A stretch of DNA of 64,000 nucleotides. Origin: Spirosoma fluviale. Its GTDB lineage: Bacteria; Bacteroidota; Bacteroidia; Cytophagales; Spirosomataceae. Shown here piece by piece: positions 1 to 64,000 of the stretch (position 1 is the first letter of the stretch; the number at the start of each line of letters is the position of its first letter). The translations under genes and the position numbers were made by a program. The notes beneath the pieces are model-generated. The model was not told the origin of the DNA. It did not search any database and worked only from the letters and a program-made list of their open reading frames with translations. Where the stretch lies: positions 62,001 to 126,000 of the forward strand of contig CAMDJW010000001.1 of NCBI GenBank assembly GCA_945901025.1. Reading direction: 5' to 3'.

Positions 1-450
1 TTATAACCGCGAATTTCATTTGAAAAAATGCAAATAATGCAAATGGAATCGTAAATTTCAATTGGCCCGTACTTCCTAAAGATAACTTGTGATCAAATAC
101 TCCATTGAACATGAAAAATGTCCTAGGATCACCAATCCAACCACCCAAAGAGTCGCCAAAGGCTAAACTAAAACCAAAAACAATCCAAATAACAGAAATT
201 ACTCCCATGGCAATAAATGATTGCAACATAGTTGAAATAACGTTTTTGTGATTAACCATTCCACCATAAAAGTAAGCTAAGCCTGGTGTCATTAATAGAA
301 CTAATCCAGATGCTACGATCATCCAAGCGGTATCACCAGTGTCTAAACCTTCTGTTGGCATTACACCAGGTACACTAGTTAAAAATAAAGCGGCTACTGC
401 TATCGCGAGCAATACAAGTAGCGGGATCCATGTTGGTTTTTGTGTCGTCA
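1..450 (-). CDS. amt: Ammonium transporter (Amt family), N-terminal part, truncated by window start
   Basis: Reverse complement from 450 reads MTTQKPTWIPLLVLLAIAVAALFLTSVPGVMPTEGLDTGDTAWMIVASGLVLLMTPGLAYFYGGMVNHKNVISTMLQSF, typical Amt N-terminus (TPGLAYFYGG). Frame is open to base 1. Confidence 0.9.
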
Positions 451-485
451 TGTTTACAAAAATTTAAATGTGAATAAATTGATTA

Positions 486-1622
486 TTAATATTTATAAAT
501 GAAGTGCAATCCTAATGTAGTTTGTGACTTTTGAGCTTTGCCATCTCCATCTGTAAATTGAGCGGTAGCATACGCATCGCTTCTTAATTCAGGCTTGATC
601 AATAAATGACCATTTGCGGCAGTGAAAGTAGCTGTCAATGTGAATGAAGAAACACTTGTTCCTTTTCCATCCGCATCTCTTAAGGCCCTTGCTCCAGAAG
701 TATTGTCAAAAACTTCATAACGACCACCTAAGCTAAAGCCATCAGTAAATGCGTAATTAGAATATAAAGCAACTCCACTCCAAGTTTTGCTATTTCCCAC
801 AGATCCACCCCCTTGAAAATCGCCAGTTTGTGATCCATAAGCTGCATTTACTCCTAATAAATATTTAGGTGAGATTTGATAAGAAGTAGTTAAATCAGTT
901 AAGCTATATGAACCTGAATCATCTTTTCCTGAGGCTAAAGGAGCTGATTCATTAGATGAAATACCATTAAAGTATACATTCCAACCCGATGCAGGCGATG
1001 TAAATACTTGATAGATAAATCCTTTAGAAGCATTATTATCATTTAAATTATCAACATTATTGACCAATCCAGCCATCGCCGCAAACTTATCACTAAAGGC
1101 ATAATTAGCCTTCACTCCAATGTGATAGAAAGGACCATTGTTGAACAAGTTCGATAATGAATAGTTGTAATTGACAGGAGCATCGATTACTTCATATCCA
1201 ATATGAGTACCAAATTGACCCGCCGTGAAAGTTAATTTATCACTCGCTTTCCAGTTGAAATATGCTTGCTTAATAGCTAAGGCGGTTGTCCCTTTACCTA
1301 AAGGTCCAATGGCATTTCCATACTGGCCCAAATCCGCATTAGGTCCGAAGGTCAAATCAACAACAACATCAGATGTTTTTGTACTGTACCCAAATTTTGT
1401 TTGAACAAGTCCCAATGAAAATTGACTCGACTTTTGATCGAACGCTCTTTCATAACCCGAAACTCCCAGATTACTTCTGTTGGTCGGACTGTTAAAGTTT
1501 AACATATAGTACGAATCTACGTAACCCGAAAATGTAAACTTAGGCGCTTCGGCTTCTTTTTCTTGGGAAAATCCACAAAAGGATACAAGGCCCAGAATTG
1601 CAGTAAAGATTGATTTTTTCAT
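486..1622 (-). CDS. Outer-membrane beta-barrel porin (OmpL/bbp2-like), linked to amt
   Basis: 378 aa with signal peptide, aromatic/Gly-rich beta-barrel pattern, C-terminal aromatic (FIYKY). Directly upstream of amt on the same strand. Confidence 0.75.
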   Translation of the reverse strand: MKKSIFTAILGLVSFCGFSQEKEAEAPKFTFSGYVDSYYMLNFNSPTNRSNLGVSGYERAFDQKSSQFSLGLVQTKFGYSTKTSDVVVDLTFGPNADLGQYGNAIGPLGKGTTALAIKQAYFNWKASDKLTFTAGQFGTHIGYEVIDAPVNYNYSLSNLFNNGPFYHIGVKANYAFSDKFAAMAGLVNNVDNLNDNNASKGFIYQVFTSPASGWNVYFNGISSNESAPLASGKDDSGSYSLTDLTTSYQISPKYLLGVNAAYGSQTGDFQGGGSVGNSKTWSGVALYSNYAFTDGFSLGGRYEVFDNTSGARALRDADGKGTSVSSFTLTATFTAANGHLLIKPELRSDAYATAQFTDGDGKAQKSQTTLGLHFIYKY

Positions 1623-1751
1623 GAGGAGTAATTTTTAAGTGTGAATAAATGCTTGATTACGGAACAAATATTCATACAAAAAATATATAATGCAAGAATA
1701 ATAGAAAAAATTTTAACTTATTTTTCATCTTTTTACAAAATATATTAAAAA

Positions 1752-1824
1752 ATAGGTCTTTTTAAAACCTATATTTAAAATAATTACAATTTTTAATAAA
1801 AATAAGGTTTTAATATAAACCTAT
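1752..1824. repeat. Two successive imperfect inverted repeats of the ATAGGT/ACCTAT motif upstream of the porin-amt genes
   Basis: ATAGGT(1752-1757)-N9-ACCTAT(1767-1772), then ATAAGGTTT(1802-1810)-N6-AAACCTAT(1817-1824). Confidence 0.45.
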
Positions 1825-1895
1825 CGTTTTGATTTCTTGAAATAATATAATTTTAATAAAAAAGATAGAATTTTTAGTTTTTGTATTTTTTGAAC

Positions 1896-1930
1896 AAAAA
1901 AAAATAGCTCATTCACTGAGCTATTTTAAA
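1896..1930 (-). terminator. Rho-independent terminator downstream of ferredoxin gene
   Basis: AAATAGCTCA-TTCAC-TGAGCTATTT hairpin. On the minus strand the stem is followed by a T-run. Confidence 0.75.
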
Positions 1931-1983
1931 ATTCAATACAATTGAATCAATATGTAAATGAATGCTAAGGATTCATTCTAAAT

Positions 1984-2331
1984 TTATTCGGCATGTAACC
2001 AAGATTTCTTTGCCATTAATGTTTCTTTATCTTCTACGTGGTCTGGATCAGGAACACAGCAATCGACCGGGCAAACGGCGGCGCATTGTGGCTCTTCATG
2101 AAAGCCAGTACACTCCGTACACTTATCAGGGACGATGTAATAAAACTCTTCTGAAACGGGTTGAATATTTGTTTTAGCGTCCATGGAACTTCCATCTTCT
2201 AGTTCTACTTCAGTCAATGAAGTTCCTCCAGCCCAGGTCCATTCGATCCCACCTTCATAAATTGCTGTATTTGGGCATTCTGGTTCGCAAGCCCCACAGT
2301 TAATGCATTCTTCTGTAATTATTATCGCCAT
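1984..2331 (-). CDS. 2x[4Fe-4S] ferredoxin
   Basis: [12 protein letters not shown] and [22 protein letters not shown] motifs. Start chosen at [20 protein letters not shown]; the ORF track extends to 2340. Confidence 0.92.
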
Positions 2332-2440
2332 AACAATCAATATATTTTGTGCAATTTACTAACATAATTTTGAATAGTATATAATTTATATGGACTAACA
2401 GAAAATTTTTCGACCTTTGTTTAGTAAAATTATGTAATAT

Positions 2441-3436
2441 ATGCCACAGGCTCAGTTTTTAGAACTTATTAAATTTCTTGATCAATATTTCTCCTCTGAA
2501 TCTAACAAGGAAAAAATAGAATTATTTATAGATAAAGCGATTAATGAAAATCCGTGGTTTACCGATTCCTTAGTTAAAAATTCTATGTCGGCCATAGGCC
2601 AACAGTTTTTTTCGGTCCCTGTATGGCAAGATTTTTTCGTCACACATCCGGAAAAAGCTAAATCAAAATTGCAAATAGGTTTAATCTTAGCTGGTAATCT
2701 CCCTGCTATTGGTATGCATGATGTTTTAATGGTTTTGGCTTCAGGCCAACAAGCTAACCTTAAATTGAGTTCTCAAGACAAACCATTGATGCAAATGTAT
2801 GTGACTGCCATAAAGGAATTTGATCCCAGCATCCCCATTGCATTTATTGAGCGATTACAAGGCATGGACGCAGTTATTGCCACAGGAAGTGATTTTTCTA
2901 GTGGATATTTTTCACAATACTTTTCGAATATCCCACATATTATTCGTAAAAATAGAAGTTCATTAGCAGTTTTACGAGGCACTGAATCAGTTAAGGAGTT
3001 TCAAGGTTTAGCCAAGGATATTTTTACTTATTATGGATTGGGCTGCCGAAATGTGTCAACTTTAGCAATACCCAAGGACTATGATTTAATTCCATTGTTT
3101 GATGTGTTATCGATGGAAGAGTGGGTTTTAAATCATTCTAAGTATGCTAATAATTTACAATATTACCGAACGCTGCATTTATTAAATCAGATTCCTCATT
3201 TTGACTTAGGGAATATTATTGTCACCGAAAACGAGGAATTAGTTTCGCCAGTAGGTGTTTTATACATTCATCGCTATGAAAATGAAAGTTCTTTGCAAAA
3301 GTGGATTTCCGAGAGAGAAGAAAAAATACAATGTAAAGTGGGTATTAATGTAGATTTTGGTCAGAGTCAACAACCTGCTTTAGACGATTTCGCTGATGGA
3401 ATTAACACCTATGATTTTTTAGTCAATTTGGTATAA
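2441..3436 (+). CDS. LuxC-like acyl-CoA reductase
   Basis: 331 aa. Aldehyde-dehydrogenase-like segments and a YGLGCRNVSTL putative catalytic Cys motif, as in LuxC-type acyl-CoA reductases. Confidence 0.75.
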   Translation: MPQAQFLELIKFLDQYFSSESNKEKIELFIDKAINENPWFTDSLVKNSMSAIGQQFFSVPVWQDFFVTHPEKAKSKLQIGLILAGNLPAIGMHDVLMVLASGQQANLKLSSQDKPLMQMYVTAIKEFDPSIPIAFIERLQGMDAVIATGSDFSSGYFSQYFSNIPHIIRKNRSSLAVLRGTESVKEFQGLAKDIFTYYGLGCRNVSTLAIPKDYDLIPLFDVLSMEEWVLNHSKYANNLQYYRTLHLLNQIPHFDLGNIIVTENEELVSPVGVLYIHRYENESSLQKWISEREEKIQCKVGINVDFGQSQQPALDDFADGINTYDFLVNLV

Positions 3437-3954
3437 GCTTGAAATAAAGTCCAAGCACCTAAGCCACCGACGATTGCACCTATGATTACATCTAAAGGAT
3501 AGTGCGCGCCTAGATAGATACGACTATAGGCAATTAATGTGGCCCAAATCAATAGTAATAATCCGAACGGTTTATTTTTAGTGATTAAAATAAATCCGAT
3601 TGCCACGGCAAATGCATTGGCTGAATGTGATGAACAGAATCCGTATAAGCCACCGCAACCGGCTGGTAAATGTATCCAAGATTGAAATGCCTCGACATGA
3701 CAAGGCCTTAAACGTTTGAATAAAGGCTTAAAAATACTTGAACTCACTTGGTCAGCGACAATGACCGTCGAAATTAAATATAGAATAGTTTTCCAAACCT
3801 GAGATTTATACTCTTTGTATAAGAGATAGATCAAAAAAGCATATGAGGGAATCCAGGTTAATTTTCCTGAAATAATGACCATCGGCTGATCTAGCCAAGG
3901 TTTATGGGCCTGATGAATGAGTTGAAATAAATCACTATCCCAAGTTGGAAACAT
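3409..3954 (-). CDS. PAP2-family phosphatase (membrane)
   Basis: KPLFKRLRPCH ... CSSHSANAF ... SRIYLGAHYPLDVIIG = the three PAP2 motifs. 28-nt tail-to-tail overlap with the preceding gene. Confidence 0.9.
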   Translation of the reverse strand: MFPTWDSDLFQLIHQAHKPWLDQPMVIISGKLTWIPSYAFLIYLLYKEYKSQVWKTILYLISTVIVADQVSSSIFKPLFKRLRPCHVEAFQSWIHLPAGCGGLYGFCSSHSANAFAVAIGFILITKNKPFGLLLLIWATLIAYSRIYLGAHYPLDVIIGAIVGGLGAWTLFQAYTKLTKKS

Positions 3955-3957
3955 GTT

Positions 3958-4929
3958 TTAAAATTTAAATTCAGCCCTAATTCTTGCAATTGTTGCCTCA
4001 GCTATAGGTTTAACTTTCTTTTCGCCAATCTGTAATTTGTCTTCAATCAGCTCTGGATGTGCCATATAGAAATCAAATTTTTCTCTAGCTTCTTTGAAAT
4101 AATGGAGCATTAATTCAAATAAAGCTTGCTTAGCATGTCCGTACCCATACCCTCCCGCTAAATAATTAGCACGCATTTCTGCTACTTCAGATTTGCTCGC
4201 CATCAGTTGGTATAATCTAAATGTTATATCATTCTCTGGATCTTTCGGATCTTCTAAAGCCGTTGTATCCGTTATAATTTTTTTAATTTGTTTCAGGAGC
4301 TCCTTTTCAGGTAAAAAGATATCTAGGTAATTATTCAATGACTTACTCATCTTTGCCCCATCAATGCCTGGTATAGTCATCACCTCTTCATTAATCCGAG
4401 CTTCTGGAAGAACAAAAATATCTTTGTTGTATTTCTTATTGACCGAATTGGCGATATCTCGAGTCATTTCAATATGCTGTCTTTGATCTTTTCCTACTGG
4501 GATAATTTGGGCATTGTACAAAACGATGTCAGCTGCTTGTAAAACCGGATATGTAAATAAACCCGCATTGACATCAGATAATTTTTCTGCTTTGTCCTTA
4601 AAACTATGTGCGTTGGCCAACATAGGAAACGGTGTAAAGCAGTTTAAATACCACATTAATTCTGTGTGATATGGGGCTAATTTCGATTGTCGATAGAAAT
4701 AATTCTTTTCTGTATCAAAACCAAAGGCTAACCAGGCCGCTGCGATAGATAGTGTGTTATTACGTATACTTTCTCCCTCTTTTAAGGATGTTAGCGTGTG
4801 AAGGTCAGCAATAAATAAAAACGAATCGTTACCAGGCTGTTTAGATAGTTCTATCGCTGGAATAATCGCACCTAAAATATTTCCTAAATGGGGTTTTCCA
4901 GAAGCCTGTATGCCCGTTAAAATACGCAT
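3958..4929 (-). CDS. trpS: Tryptophan--tRNA ligase
   Basis: TGIQASGKPHLGNILGA (HIGH-like) and GAKMSKSLNN (KMSKS). Confidence 0.97.
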   Translation of the reverse strand: MRILTGIQASGKPHLGNILGAIIPAIELSKQPGNDSFLFIADLHTLTSLKEGESIRNNTLSIAAAWLAFGFDTEKNYFYRQSKLAPYHTELMWYLNCFTPFPMLANAHSFKDKAEKLSDVNAGLFTYPVLQAADIVLYNAQIIPVGKDQRQHIEMTRDIANSVNKKYNKDIFVLPEARINEEVMTIPGIDGAKMSKSLNNYLDIFLPEKELLKQIKKIITDTTALEDPKDPENDITFRLYQLMASKSEVAEMRANYLAGGYGYGHAKQALFELMLHYFKEAREKFDFYMAHPELIEDKLQIGEKKVKPIAEATIARIRAEFKF

Positions 4930-5047
4930 AGCTTATTTAAATAATTTATACAAAAATCAATAAAATAGACCAAAACTCCAAGCGAATTCTTCTTGGGCAT
5001 TCAAGCAAAATTTACTAATTTCGTTTTAACGATCTCATCTATTTTCA

Positions 5048-5731
5048 ATGTCACTCACCCCCAGCCTTTTGACGTTTTTATTGGATTTAAAAGCCAACAA
5101 TTCACGAGAATGGTTTGGTGCTAATAAAGAGGTTTATACAGATTTGAAAATGAAATTTGAAGAATTCGTATCCAAACTTATTTTAGAATTTGGGGAATTT
5201 GAGAATTTAGACGGAGTACAAGTTAAAAATTGTACCTATCGGATTAATCGAGATGTCCGATTTTCTAAAAATAAAGATCCTTATAAAACTTGGTTTTCAG
5301 CGAGTTTTTCTGAAGGAGGTCGTAAATCGGGGTTTATGGACTATTATTTGCATATTGAGCCTAAGGGTAAATCTTTTGTAGGCGGTGGCATGTATAATCC
5401 AAGTCCAGAACAATTAGCTAAATATCGACAGGAAATAGATTACAATGCGGATGGTTTACGAAAAATTATTAACCAAAAGCAATTTGTCCAAAGTTATGGA
5501 AAGGCACAAGGTGAAAGTTTGAAAAATATACCCAAGGGCTTTGATGCATTACATCCTGACGCAGATTTACTTAAGGTAAAAACGATGTTTTTTTGGCATC
5601 ATTTTACCGATGTTGAGGTGACTTCCTCTGAGTTTGTTCATTTAGTCATTGAAAAGGCAAAAGTTATCAAACCCTATTTAGATTTCTTGAACGCCACTTT
5701 TTTTGATAAAGAACCTTTTATAAAAGTTTAG
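5048..5731 (+). CDS. DUF2461 family protein
   Basis: FLLDLKANNSREWFGANKEVY ... INRDVRFSKNKDPYKTWFSASFSEGGRKSG pattern typical of DUF2461. Confidence 0.9.
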   Translation: MSLTPSLLTFLLDLKANNSREWFGANKEVYTDLKMKFEEFVSKLILEFGEFENLDGVQVKNCTYRINRDVRFSKNKDPYKTWFSASFSEGGRKSGFMDYYLHIEPKGKSFVGGGMYNPSPEQLAKYRQEIDYNADGLRKIINQKQFVQSYGKAQGESLKNIPKGFDALHPDADLLKVKTMFFWHHFTDVEVTSSEFVHLVIEKAKVIKPYLDFLNATFFDKEPFIKV

Positions 5732-5737
5732 TCTTAT

Positions 5738-8700
5738 ATGCAATTTTCCCACTTACATAATCATTCCCAATTTTCTTTACTAGATGGCGCGTCGAAGATT
5801 TCTTCTATGTTTAAAAAAGCAAAGGAAGATAATATGCCTGCCGTGGCTATTACAGATCATGGAAATATGTTTGGGGTTTTTCAATTTGTGGCTGAGGCGG
5901 GAAAGCATGGAGTAAAGCCAATCGTAGGTTGTGAATTTTATTTGGTGACCGACCGGCATAAACAAGTTTTTACCAAAGAGTTAAAGGATAAAAGGTATCA
6001 TCAATTATTCTTAGCTAAGAATCCAGAAGGATATCAAAATCTGATCAAATTATGCTCATTAGGTTTTATGGAGGGTATGTATTCAAAATACCCCAGAATC
6101 GATAAGGAGTTAGTATTAAAATACCATAAAGGGCTTATTGCAACGACCTGTTGCTTAGGAGCTAGTGTTCCTCAAGCCATCTTACGTTCTGGAGAGGATG
6201 AAGCCGAAAAGGAATTTAAATGGTGGTTAGATTTGTTTGGTGAAGATTACTATGTGGAAGTTCAAAACCATCACATACCTGAGCAGCAAGTTGTTAACGA
6301 GGTTTTGTTGCGGTTTGCGAAGAAGTATAATGTTAAAGTTATTGCTTCCAATGATAGTCACTATTTGGATCAAAAAGATGCAAATGCGCACGACATTTTG
6401 TTGTGCATCAATACAGGTGAGAAACAAAGTACGCCAAGTTATAAAGACATAGAGGGTGATTTTGATATGAAAGGCAAGCGTTTTGCTTTTTATAATGATC
6501 AATTTTATTTTAAGACTACTCAGGAAATGACTGACCTTTGGTCACACATACCTGAGGCCATTGACAACACCAATGAAATTGTGGGCAAGGTTGAAATTCT
6601 TGAATTAAAAAAAGATGTATTATTACCCAATTTTACCATTCCCTCCACTTTTTTAAGTCAAGATGATTTCTTGGAACATTTGACAATGGTTGGGGCTAAA
6701 AAGAGGTATGTTGATATTTCAATTGTTGTCGAGGATCGGATTAAATTTGAATTACATACGATTAGAACCATGGGATTTGCTGGTTATTTTCTAATCGTAG
6801 CTGATTTCATTAATGCCGGAAAGGATTTAGGAGTTTACGTAGGTCCCGGTAGAGGTAGTGCTGCGGGATCTGTGGTAGCTTATTGTTTGGGAATTACGAA
6901 TATAGATCCAATTAAATACAATTTACTTTTTGAACGTTTTTTAAACACGGATCGTAAATCACTTCCCGATATTGATACGGATTTTGATGATGAAGGCCGA
7001 CAAAAGGTAATTGACTATGTAGTTGAAAAATATGGTCGAAATCAAGTGGCCCATATTGCGACCTACGGCACGATGGCGGCAAAAATGTCTTTGAAAGATG
7101 TGGCACGCGTATTAGACTTGCCTTTGTCTGAGTCGAATGCCTTGGCTAAATTAGTCCCAGAAAGACCTAAAATTACATTAGAGCGTATATTCAATGCCTC
7201 ATTGACCGGAGATGGTAGTTTAGCAGATCGAGAAAATTTAAGTTCGGATGAATTAGAGCAGGTAAAGCAATTGAGGCAAATAAAATCTTCAGGTGGCTTA
7301 CCTTCAAGAGTTATTGAATCAGCCATGATTTTGGAGGGTTCTGTCAGAGGTACCGGAATACATGCGGCAGGTATCATTATCGCTCCTCATGATTTAACTG
7401 ATATCATGCCTGTGGCAACCTCCAAGGATGTTAGTTTATTGATTACTCAGTTTGATGGTTCAGTGATTGAAAATGCGGGAGTTATTAAAATGGACTTTTT
7501 GGGGTTAAAGACTTTGTCGATCTTAAAAGAGTCGATTCGATTAATTGAGCAAAATCATAAAATTACCATTGACTTAGATGCTATACCATTAGATGATGCG
7601 CTCACCTTTGAAATGTATCAAAGGGGTGAAACCAATGCTACTTTCCAGTTTGAATCGGCGGGTATGCAAAAGCATTTAAGGGACCTAAAACCAGATCAGT
7701 TTTCAGATTTAATTGCCATGAATGCGCTATTTAGGCCAGGTCCTATGGTGTATATTCCTAATTACATTGCTAGGAAACATGGTCGGGAGAAAATTGAATA
7801 TGACGTTCCCGAAATGGAGGAATATTTGAGTGATACGTATGGCATTACGGTTTATCAGGAGCAAGTAATGCAATTATCCCAAAAATTGGCCAATTTCACT
7901 AAAGGTGATGCCGATGTTTTGCGGAAGGCTATGGGTAAAAAAGATAAGCCTACCATCGATAAAATGAAGGGTAAGTTTATTGACGGCGGACTTTCGAATT
8001 CACACTCTCCAGATAAATTAGAGAAGATATGGTCAGATTGGGAATCATTTGCCGAATATGCATTTAATAAATCTCATTCTACTTGCTATGGTTTAGTCGC
8101 TTATCAAACAGGGTATTTAAAAGCCAATTATGCCCCAGAATATATGTCGGCTGTATTATCTAACTCCTTAGGCAATATTGAGAAGATTACATTTTTCATG
8201 GATGAATGTAAACGTATGGGATTAAGTTTATTGGTTCCTGATGTGAACGAATCCTCACGATCATTTGCTGTCAATAAAAAAGGTCAAATCAGGTTTGGTT
8301 TAGGAGCAATTAAAGGCGTGGGTGAAGCGGCAGTCGATTCTATAGTAATAGAAAGACAAGCGAGAGGTGAATATAAAGATATATTTGATTTTGTGGCTCG
8401 AATCAATAGCCGTCAGGTCAATAGAAGATGTTTGGAATCCTTGGCTTTAGCTGGTGCCTTTGACTGTTTTAGTGATATTCAAAGGTCACAATTTTTTGCG
8501 ACCGACAATGAAGGAATTACATTTATCGAAAAGATTGTGCGTTATTCTGCTAAAATTTCTGAGTTGAAAGCAGCCGCCACGCAATCCTTGTTTGGTGAGC
8601 TCGGAGCGGGTACAGGAAATGATATATCGATGCCTAAAATTCCTGTAACAGAGCCTTGGTCAGTGATGGAGCAATTGAAAAATGAGAAAGAGGTGGTTGG

Positions 8701-9301
8701 TGTTTACATTTCAGGACATCCTTTGGATGAATATAAAATTGAAATCCAGAATTTTTGCAATTCTAATTCGGGTTTATTAGAATCTAGGCCAAACATTGTT
8801 CAGTCTTTTGCGGGAATTGTCACCAAAATTAATGTTAGGACTTCTGCGAATGGAAATCAGTTCATGATTTTTACACTAGAAGATTATGCCGGAAATTATG
8901 AATTTGCTTTGTTTGCCAAAGATTTTATCCAATTTGAAAGGTTTATAGCCCAAGATCGTTTGTTATATATTCAAGGATCTTATCAATTAAAAAATAAGCA
9001 TACAGATCAAATGGTATTTAAAATTCAATCGATTGAGTTGTTGACCGAGTTGTTAGAAGAGCGTACTAAAGAACTTAGGTTGCGTTTAAATTTATTGCAT
9101 TTGAATTTAGAGACGGTCGATTATCTGGAAGATTTATTTGATCAATATAAAGGGAACAAAAAAGTCATTTTAGAAGTTTATGATGAACAAGATCGAATTC
9201 AATTAGATTTTCTGTCTAGAAAAGTTCAATTAACGATAAGTAAAGCGTTAGTTATGGATTTAAGTAAGGTAGAAAATATAGGTTTTAAATTAATTATTTA
9301 A
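5738..9301 (+). CDS. dnaE: DNA polymerase III subunit alpha
   Basis: 1187 aa; PHP domain start FSHLHNHSQFSLLDGA; VGPGRGSAAGSVVAYCLGIT; PDIDTDFDDEGRQKVIDYV. Confidence 0.98.
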   Translation: MQFSHLHNHSQFSLLDGASKISSMFKKAKEDNMPAVAITDHGNMFGVFQFVAEAGKHGVKPIVGCEFYLVTDRHKQVFTKELKDKRYHQLFLAKNPEGYQNLIKLCSLGFMEGMYSKYPRIDKELVLKYHKGLIATTCCLGASVPQAILRSGEDEAEKEFKWWLDLFGEDYYVEVQNHHIPEQQVVNEVLLRFAKKYNVKVIASNDSHYLDQKDANAHDILLCINTGEKQSTPSYKDIEGDFDMKGKRFAFYNDQFYFKTTQEMTDLWSHIPEAIDNTNEIVGKVEILELKKDVLLPNFTIPSTFLSQDDFLEHLTMVGAKKRYVDISIVVEDRIKFELHTIRTMGFAGYFLIVADFINAGKDLGVYVGPGRGSAAGSVVAYCLGITNIDPIKYNLLFERFLNTDRKSLPDIDTDFDDEGRQKVIDYVVEKYGRNQVAHIATYGTMAAKMSLKDVARVLDLPLSESNALAKLVPERPKITLERIFNASLTGDGSLADRENLSSDELEQVKQLRQIKSSGGLPSRVIESAMILEGSVRGTGIHAAGIIIAPHDLTDIMPVATSKDVSLLITQFDGSVIENAGVIKMDFLGLKTLSILKESIRLIEQNHKITIDLDAIPLDDALTFEMYQRGETNATFQFESAGMQKHLRDLKPDQFSDLIAMNALFRPGPMVYIPNYIARKHGREKIEYDVPEMEEYLSDTYGITVYQEQVMQLSQKLANFTKGDADVLRKAMGKKDKPTIDKMKGKFIDGGLSNSHSPDKLEKIWSDWESFAEYAFNKSHSTCYGLVAYQTGYLKANYAPEYMSAVLSNSLGNIEKITFFMDECKRMGLSLLVPDVNESSRSFAVNKKGQIRFGLGAIKGVGEAAVDSIVIERQARGEYKDIFDFVARINSRQVNRRCLESLALAGAFDCFSDIQRSQFFATDNEGITFIEKIVRYSAKISELKAAATQSLFGELGAGTGNDISMPKIPVTEPWSVMEQLKNEKEVVGVYISGHPLDEYKIEIQNFCNSNSGLLESRPNIVQSFAGIVTKINVRTSANGNQFMIFTLEDYAGNYEFALFAKDFIQFERFIAQDRLLYIQGSYQLKNKHTDQMVFKIQSIELLTELLEERTKELRLRLNLLHLNLETVDYLEDLFDQYKGNKKVILEVYDEQDRIQLDFLSRKVQLTISKALVMDLSKVENIGFKLII

Positions 9302-9318
9302 TTTTTTTTGATGAACGA

Positions 9319-9347
9319 TTTGTTTATCAGTATTTGTTATAATTTTG
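9319..9347 (+). promoter_or_regulatory. Candidate Bacteroidota-type promoter for trxA (TTTG-N17-TAATTTTG)
   Basis: TTTG at 9319-9322 and TAATTTTG at 9340-9347; fits the TTG / TAnnTTTG consensus. Confidence 0.5.
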
Positions 9348-9370
9348 AATTTTAAAATATAAATCAAACA

Positions 9371-9694
9371 ATGGGAAAATACGTAGAAGCAACAGATGCA
9401 AATTTTCAAGAGTTAATAGGTACAGACACTCCAGTTTTAGTCGATTTTTGGGCTGAATGGTGTGGTCCTTGTAAAATGATTGGTCCCATCGTGGAAGAGT
9501 TAGCAGGGGAAGTAGAAGGCCAAGCAATTGTGGCTAAAATGAATGTAGATTTAAACTCTGCAGTTCCTGCTTCATTTGGTATTCGCTCAATCCCTACACT
9601 AATGGTCTTTAAAAATGGTGAGATGGTCGAGAGATTAGTGGGTGGCAATATTCCAAAATCCGTCTTATCCGAAACGCTTTTAAAGCATGTCTAG
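9371..9694 (+). CDS. trxA: Thioredoxin
   Basis: DFWAEWCGPCKMIGPIVEEL active site; 107 aa. Confidence 0.97.
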   Translation: MGKYVEATDANFQELIGTDTPVLVDFWAEWCGPCKMIGPIVEELAGEVEGQAIVAKMNVDLNSAVPASFGIRSIPTLMVFKNGEMVERLVGGNIPKSVLSETLLKHV

Positions 9695-10902
9695 GATTTA
9701 ATTTCCTTTTCAACCTGATTAATGGCCTGTAAAATAATTTTACAGGCTTTTTTTATTTCTTTTTTAGAGATGATTAATGGAGGTGCTATGCGCAGCGAAT
9801 TATTGCAAAACAAAAACCAATCTGTAATTAATCCACTCTTAAGACAATTCGCGATAATTTTTTGAATGATTTCAAAATTTTCAAACTCAACAGCAATCAT
9901 TAATCCCACTGCTCTTACTTCTTTGATCATGGGATGAATCAAAAGTTCCTTAAACAACTGGCTTTTTGAAGGAACATCTTCCGTTAATTTTTCGTCTATA
10001 ATGTAATTTAAAGTCGCTAGGGAAGCGGCACAATTCACCGGATGACCTCCAAATGTTGTTATATGACCTAAAACTGGGTCAAAACTTAGTGATTTCATTA
10101 AATTTTCATTGGCAATAAAGGCGCCAATAGGCATCCCCCCGCCCATTCCTTTAGCCGTTAATAGGATATCTGGCACGATTTCCATTTCCTCATAAGCCCA
10201 AAATGTCCCTGTTCTTCCAAATCCTGATTGAATTTCATCTATAATTAATAAAGTTTCTGTCTCGTCGCAACGCTTTCTCAAAGATTTGAAATAAGACTTT
10301 GATGCCTTTCGTACTCCCGACTCCCCTCCTATTGTTTCGATGATGATGGCAGCGGTTTTATTAGTTATATGGACTAAATCTTCCTCACGTCCATAATTAA
10401 TATGGGTAATATTAGGCAGTAATGGTCTGAATGAATTTTTGAAATTTTCATCACCTGCAAGAGATAATGATCCTTGAGTGCTCCCGTGATAGGCGTTTAT
10501 GCAGGATATAAAATTAGTTCTCCCAGTATATCTTTTGGCTAATTTCATCGCTCCTTCCACCGCTTCAGTCCCTGAATTTGTAAAGTAGACTTGATTTAAT
10601 GAGGGTATTTTTGTTGAATTTACCAATGCCTGAGCGAGCAACACCTGTGGCGATTGTATATATTCTCCATACACCATCAGATGCATGTAAAGATCTAATT
10701 GCTTTTTAATCGCTGATATAATTTTTTTATTTCGATGTCCTACATTAGATACAGCAATTCCCGAAATCAGATCTATATAGGACTTACCTTCTTTATCATA
10801 TAAATAAATACCTTTTGCTTTGACAATTTCTAATGCCAAAGGACTGTCTGAAGTAGGTGCTAGAAATTTTTGAAAAAGCTGTCGGTTTGTAAAACTCCTC
10901 AT
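9691..10902 (-). CDS. Class-III PLP aminotransferase (aspartate aminotransferase family / acetylornithine-like)
   Basis: NSGTEAVEGAMKLAKRYTGR ... LLIIDEIQSGFGRTGTFWAYE ... LLTAKGMGGGMPIGAF. Confidence 0.88.
   Translation of the reverse strand: MRSFTNRQLFQKFLAPTSDSPLALEIVKAKGIYLYDKEGKSYIDLISGIAVSNVGHRNKKIISAIKKQLDLYMHLMVYGEYIQSPQVLLAQALVNSTKIPSLNQVYFTNSGTEAVEGAMKLAKRYTGRTNFISCINAYHGSTQGSLSLAGDENFKNSFRPLLPNITHINYGREEDLVHITNKTAAIIIETIGGESGVRKASKSYFKSLRKRCDETETLLIIDEIQSGFGRTGTFWAYEEMEIVPDILLTAKGMGGGMPIGAFIANENLMKSLSFDPVLGHITTFGGHPVNCAASLATLNYIIDEKLTEDVPSKSQLFKELLIHPMIKEVRAVGLMIAVEFENFEIIQKIIANCLKSGLITDWFLFCNNSLRIAPPLIISKKEIKKACKIILQAINQVEKEIKS
9724..9765 (+). terminator. Terminator for trxA located inside the 3' end of the convergent aminotransferase CDS
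   Basis: GCCTGTAAAATAATTTTACAGGC followed by TTTTTTTATTTCTTTTTT on the + strand. Confidence 0.8.
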
Positions 10903-10992
10903 AAGGTAAATTTACAACGTTCTCGTTATTTTTACTAAATCAATTATCCAAAATATCAACCACTTATCACTTTATCAGTTTACTGATTAAAA

Positions 10993-13602
10993 ATGTATCT
11001 ATTTTTGTTTATGCATAAATATTTAAGTATTCTTTTTTGCTTATTATCGATTAACACTTTTAGCCAAACTGTCAGTGGTTCTATAAAAGATAAAAAGGGT
11101 GATGCGCTTCCTTTTGCAACTGTTTGGGTATCAGATTCAAATAAAGGGACCTTAGCAAATGAGGATGGTCTTTATGCCATACAAGTTCCGATAGGAAATC
11201 ATGAATTAGTATTTCGTTTTTTGGGGCATAGTCCATATTCGAAAAAAGTAAACATTGAAAAAAATACGGATAAAATAGAGATTAATATTGTTTTAGAGGA
11301 GCAGGCAGTTTCATTAGCTGAAGTAAATGTCGGAGGTTTAAAAGAAGACCCTGCCATTGGCATCATGCGGAGAATGATTTCGATGGCTCCTTTTCATATG
11401 AAGGAAGTGGATCAATACAGTGCTAAGGCTTATGTTAAAGGAGTTGGAAAAATCACTTCTATTTCTAAAATGATGAATGCTTTAGTTGGCAAGAAAATGG
11501 AAAAAGAAGCAGGAATTAAAGTGGGTTCCACGTATGTATTAGAGGGTATAAATCAAGTTAATTATCAAAAGCCCAATAAAATAACTGAAAAAGTACTGTC
11601 AAATCGAAATAATTTGCCTGCCGTTTTAAGAAATGCGGATGCTCCAAATTTGCGCGTGACACAAACAAATTTCTATTCACCTAAAATTTGGGGGTATTTA
11701 ATTTCTCCAGTTGCACCCCATGCGTTTCAGTTTTATAAATTTGCCTATCTCGGTAGTTTTATTGTCAATGGACAGACAATTAGTAAAATTCAAATAACGC
11801 CTAAATCATCTTATCAGGATTTATTTGAAGGAGTTATTTCAGTTGTTGAAGATACTTGGAGTATATATTCATTCAGCTTGAATTTTAAAAATTCATCTGG
11901 TCAGTTTAGAATGCAACAACAAAATTCCTTATTTCAAGGTGTTTGGATGCCCATAAATTATGACGTAAATATTAATTTTGATGCCATGGGCTTTGGTGCA
12001 ACTTTTAGGTACATCACACAAATAAAAGAATATAAAATTAAAGTTAACCCTGTTTTAGTCGTTAAACCGAATATTATTGAAGAGCGTTTAAATAAATCTT
12101 TGGCTAAAGAAATAGACCGAGAAAAAGTTAAAGACCCTAAAATCGCATTGTCATCAGAGGTAACGAGAAATAAATTAAAGAAGATATTGCGACAGGTTGA
12201 TAAATCCGAAAAAATGGCATTTCTGGAGAAATCAGAGGAAAAGGAAATATTTACATCTGACTATGTATTTGAAGTGGATTCGATGGCTTCTAAACATGAT
12301 GAGTCTTTCTGGGTGACTGAACGTCAAGTTCCTCTTACAGAAGCTGAGGTAATTGGATATAAGCAAGCTGATAGCCTTCAATTTTTAGACAAGGAGAAGT
12401 TGACAAAGGATTCATTAAGAAATTTACCTGCATTTCGTTGGTCTGATTTAATAGCTTCTCGAACATATATATATGAAAAGAGAAATTTAGGTCCGCGTCT
12501 AAGATTAAGTTCTTTTACGGGTGGTTTTAACCCTGTTGATGGATATACGATTCAAAGAAATTTAGAATTTCGGCAAACATTCAGTTTATCTAATTTTTAT
12601 TCTATCAATGCTAATATCCGATATGCTTTTGCAAGAAAGGCTTTTAATGGAGATCTAGGGTACCTAAGGAATTTTGACGAGAATAGGCAACGTTTAATCT
12701 TGGGTGTTGGGAGTAATGTGTATCAAATAAACGCGACTAATCCAGTTTCGGAATCCTATAATAAGTTTTACTCTCTGTTATTAAATGAAAATTATCTTAA
12801 ATTATATCAAAAGAATTTTGTGAATGTGGGATATGAATATCAAGTATCATCTAAAATTCGTTTAAGTGGATTTTTTGAATTTAGATATCGAAAAGGTTTA
12901 TCTAATCATGTTGATCAAGGATTTTTCAGTAATTCTACCTTTTTTACGTCCAACGTTCCAATGAATAATGAATTAGGGAACACTTCTTTACAAGACAAAA
13001 ACCAGTTTTATGGTAGATTTAATATGCGTTGGCAACCTTTATCTAGTTGGCGAAGATTTAATCAAGTCCGTAGATTATCAAATAATGAGGGGCCCACAAT
13101 TAACTTCCAACTAGAAAATGGCTTCATCAATCAGCCTTTTTCAAAAATCAGTCTATCTGCCAATCAATCTATTTCGCTTAATCGATTAGGTCAGGTAAGT
13201 TATTTTATTAATTATTCTCAATTTTTGGAAAAGCCCACTTCTTTTTTAGATTATCAGCATTTTAAAGGAAACGAAATAGATTTGGTCAGTAGCGATCGTA
13301 GAATGTTTTATACGTTGCCTAATTATTTATTTAGTACAAATAGTTCGCATATCAGAGCTCATTTTCACTGGGAACCTCGAAAATTAATCTTTTCTCAAAT
13401 AAATTTCTTGAATCTTTATGGCATAAGGGAACATGTGGGATATAATTATTTAAAAATTTATGCCCCTATTTACAAACAAGATTTTCACGAAATTTCATTT
13501 GGGGTAAGCGGTATAGCTAAAATAATCTCATTTGATTTGGCGTATCCTTTGGGGAATTGGGTACCGGAAAGGCTTAAATTAGTTTTCAGATTGCCTTTTT
13601 AA
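10993..13602 (+). CDS. DUF5686 / carboxypeptidase-like regulatory domain outer-membrane protein
   Basis: Signal peptide (start may be M at 11011), QTVSGSIKDKKGDALPFATVWVSDSNKGTLANEDGLYAI domain, then a large beta-barrel-like C-terminus ending in F. Confidence 0.8.
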   Translation: MYLFLFMHKYLSILFCLLSINTFSQTVSGSIKDKKGDALPFATVWVSDSNKGTLANEDGLYAIQVPIGNHELVFRFLGHSPYSKKVNIEKNTDKIEINIVLEEQAVSLAEVNVGGLKEDPAIGIMRRMISMAPFHMKEVDQYSAKAYVKGVGKITSISKMMNALVGKKMEKEAGIKVGSTYVLEGINQVNYQKPNKITEKVLSNRNNLPAVLRNADAPNLRVTQTNFYSPKIWGYLISPVAPHAFQFYKFAYLGSFIVNGQTISKIQITPKSSYQDLFEGVISVVEDTWSIYSFSLNFKNSSGQFRMQQQNSLFQGVWMPINYDVNINFDAMGFGATFRYITQIKEYKIKVNPVLVVKPNIIEERLNKSLAKEIDREKVKDPKIALSSEVTRNKLKKILRQVDKSEKMAFLEKSEEKEIFTSDYVFEVDSMASKHDESFWVTERQVPLTEAEVIGYKQADSLQFLDKEKLTKDSLRNLPAFRWSDLIASRTYIYEKRNLGPRLRLSSFTGGFNPVDGYTIQRNLEFRQTFSLSNFYSINANIRYAFARKAFNGDLGYLRNFDENRQRLILGVGSNVYQINATNPVSESYNKFYSLLLNENYLKLYQKNFVNVGYEYQVSSKIRLSGFFEFRYRKGLSNHVDQGFFSNSTFFTSNVPMNNELGNTSLQDKNQFYGRFNMRWQPLSSWRRFNQVRRLSNNEGPTINFQLENGFINQPFSKISLSANQSISLNRLGQVSYFINYSQFLEKPTSFLDYQHFKGNEIDLVSSDRRMFYTLPNYLFSTNSSHIRAHFHWEPRKLIFSQINFLNLYGIREHVGYNYLKIYAPIYKQDFHEISFGVSGIAKIISFDLAYPLGNWVPERLKLVFRLPF

Positions 13603-13633
13603 TTGTTTTTTCAGGGTCAATTTCTTACTTTTG
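13603..13633 (+). promoter_or_regulatory. Candidate promoter for hppA (TTG-N20-TACTTTTG)
   Basis: TTG 13603-13605, TACTTTTG 13626-13633, ATG at 13670. Confidence 0.5.
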
Positions 13634-13669
13634 TGACAAAATTATTTAGAATAATATAAATACAGATTT

Positions 13670-15847
13670 ATGAATTCAATTGTTTATTTAGTTCCTGCTT
13701 TCGGTTTAGTAGGTTTGCTGTACACAGCATGGAAATTTAGTTGGGTATCGAAGCAAGATGCTGGAAATGAAAAAATGCAAGAGTTGGCAGGTTATATTGC
13801 TGACGGAGCTATAGCCTTTTTAAAAGCTGAATGGAATATTTTAACTTATTTCGCTATACCTACTGCTATATTATTGGCTTGGTTAGGAACCCAAGAAGGA
13901 ACTCCTGATAATCCAATACATTCTTCTCCTTTAATAGCTGTTGCTTTTTTAATCGGTGCAGTCTTTTCAGCTACTGCTGGATATATAGGAATGATCGTGG
14001 CAACAAAAGCAAATGTTCGGACTGCTGAAGCCGCTCGTACATCGCTAGCCAAAGCTTTAAATGTCTCTTTTACGGGTGGTTCAGTGATGGGAATGGGAGT
14101 AGCTGGATTGGCTATTTTAGGTTTAGGAGGTTTGTTCATTGCATTCTATCAAATTTTTGCTGAAGGCCAAGCCTTAACTTCAATGGAAATGAGAACTGCT
14201 ATCGAAGTATTAGCTGGTTTTTCATTAGGAGCTGAATCGATTGCCTTATTTGCTCGTGTGGGTGGAGGTATTTATACGAAAGCAGCTGATGTCGGAGCGG
14301 ATTTAGTGGGTAAAGTAGAAGCGGGTATTCCTGAAGATGATGTACGTAATCCTGCTACAATTGCAGATAACGTAGGAGATAACGTGGGTGATGTGGCTGG
14401 TATGGGCGCTGATTTATTTGGTTCTTATGTGGCTACTATTTTAGCTACCATGGTTTTAGGTCAAGAAATATCAGTGAATGATAATTTTGGAGGCTTCTCC
14501 CCTGTTTTATTGCCTATGTTAATTGCGGGTGTTGGTTTGTTGGCTTCATTAGTAAGTACATTTTTTGTTCGTATTTCTAGTGAAACATCTTCAGTTCAAA
14601 ATGCTTTGAATTTAGGTAATTACACGTCTATAGCAATTACTTTTGTTACTTCTTATTTTTTGGTAAACAATATATTGCCTGAAACTTTGATCTTAAGAGG
14701 AAGAGAATTTTCTTCCATGGATGTATTCTATGCCATCATTGTAGGATTGATAGTAGGAACATTAATGTCAATCATTACGGAGTATTACACTGCTATGGGT
14801 AAGCGTCCGGTGGATTCAATTGTTCAAAAGTCTGGTACTGGACATGCAACTAATATCATTGGAGGATTAGCTGTGGGAATGGAGTCAACGGTATTGCCTA
14901 TTTTAGTTTTAGCTGCTGGTATCATTGGTTCATATCATTTTGCAGGTATTTATGGAGTTTCTATAGCTGCAGCAGGAATGATGGCCACAACAGCTATGCA
15001 ATTAGCAATCGATGCTTTTGGTCCTATTGCAGATAATGCAGGTGGTATAGCTGAGATGGCTCAATTACCAGCAGAGGTTCGTGAACGTACTGACAATTTA
15101 GATGCTGTGGGTAATACAACAGCTGCTACAGGAAAAGGATTTGCGATTGCTTCTGCCGCATTAACCTCATTAGCTTTGTTTGCTGCATTTGTTGGAATCT
15201 CAGGGATTACTCAAATAGACATTTATAAAGCAGATGTATTAGCTGGTTTATTTGTAGGAGGAATGATTCCTTTTATTTTCTCAGCCTTATGTATCTCAGC
15301 TGTTGGTAAAGCTGCAATGGAAATGGTGAATGAGGTTAGACGTCAATTCAGAGAAATTCCTGGTATTATGGAATATAAAGCTAAACCTGAATATGAGAAA
15401 TGCGTGGCTATTTCTACAGAAGCTTCTATTCGTCAAATGATTTTACCTGGTGCTATTGCTTTATCAGTTCCAGTCATTGTTGGTTTTACTATGGGACCTG
15501 AAGTTTTAGGAGGTGTTTTAGCTGGAGTAACTGTATCTGGTGTTTTGATGGGTATATTTCAATCAAACGCAGGTGGTGCTTGGGACAATGCAAAAAAATC
15601 GTTCGAGAAAGGCGTCTTAATTGACGGGGTAACGTATAAAAAAGGATCTGAACCACACAAGGCTGCGGTTACTGGTGATACAGTAGGTGATCCGTTCAAA
15701 GATACCTCTGGTCCATCTATGAACATCTTAATTAAATTAATGTCTATTGTTTCTTTAGTGATTGCACCTTATATACATGTAGGAGATTCTAAGCATGTTT
15801 CCAAAATGGAAAAAGCACCAATTGTTAAAGTGATTGCAAAGAAATAA
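13670..15847 (+). CDS. hppA: Membrane-bound ion-pumping inorganic pyrophosphatase
   Basis: 725 aa polytopic; [38 protein letters not shown] signature; [10 protein letters not shown]. Confidence 0.97.
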
Positions 15848-15868
15848 TTTTTAATATCTTTTTTTATT

Positions 15869-15899
15869 TAGAGGCACATGTATGTGCCTCTTTTTTTTG
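15869..15899 (+). terminator. Rho-independent terminator of hppA
   Basis: GAGGCACAT-GT-ATGTGCCTC followed by TTTTTTTT. Confidence 0.9.
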
Positions 15900-15983
15900 T
15901 CCAAGTCATGGATCATTCAATGAATTAGATCGTTTAATTACAACTTAGATTTAAATTTATCTGCGTGCGCTAACGATTAAGAT

Positions 15984-16030
15984 GTTGGCCCGCGATGATG
16001 AATCGCATGTCAAATGGGCATGAGCCCAAC
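15984..16030. other. Unexplained GC-richer structured element (tandem hairpins), possible small RNA or 3' UTR structure
   Basis: GCGAT-GATGA-ATCGC (15992-16006) and TGGGC-ATGA-GCCCA (16015-16028), enclosed by GTTGG (15984-15988) / CCAAC (16026-16030) complementarity. Confidence 0.3.
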
Positions 16031-16063
16031 AAAAAAGCCTTCCAATTTGGAAGGCTTTCTTAT
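16030..16063 (-). terminator. Terminator downstream of rplY
   Basis: AAAGCCTTCCAATTTGGAAGGCTTT hairpin; minus-strand T-run (TTTTTTG). Confidence 0.85.
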
Positions 16064-16079
16064 TTCAATTAGAACTTAA

Positions 16080-16646
16080 TTAAGCGGTTAACTTACCTCT
16101 TAATGCTCTTGGAATATCAATCGTTGCAACTGGATTAGATAATGGATTTAAAATCTCACATCCTTCTACAACTAATTTATTTACTTTTACAGTTTGACCA
16201 AGGTCAAGTCCAGAAATGTCAACGGTTACGAAATCAGGAATGTTTTCAGATAAGCCCTTTAAAGTAACCTTACGTAATTTTTGAATCATTTTACCTCCTT
16301 TAATTACCCCTGGAGAGTTTCCAATGACTTTGATCGGTACAGCCATTTTAATAGGACTTCCTGGAACAATTTCAAGAAAATCTACGTGAAGTATCATTTC
16401 ATTCACAGGATGAAATTGAGCATCTTGTAATATAGCTCTATACTTATCGCCTTCTACATTTAATTCAACTTCATACACATCCGCAGAATATAATAATTCG
16501 CGAAATAATATCATCGGCACTGCAAAGTGCACTTGCTCTTTTCCACCATACAATACACAAGGAGCTAAAGCTTCAGCACGTAAATCTTTTGCGCCTTTAC
16601 TACCGAGATTCGCTCTTTTAAACCCTACAATCTCTAATTTTTTCAT
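16080..16646 (-). CDS. rplY: 50S ribosomal protein L25/general stress protein Ctc
   Basis: 188 aa; LRAEALAPCVLYGGKEQVHFAVP ... NEMILHVDFLEIVPGSPIKMAVPIKVIGNSPGVIKGG, L25 plus TL5 domain. Confidence 0.95.
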   Translation of the reverse strand: MKKLEIVGFKRANLGSKGAKDLRAEALAPCVLYGGKEQVHFAVPMILFRELLYSADVYEVELNVEGDKYRAILQDAQFHPVNEMILHVDFLEIVPGSPIKMAVPIKVIGNSPGVIKGGKMIQKLRKVTLKGLSENIPDFVTVDISGLDLGQTVKVNKLVVEGCEILNPLSNPVATIDIPRALRGKLTA

Positions 16647-16706
16647 TTTGTTTTTTGTTAATGTTTTTAGTCTTTCGCCTTGGCTATCCCCTAAAAACGG
16701 TTGAAA

Positions 16707-17648
16707 TTAATATTTAATAAATAATGAACTGATTGATTCGTGATCCCTTATTCTTCCAATGGCCTTTGCAAATAATTCTGCCACAGAAAGTACTTTAATT
16801 TTATCGCAAGCTTGTTTTTGCGGAATTGTATCTGTAACTAATAATTCTGTTAATATTGAATTTGATATGTTTTCGTATGCATTTCCAGATAAAACAGGAT
16901 GAGTTACCACCGCTCGTACGGATTTAGCTCCTTTGTCCATGATTAATTGCGCAGCTTTACATAATGTTCCCCCTGTATCAATTAAATCATCTACCAATAC
17001 AACATCAGCCCCTTTCACATCCCCAATTAATTGCATAGAGGTTATTTCATTCGCACGTTTTCTATGCTTATCGCAAATAACCATATCGGCATTGAAAAAC
17101 TTAGCCATATTTCTTGTCCTTACTACACCTCCTACGTCAGGAGAAGCAAAAACAATATTGTCTAAGTTTAATGATTTTAAATAGGGTACAAATATGGCAT
17201 TTCCTTCTAGATGATCTACTGGGAAATCCATAAATCCTTGTATCTGACCTGCGTGTAAATCGATCGTCATCAATCGATCTGCGCCAGCAGCTGTTAACAA
17301 ATTGCCAATTAATTTAGCTCCTATTCCGACACGCGGTCTATCTTTTCGGTCTTGTCTAGAATACCCGAAATAGGGCATTACAGCAGTTACATAATGAGCA
17401 GATGCTCTTCTAGCCGCATCTATCATAAGCAAAAGCTCCATCAAATTATCTGAACTAGGAAAAGTTGATTGTATAATAAATACATCACAACCTCTTACCG
17501 ATTCATCAAAACTAGGAGACATTTCTCCATCAGAAAACTTTAAAATGGTGGCAGCACCTAAATCTTTTCCATAATATTTGGCTATATCTTTAGCCAAATA
17601 ATTTGAAGCTGATCCAGAAAAAATTTTAACTGCATTGATGGCTGCCAT
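16707..17648 (-). CDS. prs: Ribose-phosphate pyrophosphokinase
   Basis: FSDGEMSPSFDESVRGCDVFIIQSTFPSSDNLMELLLMIDAARRASA; VVLVDDLIDTGGTLCKAA. Confidence 0.97.
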   Translation of the reverse strand: MAAINAVKIFSGSASNYLAKDIAKYYGKDLGAATILKFSDGEMSPSFDESVRGCDVFIIQSTFPSSDNLMELLLMIDAARRASAHYVTAVMPYFGYSRQDRKDRPRVGIGAKLIGNLLTAAGADRLMTIDLHAGQIQGFMDFPVDHLEGNAIFVPYLKSLNLDNIVFASPDVGGVVRTRNMAKFFNADMVICDKHRKRANEITSMQLIGDVKGADVVLVDDLIDTGGTLCKAAQLIMDKGAKSVRAVVTHPVLSGNAYENISNSILTELLVTDTIPQKQACDKIKVLSVAELFAKAIGRIRDHESISSLFIKY

Positions 17649-17716
17649 ACTCTATTGGAACTAATTTTAGGTAAATCGAGGTGCAAAATTATATAATTCT
17701 GCCTAAAAAAACAAGT

Positions 17717-19981
17717 TTATTTTACGGATGCTCTAATTATGTTTAATGCGCCACCTGCTTTGAACCATTCTATTTGTTGATCATTATAGGTATGATTCAC
17801 TAAAAATTCATCCTTTGAGCCATCAGCATGTGATAATTCAATCGTTAATGGTTTATCTGATGCAAAAGAAGTTAATCCTTTAATCGAGATAGAATCATTT
17901 TCTTGAATTTTATCATAATCTGAATCGTTTGAGAAAGTTAATGCTAACATCCCTTGTTTTTTCAAATTAGTTTCATGAATACGCGCAAATGATTTCACTA
18001 AAACTGCACGAACGCCAAGATGTCTTGGTTCCATAGCCGCGTGTTCACGTGAAGAACCTTCACCATAATTTGTATCACCAACTACAATAGTTCCAACCTT
18101 AGCTGCTTTGTAAGCTCTTTGTGTATTTGGTACCGTATCGTATTGACCATTCAATTGGCTTTTTACATTATCTGTTTTATCGTTATAAAAGTTAACGGCA
18201 CCGATCAACATATTATTTGAAATATTATCTAGGTGACCTCGATATTTTAACCAAGGACCTGCCATAGAAATATGATCCGTTGTACATTTCCCTTTCGCTT
18301 TTATTAATAATTTCAAATTAGTTAAATCGGTTCCTTCCCAAGCTGAGAATGGATCCAATAACTGTAAGCGATCTGAAGTTGGCGATACTTTAACCTGAAC
18401 TTGAGATCCATCTTCAGCAGGTGCTTGGTATCCTGCATCTTCTACACTAAATCCTTGCTTAGGTAATTCATCGCCTGAAGGTGCTTCTAAGTATACTTTT
18501 TCTCCTTTTTCATTCACTAAATGATCCGTTAAAGGATTGAATGTTAAATCTCCTGCGATAGCTAATGCCGTTACAATTTCGGGTGAAGCCACAAAAGCAA
18601 AGGTGTTGGGATTTCCATCTGCACGCTTAGCAAAATTTCGATTAAATGAGTGAACGATTGTGTTCTTTTCCGCTTTTTCAGCACCAGGTCTTGCCCATTG
18701 GCCAATACATGGTCCACAGGCATTCGAAAATACCGTTGCTCCGATTGAATTAAATGTGTCAATAAAACCGTCTCTTTCGATCGTGTAACGTACTAGTTCA
18801 GATCCTGGAGTGATGGTAAATTGAGCCTTAGTTTTTAACCCTTTAGCTGAAACTTGTTTCGCTAATGAAGCGGCTCTGGCTATATCTTCGTAAGATGAGT
18901 TGGTACAAGATCCAATTAAACCCACTTCAACCTTGGTAGGCCAACCATTTTTTTCAGCCATTTCTTTCATTTTTGAAATTGGCGTAGCTAAATCTGGAGT
19001 AAATGGACCATTTAAATAAGGTTCTAAGGTATTTAAATCGATTTCAATAACTTGGTCAAAATATTTCTCTGGATTTGCATATACTTCTGGATCTCCCGTT
19101 AAATGCTCTCTAACCTGGTTTGCTAAAGCTGCCACATCAGCACGGTCTGTAGATTCTAAATAACGAGCCATGGAATCATCATATCCAAATGTAGAGGTGG
19201 TTGCACCAATCTCCGCTCCCATATTACAAATAGTACCTTTTCCAGTACATGACATCGAAGTAGCTCCATCACCAAAATATTCTACCACACAACCTGTACC
19301 CCCTTTCACGGTTAATATCCCTGCCACTTTTAATATAACATCTTTGGCTGAAGTCCAGCCATTTAGATTTCCTGTTAATTTAACGCCAATAAGCTTTGGG
19401 AATTTTAGTTCCCAAGCCAAACCAGCCATCACATCACAAGCATCTGCTCCACCGACGCCAATAGCAATCATACCTAAACCACCTGCATTTACCGTATGTG
19501 AATCAGTACCGATCATCATACCCCCTGGGAATGCATAATTTTCTAAGACTACTTGGTGAATGATACCAGCTCCTGGCTTCCAAAATCCAATGCCATATTT
19601 ATCAGATACGGACGAAAGAAAATCATAAACTTCTTTATTTTTATCAACCGCCACTTTTAAATCGGTTGTTGACGCTACTTTTGCTTCAATTAAATGGTCA
19701 CAGTGTACTGTAGAAGGTACGGCGACTTGAGGCCTTCCAGCTTGCATAAATTGCAATAAGGCCATTTGAGCTGTTGCATCTTGCATGGCTACTCGGTCAG
19801 GCGCAAAATCTACGTATGAATTCCCTCTTGTAAACGTATTTGTAGGAGTCCCTTCCCATAAATGACTATAAAGAATTTTTTCAGTTAATGTCAGTGCTTT
19901 TCCTGTTAGTGAACGTGCTGCTGCTATGCGAGCTGGCATTTTGCTGTAAACAGCTTTAATCATTTCAATGTCAAAGGCCAT
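17717..19981 (-). CDS. acn: Aconitate hydratase
   Basis: 754 aa; [76 protein letters not shown]. Confidence 0.97.
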
Positions 19982-20159
19982 AAGATTAATTTGTTTTATA
20001 AAATTGTCTGCAAAATTAATAGATTAGGTTCAATTTTGCCACTAATTAGAAATATGATTTACTTTGTGCAAGTAATTTTTAAATAATAAAGAATTGAATA
20101 TCATAATTCTATCTTTTTTCTGTATTTTTTTCTAATTAATTTATCTCTTCGTGATTCAA

Positions 20160-22451
20160 ATGCGCGTAAAATTTCTCGTTTTTCTATTTTTTCTTACGAG
20201 ATCATTAATTCTTTGTGCGCAAGAGTCAAAGTCAGATTCTTTAATAAAATTGGCCATTAACACAGCTGCATATCATAGTTCAGATATCAATAAATTAATA
20301 TTCAATGTTCACTCAATTGAAAAAGCTAGATTTTCGAAATTTATCGGAATAGGAAAAAAAAGATTACAAAATGTTGAAGGAATTAAAGAGGGTCAATGGT
20401 ATGGGAATGAAACAATTTCTAAAGTTTATGTAGGAAATTTAAGCCAAATGATTCATGAGATAAATTATTTTAAGCCCTATCGAAAAAAAAGTGGAACCCC
20501 TAGCCTATTTTTTTGGCCAGACTTATATCAAGATTTTTTAGGAACCCAATGTATTTCTCCCTTGAATTACGATGGGTTTTATTATTATAATTATTCTTTT
20601 TTATCCGATACGCTTGTCGATAATCAAATCGTAAAACAGTTCGTTATTCAACCCAAATTTAAAACGGATCGATTATTTAAGGGTAAACTTACTCTTAGTC
20701 AAGATGGCTGGATTGTCCGTTGGGAAGGTGAAGTCTTATCAGATGATATATTGTATTTGATCGATTTGAAAAATACTTATTTTAATGGTAAATGGATACC
20801 TAAGCAATCTAATATACTAGTTAAAGGAGGTCTTTTAGGAATTGAAGGAGAATTTTTATTAAATCAAAACATTATAGGTCCGGTAGAAAATTGGACTATG
20901 CCACCTCAGATTTTTAGCACCCCCACAAATAAAAAGGAAATACTAAATATATCTGAGATAACTTTTGATGAAGTTTTTGTATCACAATTAATTAAGAATT
21001 TACATCTAGGACTCGTAAGAAAATGGAAATTAAGGCCTACTGCCGATAAAATAAGCATTGATTCGGTTGCATATAATTATTTGGATTTGATTCCAGAAAG
21101 ATCTGAATTAATCGATGAGATTCGAGAATCAACTGTTGAAACCACGATAGCTTCTTATGACGCACTTATAAAAACTCCTTTTAATCCAAGTCATTTAATT
21201 GTGAGTAAATCATTTTTTTTTGGTCAAATAAGGAAGGATTATTATCCTTTTGAAATATATTATAAATCTCCAGTATTTGATTCAAATTTTAATACAGTCG
21301 AAGGTTTTGTTGGTAATGCTGCGCTAGTTTTTAGGCGCCGATGGGCACCTTATAAATATATTGAGTTCGAAGCTTTAGGGCGCAGATCCTTTGGTTTAAA
21401 TCGAAATACAGGATATTTGAAATTAAGGTACAAAACAGAAAATTTCGATATTCATTTAACTGATGGCGATTATATTTCACAATTTAATGCTGATAATACT
21501 ATTTCATCCGAAATGAATTCTTTTTCTACTTTGTTTTTGAAAAATAATCAATTGAAAATTTTTCGAAAGGAATTTTGGAGTTTGTCATTGATAAATCGTT
21601 TTTCATCGAGATTTTATTTAAAAGCTTTGATAGAATCATCTAGACAAAGCCAAATGGATAATACGACTAACTTTTTTATAGTCAATTATTTGAATCGAAA
21701 TTTTAGCAGTAATAATCCCACTAACGAGGAATACAAAAAAGAAGGATTTGATACGCACAATTCTTTTATTTCACAGTTGCAATTGGCTTTCAGGCCATTT
21801 TTATCTTATTCGTACATTAATAATTTACGAGTTTTCGACTGGGGATCATCCCCTTTAGTTATTTTTAAATACCGCGCGGGTTGGCCGAATTTATTTAAAT
21901 CTAACATAAGCTTTCAATTGGTGGAGCTTTCCTATATTCAAAATATAAGTTTAAGTCCTTGGGTTAAAACAGGATTCATTCTTAATACCGGTACATTTAT
22001 AGGGGATAAACCCGTTTATTTTCAAGACTACAAACATTTTAATGGCGGTCTTAACTTAGTTCAAACTGGGGATATGCTAGCCAACCATCGACTTGTCGGG
22101 TATTATCAGAATTTATCCAGTGGAGCAAATCAACGGTTAAATGTTAATCATTACGAGTATAGCACCGCAGGCAATTATGTAGAGGCGTTGTCTCAATTCC
22201 AGTTTACAAATTTATGGTTGAAACCATTATTAGGCTTTAAGAAAGCTTATGTAAAAGAACTATTGATTGCCAATGCCTATTATATTAATAACCAAAACCT
22301 ATTTTATAATGAAATTGGATATGGTTTAGACGGAGTAATGAAAGTATTACGATTAGAAGCAATAGCAAACTTTAATAATGGCCAATTTAATTATGTAGGT
22401 TTGCGACTGAATATAAACTCAAGAATTAGAATTGGTAATATTCCAGAATAA
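20160..22451 (+). CDS. DUF5686-like outer-membrane protein (second copy in window)
   Basis: Signal peptide; INTAAYHSSDINKLIFNVHSIEKARFSKF; beta-barrel-like C-terminus. ATG at 20160; ORF track starts at an upstream GTG (20151). Confidence 0.65.
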   Translation: MRVKFLVFLFFLTRSLILCAQESKSDSLIKLAINTAAYHSSDINKLIFNVHSIEKARFSKFIGIGKKRLQNVEGIKEGQWYGNETISKVYVGNLSQMIHEINYFKPYRKKSGTPSLFFWPDLYQDFLGTQCISPLNYDGFYYYNYSFLSDTLVDNQIVKQFVIQPKFKTDRLFKGKLTLSQDGWIVRWEGEVLSDDILYLIDLKNTYFNGKWIPKQSNILVKGGLLGIEGEFLLNQNIIGPVENWTMPPQIFSTPTNKKEILNISEITFDEVFVSQLIKNLHLGLVRKWKLRPTADKISIDSVAYNYLDLIPERSELIDEIRESTVETTIASYDALIKTPFNPSHLIVSKSFFFGQIRKDYYPFEIYYKSPVFDSNFNTVEGFVGNAALVFRRRWAPYKYIEFEALGRRSFGLNRNTGYLKLRYKTENFDIHLTDGDYISQFNADNTISSEMNSFSTLFLKNNQLKIFRKEFWSLSLINRFSSRFYLKALIESSRQSQMDNTTNFFIVNYLNRNFSSNNPTNEEYKKEGFDTHNSFISQLQLAFRPFLSYSYINNLRVFDWGSSPLVIFKYRAGWPNLFKSNISFQLVELSYIQNISLSPWVKTGFILNTGTFIGDKPVYFQDYKHFNGGLNLVQTGDMLANHRLVGYYQNLSSGANQRLNVNHYEYSTAGNYVEALSQFQFTNLWLKPLLGFKKAYVKELLIANAYYINNQNLFYNEIGYGLDGVMKVLRLEAIANFNNGQFNYVGLRLNINSRIRIGNIPE

Positions 22452-22485
22452 TTTTTTAATTATTTCAATCAGGTTAAAAAATCTA

Positions 22486-22518
22486 TTTGAATAAATACAT
22501 TTTAAGCACTTATATTTG
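22486..22518 (+). promoter_or_regulatory. Candidate promoter for topA (TTTG-N21-TATATTTG)
   Basis: TTTG 22486-22489 and TATATTTG 22511-22518, ATG at 22554. Confidence 0.5.
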
Positions 22519-22553
22519 CGGTCTTTTAAAATTACATATTTCTAAAATTTGAA

Positions 22554-25043
22554 ATGGCAAAAAATTTAGTCATCGTAGAGTCCCCGGCAAAAGCTAAAAC
22601 AATTGAAGGTTATTTAGGGAAAGATTTTATTGTAAAATCATCCTTCGGTCATGTTAGAGATTTGCCCACGAAAGGTGACAAGGTTATTGATGTGGATAAT
22701 GATTTTACACCTACTTATGTAATATCACCAGATAAAACGAAAGTCATTTCTGATTTAAAGAGTTTAGCCAAATCATCCGATGAAGTTTGGTTAGCCACTG
22801 ACGATGACCGTGAAGGAGAATCTATTTCATGGCATTTAAAAGAAGCATTAGGATTAAAAAATACAACCAAACGTATTGTTTTTAGAGAGATTACGGAAAC
22901 TGCAATCAAAAAAGCTCTTCTAAATCCTCGAGAAATTGACATGGATTTAGTTAATGCCCAACAAGCTCGTAGGATCATGGATCGCCTGATCGGTTTTGAA
23001 TTATCTCCTGTTTTATGGTCTAAAGTGCAAAGAGGTTTATCTGCAGGTCGAGTTCAATCCGTTGCCGTTCGATTAATTGTAGAGCGTGAAAAAGAAATAG
23101 ATAATCATAAAGCTATTTCTAGTTTTAAAGCAGTAGCTATATTTGATTTGCCTGGAAAAAAGGTTTTAAAAGCAGAATTATCGAAATCATTTGCTAAAGA
23201 AAATGAAGCAGTTGACTTTTTGAAAAAATGCGTGGGCGCTACTTTTTCAATCAAAAATTTAGAAACTAAACCTGCAATTAAAACCCCAACAGCTCCTTTT
23301 ACGACTTCTACCTTGCAACAGGAAGCCTCAAGAAAATTAGGTTATGCGGTGGCGACTACTATGTCTATCGCGCAGAAATTATATGAGTCAGGACGTATTT
23401 CTTACATGAGAACTGATTCTACGATGCTTTCTCAAGAAGCAAGGGATAAGGCAAAAATAGCCATTGAAACTGCATATGGATCGAAATTTCACCTTGAACG
23501 GCAGTTTAAAACTAAGTCTGAAAATGCGCAAGAGGCCCACGAGGCCATAAGACCAACGGATTTCGGATTGAGCACCATTTCGGGTGATGCCCGAGAAAAA
23601 CGTTTGTATGAATTGATTTGGAAAAGGGCCATAGCTTCCCAAATGGCTGATGCAAAAATTGAAAGAACCATTGCTCAAATAGATATTTCCACAACCCCCG
23701 AAATTTTAGTTGCTCAAGGAGAGGTCATCGCTTTTGAAGGGTTTTTAAAAGCTTATTTAGAAGGGAAAGATGAAGATGAAGAGGATGAAAACAAGGATAT
23801 GTTACCTCCGTTAAACGTAGGTCAAATATTAGATATTAATGAATTAAAAGCTTCAGAGCGATTTACTAGGCCTTCTGCACGTTATACAGAGGCTAGCTTA
23901 GTGAAAGCTTTAGAGGAACGAGGAATTGGTAGACCATCTACTTATGCGCCAACAATCTCTACCATTATCAAGCGGGCCTATGTAGTTAAGGAAGATCGCG
24001 ATGGAAAAGAAAGGAAATTTCAAACTTGGATTTTAAAAGATGATGAAATATCAGGTTCATTGAATTCCGAAATTGTAGGAACAGAGAAAGCAAAATTATT
24101 TCCAACTCATATTGGTACTTTGGTGACAGAATTTCTGGTTGATAACTTTGAAAACGTTGTGGATTATACATTTACAGCAGAAATGGAAGATCAATTTGAC
24201 AATATTGCCAAGGGTAAATTAGAGTGGACGGTTTTAATGAAAAGTTTTTATTCAAGCTTTCATCAAACAATCGAGGATAGTAAGTCAATAACGAGAACTT
24301 CCATCGGTGGAGGAAGAGAATTAGGATTAGATCCTGAAACAGGTAAGAAAATTTCAGTTAGACTAGGAAGGTTTGGTCCATTTGTTCAATTAGGAGAATC
24401 TGGAGAAGAAGAAAAGCCAACATTTGCTAATTTAAGTAACAATCATAATATAGCTACATTGACTTTAGATGAAGCAATTTTACTTTTAGCTAGACCAAAA
24501 TTACCAAGAGAAATAGGTATTTTTGAAGACAATCCTGTGATTATTGGTGCAGGTAAATTAGGACCTTATATTAAATTGGACGGCAAATTCACGAGCTTGC
24601 CCGTTGATTTTGATCCTTTTTCCATTGATTTAGAAACGGCATTGTTAGTTATAAAAAGTGCAGCTTTAGCCGCAGAATCTGCTGGCTTAGGGTTTTTTGA
24701 AGAAAGTTTGATTGAAACTGGAAAAGGTCGTTTCGGACCCTATGTCAAGCATAATAGCAAATATTACTCTTTAGGGAAAACGGATAATTTAACGACTATC
24801 ACCCAAGAGCGCGCCATCGAATTAATTTTAGCTAAAAGAACTCTTGAGGCCAATAAATTCATCAAAGAATTTCCAGATAATGACATGGTTAAAATTGTTA
24901 ATGGAATGTACGGTCCATATATTCAAATTGGGAAGAGAAATGTGAAAATACCGAAGGGTCAAAAACCAGAGGATTTAACTTTAGAAGAATGTTTAGCTTT
25001 AGATGATGCTTCTCCTGTAGCAACGAAAAAGCGAAAAAAATAG
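22554..25043 (+). CDS. topA: DNA topoisomerase I
   Basis: NLVIVESPAKAKTIEGYLGKDFIVKSSFGHVRDLP; RISYMRTDSTMLS; C-terminal GRFGPYVKHNSKYYSL repeats. Confidence 0.98.
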   Translation: MAKNLVIVESPAKAKTIEGYLGKDFIVKSSFGHVRDLPTKGDKVIDVDNDFTPTYVISPDKTKVISDLKSLAKSSDEVWLATDDDREGESISWHLKEALGLKNTTKRIVFREITETAIKKALLNPREIDMDLVNAQQARRIMDRLIGFELSPVLWSKVQRGLSAGRVQSVAVRLIVEREKEIDNHKAISSFKAVAIFDLPGKKVLKAELSKSFAKENEAVDFLKKCVGATFSIKNLETKPAIKTPTAPFTTSTLQQEASRKLGYAVATTMSIAQKLYESGRISYMRTDSTMLSQEARDKAKIAIETAYGSKFHLERQFKTKSENAQEAHEAIRPTDFGLSTISGDAREKRLYELIWKRAIASQMADAKIERTIAQIDISTTPEILVAQGEVIAFEGFLKAYLEGKDEDEEDENKDMLPPLNVGQILDINELKASERFTRPSARYTEASLVKALEERGIGRPSTYAPTISTIIKRAYVVKEDRDGKERKFQTWILKDDEISGSLNSEIVGTEKAKLFPTHIGTLVTEFLVDNFENVVDYTFTAEMEDQFDNIAKGKLEWTVLMKSFYSSFHQTIEDSKSITRTSIGGGRELGLDPETGKKISVRLGRFGPFVQLGESGEEEKPTFANLSNNHNIATLTLDEAILLLARPKLPREIGIFEDNPVIIGAGKLGPYIKLDGKFTSLPVDFDPFSIDLETALLVIKSAALAAESAGLGFFEESLIETGKGRFGPYVKHNSKYYSLGKTDNLTTITQERAIELILAKRTLEANKFIKEFPDNDMVKIVNGMYGPYIQIGKRNVKIPKGQKPEDLTLEECLALDDASPVATKKRKK

Positions 25044-25052
25044 ATTAAAATT

Positions 25053-25937
25053 ATGGGTCAAATTATAGATGGAAAATTTGTAGCCGAGACAATGAAATCG
25101 GCTATTGCCTTAGAAGTTTCAGAACTGATTAATGCAGGCAAAAGACCTCCACATTTAGTCGCTATTTTGGTTGGAAATAATGGAGCCTCTGAAACTTATG
25201 TGGCCAATAAGGTTAAATCTTGTGAAGAATTAGGCTTTATTTCTACTTTATTGCGCTTCCCTACCTCTATTTCGGAAAATGAATTGCTTGAACAAGTTTT
25301 AAAAATTAATCATAATGCTGAAATGGATGGGTTAATTGTACAATTACCCCTACCCGATCATATAAATCCAGACCGAATTATGGAAACAATCGACCCACGC
25401 AAGGATGTGGATGGTTTTCATCCCATCAATATTGGTCGAATGGCTAAAGGATTACCTGCTTATATTTCTGCTACTCCTCAAGGTGTTTTAGATTTATTAG
25501 CTTATTATAAGATTGAAACTGCTGGAAAACATTGTGTGGTTGTTGGAAGAAGTCAAATTGTAGGTTTACCTATGTCTATTCTAATGCAACGAAATCACCA
25601 AGTAGGCAATTGTACCGTTACTTTAACACATTCTAAGACTAAAAATTTAGTTGAAATTTGCCAACAAGCCGATATATTGATCGCGGCTTTAGGTAAACCT
25701 GAATTCCTGAATGCTTCTTATGTTAAAAAAGGGGCTGTAATTATTGACGTGGGTTTAACTCGTGTTGTCGATGAATCTAAAAAGTCTGGATTTGCGCTTA
25801 AAGGTGATGTGAATTTTGATGATGTATTTGAAAAATGCTCCTATATCACTCCAGTGCCCAAAGGTGTAGGACCTATGACCATAGTTTCTTTAATGAAAAA
25901 TACTCTATTGGCCGCAAAAGGAGTTATTTATTCCTAA
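25053..25937 (+). CDS. folD: Bifunctional methylenetetrahydrofolate dehydrogenase/cyclohydrolase
   Basis: [53 protein letters not shown]. Confidence 0.97.
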
Positions 25938-26842
25938 GCTTCTTGATATAAATAACGATGAAATACTCCTAATGGGAGTTTTTTGTTAAATGAATCATTC
26001 AAATAGATTTCACCAAATTCTGCGTTTTTAGGCACATCAAAAATGCTATTCATTAGATTTTCTACCACAAGCGTTGAGAATCCCAATGAATACACATTGG
26101 TTAATAATATATGTTCTCTAGGGTCTAAAATTTCTTTTACGGACTTCAACATATCATCTATTTGTTCCTCTAAAACCCATTTTTCGCCATCTGGACCCCT
26201 TCCATAGGCTGGAGGATCTAAAAGGATTCCTTGATAAAAGTTTCCTCTTCTTGCTTCCCTTTTTACAAATTTTAGCGCATCTTCTGCCATCCAACGAATT
26301 GAGTCCAAATGGGAGGCTTCCATATTTTCTCTAGCCCAAGACAATACGGGCTTAACTGAATCTACATGCGTCACTTCTGCTCCCATTTGTCGGCATACCA
26401 AACTCGCTCCTCCTGTATAGGCAAAAAGATTTAAAAATTTGGGTTTATCGTTTTTGAGTTTTGGAATGTTTTCAGCTAAAAATTCCCAGTTAGAGGCTTG
26501 TTCAGGAAATATACCTACATGCTTAAATGACGACAAGGAGATTTTGAAATTTAAATTCAATAAATCCGATTTATATTGGATAAACCATTTTTCAGGTGTC
26601 TTCTTTTGTATATCCCAAAAGCCTTTTTCAGAACTTCCTTTCTCTTTTTTGAAATAAGCATCCGTTTTTGAAACCCAAGTTTCATCTGAGAGTGATTTGC
26701 CCCAAACTGCCTGAGGTTCAGGTCTTCTAACACAAAAACTTCCAAATTGCTCTAACTTTTCAAATCCACCTGAATCAATTAATTCATAAGACTTACCCCA
26801 AAATTCGGGAGTATCAATAGATATACTAGTTGTATTTTTCAA
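25934..26842 (-). CDS. Class I SAM-dependent methyltransferase (RlmI/K-like)
   Basis: [42 protein letters not shown] ... [17 protein letters not shown]. Confidence 0.85.
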
Positions 26843-26843
26843 T

Positions 26844-28460
26844 TTAAGGATTGATTTGAATTTTGTTTAAGAAGAAAACGTTTCTTCTACCTTCTTCTTG
26901 GTTCGTAATCGTTTGATATCCATCGGCAATGAAATAAGGACCATACCAATAGTTAATTTCGGATTTCACGGTTCTTCTTACCTTATCTGATTTATCTTCT
27001 GGTATGATTTCTTGAACTCTTATGGCTTCATTTTTACCATAATCTGAAATTGATTTGGTAATAATTTTATCCTCTTGATGGTAAGACAAATAAACCGTAT
27101 TACTAACTACGGAGGCTTTTATTTTCTGAATCAACTTTGATTCTCTACTATCATTTAAATCAATGCAATGATCCCAAAGCAATTTTCCATCCTTATCTAA
27201 CTCAGCAATGACGGCATGCGTATAAATCCAACCATCAAATTGCTGCTGGTTGCCATATGAATTATATCCTCGGTAACCCCACGGACTATAATAGCTTGAA
27301 AATGGCGAATACATTCCATAATTTCCATACCCCCAACGATAAGGATTCATCATATTCCAATAGGGCGAATAGAACCCACCTAAGCCGCCCATCAACATAG
27401 ACCCACCAAACGGACTATAATTATTGTATTTGTAATCCGGATAGAATGCCTCAGCAATGATGATATAATTTTCTCCATTTTTGATTATATCATGCATAAG
27501 CAACCGATAATCTAATCTCAAATCCTCTCCTTTAATTTCTTTATCCTTTATTTTTTTCTCCTGCCTCTCCTTTTGTTTAGGAGTTAAAAAGTTAAAAAAG
27601 TCATTAAATTTTGTGAAACTATAATAAGTTGATTTAATGATATTACCATCTATAAACGAGTTGAAATATAAACCCTGTGAACTAGGACCTCGCGATGAAC
27701 CTATACTGTTTTTGTGGCCGTAAGTCCCTACAATTACTTGCAATGAGTCATTTATTTGATTTAATTTCCCATTCATCATCGCAAATTCTTCACTAGGATT
27801 CATATAGACTTGACCGATTTGATTCCCGTCTTCATCAAAGGATTTGATGATTAATTGATAATCTTTGGCCTTACTGCCGACCGAATAAGTTACATTAATT
27901 TGTTGTTGAATGGTGTCTAAATCCATGGATTGAATTTCAGCTTGTCCTTTTACAACAGCTGGTAAAATTCTTGTTTTACGCTCTTTTAAATTGGTAAATA
28001 ATATGATCGGTTGATTATTCACCATTCCGCCTATGAATAATGAGTAATTTAAGGCCTTGAAATTTGAAATTTCAATGCGGTCCACGGAATAAATTTGGTA
28101 TTTAGTAATTTCTCCGGAATTTACCTTTACTCTGAAAATAACATATGAATTGCTTCTGAATCGGCTAAATAGTAATGATAAAATAGTTCCATCAAAGCTA
28201 GAAGTAACATAATCTAAATTGGACTCTAAATTTGTATTACTGCTCCATATTTGCTCTAAATCAGTAGAAAATTTTCGAATGTTAAATGATTGCTTATTTA
28301 ATTGTGATAACACGATAACACCTTGGTCGCCGATAGGAATATTAAATGATTCCAAATCAGTTCCCTGAATGGGAAATTCTATTCTTTTATTATTTATTTG
28401 ACCCAAAGCAATTGGTATAGCTACAATTTGAAAAACGATAATTATAAATAGATTTTTCAT
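26844..28460 (-). CDS. Secreted hypothetical protein with an internal Gly/Tyr/Asn/Pro/Met-rich low-complexity insert
   Basis: 538 aa with signal peptide; beta-rich; low-complexity segment YNNYSPFGGSMLMGGLGGFYSPYWNMMNPYRWGYGNYGMYSPFSSYYSPWGYRGYNSYGNQQQ. Confidence 0.75.
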   Translation of the reverse strand: MKNLFIIIVFQIVAIPIALGQINNKRIEFPIQGTDLESFNIPIGDQGVIVLSQLNKQSFNIRKFSTDLEQIWSSNTNLESNLDYVTSSFDGTILSLLFSRFRSNSYVIFRVKVNSGEITKYQIYSVDRIEISNFKALNYSLFIGGMVNNQPIILFTNLKERKTRILPAVVKGQAEIQSMDLDTIQQQINVTYSVGSKAKDYQLIIKSFDEDGNQIGQVYMNPSEEFAMMNGKLNQINDSLQVIVGTYGHKNSIGSSRGPSSQGLYFNSFIDGNIIKSTYYSFTKFNDFFNFLTPKQKERQEKKIKDKEIKGEDLRLDYRLLMHDIIKNGENYIIIAEAFYPDYKYNNYSPFGGSMLMGGLGGFYSPYWNMMNPYRWGYGNYGMYSPFSSYYSPWGYRGYNSYGNQQQFDGWIYTHAVIAELDKDGKLLWDHCIDLNDSRESKLIQKIKASVVSNTVYLSYHQEDKIITKSISDYGKNEAIRVQEIIPEDKSDKVRRTVKSEINYWYGPYFIADGYQTITNQEEGRRNVFFLNKIQINP

Positions 28461-28464
28461 AATA

Positions 28465-28869
28465 CTACTCGGCTAAACTTAATATAATGTCAAATTCTTG
28501 TTTACCTACAGGTGTTACTGATAATCTCGATTGTTTGATTAACGCTAAATTAGACAATCGGTCATCAGATTTAATCATTTTTAAGGTGACTGTTTTATTA
28601 AATTTTTTAATGGGCACGATTTCTACTACTATCCATCTTGGATCTTCTGTAGTGGGATCTTGAAAAAATTCTTTTTTGACTTCTGCTAGCCCTATTACCT
28701 CCATTCCTTCATTTGAATGATAAAAAAAGACCCAATCTCCTTTTTTCATATCTTTCATATTATTTCTTGCTTGGTAATTTCTTACCCCATCCCAAACGGA
28801 TTTTCCTTCTTTAACGAAATCATCCCAAGAATATTTGAAAGGTTCTGATTTTACTAGCCAATAATTCAT
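28465..28869 (-). CDS. EVE domain-containing protein
   Basis: MNYWLVKSEPFKYSWDDFVKEGKSVWDGVRNYQARNNMKDMKKGDWVFFYHSNEG, classic EVE domain. Confidence 0.93.
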   Translation of the reverse strand: MNYWLVKSEPFKYSWDDFVKEGKSVWDGVRNYQARNNMKDMKKGDWVFFYHSNEGMEVIGLAEVKKEFFQDPTTEDPRWIVVEIVPIKKFNKTVTLKMIKSDDRLSNLALIKQSRLSVTPVGKQEFDIILSLAE

Positions 28870-28870
28870 A

Positions 28871-29695
28871 CTATGGGAATTTAGGGAATTTTGAAAAATC
28901 AGGTTTGCGCTTTTCTAGAAAAGCATTTTTACCCTCTTTAGCTTCATCTGATAAATAATAAAGTAATGTAGCATTTCCGGCAAGTTCTTGAATACCTGCT
29001 TGACCATCTAATTCAGCATTAAATGAAGATTTTAACATTCTTAAAGCTAAAGGACTTTTTTCTAGAATTTTTTCACACCATGATATGGTTGTACTTTCTA
29101 ACTCATCTAAAGGGACAACTTTATTGACCAGACCCATTTCATAAGCCTCTTTTGCATCATATTGGTCACATAAATACCAAATTTCTCTTGCTTTTTTTTG
29201 ACCTACTACGCGAGCTAAATAAGATGCTCCAAAACCCCCATCAAAAGAACCTACATTAGGTCCCGTCTGTCCAAATCGAGCATTATCAGCGGCAATACTA
29301 AGGTCGCAAATAACATGTAAAACGTGTCCTCCGCCTATGGCCCAACCGGCCACCATGGCAATAACAGGTTTTGGAATAGTGCGTATTTGTCTTTGTAAAT
29401 CCAAAACATTTAATCTAGGTACTTGGTCTTGTCCCACATAACCACCGTCTCCACGTACGCTTTGATCTCCTCCAGAACAGAATGCTTTTCCGCCTTCTCC
29501 AGTTAAAATGATCACTCCTATTCTTGTATCTTGACGCGCTAACTCCATCGCCTCAGACATTTCCTGTACGGTTAGTGGAGTAAATGCATTATGCTTATGG
29601 GGCCTATTAATTGATATTTTGCCTATGCCTTGATGAAATTGAAACAAAATGTCTTTGTATTCTTTAATGGTTTCCCAATTTACTTTTGTTATCAT
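28871..29695 (-). CDS. menB: 1,4-dihydroxy-2-naphthoyl-CoA synthase
   Basis: Crotonase fold; [64 protein letters not shown]. Confidence 0.96.
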
Positions 29696-29696
29696 T

Positions 29697-30152
29697 TTAA
29701 TTATCGTTTAAATCATCGTTATAAGTGACATCCCACGTATGGTCCGCTAGTAATGTTACTTTTGCTAAAAATCTACTATATTTAAATGAGCGACCCCATT
29801 CTTCAGGGGCTACTAAAGATAATAAATCCTGACCTGATTCTTTTTCATATAAATAATAGGTTTCGCTAATGATAGGTTCAAATCCCATGGCTGCATCATA
29901 AATTCGTTCTGAAATTTCTTTGCGCTCTGATAAAAGTTTTGCTTGCTTGGCTAAAACCTCCATTTGTTCATACAGCTGATTCATTTGTCGATCGGTTTGT
30001 TGGCGCATGGCTTTTACCGATCTACCTTTAGTTTTACCCATATCCTCCGGCTTAATAACGGCTCCACCGGCAGCGTGGGCATAAGGAAGAAGCCCAGGAT
30101 TTTGCGCCACCTTTTCAGGATTTATAGGATTTAAAAATGGTTCTTCTGACAT
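29697..30152 (-). CDS. DUF2452 family protein
   Basis: [64 protein letters not shown]2452-like; adjacent to menB. Confidence 0.75.
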
Positions 30153-30236
30153 GAATAATTGTTAATTATGATTGAACCCTTTATTAACCCACGAAATTAG
30201 AGAATGTTTGGCTAATTTTGGAGAGAATATTATTTT

Positions 30237-31301
30237 ATGCTCGTATTTAATCCACATAATTCTATTTATCCAGCACCATTAGACTCTTTTCAAAGAGAAG
30301 TATTTGATTTTTGCCAACAATGGATATTGGGAAAAAACAAGTTTTTATTCCATACGAGTGGTTCTACAGGAAAGCCTAAGCCTATTTATTTGTCTAGAAA
30401 GAGTATGATCGAATCAGCTATTATGACGAAGAATTGGCTCAATTTACAAGAAGGTGATTATGTGTTGCTTTGTTTGCCTATTGAATATATAGCTGGGGCC
30501 ATGATGCTTGTGCGAGCATTAGTTTTAAAGCTTAACGTTGTATTGATCGAACCCTCACAAAACCCCTTGGAAGTAATAACTAAACCAGTGAATATTCATC
30601 TAGCTTCTTTTGTTACTACACAGTGGTCTACCATTCTTCAATCAAAACGAAATATATTTTCCAATTTTTCTGAAGTTAAAGGTATATTAATCGGTGGCTC
30701 GGAATTGACACCCACATTGGAATTAGAGACTAGAGAAATCAATTTACCTATTTTTCAAACGTATGGAATGACAGAAACCTCTTCTCATATAGCGTTTAGG
30801 CCAATTATTAAGGAAACTAGTTTTTATCAATGCTTGCCTCAAGTCAAGATTAAAATTAATTATGAGAGTTGTTTGTGCATCAATTCGCCTAGTACATCAA
30901 ATCAATGGATTGAAACAAATGATGTAGTTGAGTTACTCAATGATAACCAATTCAGAATAGTAGGAAGAAAAGATTTTATCATAAATTCAGGAGGTAGAAA
31001 AATTAATCCTGAAATGATTGAAAAAAGTTGTCTCGCTTTTTTTACCATTAATTCCTGTGAATTTAAACTATTTGCTTGGGGCTTAAATGATGATTTTTAC
31101 GGTCAAAAATTAGTTTTATTTATTGAATCCAAAGATGAATTTAATTTTAAATTACAACTAATTGATTATTTGAAATTGAATTTAGAGTCCTGGGAAGTTC
31201 CTAAGCAAATAATCGTTTTACCTGAATTTTTATATACAAAATCAGGAAAAATTGATCGTCCAAATACATTAACTTTGCATTTAAACAATCTAAAAATATA
31301 A
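30237..31301 (+). CDS. menE: AMP-binding enzyme, o-succinylbenzoate--CoA ligase-like
   Basis: FLFHTSGSTGKPKPIYLSRK ... IFQTYGMTETSSHIAFRP ... VGRKDFIINSGGRKINPEMIE; short 354-aa form next to menB. Confidence 0.85.
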   Translation: MLVFNPHNSIYPAPLDSFQREVFDFCQQWILGKNKFLFHTSGSTGKPKPIYLSRKSMIESAIMTKNWLNLQEGDYVLLCLPIEYIAGAMMLVRALVLKLNVVLIEPSQNPLEVITKPVNIHLASFVTTQWSTILQSKRNIFSNFSEVKGILIGGSELTPTLELETREINLPIFQTYGMTETSSHIAFRPIIKETSFYQCLPQVKIKINYESCLCINSPSTSNQWIETNDVVELLNDNQFRIVGRKDFIINSGGRKINPEMIEKSCLAFFTINSCEFKLFAWGLNDDFYGQKLVLFIESKDEFNFKLQLIDYLKLNLESWEVPKQIIVLPEFLYTKSGKIDRPNTLTLHLNNLKI

Positions 31302-31303
31302 GC

Positions 31304-32059
31304 ATGGACTTTTTAAATCAAGATTTCAAACTTTTCTATGAAAGTCCTAGTGATATTCCAGCACCTTATCATTTTGAGGCTTTATTTGAGTTTAAGAGTT
31401 TCGAGAATGATACGATAAAATTGTCCTTACATGTCCAATATTTGGAAAGAGAAGACTTTACTAGTGAAGAATTGATCTCTGAAGGGTTAAGTGTTGAAGA
31501 TAAATTTGAATGGTCGGGTGATTTACCTATTATTTGGAAGAATCGATTGGCCATTAGTTTTTCTAAATACCATTCAGGTTCTTGTGATCCTAAAGATGCT
31601 GAACCTTTTATCGCGATTGAAGCGGCTAATTCGTCTACCTATGTTCCTAGATTTTTTGATTTTGAAGAAAACCTAATACAAGAATTGATGCAAGCAATTT
31701 TTGAAGTGGCAGGAAAAGAATACCCATTATTTTTAGGTTTTCAGTTTAAAGATGAAAACGATACCTGGAATAAATATCAAGGCGATATGTCCTTTGCTAA
31801 TCTTAATTTTACGTATTCAAATTCAAGCGGTCAAATAGAAACGATTTCTGATTGGGATAAATTACAAGATATCGTTAATACATTATTTATTGCTGAATTT
31901 ATCACAGATAAAGCATTGGAAGATTTGAAAAAATCAAGTGCGTTTGCTGTATTTCCGGGTGATGGATTTTGGTATATTGCAGGAGATTCATTGAGGAAAC
32001 CTAGTGGAAACAATAATTATTTTGATATTTTAGAAATGAAATTAAGGGATTTATTTTAA
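31304..32059 (+). CDS. Hypothetical protein (no family recognised)
   Basis: 251-aa ORF, 2-nt gap after menE, acidic soluble protein. Confidence 0.75.
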   Translation: MDFLNQDFKLFYESPSDIPAPYHFEALFEFKSFENDTIKLSLHVQYLEREDFTSEELISEGLSVEDKFEWSGDLPIIWKNRLAISFSKYHSGSCDPKDAEPFIAIEAANSSTYVPRFFDFEENLIQELMQAIFEVAGKEYPLFLGFQFKDENDTWNKYQGDMSFANLNFTYSNSSGQIETISDWDKLQDIVNTLFIAEFITDKALEDLKKSSAFAVFPGDGFWYIAGDSLRKPSGNNNYFDILEMKLRDLF

Positions 32060-32067
32060 TAAAATTT

Positions 32068-33492
32068 ATGATGAACGAACATAATATGATCGAGCAGGCT
32101 ATTGAAAAAGTGGTTTTTTTGCAAAAATCATCTTGCCAAAGGTTAAAAAATTCTAGTCCAGAAGAACGCATAGCTAAATTAAAATCAATAGAAAAATATA
32201 TGCTTTCGCATAAACAAGAGCTATATGATGCATTGTATGCTGATTTTAAAAAACCTAGTTCAGAAGTTGTGATAGGTGAGTTGCTCGGGGTAAAAAGGGA
32301 AATAGGTCATATCGTCTCTCATTTGAAATCGTGGATGAAGCCTAGAAAAGTAGGAACTCCACTTTTGCTACTGGGAACCAAAAGTTACATCATGTCAGAG
32401 GCTAAAGGTCTCTGTTTAATTATTGCCCCTTGGAACTACCCATTTAATTTAGCGATTAATCCACTTGTGCATGCCATTGCAGCAGGAAATGCAGTTATTT
32501 TAAAGCCTTCTGAATTAAGTCCTAATACTTCATCCTTTATCAAAAAAATGATTTTTTCTTTGTTTGATGAAAGTGAAGTGGCTGTATTTGAAGGGGATGC
32601 AATCGTATCCACTTATTTATTGGAACAGAAATTTGACCATATATTTTTTACGGGTAGTCCTGCTATTGGAAAAGTAGTTATGCAGGCTGCTGCTAAACAT
32701 TTGACTTCAGTGACACTTGAATTAGGTGGAAAATCACCTGCGATTATTGATTCGAATGTTGACATTGTTTCAACAGCTAAAAAAATCGGTTGGGGTAAAT
32801 TTTTGAATAATGGCCAAACATGCATTGCACCTGACTATGTTTATGTGCACGAAAAGGTGTATTATTCATTCATTGGTGCCTTAGAGGAGACGATTAAATT
32901 ATTTTACGACCATGATAATAAGGGTATACAAAATAGTAGTGACTATGCTCGGATAGTGAATAAAAAACACTTTAATCGAATATGTCATTTACTGGATGAT
33001 GCTAAATCCAAAGGGGCCACCATTATTTCTGGGGGTGAAATGGATGAATCTACTTGTTTTATAGCACCTACCCTATTGACCAATTGCACGGATGAAATGT
33101 TGATCATGCAGGAAGAAATTTTTGGACCTATTTTACCTATTTTAACATTTAAGGAAGAAAATGAAATAGTGACAAAATTATTAAAAGAGGAAAAGCCTTT
33201 AGCGCTTTACGTGTTTTCAAAAGACGCATTGTTTTCAGATTATATTTTAAATAATACGACTTCTGGGACGAGTGTAGTCAATGATTGCCTGATTCAGTTT
33301 GGGCATTCAAATCTACCCTTTGGTGGAGTAAACAATTCCGGTATTGGTAAATCAGGAGGTTTATTTGGATTTCAAGAGTTTTCAAATCAAAAATCAGTTT
33401 TAAAACAATATACTAATCTGTTAAATATTTTTTATCCTCCTTACACCTTTAAAACTAAATGGCTCATAGAGCAAGTCTTAAAATGGTTTTAA
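32068..33492 (+). CDS. Aldehyde dehydrogenase family protein (ALDH3-like)
   Basis: IIAPWNYPFNLAINPLVHAIAAGNAVILKPSELSPNTS; VTLELGGKSPAIID; FLNNGQTCIAPDYV. Confidence 0.94.
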   Translation: MMNEHNMIEQAIEKVVFLQKSSCQRLKNSSPEERIAKLKSIEKYMLSHKQELYDALYADFKKPSSEVVIGELLGVKREIGHIVSHLKSWMKPRKVGTPLLLLGTKSYIMSEAKGLCLIIAPWNYPFNLAINPLVHAIAAGNAVILKPSELSPNTSSFIKKMIFSLFDESEVAVFEGDAIVSTYLLEQKFDHIFFTGSPAIGKVVMQAAAKHLTSVTLELGGKSPAIIDSNVDIVSTAKKIGWGKFLNNGQTCIAPDYVYVHEKVYYSFIGALEETIKLFYDHDNKGIQNSSDYARIVNKKHFNRICHLLDDAKSKGATIISGGEMDESTCFIAPTLLTNCTDEMLIMQEEIFGPILPILTFKEENEIVTKLLKEEKPLALYVFSKDALFSDYILNNTTSGTSVVNDCLIQFGHSNLPFGGVNNSGIGKSGGLFGFQEFSNQKSVLKQYTNLLNIFYPPYTFKTKWLIEQVLKWF

Positions 33493-36290
33493 GAATTATC
33501 TTTTCATTTTTAATAGTCATTTCATTTTCTGGATTTTCTCAAATATTATACCCAATATTAGAACAAAATCCGTCCAATTTGCATTTTAAGCAAATAAACA
33601 TTCCGGGTAAAGGTGTACGTGTTATTTATCCAGAAGGAGCTGATTCCTTAGCATTTTCAACGGCTCGGTATTTGTCTGTCCAATGGCCTGCAGCCAAAAT
33701 GTCAACGAATGATTCTCGTCAAACATGGTCCATCATTTTACAAAATCAAGGTTTGAATTCAAATGGTTTTATAAGTCTTTATGCTCCTAGAGGTGAATTT
33801 TATACAACGCCAAGCCAAGATGCAAGTCTACAAGCTACTAATGACTGGCTAAATTTATTAGCTAGTCATGAAACTAGACATATTTATCAAAATGATTTAG
33901 CTTCGAAAGGCTTTAGTCGTATTTTGAAAGTATTGTGGGGGAGCAATGGCCAAGGTCTTTACAGTAATCTAATGATTCCAAATTGGTTATGGGAGGGTGA
34001 TGCTGTTGAAACTGAAACCCGTTTAAATAATCAAATTGGTCGATCTAACATTCCGCAATTCTCAAACACATTAAATGCTTATTTGTCACAATTTGGTGTA
34101 CCAAGTTATAGTAAATTGATGTCAAGGAATTTCAGAGAAAATATGCCCAATCATTATGTTTTTGGTCAATTTATTACGCATAATTTAACGTTGAAATTTG
34201 GACTTGACAAAATAGGTGAAATATGGCAAAGTACATTAAATAAACCTCGATTATTTTCTTTCTCTAAAGAAGTAAAAAAGAGATCTGGGTTAAATATCGA
34301 TCAATATGTCACACATATTTTACAAAAACAATTGGATACTATTCGAAAAATTGTTCAAGATTCTTCTTATTCTATCATTTCTCCAAAAATAAAAAATGGA
34401 TTTACCTCTTATGACTTTCCACAAAGTATCGGAAAAGGCAAAGTCGTTGCGATTAAATCTGGCTTTCAAGAAATCCCATCATTAGTTTTAATTGAAAATT
34501 CTAAAGAAAGAAAATTATGTTTATTGGGACCTATTTACCCAAGTAATATGCTTTCCGCCTCAGATCAATTTGTTGTTTGGTCAGAAATAATGTACCATCC
34601 AAGATGGACTCAAAAACAGCATACCAAATTAGTTTTTTATGATTTTAAGCATAATATGAAAACGATTTGGACTAATAATAGAAAGTGGATATGTCCAAGT
34701 ATTAGTTCGGATTCTAAGTACCTATCCTATGTAGAATTGCGAAATGATGGAAGTTCAAGTCTAAAAATTCATGAGAAGGAAACAAAATATTTAATTGACA
34801 GCATAGGTTTTCTTTCATCGAGCCAAGTAATCCAACCTCGAATATCTTCGAATGGCTTATTGTCCTACATCTTGCTTCAAAATGGCCATAAACATATAGT
34901 TGTTTATAATTATTTGCTAAAAAAAGTGATTGCCACGCATGATTTTCATTCAAACAATATAGCAAGTACTTTTTTGCACGAAGATTTTGTGTATTTCAAT
35001 TTGCCCATCGGTCCAATAGATCAAATAGCAAGATGGAATTTTAAAGACAATTCAATAAGTTATGTAACCCAAACACAATTTGGTGCCTATGCGGCTTCTT
35101 TTTCCACCGAAACATCAGAACCATTTGTTTTCTCTAAATATACCGCCTTGGGAAACCAAATTAGTTTAGGACGCTTGCAAGAATCGCATTCTTTCATTTA
35201 TAATAATCCTTCAGCTGTAGTTCCTCATGAGTTTAATCAAGAAAACGTAGAGGTGGCTTCCTATAGCCGTTGGAATTTAGTCAACCCTTATGCCTGGGGA
35301 CCCATTGTAAATTCTCAATTCAATAAATTGGATTTAGGTTTAATGTCTAAAAATTTAACCAATACGCTCCAATTGGGATTAGGTTATATGTACGATGCCA
35401 GTGAGCAAACTGGAACGAAATACCTTCGTGCTTCGTATCAAGGATGGTTTCCTGTTTTCGATTTTTCATTTCAGCAAGGTCCTAGAAACACGTCTCTTTA
35501 TGTTGATAAAAAAAGTCCTTTGGATAGTTTGAGATCGGATCAATGGAATCAAACCAAAATGGATATTGGTATCAGGCTGCCTTTGTTACTTACTCGGGGA
35601 GCATTCCAAGAACAATTATATGTGTCGAGTACTTACTCAATATTTAAAGTCGATGGTTATAATCTGCCTTTGCGGTATAAATCAGAAGCTTTTGATGGAA
35701 CATATACGTCTATGATATACCAAATAAATTATTCAAAATTATTAAATAAATCTCTTTGGGATCTTCAGTCTAAATTAGGTTATCAATTTAATATTTTTTG
35801 GAACGGGATGCCATTCAAGCAATCCATTAAGTCTGAATTATGGGGTATGCAAGCGAAAGTTTACTTACCTGGTTTCTTCAAAAATCATGGTGTTTTGATA
35901 AAAGCATCATTCCAACAAGAGATGAAGGGTAATTATAATCTTAACAGTCCTTTTGTGTTTACTAGAGGGTATCTGTATGAAGTCAATCAGCGATGGACAA
36001 ATGTATCATTAGATTATAAATTCCCTATAGCAAATACGTCGATAAAAATGAGTCGATTATTGTATTTCACTCGATTTAAAGGAAATTTATTTGTGGACTT
36101 TAGCAGAGGCGTTCCTAATTTAAACAATTTAAATCTGTATAGATCATATGAATCCATTGGCTTAGATGTTTCTTCTAACTTTCATGTTTTGCGCTTTTCT
36201 CAAGGTTTTGAACTTGGAATTAGGTTATTATATAAGCCTCGATTAAATCAATATGAATTTTATCCATTAGTTTTAGATTTAGGTTTTTAA
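33483..36290 (+). CDS. Secreted gluzincin-like metallopeptidase with propeller-like middle and barrel-like C-terminus
   Basis: Signal peptide MVLRIIFSFLIVISFSGFSQ; WLNLLASHETRHIYQNDL (HExxH) followed by MIPNWLWEGDAVETET; about 250 aa of repeated WxxxD/GxLxY blades; C-terminal amphipathic strands ending in ...LVLDLGF. Confidence 0.7.
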   Translation: MVLRIIFSFLIVISFSGFSQILYPILEQNPSNLHFKQINIPGKGVRVIYPEGADSLAFSTARYLSVQWPAAKMSTNDSRQTWSIILQNQGLNSNGFISLYAPRGEFYTTPSQDASLQATNDWLNLLASHETRHIYQNDLASKGFSRILKVLWGSNGQGLYSNLMIPNWLWEGDAVETETRLNNQIGRSNIPQFSNTLNAYLSQFGVPSYSKLMSRNFRENMPNHYVFGQFITHNLTLKFGLDKIGEIWQSTLNKPRLFSFSKEVKKRSGLNIDQYVTHILQKQLDTIRKIVQDSSYSIISPKIKNGFTSYDFPQSIGKGKVVAIKSGFQEIPSLVLIENSKERKLCLLGPIYPSNMLSASDQFVVWSEIMYHPRWTQKQHTKLVFYDFKHNMKTIWTNNRKWICPSISSDSKYLSYVELRNDGSSSLKIHEKETKYLIDSIGFLSSSQVIQPRISSNGLLSYILLQNGHKHIVVYNYLLKKVIATHDFHSNNIASTFLHEDFVYFNLPIGPIDQIARWNFKDNSISYVTQTQFGAYAASFSTETSEPFVFSKYTALGNQISLGRLQESHSFIYNNPSAVVPHEFNQENVEVASYSRWNLVNPYAWGPIVNSQFNKLDLGLMSKNLTNTLQLGLGYMYDASEQTGTKYLRASYQGWFPVFDFSFQQGPRNTSLYVDKKSPLDSLRSDQWNQTKMDIGIRLPLLLTRGAFQEQLYVSSTYSIFKVDGYNLPLRYKSEAFDGTYTSMIYQINYSKLLNKSLWDLQSKLGYQFNIFWNGMPFKQSIKSELWGMQAKVYLPGFFKNHGVLIKASFQQEMKGNYNLNSPFVFTRGYLYEVNQRWTNVSLDYKFPIANTSIKMSRLLYFTRFKGNLFVDFSRGVPNLNNLNLYRSYESIGLDVSSNFHVLRFSQGFELGIRLLYKPRLNQYEFYPLVLDLGF

Positions 36291-37381
36291 TGAAGGAGAA
36301 ATTTCTACTAATTTTTGTCATCTTTTGTTCAATTTCCTGTGAACCTACAAAGGATTTTAAAGGTGAGGATATTCCTGATCAAAAATACATATCTTCCTTA
36401 TTACGTAATGAAAAAAGTCAAAATCAAAAAGTAATCGCTTATTTAAATCAAATTATTAAAGAGGGTTCACCGGCATATTTGTATTATTTACGCGCTAACT
36501 ATCTATTTGAATCTCGACAATATAAAAAAGCAAATGTGGATATTCAGATGGCCCTTAAAGCTAGTCCTAGAGACTTTGATTATTTATTATTAGCCGGTCA
36601 GATTGCCTTTAATTTAGAGAAATTTACTTCGGCTTTAAATTATTTAAATTTAATTAAGTCAAATGAAAAGAACCATTCCCAAATCTTTTTTTTATTGACC
36701 GAAGTATCATTAAAACTTAATAATTACAAATTAGCGACTTATTATTTAAATCAAATTAGAAAAAGTGATTTGTCCCTAAAGAATCAATTTTATTATACTA
36801 TTTTAAGTAATTTATGTCTTACAACACATATTCCGAAGGCTAATTTAATCAATATCCTCGACGCCAAAAGCATTCAAGATACCAGATTACAAAGAATTTA
36901 TTTTGAAAACGCGATGAATTATACCTCTAAATATTTGTATCAAAATCAATTGTTGAAAGTTATCAATGAATACCCCAATGATCCCCATCTTCTTCGATTC
37001 TGGGCTAGATTTCTGAGTAAAATAAATCAGTTTAAATTGGCTGAATTAAATTATCAAAAAGCTATTAATCAATTTGAGCAAATTGATAATCTTTATTTAG
37101 AGGTTAGTAGGTTTTATATGTTTCATCGAAATTACCCAACAGCTCTTATTTATTTGAATAAGATCAAACAAGATTTGGAATTATTTATTGACGTTCCATT
37201 TTTGAAATCAAAGTGTTATTTATACATGGGAGATAATTTACACTATAAATCTATGATGGATTCAGTTAAACTATTTTTGAAAAATGATACTAGATTTTAT
37301 CAATTGAAAACGAAACATTTTGGGATTTCAGTGGACTCCAACTTAGTAGTCAAAGATTCTTTGTTGACGATTAGGCCTTAA
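36290..37381 (+). CDS. TPR-repeat lipoprotein
   Basis: Lipobox-like FVIFCSISC at N-terminus; TPR-like repeats ([48 protein letters not shown]). Confidence 0.75.
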
Positions 37382-37422
37382 TTTTTGGGGGTAAATTTGT
37401 AACTTGCGAAAAATTAGAAAGG

Positions 37423-39363
37423 ATGATTAAAATTATTTTTCCAGACGGACAAATTAAAGAATATTCAAAAGGTATTACGCCGATGGATATTGCTTTAAGT
37501 ATATCAGAAGGATTAGCACGTAATGTGTTAGCAGCAAAATTAAATGATCAAGTGGTAGACTCCTCCACTCCTATTGTCTTAGATTCTAATTTGCAATTAC
37601 TTACCTGGAATGATGTGGAAGGTAAAAAAACCTTTTGGCATTCTTCGGCACATTTATTAGCTGAGGCCATCGAATGTTTATATCCAGGAACCAAGTTTGG
37701 TATTGGTCCTGCGATTGAAAATGGATTTTATTATGATATAGACTTAGGTGATCAGGATTTTGGACAGGAAAATTTTAAGGCAATAGAAGATAAAATGCTA
37801 GAGTTAGCTCGTCTAAAACTAGACTATGTTCGAAAAGAAATTTCTAAAAAAGATGCGGTTCAATATTTTACTTTAAAAAAGGATGAGTATAAGCTAGAGC
37901 TTTTGGAGGGCTTGTCTGACGGCGATATAAGTTTTTATTCTCAAGGTAATTTTACTGACTTGTGTAAGGGTCCGCATATTCCAAGCACCAGCTTTATCAA
38001 GGCAGTTAAAGTTTTAAGTGTGGCAGGGGCTTATTGGCGCGGAGATGAAAAGCGCAAGCAAATGACGCGTATTTATGCGATCACATTTCCAAAAGCAAAG
38101 GAATTAGAAGAGTACTTAACTTTGTTAGAAGAATCAAAAAAACGTGACCATCGGAAATTAGGGAAGGAACTTGAATTATTCGCTTTTTCAGAAAAGGTGG
38201 GTTTAGGTTTGCCATTATGGCTACCTAAGGGTACTATCTTACGAGAAAGACTAGAGAATTTTTTAAGACGCGCGCAAGTCAGAGCCGGATATTCGCCTGT
38301 TATTACCCCACATATTGCTAGTAAAGAACTTTATGTGACTTCAGGGCATTATGCTAAATACGGCAAAGATTCATTTCAGCCTATTCACACACCAGATGAA
38401 AATGAAGAGTTTTTTCTAAAACCAATGAACTGCCCGCATCATTGCGAGATCTATAAAACTAAACCACGGAGTTATAAGGATTTACCTTTACGTTTAGCTG
38501 AATTTGGAACGGTTTATCGGTATGAGCAATCGGGAGAATTACATGGATTGACCCGAGTGAGAGGATTTACACAGGATGATGCCCATATATTTTGTCGGCC
38601 AGATCAAGTTGAGGATGAGTTCATGAAAGTCATTGACTTAGTTTTGTATGTGTTTAAGGCGCTTGGTTTTGACCAATATTCAGCACAAATATCGTTAAGA
38701 GATAAGGTAAATAGAGAAAAATATATAGGTAATGATGATGATTGGAATCGCGCTGAGGAATCCATCATAAAATCTGCTAAGGAAAAAGGATTACCTACCA
38801 CTATTGAATATGGTGAGGCGGCATTTTATGGTCCTAAATTAGATTTTATGGTCAAAGATGCTTTAGGTAGAAAATGGCAGTTAGGTACGATTCAAGTGGA
38901 TTATCAATTACCTCAACGATTTGAATTGGAATATACGGGTTCAGATAATCAAAAGCATAGGCCTGTTATGATTCATAGAGCGCCATTTGGTTCTCTTGAA
39001 CGTTTTGTTGCTATTTTAATCGAAAATACTGCTGGTAATTTTCCGCTATGGCTTTCCCCAGATCAATTGGCCGTTTTACCAATCTCTGAAAAGTATGAAG
39101 ATTATGCCAATGAGATTTATTTAAGACTTCAAGAAAAAGATTTGCGTGGATATGTAGATCATCGTGATGAGAAAATAGGTCGAAAAATACGGGATGCGGA
39201 AGTAAGTAAAGTTCCTTTTATGATTGTAGTCGGGGAAAAAGAACAAGCGGAAGGAATGATAAGTGTAAGAAAAAAGAATCAAGGAGATTTAGGCTCAATG
39301 ACTATTGAGGCATTTATGAATTTGGCTCAGGAAGAAATGAGCCACCTAACTTATGATAATTGA
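37423..39363 (+). CDS. thrS: Threonine--tRNA ligase
   Basis: TGS domain; [91 protein letters not shown]. Confidence 0.98.
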
Positions 39364-39470
39364 TTATTTAGTTATTTTACCTAGGATACAAGGTATAGGT
39401 TTGCAAATACGTGATATTTGAACTAGATTTCGAATTGATTTAATAAAACATTAAAAACAAACAATAATTT

Positions 39471-40031
39471 ATGGCTTTACGCCCCAATAACAATTACCGA
39501 GGAAATAGAAGAGAAGAAGAACCTTATCGAATTAATCAATTAATTCGTGGAGTAGAAGAAGTTAGATTAGTAGGAGAAAATATTGAACAAGGTGTATATC
39601 CGTTCTCTAAAGCTATTGAACTAGCGGAAGCCCAGAGTTTAGATTTAGTGGAAATCTCCCCAAATGCTGTTCCACCCGTTTGTAAAGTGATTGATTATGC
39701 GAAATTCAAGTATGATCAAAAGAAAAAGCAAAAGGAAATTAAGGCAAATGCAACCAAAACTGTCATCAAGGAAATTCGATTTGGTCCCAATACAGATGAA
39801 CATGATTTTAATTTTAAATTAAAGCATGCTGTTAATTTTTTGAAAGAAGGTGCTAAAGTTAAGGCATATGTGCATTTCGTAGGTAGAACAATTGTATTTA
39901 AAGAAAGAGGTGAAATGCTATTATTGAATTTTGCAAAGGGACTTGAAGAAGTGGGCAAACCTGATGATATGCCAAAATTAGAGGGAAAGCGAATGAGCAT
40001 CATATTTACACCCAAAGCTCAAAAGAAATAA
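39471..40031 (+). CDS. infC: Translation initiation factor IF-3
   Basis: [57 protein letters not shown]. Confidence 0.97.
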
Positions 40032-40106
40032 TTTATTTATATAGTGGAATTCCGAGGTAATTTTTTTACTTTTGCATTCCAATTTTTACATTTAATACTT
40101 AATAGA

Positions 40107-40304
40107 ATGCCAAAAATTAAAACCAACTCTGGAGCAAAAAAGCGTTTCAAAGTTACAGGAACTGGTAAAATAAAGCGTAAACATGCTTTTCATAGCCACA
40201 TCCTAACAAAAAAAACAACTAAGCAAAAGCGTAATTTAGTTCACGCTACCTTAGTTTCCCCTTCTGATATGGGTCGTGTAAGTTTATTATTAGGACTTTC
40301 ATAA
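40107..40304 (+). CDS. rpmI: 50S ribosomal protein L35
   Basis: [44 protein letters not shown]. True ATG at 40107; ORF track extends upstream. Confidence 0.96.
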
Positions 40305-40389
40305 TCAGTTTTTAGTTATTGTTCAACCAGAATTAAGGCAAAAAAAGTGTTCGAAATGAGCCGCCTGAATTCAAAAAACAAATTTAGTT

Positions 40390-40734
40390 ATGCCACGTAG
40401 TGTCAATCATGTAGCTTCAAGAGCTAGGAGGAAAAAGATTTTAAAGTTAGCAAAGGGATTTTTCGGAAGAGGGAAAAATGTTTGGACTGTTGCTAAGAAC
40501 AAAGTAGAAAAAGGTTTGCAATATGCATATCGCGATCGTAAAGTTAAGAAAAGAGATTTTCGTGGACTTTGGATACAGCGTATTAATGCGGCAGCTAGAC
40601 AAGAAGGTTTATCCTATTCAGCTTTCATGGGTAAGTATAATAAATCAGGTATGACATTAAATCGTAAAGTACTCGCTGATTTAGCCATGAATCATCCTGA
40701 TGCTTTCAAGGCTGTTCTATCCAAATTATCATAA
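40390..40734 (+). CDS. rplT: 50S ribosomal protein L20
   Basis: [68 protein letters not shown]. Confidence 0.98.
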
Positions 40735-40770
40735 AAAAAAGTCCCGGAAACATTCGGGACTTTTTTTTTA
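40732..40770 (+). terminator. Terminator of infC-rpmI-rplT
   Basis: AAAAAAAAGTCCCG-GAAACATT-CGGGACTTTTTTTTT. Confidence 0.92.
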
Positions 40771-40801
40771 CACTTATCTTTGTTACAAGTCTTAGTAACA
40801 A

Positions 40802-41932
40802 ATGAATTTACCTACCTATTTCGATTACGCTTCTACTACTCCAGTTCGTTCAGAAGTATTAAGTAAAATGTTGCCTTATTTTTCTACTATTTATGGCAAT
40901 GCTGGATCTAATTTACATCATTATGGTTGGTTGGCACAAGAAGCTATTGATTTATCGAGAAATCAAATTGCTGCCTATTTTAATGTAAAGCCCAGTTCAA
41001 TATATTATACATCAGGAGCTACAGAATCTAATAATCTGGCCATAAAAGGTTATTTAAAAGGTAAATTTAAAGGTCATTTAATTACCTCAATTATTGAACA
41101 TAAGGCGGTACTTGAAATTTTTATTCAATTAGAAAAAGAAGGTTATTCTGTCACCTATTTAACGCCCAATGAAGTCGGTCAAATAACAAAAGATGTGTTA
41201 ACTAATGCCATTCAAGCAGATACCTTATTAGTATCTCTTATGATGGTCAACAATGAAATAGGGACTATTTCTGATTATGTCGCCTTTAAAAAGGTATGTG
41301 ATTCACACTCGATTTGTTTTCATTCTGATGTTACACAGGCTATTGGAAAAATTAAATTTGATCTAACCCATTTACCTCATTTAATGAGTTTTTCAGGACA
41401 TAAAATTTATGCTCCCAAAGGAATCGGAGGATTAATAATCAATAGTAATTGCATAATTAACCCCCTATTTGATGGTGGCGGACAAGAACGAGGAATTAGG
41501 TCAGGAACTTTGCCAGTGCCGCTCATCGTAGGTCTGGGTTATGCCTTTACCTTTATTCCTGAAATTTTAGGTTTTGAAGAAACACTCAGTAACTTTAATC
41601 GTAAGATTAAGGAGGTACTTTTGTGTAATTTTAATAATCACATTTTGATCAATTCTAAAAGTCCAAACAATATATCCTCCCTACTTAGTATTTCAATTCA
41701 TGGAGTTCATTGGGAAGATTTATTTAATTCCCTAACATCTATAGCTATTTCTAATGGATCTGCTTGCAATGTGAAGTCTACGAATCCATCACATGTTTTA
41801 ATGGCTTTGGGTCACAAAAGAGATTTGGCTTTAAGTACGCTTAGGATTTCATTCAGTTACCTGACGACCGAACAAGAAATTGATTTTTTAATCCATTATT
41901 TAGAAAGTAAATTAAGTAAACTATTAAGGTGA
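40802..41932 (+). CDS. Cysteine desulfurase (NifS/IscS-like)
   Basis: YFDYASTTPVRSEV; YYTSGATESNNLAIKG; FHSDVTQAIGKI; SFSGHKIYAPKGIGGL; catalytic-loop GSACN. Confidence 0.93.
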   Translation: MNLPTYFDYASTTPVRSEVLSKMLPYFSTIYGNAGSNLHHYGWLAQEAIDLSRNQIAAYFNVKPSSIYYTSGATESNNLAIKGYLKGKFKGHLITSIIEHKAVLEIFIQLEKEGYSVTYLTPNEVGQITKDVLTNAIQADTLLVSLMMVNNEIGTISDYVAFKKVCDSHSICFHSDVTQAIGKIKFDLTHLPHLMSFSGHKIYAPKGIGGLIINSNCIINPLFDGGGQERGIRSGTLPVPLIVGLGYAFTFIPEILGFEETLSNFNRKIKEVLLCNFNNHILINSKSPNNISSLLSISIHGVHWEDLFNSLTSIAISNGSACNVKSTNPSHVLMALGHKRDLALSTLRISFSYLTTEQEIDFLIHYLESKLSKLLR

Positions 41933-42978
41933 AAGAGATAAAATTATTTGTGGGCCAACTTTCATTATACATTCAATCGGGTGTCAAATTTGCCATAGCG
42001 ACTGTGGTAAACGTAGATGGTTCAGCTTATAGGAGACCTGGTGCTAGGATGTTAATTAATGAAAATGGTGATTGGCACGGAGGAATAAGCGGAGGTTGTC
42101 TTGAAGGTGATATGCTAAAAAAGGCTCAACTGTCAATGTTTACCAATCAAAATAAATTAGTCAAGTATGATACTCGGGAAGATGATCCATTTGAATTAGG
42201 TGTAGGATTAGGATGCAATGGTCTTATTGAGATTTTAATTAGCCCTGATGTAGAATATGCAAAATGTTTATTTGAAATACTTAATTCACATATTCAAAGT
42301 TCGGAGCCAACAATCTTAGAACATTCCTTTCATTTAAATTCAACCAATTCGGCATTTGTAAAGATTAACTCTACTAGTCCTTTTGTTTCTGCCTTGTCAA
42401 ATGAAGATACAGAACAGGTATTAAATCAACATCAATCCAAAGTTAAAGTATTAGATAATGAGTTATTATTTGTGGAATACTTGCCATTAATACCTAGGAT
42501 TGTGCTTTATGGTAATTTATTTGATTCTTCGAGCTTGATTGAACTTTGTCATTTTCTTTCTTGGGATGTTTGTTGGGTGGGTAATCCGTTAAAAATGAAT
42601 ACGTCCTTAAAGAATAAAGTCCAATCATATTTCCATTGGGATGATGAATTTGTATTTAAAAATAATGATGTTATTGTTTTAATGACACATGATTTTGATC
42701 GTGATGTGATCATTATTAAACATTTAATTTCAATCAATTTTAAAGGTTACATTGGTATTCTAGGTCCATTAAAAAGATTGCAAAAAATTATAAAACAATT
42801 AGAAATTTTGTCTGTTAACATAAATGATATGTCATTTTTTGGCCCTATTGGGTTAGATATTGGAGCTGAAGGTCCTAATGAAATTGCATTATCCATCGTT
42901 TCTGAAATTATTGCTTTTAATAGTTCTAGAGACGGTAGTTCATTGAAAAATAGAATAAAATCCATTCATACTAATTAA
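41929..42978 (+). CDS. XdhC/CoxI family protein (molybdenum-hydroxylase maturation)
   Basis: FAIATVVNVDGSAYRRPGARMLINENGDWHGGISGGCLEGDM ... YDTREDDPFELGVGLGCNGLIEILISP; GTG start overlapping the upstream TGA. Confidence 0.9.
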   Translation: MKEIKLFVGQLSLYIQSGVKFAIATVVNVDGSAYRRPGARMLINENGDWHGGISGGCLEGDMLKKAQLSMFTNQNKLVKYDTREDDPFELGVGLGCNGLIEILISPDVEYAKCLFEILNSHIQSSEPTILEHSFHLNSTNSAFVKINSTSPFVSALSNEDTEQVLNQHQSKVKVLDNELLFVEYLPLIPRIVLYGNLFDSSSLIELCHFLSWDVCWVGNPLKMNTSLKNKVQSYFHWDDEFVFKNNDVIVLMTHDFDRDVIIIKHLISINFKGYIGILGPLKRLQKIIKQLEILSVNINDMSFFGPIGLDIGAEGPNEIALSIVSEIIAFNSSRDGSSLKNRIKSIHTN

Positions 42979-42980
42979 AA

Positions 42981-43745
42981 ATGTCGCATTTAATTGAATT
43001 ACAAAAAAGCATTGAACCTTACAAAAAGGTTTTAAGAAACCATCCAATTAATTCTTATATTATTTCTCATGAGCATTTATCTGTTTTCATGCAGAATCAC
43101 ATATTTGCAGTTTGGGATTTTATGTCTTTAGTCAAAAAGTTACAAATTGAGTTAACATCCGTTGATTCATTATGGTTTCCAAAAGGATCGGGTGAAACTA
43201 GGTATTTGATTAATGAAATTGTATTGGGAGAAGAGTCGGATATAGACCCTAAAGGTGGCTATATCAGTCATTTTGATTTATATTTGAGAGCTATGGATGA
43301 ATTATCCATTACGGTCCCCCCTGCACTATCTAATTTTAAACAGTTTAAATCAGTGGAGGAGTTTCTGATTGCCCTTCCTTCATTTAATTTGCCACAAAGT
43401 ATTAATGATTTCTTAACGTTTACTTTCTCAAGTATATTAAATGGAAATATTGAGGAAATTGCCGCTATTTTTACTTTTGGTCGTGAAGATTTAATCCCGG
43501 AAATGTTTCAACTCATATTAAATCAATTAAGAGTACAATCGCCTGATAAGATAAAAACATTGACTTATTATTTGGAAAGACATATTGAAGTGGATGGAGG
43601 TCATCATTCTGCATTGGCTACTTCAATGGTATCCCAATTGTGCCAAGATGATCCAAATGCCTGGGCACGCGCCACGCGGGCTGCGATAAATTCATTGCAA
43701 GCAAGAATAAAACTTTGGGATGGAATTGTTAGTGCCAAAATTTAA
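42981..43745 (+). CDS. DUF3050 family protein (heme-oxygenase-like helical fold suspected)
   Basis: ISHEHLSVFMQNHIFAVWDFMSLVKKLQ ... YYLERHIEVDGGHHSALA; His/Glu-rich helical pattern; 2-nt gap after XdhC. Confidence 0.8.
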   Translation: MSHLIELQKSIEPYKKVLRNHPINSYIISHEHLSVFMQNHIFAVWDFMSLVKKLQIELTSVDSLWFPKGSGETRYLINEIVLGEESDIDPKGGYISHFDLYLRAMDELSITVPPALSNFKQFKSVEEFLIALPSFNLPQSINDFLTFTFSSILNGNIEEIAAIFTFGREDLIPEMFQLILNQLRVQSPDKIKTLTYYLERHIEVDGGHHSALATSMVSQLCQDDPNAWARATRAAINSLQARIKLWDGIVSAKI

Positions 43746-43746
43746 T

Positions 43747-43781
43747 AAAAAAGGTTCCTCTTTTTAAGAGGAACCTTTTAA
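43747..43781. terminator. Bidirectional terminator between DUF3050 and dnaK
   Basis: AAAAAAGGTTCCTC-TTTTTAA-GAGGAACCTTTT. Confidence 0.92.
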
Positions 43782-43797
43782 TACATTTAAAACCCTT

Positions 43798-45684
43798 TTA
43801 TTTTACTTCTTCAAAAGCAACATCTTCAGCTGAATCATCCGATGGAGTTTCTGTATTTTGTGATGGTTGGTCACCACCTTCTTGAGTGTTAGCGTACATT
43901 TCTTGTGAAGCTGCAGTCCAAGCTGTATTTAACTTTTCAATTCCTGAGTCGATTGATGTTAAATCTTGAGATGCATGAGCTATTTTCAATTCAGATAAAG
44001 CTCCTTCTATGGCTGATTTATTGCCTTCAGACAACTTTTCGCCATATTCTTTCAATTGTTTTTCAGATTGAAAAATTAAAGCATCCGCTTGATTGACCTT
44101 TTCAACGCGATCCTTTTCGATCTTGTCTGTAGCCTCATTTGCTTTTGCCTCATTCCTCATTTTCTCAATTTCTTCATCTGTCAAACCACTAGAAGCTTCA
44201 ATTCTAATTTTTTGCTCTTTCCCTGTACCTTTATCTTTTGCTGAAACTTGTAATATTCCATTGGCATCAATATCAAAGGTTACTTCGATTTGAGGAATTC
44301 CTCTTGCTGCTGGCGGTAAACCGTCTAAATGGAAACGACCTAAAGAACGGTTGTCTTTCGCCATAGGTCTTTCACCTTGCAATACATTTAGCTCAACTGA
44401 TGGTTGATTATCTGCAGCTGTGGAAAAGGTTTCAGATTTTTTTGTTGGTATCGTTGTGTTTGATTCTATTAATTTGGTGAATACGCCGCCCATCGTTTCA
44501 ATACCTAACGATAAAGGTGTTACATCTAATAATAATACATCTTTCACCTCACCGGTTAAAACTCCTCCTTGAATAGCTGCTCCAATAGCCACTACCTCAT
44601 CTGGATTAACTCCTTTGGATGGTTTTTTGCCAAAGAATTTTTCAACTTCTTCTTGGATTCTTGGGATACGTGTTGAACCACCTACTAAAATTACTTCGTC
44701 TATATCCGCATTTGAATAAGACGCATTTTTCATGGCACGTTTACAAGGTTCTAGCGTACGGCGAATTAAACTGTCGGCCAATTGTTCGAATTTTGCTCGT
44801 GTTAATGATCGAACTAAATGCTTAGGAATGCCATCTACTGGCATAATATAGGGTAAATTAATTTCAGTATTTGCACTAGAACTTAATTCAATTTTTGCTT
44901 TTTCAGCAGCTTCTTTTAAGCGTTGAAGTGCCATTGGATCTTTACGTAGATCTATATTTTCATCTGAAATAAATTCTTCTGCAAGCCAATTTATAATAAC
45001 TTGATCAAAATCATCACCACCTAAATGAGTATCTCCGTCCGTCGATTTAACCTCAAATACCCCATCTCCTAATTCTAAAATAGATACGTCAAAAGTACCT
45101 CCGCCCAAATCAAAGACAGCTATTTTCATATCCTGTCCTTTTTTATCAACTCCATAAGCTAATGCAGCTGCTGTAGGTTCATTTATAATTCGTTTCACTT
45201 CAAGGCCTGCAATCTGCCCTGCCTCTTTTGTTGCTTGACGTTCCGCATCATTAAAATAAGCCGGAACTGTAATAACGGCTTCTGTTACAGTTTGACCTAA
45301 ATAATCTTCAGCCGTTTGCTTCATTTTAGTCAAAATCTGAGCTGATATTTCTTGAGGTGTATAAAGACGATCACCGATTCTTACTCTTGGCGTATCGTTA
45401 TTTCCTTGTTCAACTGAATATGAAATAGTTTTTAACTCTGAACTTACTTCGGAGTATTTTTTACCCATAAATCTTTTTACTGATGAAATCGTATTTTGTG
45501 GATTTGTAATAGCTTGTCGCTTAGCAGGATCCCCTACTTTGCGTTCACCATTTTCCAAAAATGCAACGATTGAAGGTGTTGTTCTTCGTCCTTCAGAATT
45601 CGCAATCACAACAGCCTCGCTACCTTCCATAACCGCCACACATGAGTTGGTGGTACCTAAATCAATTCCAATAATTTTTCCCAT
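43798..45684 (-). CDS. dnaK: Chaperone protein DnaK (Hsp70)
   Basis: [67 protein letters not shown]. Confidence 0.98.
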
Positions 45685-45831
45685 GATTAATTTTATTTAA
45701 TTTCGCCCACATTCTACAAGGATAGTGCCATAAAAACATTGTTCAATAATTTCTGACATATTGTCACATAGTTTATGAATATAGAATAAAGTATATTTCT
45801 CTTATTATATTTGCGATATATTAAAATTATT

Positions 45832-46830
45832 ATGGAGGAAATCAATGATTTTATTTGGGTTGATGAGGCAGAGCCGCATCGTAGTAGGACTCGTGAAATA
45901 ATTAAAAAACATCCTGAAGTAAAAAAATTAATTGGGAAGAATTCTAATACGATGTATTGGATTTTGGCATGTGTGTTTTTACAAATTACAATTGCCTATT
46001 TTATTAAAGATTATTCTTGGTGGGTTATTGTAGGTGCAGCTTGGTTTATTGGAGCTTTTCCAGTACACACTTTATTTGTTTGTATTCATGAATCAGCGCA
46101 TAATTTAATTTATAGGAAAAAATCTTGGAATGTTTTTGCAGGGATCATTGCTAACCTTCCTTCTTTGGCGCCAACAGCTATTTCTTTCAAAAATTTTCAT
46201 TTAAAACATCATGCTTTTCAAGGTGTTCATGAGCTTGATGCTGATTTGCCAGATTATTGGGAAGCTAAATTGATCAATAATTTTTTTATCGGTAAAATGA
46301 TATGGCTACTATTATTTCCTTTTTTTCAGGGTATTCGTACTTATAGATGTATTGAATTGGCCATCATAGACCGATATGTCATTATGAACATTGTGGTCCA
46401 ACTAATTTTTGATGCTGCCATTGTTTATTTTTGGGGTTGGTCAGCTTTAGCTTATCTAGGGTTTAGTTTTCTGTTTTCTGTAGGACTTCATCCACTTGGT
46501 GCTAGGTGGATACAAGAACACTTTTTAGTTTTAGATAAAAAACAAGAAACATTTAGTTATTATGGTGGCTTAAATTCAATTAATATGAATGTAGGATACC
46601 ATAATGAACATCATGATATGCCATCTATTCCTTGGAATAATTTGCCAAAGTTGAAGAATATTGCCCCAGAATTTTATAATAATTTACATTATCATACATC
46701 TTTTGTAAAGTTATTTTTCACTTTTCTGTTTAGTCAAGAAATTGGTCTTTATTCAAGAATTACCAGAAAAGACCGAGGCGGGGTTTCGTTAGTAGATCAA
46801 TCGACACCTGATATCGACTTGATCAAATAA
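45832..46830 (+). CDS. Sphingolipid delta-4 (dihydroceramide) desaturase-family protein
   Basis: Three His boxes HESAHN / HLKHH / HNEHHD. Full-length resemblance to DEGS/DES1: DFIWVDEAEPHRSRTREIIKKHPEVKKLIG; IIANLPSLAPTAISFKNFHLKHHAFQGVHELDADLPDYWE; GLHPLGARWIQEHFLVLDKKQETFSYYGGLNSINMNVGYHNEHHDMPSIPWNNLPKLKNIAPEFYNNLHYHTSF...YSRITRKDRGG. Start at ATG 45832; TATATTTG box at 45806-45813. Confidence 0.88.
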   Translation: MEEINDFIWVDEAEPHRSRTREIIKKHPEVKKLIGKNSNTMYWILACVFLQITIAYFIKDYSWWVIVGAAWFIGAFPVHTLFVCIHESAHNLIYRKKSWNVFAGIIANLPSLAPTAISFKNFHLKHHAFQGVHELDADLPDYWEAKLINNFFIGKMIWLLLFPFFQGIRTYRCIELAIIDRYVIMNIVVQLIFDAAIVYFWGWSALAYLGFSFLFSVGLHPLGARWIQEHFLVLDKKQETFSYYGGLNSINMNVGYHNEHHDMPSIPWNNLPKLKNIAPEFYNNLHYHTSFVKLFFTFLFSQEIGLYSRITRKDRGGVSLVDQSTPDIDLIK

Positions 46831-46878
46831 TTAAATATAGACTAAAGGTATATAACTAGTTCTGTATTTATTTTTGGG

Positions 46879-46922
46879 TTTACATCGCTTAATATATGTA
46901 AATCTTTGTAGATTAATATCTA
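46879..46922. promoter_or_regulatory. Candidate operator(s) upstream of the GH13 gene
   Basis: TTTACAT(46879-46885)-N10-ATGTAAA(46896-46902), then TAGAT(46909-46913)-TAAT-ATCTA(46918-46922); ATG at 46941. Confidence 0.35.
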
Positions 46923-46940
46923 TAGATTTCTATTGAATTA

Positions 46941-48650
46941 ATGTCAAACGAATCAAATAAATTGATCATTTATCAGATGATGTTTCATCTTTGGGGAAAT
47001 ACGGTAACAAATCCCCAGAAGAATGGTCATTCAAACACAAATGGTACAACTAAATTTGATGATGTTTCTGACAAGGCTTTAGAAATTTTGCATGATAAGG
47101 GTTTCACCCATTTGTATACCACTGGAATTATCGAACACGCCACCAAAGAAGATTATAGCGATTATGGATGCACTTTAGATCACCCTTCCATCGTTAAAGG
47201 AAGTTGTGGATCACCTTTTGCCATTAAAGATTATTTTGATGTAAATCCATTTTTGGCCATTAATCCTGAAAATCGGTTAGAAGAGTTTAATTTAATGGTT
47301 AAACGCATTCATGTTAATAAATTAAAAATAATACTGGATTTTGTTCCCAATCATTTAGCCAGAAATTACCAATCAGATAAAAAACCAGAAAACGTAAATG
47401 ATTTTGGTTTTAATGATCGGAATGATGTCGAATTTTCACCTCAAAATAATTTTTATTATTTACCAGGGACGCAATTTGTTGTACCTAATCATGTTGAAAT
47501 TGATTCCAAAATTCAAGCTTATTTTGAAAAACCAGCTAAAGCGAGCGGAAATAATGTTTTTTCTTCTCAACCCACTATTCACGATTGGTATGAAACGGTT
47601 AAATTAAATTATGGAATCGATTATCCTAATAATGGCCATATTCACTTTGATCCTGTACCAGACACTTGGTATAAGATGTTGGAAGTTTTAACCTATTGGA
47701 CAAATTTGGGTGTGGATGGATTTCGTTGCGATATGGCTGAAATGGTTCCTGTGGAATTTTGGGCGTTTGTTATACCTAAAATAAAAATGATAAATCCTGA
47801 TTTGATTTTTATTGCAGAAATCTATCAGCCACGTTTATATGCTGATTATATCTACAAGGGTCACTTTGATTACCTTTATGATAAGGTGGGTTTGTATGAT
47901 TCATTAAGGAGTTTAATGGAACAAAATAGTGAGGCGCATACAGGTTTAATCACTCAAGTTTGGCAGCAGGAATCCGGTGAATTTTCTAATAAAATGTTAA
48001 GATTTTTAGAGAATCATGATGAAACTAGAATCAATTCTTTAGGTTTTGCTGCCCATAATATTTGGTCATCAATTCCTGCGATGATGATTACAGCTACATT
48101 GCATGGAGGTCCTTTTATGATCTATTTTGGTCAAGAATTTGGCGAAAAAGCAAATGAAATTGAAGGCTTTAATGATGCAGATGATCGTACGACTATGTTT
48201 GATTTTTGGCGAGTGGATTCCCACCAAAGATGGTTTAATCATGGAAAATTTAATTATGATTTATTAACAAGTCAAGAGATTGAATTAGATCTTTTTTATC
48301 AAAAATTATTTACGTTTGTTAAAAAATCAAATGCCGTACAAATAGGTCAATTTTTTGACTTACAATATGTACAGAGTGCAATTTATCCAAGTAAATATGT
48401 GTACTCTTATTTGCGATATTCGGATGAGGAGCAATTATTGTTTATACTTAATTTTCACGCTACCGAGACTTTCCAACTTGAAATAATAATTCCTGATTTA
48501 GCATTTGAATTAATGAATAAATGTAATTTGAAATGGGAGATTGAATATTCTTTCACCCCTCCTACCATTAAATATAAAAATGACAAAATTTTAGATAAAA
48601 TTTTTGTTGAAATTCCTCCAAATAGTGCATTAATATTTAAAGTAATTTGA
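46941..48650 (+). CDS. GH13 alpha-amylase-family glycosidase, apparently cytoplasmic
   Basis: ILDFVPNHLA; VDGFRCDMAEMVPVEFW (nucleophile Asp); LIFIAEIYQP (acid/base Glu); FLENHDETRINS; no signal peptide. Confidence 0.9.
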   Translation: MSNESNKLIIYQMMFHLWGNTVTNPQKNGHSNTNGTTKFDDVSDKALEILHDKGFTHLYTTGIIEHATKEDYSDYGCTLDHPSIVKGSCGSPFAIKDYFDVNPFLAINPENRLEEFNLMVKRIHVNKLKIILDFVPNHLARNYQSDKKPENVNDFGFNDRNDVEFSPQNNFYYLPGTQFVVPNHVEIDSKIQAYFEKPAKASGNNVFSSQPTIHDWYETVKLNYGIDYPNNGHIHFDPVPDTWYKMLEVLTYWTNLGVDGFRCDMAEMVPVEFWAFVIPKIKMINPDLIFIAEIYQPRLYADYIYKGHFDYLYDKVGLYDSLRSLMEQNSEAHTGLITQVWQQESGEFSNKMLRFLENHDETRINSLGFAAHNIWSSIPAMMITATLHGGPFMIYFGQEFGEKANEIEGFNDADDRTTMFDFWRVDSHQRWFNHGKFNYDLLTSQEIELDLFYQKLFTFVKKSNAVQIGQFFDLQYVQSAIYPSKYVYSYLRYSDEEQLLFILNFHATETFQLEIIIPDLAFELMNKCNLKWEIEYSFTPPTIKYKNDKILDKIFVEIPPNSALIFKVI

Positions 48651-49441
48651 TGAAAAAAATTGGGTGTAAGGTTATTTTTTTCTGGGTTTTAACTTCCGGA
48701 TATTTCCTTAAAGCACAAAAATTTAATGAAATACCCATTAAATTGAAGTTGGCAGTAGAAAAAAGTATTTCATCAAAAAGGCCTATTTCGATTGGTCAAT
48801 ACTTTATCGGGGCCCCATATTTGGCTAATCGATTATCGAAATCAAATCCTGAAAAAGTATATTTCTCATTTACTGATTTTGATTGTGTTACTTATGTAGA
48901 AAACGTATTAGCCTTGTATCATTCTAAAGGAAATCATATCCAGTTCAGTGAAAACCTTATTAAAATCCGATACAACGATTCCATCAGCTACGAAAACAGA
49001 AACCATTATTTAATTACTGGGCTAGAAAAACTTGTTAAACTCAATATCCTCACTCCTATTAATAATGCATTTAACTCGAAATCTGTTTTTAAAAACATTG
49101 ATTATTTATCTAAATATGTAAATAGTAAGCATATTGATAGGTCGAAGTTAATTAAAACAGAAAAGTCCATTAGTAGTCGGCCCATCTATTACTTTGATTA
49201 TATGAACGATTCGGATACAAAAACCTTAATTCAAGATGGTGATATTATAGCCTTTTTGTCTTCTCGTAATGATTTGGATTTTAAGCATGTGGGATTCGTT
49301 TGTGTAAAAAATGCTAAAAAGTATATTTTGCATGCTTCTCAAGAAAAAAAAGTGGTTTGTATTTCTGATATGACCATCGATCAATACTTGTTGAAAAATA
49401 AAAAAATCAAAGGATTTCAAATTTACAGACCCAATTTATAA
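48647..49441 (+). CDS. DUF1460 family (N-acetylmuramoyl-L-alanine amidase-like) secreted protein
   Basis: FIGAPYLANRL...FTDFDCVTYVENVLALYHSK...; ILHASQEKKV; N-terminal signal sequence. Confidence 0.82.
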   Translation: MMKKIGCKVIFFWVLTSGYFLKAQKFNEIPIKLKLAVEKSISSKRPISIGQYFIGAPYLANRLSKSNPEKVYFSFTDFDCVTYVENVLALYHSKGNHIQFSENLIKIRYNDSISYENRNHYLITGLEKLVKLNILTPINNAFNSKSVFKNIDYLSKYVNSKHIDRSKLIKTEKSISSRPIYYFDYMNDSDTKTLIQDGDIIAFLSSRNDLDFKHVGFVCVKNAKKYILHASQEKKVVCISDMTIDQYLLKNKKIKGFQIYRPNL

Positions 49442-50593
49442 ATGTCAACTTATAATTTTGACCAAGAAATAGATCGCAAAAATACCAATAGCTTTAAATG
49501 GGATAACCCATTGTATGTTGGTCGTGATATGTTGCCCATGCCTGTAGCTGATATGGATTTTCGTATTGCTGATGAATTAATCTATACGATAAATAATATA
49601 AACGATCATGGAGTAGTTGGTTATTCCATAGTACCGGAAACTTTAAAAGTGGCCTATCGAAAAAAAATCAAAGAAGTTTATGATTGGGATACACAAATTG
49701 ATTGGCAAGTTTGGATTCCAGGAATAGTACCTGGTTTAACTTTAGCTTGTTCTGTTTTTGTATCATCTTCACAAAGTATTTTAACTCCAATACCCGTCTA
49801 TCACCCCTTTCATTTAGTTTCCAAATGGGTCGACAGATCACTTTTAACATTTAATATGGTTGAAAAAGATGGTAGGTGGGTGTATGATTTTATCGAATTT
49901 GAAAATCAATTAAAAAAAGGTCCAGGCGTTTTTTTATTTTGTAATCCACACAATCCAGGGGGTACTGTGTTTAATAATGATGAAATAGCTCGAATCATAG
50001 ATTTATGCAATCAGTATAATTGCATGATCTTATCAGATGAAATTCATGCGGATATACTTTTGCAAACTTCTGTTAAACACATTAGTATTGGTAAATATTT
50101 ACCCATCGATTTTCCTGCTATTACATTTTTCGCCACATCAAAAACGTATAATACTGCTGGAATGGGTGGCGCTGTAGCCATTATTCCTAATGTAGAAATT
50201 AGGGAGAAATTCATAAAACATTCCCAAGGTATTTTTCCTATGTTATCAAGGCATAGTATTGAAATTATACAAACTAGCCTAACTATGAATCATATTTGGC
50301 TGGATTCTTTACTAGTATATTTAAGAAGTAATCATGATTTACTTTTTTCATTCATACACAAGATAAGCTGTTTGAAGATGTTGCCTTTGGAAGCTACATA
50401 TTTAGCTTGGATTCAATATGACTCAAACATTTTAGGTGATTTCCAACAAAGGTTATTCAATAATGGGCTCCATGTTTTGCGAGGAGACCAATTTTTAGGT
50501 AAAAATTTCATTCGGGTTAATATAGCTTGTACAAAAAAATCGTTGGAAAAAGCTATTTTAATTATTAAGAAAACCATTGATGAGACACATTAA
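49442..50593 (+). CDS. MalY/PatB-family PLP enzyme (cystathionine beta-lyase/aminotransferase)
   Basis: LPMPVADMDFRIADELIYTI; FLFCNPHNPGGTVFNNDEI; ILSDEIHADILL; FFATSKTYNTAGMGGAVAII. Confidence 0.92.
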   Translation: MSTYNFDQEIDRKNTNSFKWDNPLYVGRDMLPMPVADMDFRIADELIYTINNINDHGVVGYSIVPETLKVAYRKKIKEVYDWDTQIDWQVWIPGIVPGLTLACSVFVSSSQSILTPIPVYHPFHLVSKWVDRSLLTFNMVEKDGRWVYDFIEFENQLKKGPGVFLFCNPHNPGGTVFNNDEIARIIDLCNQYNCMILSDEIHADILLQTSVKHISIGKYLPIDFPAITFFATSKTYNTAGMGGAVAIIPNVEIREKFIKHSQGIFPMLSRHSIEIIQTSLTMNHIWLDSLLVYLRSNHDLLFSFIHKISCLKMLPLEATYLAWIQYDSNILGDFQQRLFNNGLHVLRGDQFLGKNFIRVNIACTKKSLEKAILIIKKTIDETH

Positions 50594-51233
50594 ATCTTTC
50601 TTATTTATTGGAATTATTTTTCTACTTATATATCTGATTTTTTTTATTGTTAATCAAGATATAACTGAAAATGATAAAGTGGTATATGACTTCAATGATG
50701 AAAAAATAGTTAATTCAGCGATTGATTCTATTTCTAATATGAAACCCACATTGGATACAATTGAACAGAATGCCCCTGTTCATTTAACGCAAGTAGAAGA
50801 TTTTGAGGCTAAGGTTGAGGTTGAGAAAGATTTTGTCAATTTTCAAATATTTAAAAGTCATGAGTTAGTATTTGAAAAAAAAATTAAAAATTTTAAAATA
50901 ATAAATTTATTAAGTTCAGATTTAAATAATAACCAACAACCTGAATTCTGGGTTTATGGGGCTAACGATGCTCATAAATTTAAAATTTATGGGTATGAAT
51001 ACAATAAAAATTCTTTTATTTTAATAAATTTTCCTAATTTAAAAGGTAGACAAGAATTTGGTTATGCAGGAAAGGATTCATTGTATTTTGTTAAATCTAA
51101 TATAGTTCGTTCCTTTCAATTTAAGAATGACCAATATTCAGAATTAGAAAATGGTGTTAGAGTTTGTTATTATTCTTTAGGTCCGGATAATAGCTTTGTT
51201 TTAAAAAAAACCTTAGACTTTGAAAATGAATAA
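50580..51233 (+). CDS. Hypothetical membrane-anchored/exported protein
   Basis: N-terminal TM helix FLFIGIIFLLIYLIFFIV then a beta-rich domain; start/stop overlaps with both neighbours suggest translational coupling. Confidence 0.7.
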   Translation: MRHIKSFLFIGIIFLLIYLIFFIVNQDITENDKVVYDFNDEKIVNSAIDSISNMKPTLDTIEQNAPVHLTQVEDFEAKVEVEKDFVNFQIFKSHELVFEKKIKNFKIINLLSSDLNNNQQPEFWVYGANDAHKFKIYGYEYNKNSFILINFPNLKGRQEFGYAGKDSLYFVKSNIVRSFQFKNDQYSELENGVRVCYYSLGPDNSFVLKKTLDFENE

Positions 51234-52941
51234 AGAAAATTTACGCTCGCAACAATGGTTTGGTAAAACAGGAAAAGATGGTTTTATATACAGAGCCTGG
51301 ATGAAAAATCAGGGTATTCCAGATGAATACTTTCAATGTAAACCTGTCATAGGTATTTGTAATACATGGTCTGAACTTACTCCATGTAACGCACATTTTA
51401 GAGAACTTGCTGAATTTGTAAAAAAAGGAATTATTGAAGCTGGTGGATTTCCGGTAGAATTTCCCGTGATGTCATTAGGTGAAACTTTGATAAAGCCTAC
51501 GGCCATGTTGTATCGAAATTTAGCCAGTATGGATGTGGAAGAATCTATTCGAGCAAATCCGATTGATGGGGTTGTACTAATGTGTGGATGCGATAAGACT
51601 ACACCATCCCTAGTGATGGGTGCTTGCAGTGTTGATTTGCCTACTTTAGTCATTTCTGGTGGACCTATGATGAAGGGTAAATTTAAAGGTAAGGACATTG
51701 GCACTTCTGATGTTTGGCGTTTTGCTGAAGCATATAAATTGGGAGAATTAACACAAAAAGAATTTGTGGAAGCTGAAGCTTGTATGACAAGAACTCCTGG
51801 GCATTGTGCTGTGATGGGTACAGCTTCAACTATGGCTACTATGGTAGAAGCTTTAGGTTTAAGTTTACCACAAAACGCAGCTATTCCAGCGGCTGATGTG
51901 AGAAGAAAAGTATTAGCACAACATTCTGGCAGACGAATTGTCGAAATGGTTAATGAAGATCAGAAAATTTCTAAGGTTTTAACAAGACAGGCTTTTGAAA
52001 ATGCGATAAGGGTTAATGCTGCTACTGGTGGCTCAACTAACTTTGTTATTCATCTATTAGCTATTGCTGGAAGAATTGGGGTGGAATTAGATTTAAATGA
52101 TTTTGATAAATTTTCTAGGCAAATACCATTATTAGCTAATATACAGCCATCAGGAGAACACTTTATGGAAGATTTATATTATGCAGGAGGTCTTCCGGCA
52201 TTAATGAATCAAATGAAAAAGTTTCTGAATACGGATGCTATAACAGTAAATGGTAAAACAGTTGGTGAAAACATTGAAAACACGCCAATTTACGATAGTA
52301 ATATCATATCAACTTTTGATGAGCCTTTTAAATTAGATTCAGGAATAGCCGTTGTTAGAGGAAATTTAGCTCCCAATGGTGCTGTTGTAAAACCTTCTGC
52401 AGCTTCTTTATCCTTATTTAAACATAGAGGAAAAGCGGTTGTATTTGAAAATATAGAAGATTATCATGCAAGAATTGACTTACCAGATTTAGATATTGAC
52501 GAAAATTCAGTCATGGTTCTGAAAAATGTAGGTCCCAAAGGCTATCCTGGTATGGCTGAAGTTGGTAATATGGGTATTCCTAAAAAATTGTTGGAAAAGG
52601 GAGTAAAAGACATGGTCAGAATTTCAGATGGTCGAATGAGTGGAACTGGTTATGGAACCGTTATTCTGCATGTAAGTCCTGAATCCGCTGCTGGTGGACC
52701 ATTGAATTGGGTTGAAAATGGAGATTTTATTGAATTAGACTTAAACAATAGAAGTATTCATTGGGAAGTTAGTGAAGAAGAATTGGCCAAAAGAAAAGTA
52801 GACAATCCATTTTTACCAGTAAAGTCAATAAGAGGTTATGTGGGATTGTTTATTGATCGCGTGGAGCAGGCACATGTGGGTGCCGATTTTGATTTTTTAA
52901 AGGGTGGTTCAGGTTCAAAAGTAACGAGAGACTCACACTAA
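51226..52941 (+). CDS. IlvD/Edd-family dehydratase, sugar-acid (L-arabonate-type) subgroup
   Basis: KPVIGICNTWSELTPCNAHFRELAEFVKKGIIEAGGFPVEFPVMSLGE; MCGCDKTTPSLVMGA; MTRTPGHCAVMGTASTM; VKDMVRISDGRMSGTGYGTVILHVSPESAAGGPL. ATG at 51226. Confidence 0.9.
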   Translation: MNKENLRSQQWFGKTGKDGFIYRAWMKNQGIPDEYFQCKPVIGICNTWSELTPCNAHFRELAEFVKKGIIEAGGFPVEFPVMSLGETLIKPTAMLYRNLASMDVEESIRANPIDGVVLMCGCDKTTPSLVMGACSVDLPTLVISGGPMMKGKFKGKDIGTSDVWRFAEAYKLGELTQKEFVEAEACMTRTPGHCAVMGTASTMATMVEALGLSLPQNAAIPAADVRRKVLAQHSGRRIVEMVNEDQKISKVLTRQAFENAIRVNAATGGSTNFVIHLLAIAGRIGVELDLNDFDKFSRQIPLLANIQPSGEHFMEDLYYAGGLPALMNQMKKFLNTDAITVNGKTVGENIENTPIYDSNIISTFDEPFKLDSGIAVVRGNLAPNGAVVKPSAASLSLFKHRGKAVVFENIEDYHARIDLPDLDIDENSVMVLKNVGPKGYPGMAEVGNMGIPKKLLEKGVKDMVRISDGRMSGTGYGTVILHVSPESAAGGPLNWVENGDFIELDLNNRSIHWEVSEEELAKRKVDNPFLPVKSIRGYVGLFIDRVEQAHVGADFDFLKGGSGSKVTRDSH

Positions 52942-52942
52942 A

Positions 52943-53698
52943 ATGAAGAAAGTAATTGTCACAGGTGCTGGTCAAGGAATTGGTTTAGAAGTAGTTATCC
53001 AATTATGCAAAGAAGGTTATTTTGTCATATGGAACGAAATTGATTCTTCTGTTTTTAAATCAGCTTCCCTGCAATTAAAAAAACATTCGTTAACAAATCA
53101 TTTGGGAATCTTAGGTGATTCAAGTAGCGAATTATTTTTGAGTGATTTAGCTAAAACCATTAATAATACACCAGGAACTTTATATGGTTGTATTTGCAAT
53201 AGTGGAATTACCACTTTTGGTAATTTCCTTGATTATCCGAGGGAATCCATGGATTTATTATTAAAAGTAAATGTATCGGGTACTTTTTTCTTGATACAAT
53301 TCATTGCCAAATTATTAAAAGAAAGTAAATCAAAAGGATCCATTGTTGTTACAACTTCAGTTACTGGTCATCAAGCCCATCCTGATTTAGTGGCTTATGG
53401 AATGACAAAAGGAGCTTTAATCCAGTTGGTAAGGAATTTAGTTGTGGAATTATCTCCATTAGGTATTCGAATAAATGCTATTTCACCTGGCGCTACCCTT
53501 ACAGAAAGAACAGCTTTAATTGAAGACTTCGAAGATCAATGGACTAAAATAACTCCACTCGGTTCAATAGCTGATGTATCCGATATTTCAAATGCTATTT
53601 TATTTATGCTTTCAGATAATTCAAGGCAAATTACAGGTCAAACTTTAATTGTGGATGGCGGTTGGACCTCATATAGTCCTCCCCCAGGATCTGTATAA
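52943..53698 (+). CDS. SDR-family oxidoreductase
   Basis: VTGAGQGIGLEV; ICNSGIT; VVTTSVTGHQAHPDLVAYGMTKGAL; ITGQTLIVDGGW. Confidence 0.92.
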   Translation: MKKVIVTGAGQGIGLEVVIQLCKEGYFVIWNEIDSSVFKSASLQLKKHSLTNHLGILGDSSSELFLSDLAKTINNTPGTLYGCICNSGITTFGNFLDYPRESMDLLLKVNVSGTFFLIQFIAKLLKESKSKGSIVVTTSVTGHQAHPDLVAYGMTKGALIQLVRNLVVELSPLGIRINAISPGATLTERTALIEDFEDQWTKITPLGSIADVSDISNAILFMLSDNSRQITGQTLIVDGGWTSYSPPPGSV

Positions 53699-53701
53699 TA
53701 G

Positions 53702-54769
53702 TTAATTCCAATGTTTAACTAAAAAATCAATCCAATTTTGATGACAAATTTTGGTAATATCGTCATTTGAAAAACCTCTTTTTAATAGCAAATCTGGAAT
53801 CTTTTGTAGGTCAGCTATGGTTTTAATATCCATTGGTGATTGTTCAGTGCCAAACCCACCATCTAAATCAGTCCCAATTCCTACATGATTTGTATTGCCC
53901 GCAAGGCTACAAATATGAACTAAATGGTCTATCATGACATTTAAATCCACTTTCATAGTCATTGGGTCCGATTCTCCCCTAACCCAATTGGATACCATCA
54001 TCCAAGTATCTAAAGGTAAGCCAATCACCGCTCCACGTCGAATAATTTCTTTAAATTGTTCATCCGTAAATTGGCGATTATGATTTACGAGCGATCTACT
54101 ATTTTGATGACTTGCCCAAATAGATCCATTGAAAATATCCATGGCTTCCCAAAAACTATCATCACATAGATGTGTTGCATCCAAGATAATCCCAAGTGAT
54201 TCCATCTTTACTAATAAATCTTTTCCATTAGGTCCTAAACCTCCTGTTGCATTGGTGCCTTGTGCATATCTACCAGGTCCATAATGCGCTGGCCCTAAAG
54301 CTCTTAATCCATAATTATAAGCAATTTCTAAGTATTCGACAGATATTAAAGAATCAGCGCCCTCTAAACTTAATATATAACCTATGGATTTTTTTTCTTC
54401 GGTTGAACTATTCCAATAATGTAAATGGGTATTTAGTTCATTTGCATTTCGAATGGGAGATAGTTCTCCTAATGATTCCAAAGCTTTATAATAGGCTAAT
54501 TGACCTTGCGTTTGTGCCCAAGCCTGTTCTGGAGAATTCCAACCCGGTAATTGAGATGTTTTTTCAACATATCTCGCTATTTGCGTGGCTACCACGATCC
54601 CAATATTACCTTTTCGAAGTTCTTCTAAGGATACTGTTGCTTTTCCTCGATCTAATTTATCAGTCATGCCTTCTTCTCTAGAATTAATTTCAGTAATAGA
54701 GGAGCGTAAATCTCTATTCCATTCCAAAGCATTCATGCTTAAGTCTAAATGAGCGTCAAAGAGTAGCAT
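53702..54769 (-). CDS. Membrane (renal-type) dipeptidase, peptidase family M19
   Basis: DAHLDLSMNALEWNRDL; LSLEGADSLISVEYLEIAYNYGLRALGPAHYGPGRYAQGTNATGGLGPNG; LDATHLCDDSFWEAMDIFNGSIWASHQNSRSL; HVGIGTDLDGGFG. Confidence 0.92.
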   Translation of the reverse strand: MLLFDAHLDLSMNALEWNRDLRSSITEINSREEGMTDKLDRGKATVSLEELRKGNIGIVVATQIARYVEKTSQLPGWNSPEQAWAQTQGQLAYYKALESLGELSPIRNANELNTHLHYWNSSTEEKKSIGYILSLEGADSLISVEYLEIAYNYGLRALGPAHYGPGRYAQGTNATGGLGPNGKDLLVKMESLGIILDATHLCDDSFWEAMDIFNGSIWASHQNSRSLVNHNRQFTDEQFKEIIRRGAVIGLPLDTWMMVSNWVRGESDPMTMKVDLNVMIDHLVHICSLAGNTNHVGIGTDLDGGFGTEQSPMDIKTIADLQKIPDLLLKRGFSNDDITKICHQNWIDFLVKHWN

Positions 54770-54770
54770 A

Positions 54771-55856
54771 TTAAAAATTTATTTTACGATTCCGTGCTTT
54801 TACCACCCACTCGCCTACCATTTCGTCATCTTCTATGACTTGTAAATTTTGGTGTAGAGCAACTGTAGGACAAATATGGTAAGGGTACATTCGAATGATT
54901 TGACCAATTTCTATATTGGCATGATCATTTACTTCAATCATTCCATGTTCTTCACTTTGGCTTTTAAGGGTCCAATTTGGAAAATCTATAAATCGAACTC
55001 TATTTTCAATGGGATTTTCTGCTGCCACTGATTTATGACCTAAATCAATACAAATGGTTGAACTTGTAGGTTTAGAGATGACTCTTGAAATTATTTGAAC
55101 AGCCATTTTGAAAGTATTTTCAGGAAATAAATTTGAATAACCTATATCAAAAAATACAAAGGTTCCAGGACTACAAACAAAGCGATCGTTCGTTCGATGT
55201 ACTAAAAAGCTAGGTGTTCCCCCAACCACTAATTCGTACTTATTTTTCGGGTCTATATGGTCAATTAATTCATAAAAATCAACAAAATCTTGTTGGACAT
55301 GATCTATACGCTTATCAATATCAAAATCACGTATATGGCCATCATAGGCATGAAGGCCTTTAATTATTAGGTTAGGTAAATGATTTGTAATTTTATCAAT
55401 CAATTGGAAAGCATTTTTCGGAACGATACCAGTCCGATTCATTCCTACATTTAGGTCAATAAAAATGTTGATGTAAATATTATTTTTTAAAGCTAATTCA
55501 TTTACTTTTTCGGCAGCTAAATAATCATCGACCAAACATGAGAATTGGCTTTTCTGATAATTAAGTATCAAGTCGATAAATCTTGAAAGAGTTGTTCCGG
55601 TAGGTTGAATAGAAAGTAATATATCTTTAGCCTTTGAAATAGCGAGTAGTTCAGCTTCAGCAATCGTGGCACATTTAAATTTATATATCCCAGCCTCTAA
55701 TAGTAAGTCATTCACCTCTTGGGTCTTATGAGTCTTAATATGGGGTCTTAATCGGGCGACATCTCCACCAACCATATCAATAGCCAACTTAATGTTTGAC
55801 CTAACTATTTCAGGAAACACAATTAATCCAGGACTTTCAATATGACTAAAATTCAT
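54771..55856 (-). CDS. D-threonine aldolase/D-serine dehydratase-family PLP enzyme (fold III)
   Basis: GGDVARLRPHIKTHKTQEV; FIDLNVGMNRTGIVP; KGLHAYDGHIRD; ELVVGGTPSFLVH; C-terminal VRMYPYHICPTVALHQNLQVIEDDEMVGEWVVKAR-like metal site. Confidence 0.9.
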   Translation of the reverse strand: MNFSHIESPGLIVFPEIVRSNIKLAIDMVGGDVARLRPHIKTHKTQEVNDLLLEAGIYKFKCATIAEAELLAISKAKDILLSIQPTGTTLSRFIDLILNYQKSQFSCLVDDYLAAEKVNELALKNNIYINIFIDLNVGMNRTGIVPKNAFQLIDKITNHLPNLIIKGLHAYDGHIRDFDIDKRIDHVQQDFVDFYELIDHIDPKNKYELVVGGTPSFLVHRTNDRFVCSPGTFVFFDIGYSNLFPENTFKMAVQIISRVISKPTSSTICIDLGHKSVAAENPIENRVRFIDFPNWTLKSQSEEHGMIEVNDHANIEIGQIIRMYPYHICPTVALHQNLQVIEDDEMVGEWVVKARNRKINF

Positions 55857-55860
55857 AATA

Positions 55861-56643
55861 TTAGATTAATGATCGATCTAAATGTACATATCCACCATCC
55901 ACATGAATTAATTGGCCAGTGGTATGGCTAGATTTACTCGATAATAAAAAAGTTACCATCGCACCCAACTCTTCTTTAGTCGTCATTCGCTTACCTAATG
56001 GAATTCTATTTTCTATTTCACTTAAGGTTTCGGAAGGATTTGGTAAAGTTTGAATCCATTTGTCATACATGGGGGTATAACATTCTGCCACAATGACCGC
56101 ATTAACACGAATTCCATACGGCAGTAATTCTACCGCCCACTCTCGAGTTAAGGCATTTCTACCACCATTAGATGCTGCATATGCGGAAGTTCCACCTTGT
56201 CCAGTTTCGGCTACTTTCGAACCAATGTTAACAATAGAGCCTTTTGTTTTAATTAAATGTGGAAGACAAGCTTGTGCAAGTAAATAATAATGAATTAAAT
56301 TCGAATGCAATGATTGTACAAATTTCTCATAGGTACCATTAGCTAATCCCACCCCATCATTTATTCCAGCATTATTAACTAATCCATCAATTCTCCCAAA
56401 TTTATTGAATATTTCATCAATCACTTTTTTACATTGATTAGGATCGCTTAATTCTGCAACAAAAGAAAAAGCTTGTCCACCGATAGCTTGAATTTTTTCA
56501 ATACATGTAAGATTGTCTTTTTCGTTTCGACCCACAATCGCTACCATTGCACTTTCTAGGGCTAAACTTTCGCTTATTCCTTCCCCAATACCTTTTGCAC
56601 CTCCAGTGACGATGATTACTTTTTCTTTTAATCCTAAATTCAT
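55861..56643 (-). CDS. SDR-family L-fucose dehydrogenase (predicted)
   Basis: LVNNAGINDGVGLANGTYEKFVQSLHSNLIHYY; NIGSKVAETGQGGTSAYAASNGGRNALTREWAVELLPYGIRVNAVIVAECYTPMY; SHTTGQLIHVDGGYVHLDRSLI, subgroup-specific features. Confidence 0.83.
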   Translation of the reverse strand: MNLGLKEKVIIVTGGAKGIGEGISESLALESAMVAIVGRNEKDNLTCIEKIQAIGGQAFSFVAELSDPNQCKKVIDEIFNKFGRIDGLVNNAGINDGVGLANGTYEKFVQSLHSNLIHYYLLAQACLPHLIKTKGSIVNIGSKVAETGQGGTSAYAASNGGRNALTREWAVELLPYGIRVNAVIVAECYTPMYDKWIQTLPNPSETLSEIENRIPLGKRMTTKEELGAMVTFLLSSKSSHTTGQLIHVDGGYVHLDRSLI

Positions 56644-57473
56644 TATAAGTCTATTTTATAAAATTGAAGGCAATTATCTATGGTGATTTTTTTTATTTCA
56701 TCGGATGTTAATTGGGAGATCGATTTTTTAAATGTTGTAACCCAACTAGATAGTTCGTCCGCAACTAATACAACGGGATAATCGGTTCCAAACATTAATC
56801 GATCCGTTCCAAATACCTCTAAAGCTATTTCAATTATTTTCAAAATATCTTTTTCATTATAATTATACCATTCAGCTTCCGTAATTAAACCTGAAATTTT
56901 AGCAGAAACATTTTCTAATTCCTTGAATTTTTCAATATTCTTTTTCCATTCAGCAATGTCACCAGATTTAATCGGAGGTTTAGCTAAATGATCTAAAACG
57001 ATTCTTTGATTAGCATTATTCTTGCAAAATTCAATGCCAGCATTTAATTGGTTCGGATAAATTAGTAAATCATACGCAAAATCAAATGTATCCAATAACT
57101 GAACTCCCTTTAAAAAATCTGGTCTAGCTAAAAAATTAGGATCTGATTCCGACTGAACTACATGTCTAAAACCTACAATTTTTTCAAATTGCGAAAAATA
57201 AGTTAACTGACTTTCAATGTTTTTTGATTGTAAATCAACCCACCCTACTATACCTTTTATGAATTCAGATTGTTCAGCTAATGAAATTAAAAAGCAGGTT
57301 TCCTCTTCTGAAGAATCAGCCTGCACAGCTATGCAACCATCGATTTGATTTTTGGAAAATAACTCGACTGAATCATTCGGATAAAAATTCTTACGAATTT
57401 TTCCCATATCCTCAGTAATCCAAACATCTCGGTTTACATTATATGTCCAAAAATGTTGATGTGAATCAATCAT
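56643..57473 (-). CDS. Amidohydrolase, L-fuconolactonase-like
   Basis: MIDSHQHFWTYNVNRDVWITEDMGKIRKNFYPNDSVELFSKNQIDGCIAVQADSSEEETCFLISLAEQSEFIKGIVGWVDLQS; LDHLAKPPIKSG; RLMFGTDYPV. Confidence 0.9.
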   Translation of the reverse strand: MIDSHQHFWTYNVNRDVWITEDMGKIRKNFYPNDSVELFSKNQIDGCIAVQADSSEEETCFLISLAEQSEFIKGIVGWVDLQSKNIESQLTYFSQFEKIVGFRHVVQSESDPNFLARPDFLKGVQLLDTFDFAYDLLIYPNQLNAGIEFCKNNANQRIVLDHLAKPPIKSGDIAEWKKNIEKFKELENVSAKISGLITEAEWYNYNEKDILKIIEIALEVFGTDRLMFGTDYPVVLVADELSSWVTTFKKSISQLTSDEIKKITIDNCLQFYKIDL

Positions 57474-58318
57474 TAAGAATAAGCCACTAATTTTTGTTTC
57501 TGTTCCCCTAAACTATCCATTCCTAATGTAACAGAATCACCAGGCTGTAGAAAAACGGGTGGCTTTAAACCAAGTCCAACGCCATGTGGAGTACCTGTGC
57601 TAATGACATCACCCGGTAGCAAGGTCATAAATTGGGATATATAAGAAACTACTTGGGGTACATTGAAGATCAACTGATTCGTGTTACTAACTTGGAATCT
57701 TTTTCCATTGACATCAAGCCACATGTTTAAATCATGGACATCTTTAACTTCATCCTTAGTTACTAAGAATGGCCCTAAGGGAGCAAATGTATCACATCCC
57801 TTTCCTTTTGACCAATTACCTCCTCTTTCTAGTTGAAATTCTCTTTCCGAATAATCATTGTGCAAACAGTATCCCGCAACATAATCATAGGCATCTTTTT
57901 CAGATACATATTGAGCTTTTTTACCAATTACAATAGCTAGCTCAACTTCCCAATCTGTTTTAGATGAGTTTTTAGGTATAACTACATCATCAAAGGGACC
58001 ATTTAAAGCAGTGGTACTTTTAAAAAACAAAATAGGTTCTTTAGGTATTTCAGCACCTGTTTCCTTTGCGTGATCTATATAATTTAAGCCTACACATATG
58101 ATTTTTGAAGGCCTTGCCACGCAAGATCCAATTCTTTCTGGAAAAAGGATTTCTTTTAAATTATTGTTTGAGACTATGTTTTCTAGATTTTTAAGGCCAT
58201 CATTATCGAAAAATGCTTCATTAAAATCAGTTATATAATCTGAAACATCAAAGTATTTATCATCTATTAATACTGCTGGTTTTTCCTTATTTAGCTTTCC
58301 AATTCTTACTAATTTCAT
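57473..58318 (-). CDS. Fumarylacetoacetate-hydrolase-family protein, predicted 2,4-diketo-3-deoxy-L-fuconate hydrolase
   Basis: PSKIICVGLNYIDHAKETGAEIPKEPILFFKSTTALNGPFDDVVIPKNSSKTDWEVELAIVIGKKAQYV; PGDVISTGTPHGVGLGLKPPVFLQPGD. Start MKLVRIG at 58318 avoids overlap. Confidence 0.88.
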   Translation of the reverse strand: MKLVRIGKLNKEKPAVLIDDKYFDVSDYITDFNEAFFDNDGLKNLENIVSNNNLKEILFPERIGSCVARPSKIICVGLNYIDHAKETGAEIPKEPILFFKSTTALNGPFDDVVIPKNSSKTDWEVELAIVIGKKAQYVSEKDAYDYVAGYCLHNDYSEREFQLERGGNWSKGKGCDTFAPLGPFLVTKDEVKDVHDLNMWLDVNGKRFQVSNTNQLIFNVPQVVSYISQFMTLLPGDVISTGTPHGVGLGLKPPVFLQPGDSVTLGMDSLGEQKQKLVAYS

Positions 58319-58323
58319 CTTAA

Positions 58324-58998
58324 TTATTTTATGTCTTTTAAAATATCCCACATAACTTCAGCTAAGAATACGTTACCAGCTTCATTTAAGTGGACTCTAT
58401 CTGATGTTAATATACCTAATGCTTTATTTTCTGTATTGAATTTTGTTTCATAATCGATGAAGGCTTTACGTAAATCAATCAATTTGCATTTTTCATCTAA
58501 AGCTATTTTTCGTATTACCGTTGAAAAATAATTTAAATCCCCATCGTTCTCATTTGTTGAGTCATACTTCTCACCAATTAATGTAGGTGTACAGATAACG
58601 ACTTGACTACCAGATTTTTGTATTCTCTGAATTAAAGCATGATAAAACTTTTCAAACTTGTCATAATCTGTTCCTGTTCTAGAAGAAGTCTTATGCCATA
58701 CATCATTGATTCCAATATAGATTACAACAATATTAGGTTTCTTAGCAATCACATCTTCTTCATGTCGAAGGTATAAATCATATATTTTATTCCCTCCTAT
58801 TCCAGCTCCTATTAATTCATATTTTCCTGATAAACCTTTGGAAGAAAGCATTTCTGCCATTTTAGTTATATAGCCCGTTTTTCCGATACCAGCCTGCGTG
58901 ATAGAGTCACCAAAAAATAAAATTTTAATGGGGTTATCTGCTTTAAATGAAGATAGAGAAGATATCAGTAGAAAGGCAAAAAATAGATTTGTTTTCAT
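58324..58998 (-). CDS. Secreted SGNH/GDSL-family hydrolase
   Basis: Signal peptide; KILFFGDSITQAGIG (block I), GGNKIYDLYLRHEEDV, VVIYIGINDVWH (block III), DRVHLNEAGN (block V). Confidence 0.92.
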   Translation of the reverse strand: MKTNLFFAFLLISSLSSFKADNPIKILFFGDSITQAGIGKTGYITKMAEMLSSKGLSGKYELIGAGIGGNKIYDLYLRHEEDVIAKKPNIVVIYIGINDVWHKTSSRTGTDYDKFEKFYHALIQRIQKSGSQVVICTPTLIGEKYDSTNENDGDLNYFSTVIRKIALDEKCKLIDLRKAFIDYETKFNTENKALGILTSDRVHLNEAGNVFLAEVMWDILKDIK

Positions 58999-59003
58999 TG
59001 TGT

Positions 59004-59771
59004 TTAATTATTTAAGTGTAAAAAACCACCATCTAAAGGATAATCGCAACCTGTTGCAAATGATGCTTCGTCTGAGCATAAATATAAGGCCAAATGAGCA
59101 ATTTCTATAGGTTTAGCCATTCTGCCAATGGGTTGAGAGGCTGATAATTTTTCAAACATTTCTTTTTGATTATTCGGATAATTTTTCTGAATAAATCCGT
59201 CTACAAAAGGAGTATGAACTCTTGCAGGAGAAATACAATTGCATCTAATTCCTTTTGAGATATAGTCTTTAGCGATAGATTGCGTCATAGATTTAATAGC
59301 TCCTTTAGTCATAGAATATCCAAATCGATCTGGAATTCCTACGGAGGAAGCTACTGAGGCCATATTTAATATTACACCCGAATTATTTTTCACCATTGTA
59401 GGAATAACTGCTTTAATGCAATTAAAAGCTCCTTTTACATTTACATCAAAGATTTTTTGAAAGTCTCCAGAGCTTGTATTTTCTACATTTCCAATTTGAG
59501 CGATTCCAGCGTTATTAATTAAAATGTCAACGATATTTAAAGCATTAATCTCTGCTAACACTAATCCTTCATTTGTAATATCAACCGGATGGAACTTGGA
59601 ATTTTTATTTAATTGTTGAACTTCAGATATCGTGTCATCACTTAATGGACTTTGTAGATCAAATATATGAACCTCTGCTCCTTGTTGGGCAAATAGTATT
59701 GATATAGCTCTTCCGATTCCGGAACTACCCCCGGTTATAATAACCACTTTATTTTCTAATGAAAAAATCAT
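59004..59771 (-). CDS. SDR-family 2-keto-3-deoxy-L-fuconate dehydrogenase (predicted)
   Basis: VVIITGGSSGIGRAIS; GIRCNCISPARVHTPFVDGFIQKNYPNNQKEMFEKLSASQPIGRMAKPIEIAHLALYLCSDEASFATGCDYPLDGGF. Confidence 0.83.
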   Translation of the reverse strand: MIFSLENKVVIITGGSSGIGRAISILFAQQGAEVHIFDLQSPLSDDTISEVQQLNKNSKFHPVDITNEGLVLAEINALNIVDILINNAGIAQIGNVENTSSGDFQKIFDVNVKGAFNCIKAVIPTMVKNNSGVILNMASVASSVGIPDRFGYSMTKGAIKSMTQSIAKDYISKGIRCNCISPARVHTPFVDGFIQKNYPNNQKEMFEKLSASQPIGRMAKPIEIAHLALYLCSDEASFATGCDYPLDGGFLHLNN

Positions 59772-59780
59772 ACAATAATA

Positions 59781-61445
59781 TTATAATTTAACTCCTCTTC
59801 TCCAAAACATAAAATCATCTTGTCCTAAATCCATTGCTTTGGTATTAATTTCACCTGAAGCTAATTTGATGATATAATTTAAAACCTCTTCTCCTATTTC
59901 TTCCACTGATTTGTCACCAGAAATAATGGGTCCACAATCTATATCGATTATTTCAGGCAGTTTTTCAGCTAATCTAGTATTGGTAGATAATTTGACCATT
60001 GGACAAATAGGATTACCCGTTGGAGTTCCTAAACCCGTAGTAAATAGTTGTATAGTAGCTCCAGCTCCCGCCATACCTGTGGTGGCTAAAACATCATTTC
60101 CAGGTGTACAGACTAAGTTTAACCCACTTTTGGTGACATATTGTCCATATCCAAGGGATGCTTGTATCGGAGATGAACCCGCTTTTTTTGCTGCTCCAGC
60201 TGATTTTATGGCATCTGTAATTAATCCATCTTTTATATTTCCAGGAGATGGATTCATATCAAATCCAGCACCTACTGCTGCGGCTCTTCTTGCGTACTCT
60301 CTCATCATTACACCAAAATCGTCCGCAACTTGACTATTTATAGATCTATTTTGAAGTTCCTGCTCTACTCCACATAATTCAGGAAATTCAGCAATCATCA
60401 CAGTTCCGCCTAAGGATACAATTAAATCAGCTGTGTGCCCAATGGCGGGATTTGCTGATATACCTGAAAAACCATCTGATCCGCCACATTTTACACCTAC
60501 GCGCAGTTTAGATAAGGGTGCCGGAGTTCTTTGGCATTTATTGATTTCAACTAAGCCTTCAAAAGTCTTATGAATCACTTCACCTAACATTTGTTCTACC
60601 CCACTTCCTTCATCTTGTTGTTGTTCGAAAATATAAAGTGGTTTAGAAAAATGGGGATCTTTCTCCTTTAATTTTTGTTGGAATAAGCTGATTTGAGAAT
60701 TTTGACAACCTAAACTTAATAGCGTTATCCCTCCTACATTTGGGTTAAGGCAATAACCAGCCAACAACGAACATAAATTATCCGATTCGTCTTTGTTTTC
60801 CCCACAACCGCTTTCATGAGTCAAGAATTTAATCCCATCAATATTCTTAAATAAATCGCTTTTGTGAACTAATGTAGTCTTCTTAGTCTTATCAAATTTA
60901 GGAAGCTTTAAACTTTCACCATTTTTAATTTGATTTTTCAATAATACTACTTGCTCTGTAAATGGGTCATTTTTTTGAAATCCTAAACCATTAATAAAAG
61001 CATTTTTCAACAACTCAATATTTCTGTTTTCACAAAAAACTAATGGGATAACCAACCAAAAGTTTTGAGTTCCTACTTGGCCATCTGCTCTATGGTAACC
61101 ATTAAAAGTTAATTTCTTCCATTGATCGACATTGGGAGGAGTCCAGTGATAATCTTTTATTTTCCCTTTAAAATCTTGGGATGCGTGATGCAAATTAAAT
61201 GTGTGCACTAAACCTCCTTTGGGTATCGCTTGCTTCGCTTTACCTACTAATACTCCATACATTACAGCTTCGCCATTAATAGGAATTGCTTCGGTCGTAA
61301 ATTTATGTTTAGCGTCAATATCATCTTGTAATATGATACTATTGCCATTGTGAATAATCTCAGTGCCTTTTTTTAAATTTTGTAACGCGACTAATAAATT
61401 GTCAACGTCGTTAATTTGTAAAAAAGTTTTTCTTTTCGTAATCAT
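59781..61445 (-). CDS. UxaA/GarD-family (altronate dehydratase-like) sugar-acid dehydratase
   Basis: KFLTHESGCGENKDESDNLCSLLAGYCLNPNVGGITLLSLGCQNSQI; VGVKCGGSDGFSGISANPAIGHTADLIVSLGGTVMIAEFPELCGVEQEL; NPSPGNIKDGLITDAIKSAGAAKKAGSSPIQASLGYGQYVTKSGLNLVCTPGNDVLATTGMAGAGA. Confidence 0.92.
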   Translation of the reverse strand: MITKRKTFLQINDVDNLLVALQNLKKGTEIIHNGNSIILQDDIDAKHKFTTEAIPINGEAVMYGVLVGKAKQAIPKGGLVHTFNLHHASQDFKGKIKDYHWTPPNVDQWKKLTFNGYHRADGQVGTQNFWLVIPLVFCENRNIELLKNAFINGLGFQKNDPFTEQVVLLKNQIKNGESLKLPKFDKTKKTTLVHKSDLFKNIDGIKFLTHESGCGENKDESDNLCSLLAGYCLNPNVGGITLLSLGCQNSQISLFQQKLKEKDPHFSKPLYIFEQQQDEGSGVEQMLGEVIHKTFEGLVEINKCQRTPAPLSKLRVGVKCGGSDGFSGISANPAIGHTADLIVSLGGTVMIAEFPELCGVEQELQNRSINSQVADDFGVMMREYARRAAAVGAGFDMNPSPGNIKDGLITDAIKSAGAAKKAGSSPIQASLGYGQYVTKSGLNLVCTPGNDVLATTGMAGAGATIQLFTTGLGTPTGNPICPMVKLSTNTRLAEKLPEIIDIDCGPIISGDKSVEEIGEEVLNYIIKLASGEINTKAMDLGQDDFMFWRRGVKL

Positions 61446-61448
61446 TAT

Positions 61449-61778
61449 TTATAATTTAAAAATATTCTCAGCCAAAACCCATTTAACATTTTCAGGAGTT
61501 CCTGGAATGATTTTTTGATAAGATGACATAAGTTTTTCCCAAGCTATAACTTGAGAATTATTCAAATCCAATTCGTTTTTACTTTCAAAACTGAAATCTT
61601 CATTGGCTATGATTTCCATGACTAATCGGTCTTGAAATCTAAAGATCTCCATGGAAGTAATTCCAGATTCAAAAATACTATTTTTAATGGCTACTGGAAT
61701 TTCTTTATGGTAATTTATATATTCTGATATCAATTTTTCATCGTTAACTAAATCTAAAAATAATATATACCTTTTCAT
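61449..61778 (-). CDS. L-rhamnose mutarotase-family protein (predicted L-fucose mutarotase)
   Basis: 109 aa, RhaM/DUF718-like: YINYHKEIPVAIKNSIFESGITSMEIFRFQDRLVMEIIANEDFSF; overlaps fucP stop. Confidence 0.82.
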   Translation of the reverse strand: MKRYILFLDLVNDEKLISEYINYHKEIPVAIKNSIFESGITSMEIFRFQDRLVMEIIANEDFSFESKNELDLNNSQVIAWEKLMSSYQKIIPGTPENVKWVLAENIFKL

Positions 61779-63124
61779 TATGCTTTTTGATTGGGCAATT
61801 TATACCCATTGTAAGAATAAAATACGATGAATATAAAACATAATAAAGGTATTATAAGAGCTACAGGAGTGCTTATTTTAAATAATGCCGCGGTAATTGG
61901 AGGAATAATAGCTCCACCTACTATGGACATAATAATTAATGACGAAGCTAATTTAGAACCTTCACCTAAGTCTTTACATGCTAAAGCAAAAATAGTTGGA
62001 AACATAATGGATTGAAAGAAATAAACCATCATTAAAGCAACTAATGCATAAACACCTCCTCCAAAAATTGAAATTATAATTGAAATTACTGCTCCGATGG
62101 AATATATCCCTAGAATTTTATTTGAATCATTTTTGCTCATGAAATAAGTGCCAATGAATCTGCCAAACATAAAAAGCACAAAAGCAAAAGATGCATGAAA
62201 ACTAGCTATTTGAGTCGGCGACATGGCACTAGTTGTTTGGTAAATTTTTTGTACAATCCACAAATTTGTTTCGCTAGCCAAATCGATTTTTAAATCAACA
62301 AAATTTCCCCATAATGATACTTGAGCTCCTACATTACAAAATTGAGCTAAAATTCCAAGTGTTAGATGTCTATTTTTCAACAAGCTTGATATCGTAATCT
62401 TCGTTTTACTTACAACTGTACTAGTCGCCTCCGATACTTCTGGCATTTTTGTAATGGCAAATAGTATAGCTACTATAGCCACAATGACGCCGATAATTAA
62501 ATAAGGCAATTGCACTGAATTTGCTTGGGAGATACGAATTGCTTCAGCTTCGGCTGCTGGTAGGCTATTTAACAATTCACGGCTATATTCTTTATCAGAA
62601 AATATAAAAAATCCTCCAATGACCGGTCCTAAAATTATGCTTATCCCATTAAAAGATTGCGCAAAATTTAATCTAAAATCTCCTGATTTTGGATCTCCTA
62701 ATACCGTAACATATAAATTTGCTGCAGTTTCTAAAAATGCTATTCCACTGGCAATTAAAAATAAGGCAGCTAAAAAGAAAGAGTATAGTCTAACTTCGGC
62801 TGCAGGATAAAATAAAAATGCACCTGCAGCATATAAAATCAATCCGATTAATATTCCCATCTTATAACCTAACTTCTTCATTACATAACCTGCTGGAAGT
62901 GCCATGATAAAATAGCCTAGATAAAATGCTGTTTCAACAATATTGGCTTGCCAACGTTGTAAATCAAGTGCTGTTTGGAATTGTTTAACCAAAGTACCAT
63001 TTAAACTATTCGCTAGCCCCCATAAAAAGAATAAACTAGTCACTAAACTAAATGGAATAAGGTAGTTTACTTTAGATGTTTGAGATACATTTAAATTATC
63101 ATTATCAAAGGTTGGTAATGCCAT
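61778..63124 (-). CDS. fucP: L-fucose:H+ symporter (MFS, FucP-like)
   Basis: LIPFSLVTSLFFLWGLANSLNGTLVKQFQTALDLQRWQANIVETAFYLGYFIMALPAGYVMKKLGYKMGILIGL; QSIMFPTIFALACKDLGEGSKLASSLIIMSIVGGAIIPPI. Confidence 0.93.
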   Translation of the reverse strand: MALPTFDNDNLNVSQTSKVNYLIPFSLVTSLFFLWGLANSLNGTLVKQFQTALDLQRWQANIVETAFYLGYFIMALPAGYVMKKLGYKMGILIGLILYAAGAFLFYPAAEVRLYSFFLAALFLIASGIAFLETAANLYVTVLGDPKSGDFRLNFAQSFNGISIILGPVIGGFFIFSDKEYSRELLNSLPAAEAEAIRISQANSVQLPYLIIGVIVAIVAILFAITKMPEVSEATSTVVSKTKITISSLLKNRHLTLGILAQFCNVGAQVSLWGNFVDLKIDLASETNLWIVQKIYQTTSAMSPTQIASFHASFAFVLFMFGRFIGTYFMSKNDSNKILGIYSIGAVISIIISIFGGGVYALVALMMVYFFQSIMFPTIFALACKDLGEGSKLASSLIIMSIVGGAIIPPITAALFKISTPVALIIPLLCFIFIVFYSYNGYKLPNQKA

Positions 63125-63184
63125 ATGTTTATTTTTTATTATAAAGGATAAAACGCTTTCAATATACCTTCTTTTTTTTAATTT

Positions 63185-63192
63185 TAAATTTG
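63185..63192 (+). promoter_or_regulatory. Candidate -7 box (TAAATTTG) for the fucosidase gene in the divergent intergenic region
   Basis: Matches TAnnTTTG; no clear TTG at the expected -33 distance. Confidence 0.3.
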
Positions 63193-63260
63193 TACCTGGT
63201 AAATTTTAAAGAATTAATTCATAAAACATCTCTAACTAATCCTATTCTCGAACTAATCTT

Positions 63261-64000
63261 ATGAAAAAAATAATTATTATTTCAGTTATATTATTAGCTA
63301 ATTTCCTTTCATCAGCGCAGAATATACCCGTAATAAATCCGATACCTAGCAAAAAACAAGTTGCTTGGCAAGCTTTAGAATATTTTGGCTTTATTCATTT
63401 TAATATGAATACTTTCACAAATTTAGAATGGGGAGAAGGCCAAGAAAATCCAAATAGTTTCAATCCGACTAATTTAGATTGCAATCAATGGGCTAAAATA
63501 GCCAAAAATGCGGGTATGAAAGGTTTAATTTTAACGGTAAAGCATCATGATGGCTTTGCTTTATATCCATCTAAATATACAAAACATACAGTAGCAAAAT
63601 CTAATTGGAAAAATGGCAAGGGTGATGTCGTTAAGGATTTGTCAGAAGCATGCAAAAAATATGGCATTAAATTTGGCATTTATCTATCTCCATGGGATCG
63701 AAATCATCCTGATTACGGAACCGATAAGTACAATTTAGTATAGGCAGCCATGCAAAAAGAATTACTAACTAATTATGGTCCTATTTTCGAATTTTGGTAT
63801 GATGGAGCAAATGGGGAAGGTACCAACGGGAAAAAACAAATTTATAATTGGCCTTTATTCAATAATACTGTTTTAAAATATCAGCCTAATGCGATACAAT
63901 TTTCAGATTCAGGACCGGATATTCGTTGGGTCGGTAATGAACGCGGATTTGCTTATGACAAAACATGGAGCCCAATAAACCGGGATGAGATTTATCCTGG
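63261..64000 (+). pseudogene. GH29 alpha-L-fucosidase interrupted by an in-frame TAG (63741-63743); continues beyond window
   Basis: MKKIIIISVILLANFLSSAQ signal; WQALEYFGFIHFNMNTFTNLEWGEGQENP; GMKGLILTVKHHDGFALYPSKYT; YLSPWDRNHPDYGTDKYNLV-TAG-AAMQKELLTNYGPIFEFWYDGANGEGTNGKKQIYNWPLFNNTVLKYQPNAIQFSDSGPDIRWVGNERGFAYDKTWSPINRDEIYPG in the same frame. Confidence 0.88.

Follow-up and report, generated by a model that had tools for sequence, protein, structure and literature searches.

A sphingolipid delta-4 desaturase (DES/DEGS) family member in an Aquirufa-type bacterium predicted to synthesize sulfonolipids

The sphingolipid delta-4 desaturase (DES/DEGS) family comprises human DEGS1 and DEGS2 together with the plant and fungal DES enzymes. 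The closest characterised relatives of the protein studied here act on dihydroceramide, while DES2-type members are bifunctional desaturase/hydroxylases and single-function desaturases are the commoner members of the family. Accounts of bacterial sphingolipids usually give them saturated bases. A sulfonic-acid analogue of ceramide, reportedly with a 4-ene base, was described in Cyclobacterium marinus by Batrakov in 1998, and the lipids of Flectobacillus major were reportedly treated by Batrakov in 2000; the 4-ene base does not count as evidence here. A review credits Bacteroidota with sphingolipids or sulfonolipids, the two being perhaps mutually exclusive (PMC10191378). RIF-1, a lipid of the sulfonolipid class with a 5-hydroxylated capnine base, acts as a signal in the development of the organisms most closely related to animals (PMC3463246). 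Within the full-text literature, with most subscription papers outside coverage, no published bacterial DES or sulfonolipid desaturase was found, which is weak evidence of novelty.

Family assignment and conservation of the desaturase

The window, that is, the whole stretch of 64,000 nucleotides analysed, carries the desaturase gene and the features listed in Table 1. Pfam Lipid_DES (PF08557) was found near the N-terminus of the protein, and FA_desaturase (PF00487) scored 78.9 bits (cut-off 29.7). Lipid_DES is the family-specific element and is missing from the genome's three further desaturase-like proteins, which were named by eye as AlkB-like (contig C5), CrtW-like (C3), and acyl-CoA-desaturase-like (C1). 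The sole eukaryotic comparator was a provisional human DEGS1 sequence, used as a lead corroborated by its scores. This sequence reached 74 bits on Lipid_DES. Its BLASTP alignment with the window protein (E 8e-75) spans 319 aa at 40% identity and 58% positives, and no significant alignment was obtained for the acyl-CoA-desaturase-like protein of the same genome (E 0.027). In a FastTree phylogeny with the provisional DEGS1 as its one eukaryotic sequence and outgroups taken only from the same genome, the DES clade including DEGS1 separated from the other desaturases of the genome (support 0.879-0.95). Because the Lipid_DES domain, the alignment and the tree agree, the window protein is assigned as a full-length member of the DES/DEGS family, as the preliminary description had proposed, and the likeness is by these scores far beyond chance. 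A position among ordinary fatty-acid desaturases, which that description had named as a contrary outcome, was not recovered in this tree, in which the other desaturases of the genome represent them. The presence of Lipid_DES, the DEGS1 alignment, and the tree position speak against such an identity. The NCBIfam models CrtW, GntB, and DesA were also rejected as identities, their matches being weak and all below cut-off.

Every His of the three His boxes, together with E259 and D262, is invariant across 39 homologues, so that the boxes previously reported as intact are so, and the DES motifs listed at that time are likewise present in the protein. The AlphaFold2 model obtained from the 39-sequence alignment (pLDDT 87.4, pTM 0.88) was compared with the PDB by Foldseek, for which the top matches were two chains of Chlamydomonas FtsHi motor complexes at a TM of about 0.6, followed by AlkB and human SCD1 (E 0.02-0.16). 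The modelled fold agrees with that of a membrane di-iron desaturase or hydroxylase. Neither the protein nor its profile retrieved any relative from the PDB at the sequence level.

Regarding the start site, an alternative longer reading frame would begin at TTG 45811, which overlaps the TAnnTTTG element, and ATG 45832 is therefore favoured. We take TAnnTTTG to be the Bacteroidota -7 promoter consensus, and the match is hence a putative promoter.

Table 1. Coordinates of the features at the desaturase locus (window positions) and of the apparent sister-clade sphingolipid gene clusters (locus positions)
Feature	Coordinates	Strand	Basis
DES-family desaturase gene (332 aa; ATG 45832, stop ending 46830)	45832..46830	+	ORF, Lipid_DES + FA_desaturase, genus conservation, dN/dS
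TAnnTTTG element, promoter-like	45806..45813	+	sequence TATATTTG, 19 bases before ATG
N-terminal Lipid_DES domain, residues 5-37 (DFIWVDEAEPHRSRTREIIKKHPEVKKL region)	45844..45942	+	Pfam, 58 bits vs curated cut-off 23
His box 1, H86-E-S-A-H90	46087..46101	+	H86, H90 invariant in 39 homologues
His box 2, H123-x-x-H126-H127	46198..46212	+	invariant in 39 homologues
His box 3, H257-N-E-H260-H261	46600..46614	+	invariant in 39 homologues
DES sphingolipid cluster	L133:4875-15997		
DES sphingolipid cluster	L134:2548-13688		
DES sphingolipid cluster	L135:6963-12460		
DES sphingolipid cluster	L137:5822-17288		
DES sphingolipid cluster	L139:3952-15021		
DES sphingolipid cluster	L153:2120-8633		

The genus is Aquirufa or lies very near to it, and 31 of the 37 genomes assigned to it carry the gene. 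It is not universal there, since one of the six genomes lacking it is 98% complete. Values of dN/dS against near relatives range from 0.024 to 0.044 (about 0.03), and the gene is conserved under selection. Among the matches listed, protein identity is 80-82% to named Aquirufa species and up to 93% to lake MAGs. Across a phylum-wide sample, Lipid_DES occurred in 41 of 397 genomes, and at least 565 relatives were confirmed in GTDB genomes; searches of viral contigs and of plasmids returned none. Judged by these homologues, DES is a widespread bacterial family and not peculiar to the window. Separately, a bacterial DES clade belonging to a different class within the phylum (L051, L052, L053, L055) displays 42-48% identity to the provisional human DEGS1 and lies nearer to it than to the window clade (support 0.998). 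A link between bacterial and eukaryotic DES through this clade is possible, and if the function proposed below holds, the bacterial clades, this one near DEGS1 among them, would bear on the origin of the eukaryotic ceramide desaturase.

Entry enzyme of the host and gene context of the sister clade

A PF00155 search for acyl-CoA/ACP-condensing (AOS-type) enzymes in the 98.6%-complete genome returned only two, a BioF-like protein and a protein at C1:344528-345733. The latter scored 597 bits against 7u7h and 541 bits against 28eh, the "Cysteate-C-fatty acyltransferase", and only 237 bits against the serine palmitoyltransferase (SPT) 3a2b. It is the genome's best match on the NCBIfam SPT model (NF047600), at 291 bits against a cut-off of 640. 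Its motif SQTYAKALPMP, which in SPTs reads FSASMTP, carries the Lys by which SulA is marked, Ala marking Spt (Radka et al., PMC9304779), and in the tree it falls inside the clade of cysteate fatty-acyltransferase (CFAT). On this sequence evidence, the host encodes CFAT, the entry point to sulfonolipid (capnine) synthesis. No SPT above the family cut-off was found in the genome, nor in the 38 genus genomes searched, which include one assembled as a single contig. A ceramide with a modified base, previously suggested for this organism, is thus disfavoured, CFAT being present instead, and the other earlier suggestion, that of a re-purposed desaturase or hydroxylase with a different acyl amide as substrate, fits better. 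The lack of SPT, formerly held to count against the proposal as a whole, speaks against ceramide and leaves DES membership untouched. In the search for cysteate synthase, five PALP-family proteins were found, of which one is CysM-like; none was assigned that role. The SDRs are too numerous for a 3-ketocapnine reductase to be singled out. The genome's GNAT match, a distant paralogue whose neighbouring genes are neutral, was left out of the evidence for an N-acyltransferase. A DAGK/YegS-type lipid kinase gene (L081:10556-11434, on C1) is located about 0.8 kb downstream of CFAT.

In the DES tree, cluster-borne DES are sister to those of Aquirufa/Arcicella/Flectobacillus (joint support 0.995). At six loci (L133, L134, L135, L137, L139, L153), DES forms part of a same-strand gene run that also contains FA_hydroxylase, SPT, and GNAT. 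An epimerase-type reductase, an inositol-phosphate synthase, and PgpA were each recognised at five of the six, and a CDP-alcohol phosphotransferase at four, that of L137 exceeding the cut-off of NCBIfam PIPSynBT1523. Two of the clusters are partial: at L135 neither an inositol-phosphate synthase nor a PIP synthase was found near DES, and at L153 only hydroxylase, SPT, GNAT, and inositol-phosphate synthase were recognised. The six loci apparently represent a bacterial sphingolipid gene cluster, mostly with inositol-head-group genes, and it is only in these Saprospiraceae-type loci that sphingolipid genes adjoin DES. The ten best GNAT matches in a wider sample adjoin SPT in their genomes, which makes the cluster GNAT a reasonable candidate for ceramide synthase. 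This cluster provides the strongest evidence that the bacterial DES family would work in long-chain-base lipid synthesis.

The SPT of L137 (L137:6529-7764) scored 633.9 bits, slightly under the cut-off. Together with it, SPT-type condensing enzymes at about 490-634 bits on NF047600 were observed at L228-L234, L237, L239-L242, and L245; several of the set adjoin GNAT, and automatic annotation may miss such enzymes. The L153 contig is labelled as a Thermoanaerobaculia MAG. Its sphingolipid cluster is of the Bacteroidota type, with 71-87% protein identity, and probably reflects either misbinning of the contig or recent transfer.

In the window, the DES gene is flanked by dnaK on one side and by an alpha-amylase-like gene on the other, a neighbourhood which gave no functional hint in the window genus, and no redox partner was recognised among the adjacent genes. 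The neighbours vary from genus to genus, and the gene's own context therefore does not fix the substrate. This would leave room for an enzyme acting on another N-acyl amino lipid (of the glycine, ornithine, or flavolipin type), several of which are produced by Bacteroidota (PMC10191378), or on a glycerolipid acyl chain. Retention of the DES N-terminal element, the sphingolipid cluster of the sister clade, and the ordinary acyl-CoA-desaturase-like protein already present in the genome all argue against such a substrate, which we consider quite unlikely.

Co-occurrence with CFAT and SPT and the proposed reaction

Among 43 genomes reached through DES loci, CFAT was detected in 41 and SPT in five (four Mucilaginibacter and Chitinophaga rupis), corresponding to 38 genomes with CFAT only, two with SPT only, three with both, and none with neither. 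The last figure is consistent with a dependence on these enzymes and constitutes no test of it, because all 98 genomes of the class sample possess CFAT or SPT. In that sample, drawn from the same class or closer, DES was present in 8/10 genomes with both enzymes, 7/82 with CFAT and no SPT, and 0/6 with SPT and no CFAT. Expressed by SPT, DES occurred in 8 of 16 genomes with the enzyme versus 7 of 82 without it (Fisher p 0.0003, phylogeny not corrected). Despite this overall association, DES persists in lineages having CFAT only. We read the distribution as that of an enzyme which would act on N-acyl long-chain bases, its substrate following the base made by the host. The same counts would arise from loss of SPT with an idle or re-purposed DES retained. 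SPT and CFAT were encountered together in 10/98 genomes of the class sample (for example L182, L186, L189; those named are two Mucilaginibacter and Chitinophaga rupis), and their coexistence in some genomes speaks against a mutual exclusion of sphingolipids and sulfonolipids.

With no SPT found, the host base cannot derive from that enzyme and would most likely be supplied by CFAT, for which reason N-acylcapnine, the sulfonic-acid analogue of dihydroceramide, is proposed as the substrate. DES would operate as a multi-pass membrane di-iron enzyme, using O2 together with electrons supplied by a redox partner to oxidise C4/C5 of the N-acylated long-chain base, so that the product would be the sulfonic-acid analogue of ceramide. 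It is with moderate confidence that we favour this bacterial DES/DEGS member converting N-acylcapnine to a 4,5-unsaturated or, less likely, a 4-hydroxylated sulfonolipid; the catalytic activity, the substrate, and a double bond rather than a hydroxyl are what we infer. Counting against N-acylcapnine, the cluster evidence comes from SPT-bearing relatives, the association with SPT also fits a ceramide enzyme kept after SPT loss, no N-acyltransferase, reductase or cysteate synthase could be assigned in the host genome, and one 98%-complete congener is without the gene.

Part of this evidence would also suit a true dihydroceramide delta-4 desaturase, the sphingolipids arising from an SPT missed through an assembly gap or as an unrecognised enzyme, or the dihydroceramide being taken up from other organisms. 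Its closest characterised relatives have this activity, the sister clade sits in an SPT-bearing cluster, and DES is associated with SPT in the class sample. Against it, SPT above cut-off is lacking from the 98.6%-complete genome, from the 38 genus genomes including the single-contig one, and from 38 of the 43 DES-positive genomes, and a failure to recognise it in all of them is unlikely. A dihydroceramide substrate is accordingly held to be very improbable.

The nature of the product also has to be weighed. A C4-hydroxylase of the DES family would yield a 4-hydroxylated, phyto-type capnine base, and no sequence feature separating the two outcomes was found in the window protein. Bifunctional DES2-type members provide a precedent within the family, whereas the greater frequency of single-function desaturases favours the double bond. 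Hydroxylated capnine bases do exist, as in RIF-1 with its 5-hydroxyl (PMC3463246). A hydroxylase is regarded as unlikely.

Extending desaturation of N-acylcapnine beyond the host, many Cytophagales (Aquirufa, Arcicella, Spirosoma, Hymenobacter) could make 4,5-unsaturated sulfono-analogues of ceramide, the DES family serving sulfonolipids in them, while sister lineages use DES in the inositol-sphingolipid cluster. This wider proposal is offered tentatively, as one that may well fail. If true, a defined gene would explain base unsaturation in sulfonolipids, the lipid class that includes RIF-1. Isolates of all four genera exist, and the claim is therefore directly testable.

Comparison with described desaturases and lipid pathways

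The window protein shares with the DES/DEGS family (human DEGS1/DEGS2, plant and fungal DES) both Pfam domains and the three His boxes, as well as the N-terminal element and the YSR..R motif near the C-terminus. It differs from DEGS1 in lacking the N-terminal glycine for myristoylation (MEEIN, where DEGS1 has MGSRV) and in having GARWIQEH in place of GHFIAEH, and its host possesses no SPT and hence no evident ceramide. With the ordinary membrane fatty-acid desaturases and the AlkB/CrtW-type proteins it has in common the membrane di-iron superfamily PF00487 and the fold, whereas those of its own genome are without Lipid_DES and lie outside the DES clade. The DES of the Saprospiraceae-type sphingolipid cluster belongs to the sister clade and is 64-70% identical to the window protein among the matches listed. 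That enzyme adjoins SPT, GNAT, FA hydroxylase, reductase, and mostly inositol-phosphate synthase, while the window gene stands alone in a genome that has CFAT in place of SPT. Finally, the sulfonolipid pathway of Capnocytophaga, Alistipes, Flavobacterium, and Chryseobacterium (CapB/SulA/CFAT) starts from an entry enzyme with the diagnostic Lys that is also seen in the host. As described (PMC10191378, PMC11211663), it contains no desaturase step, in contrast to the pathway proposed here, in which the DES-family protein would introduce one.
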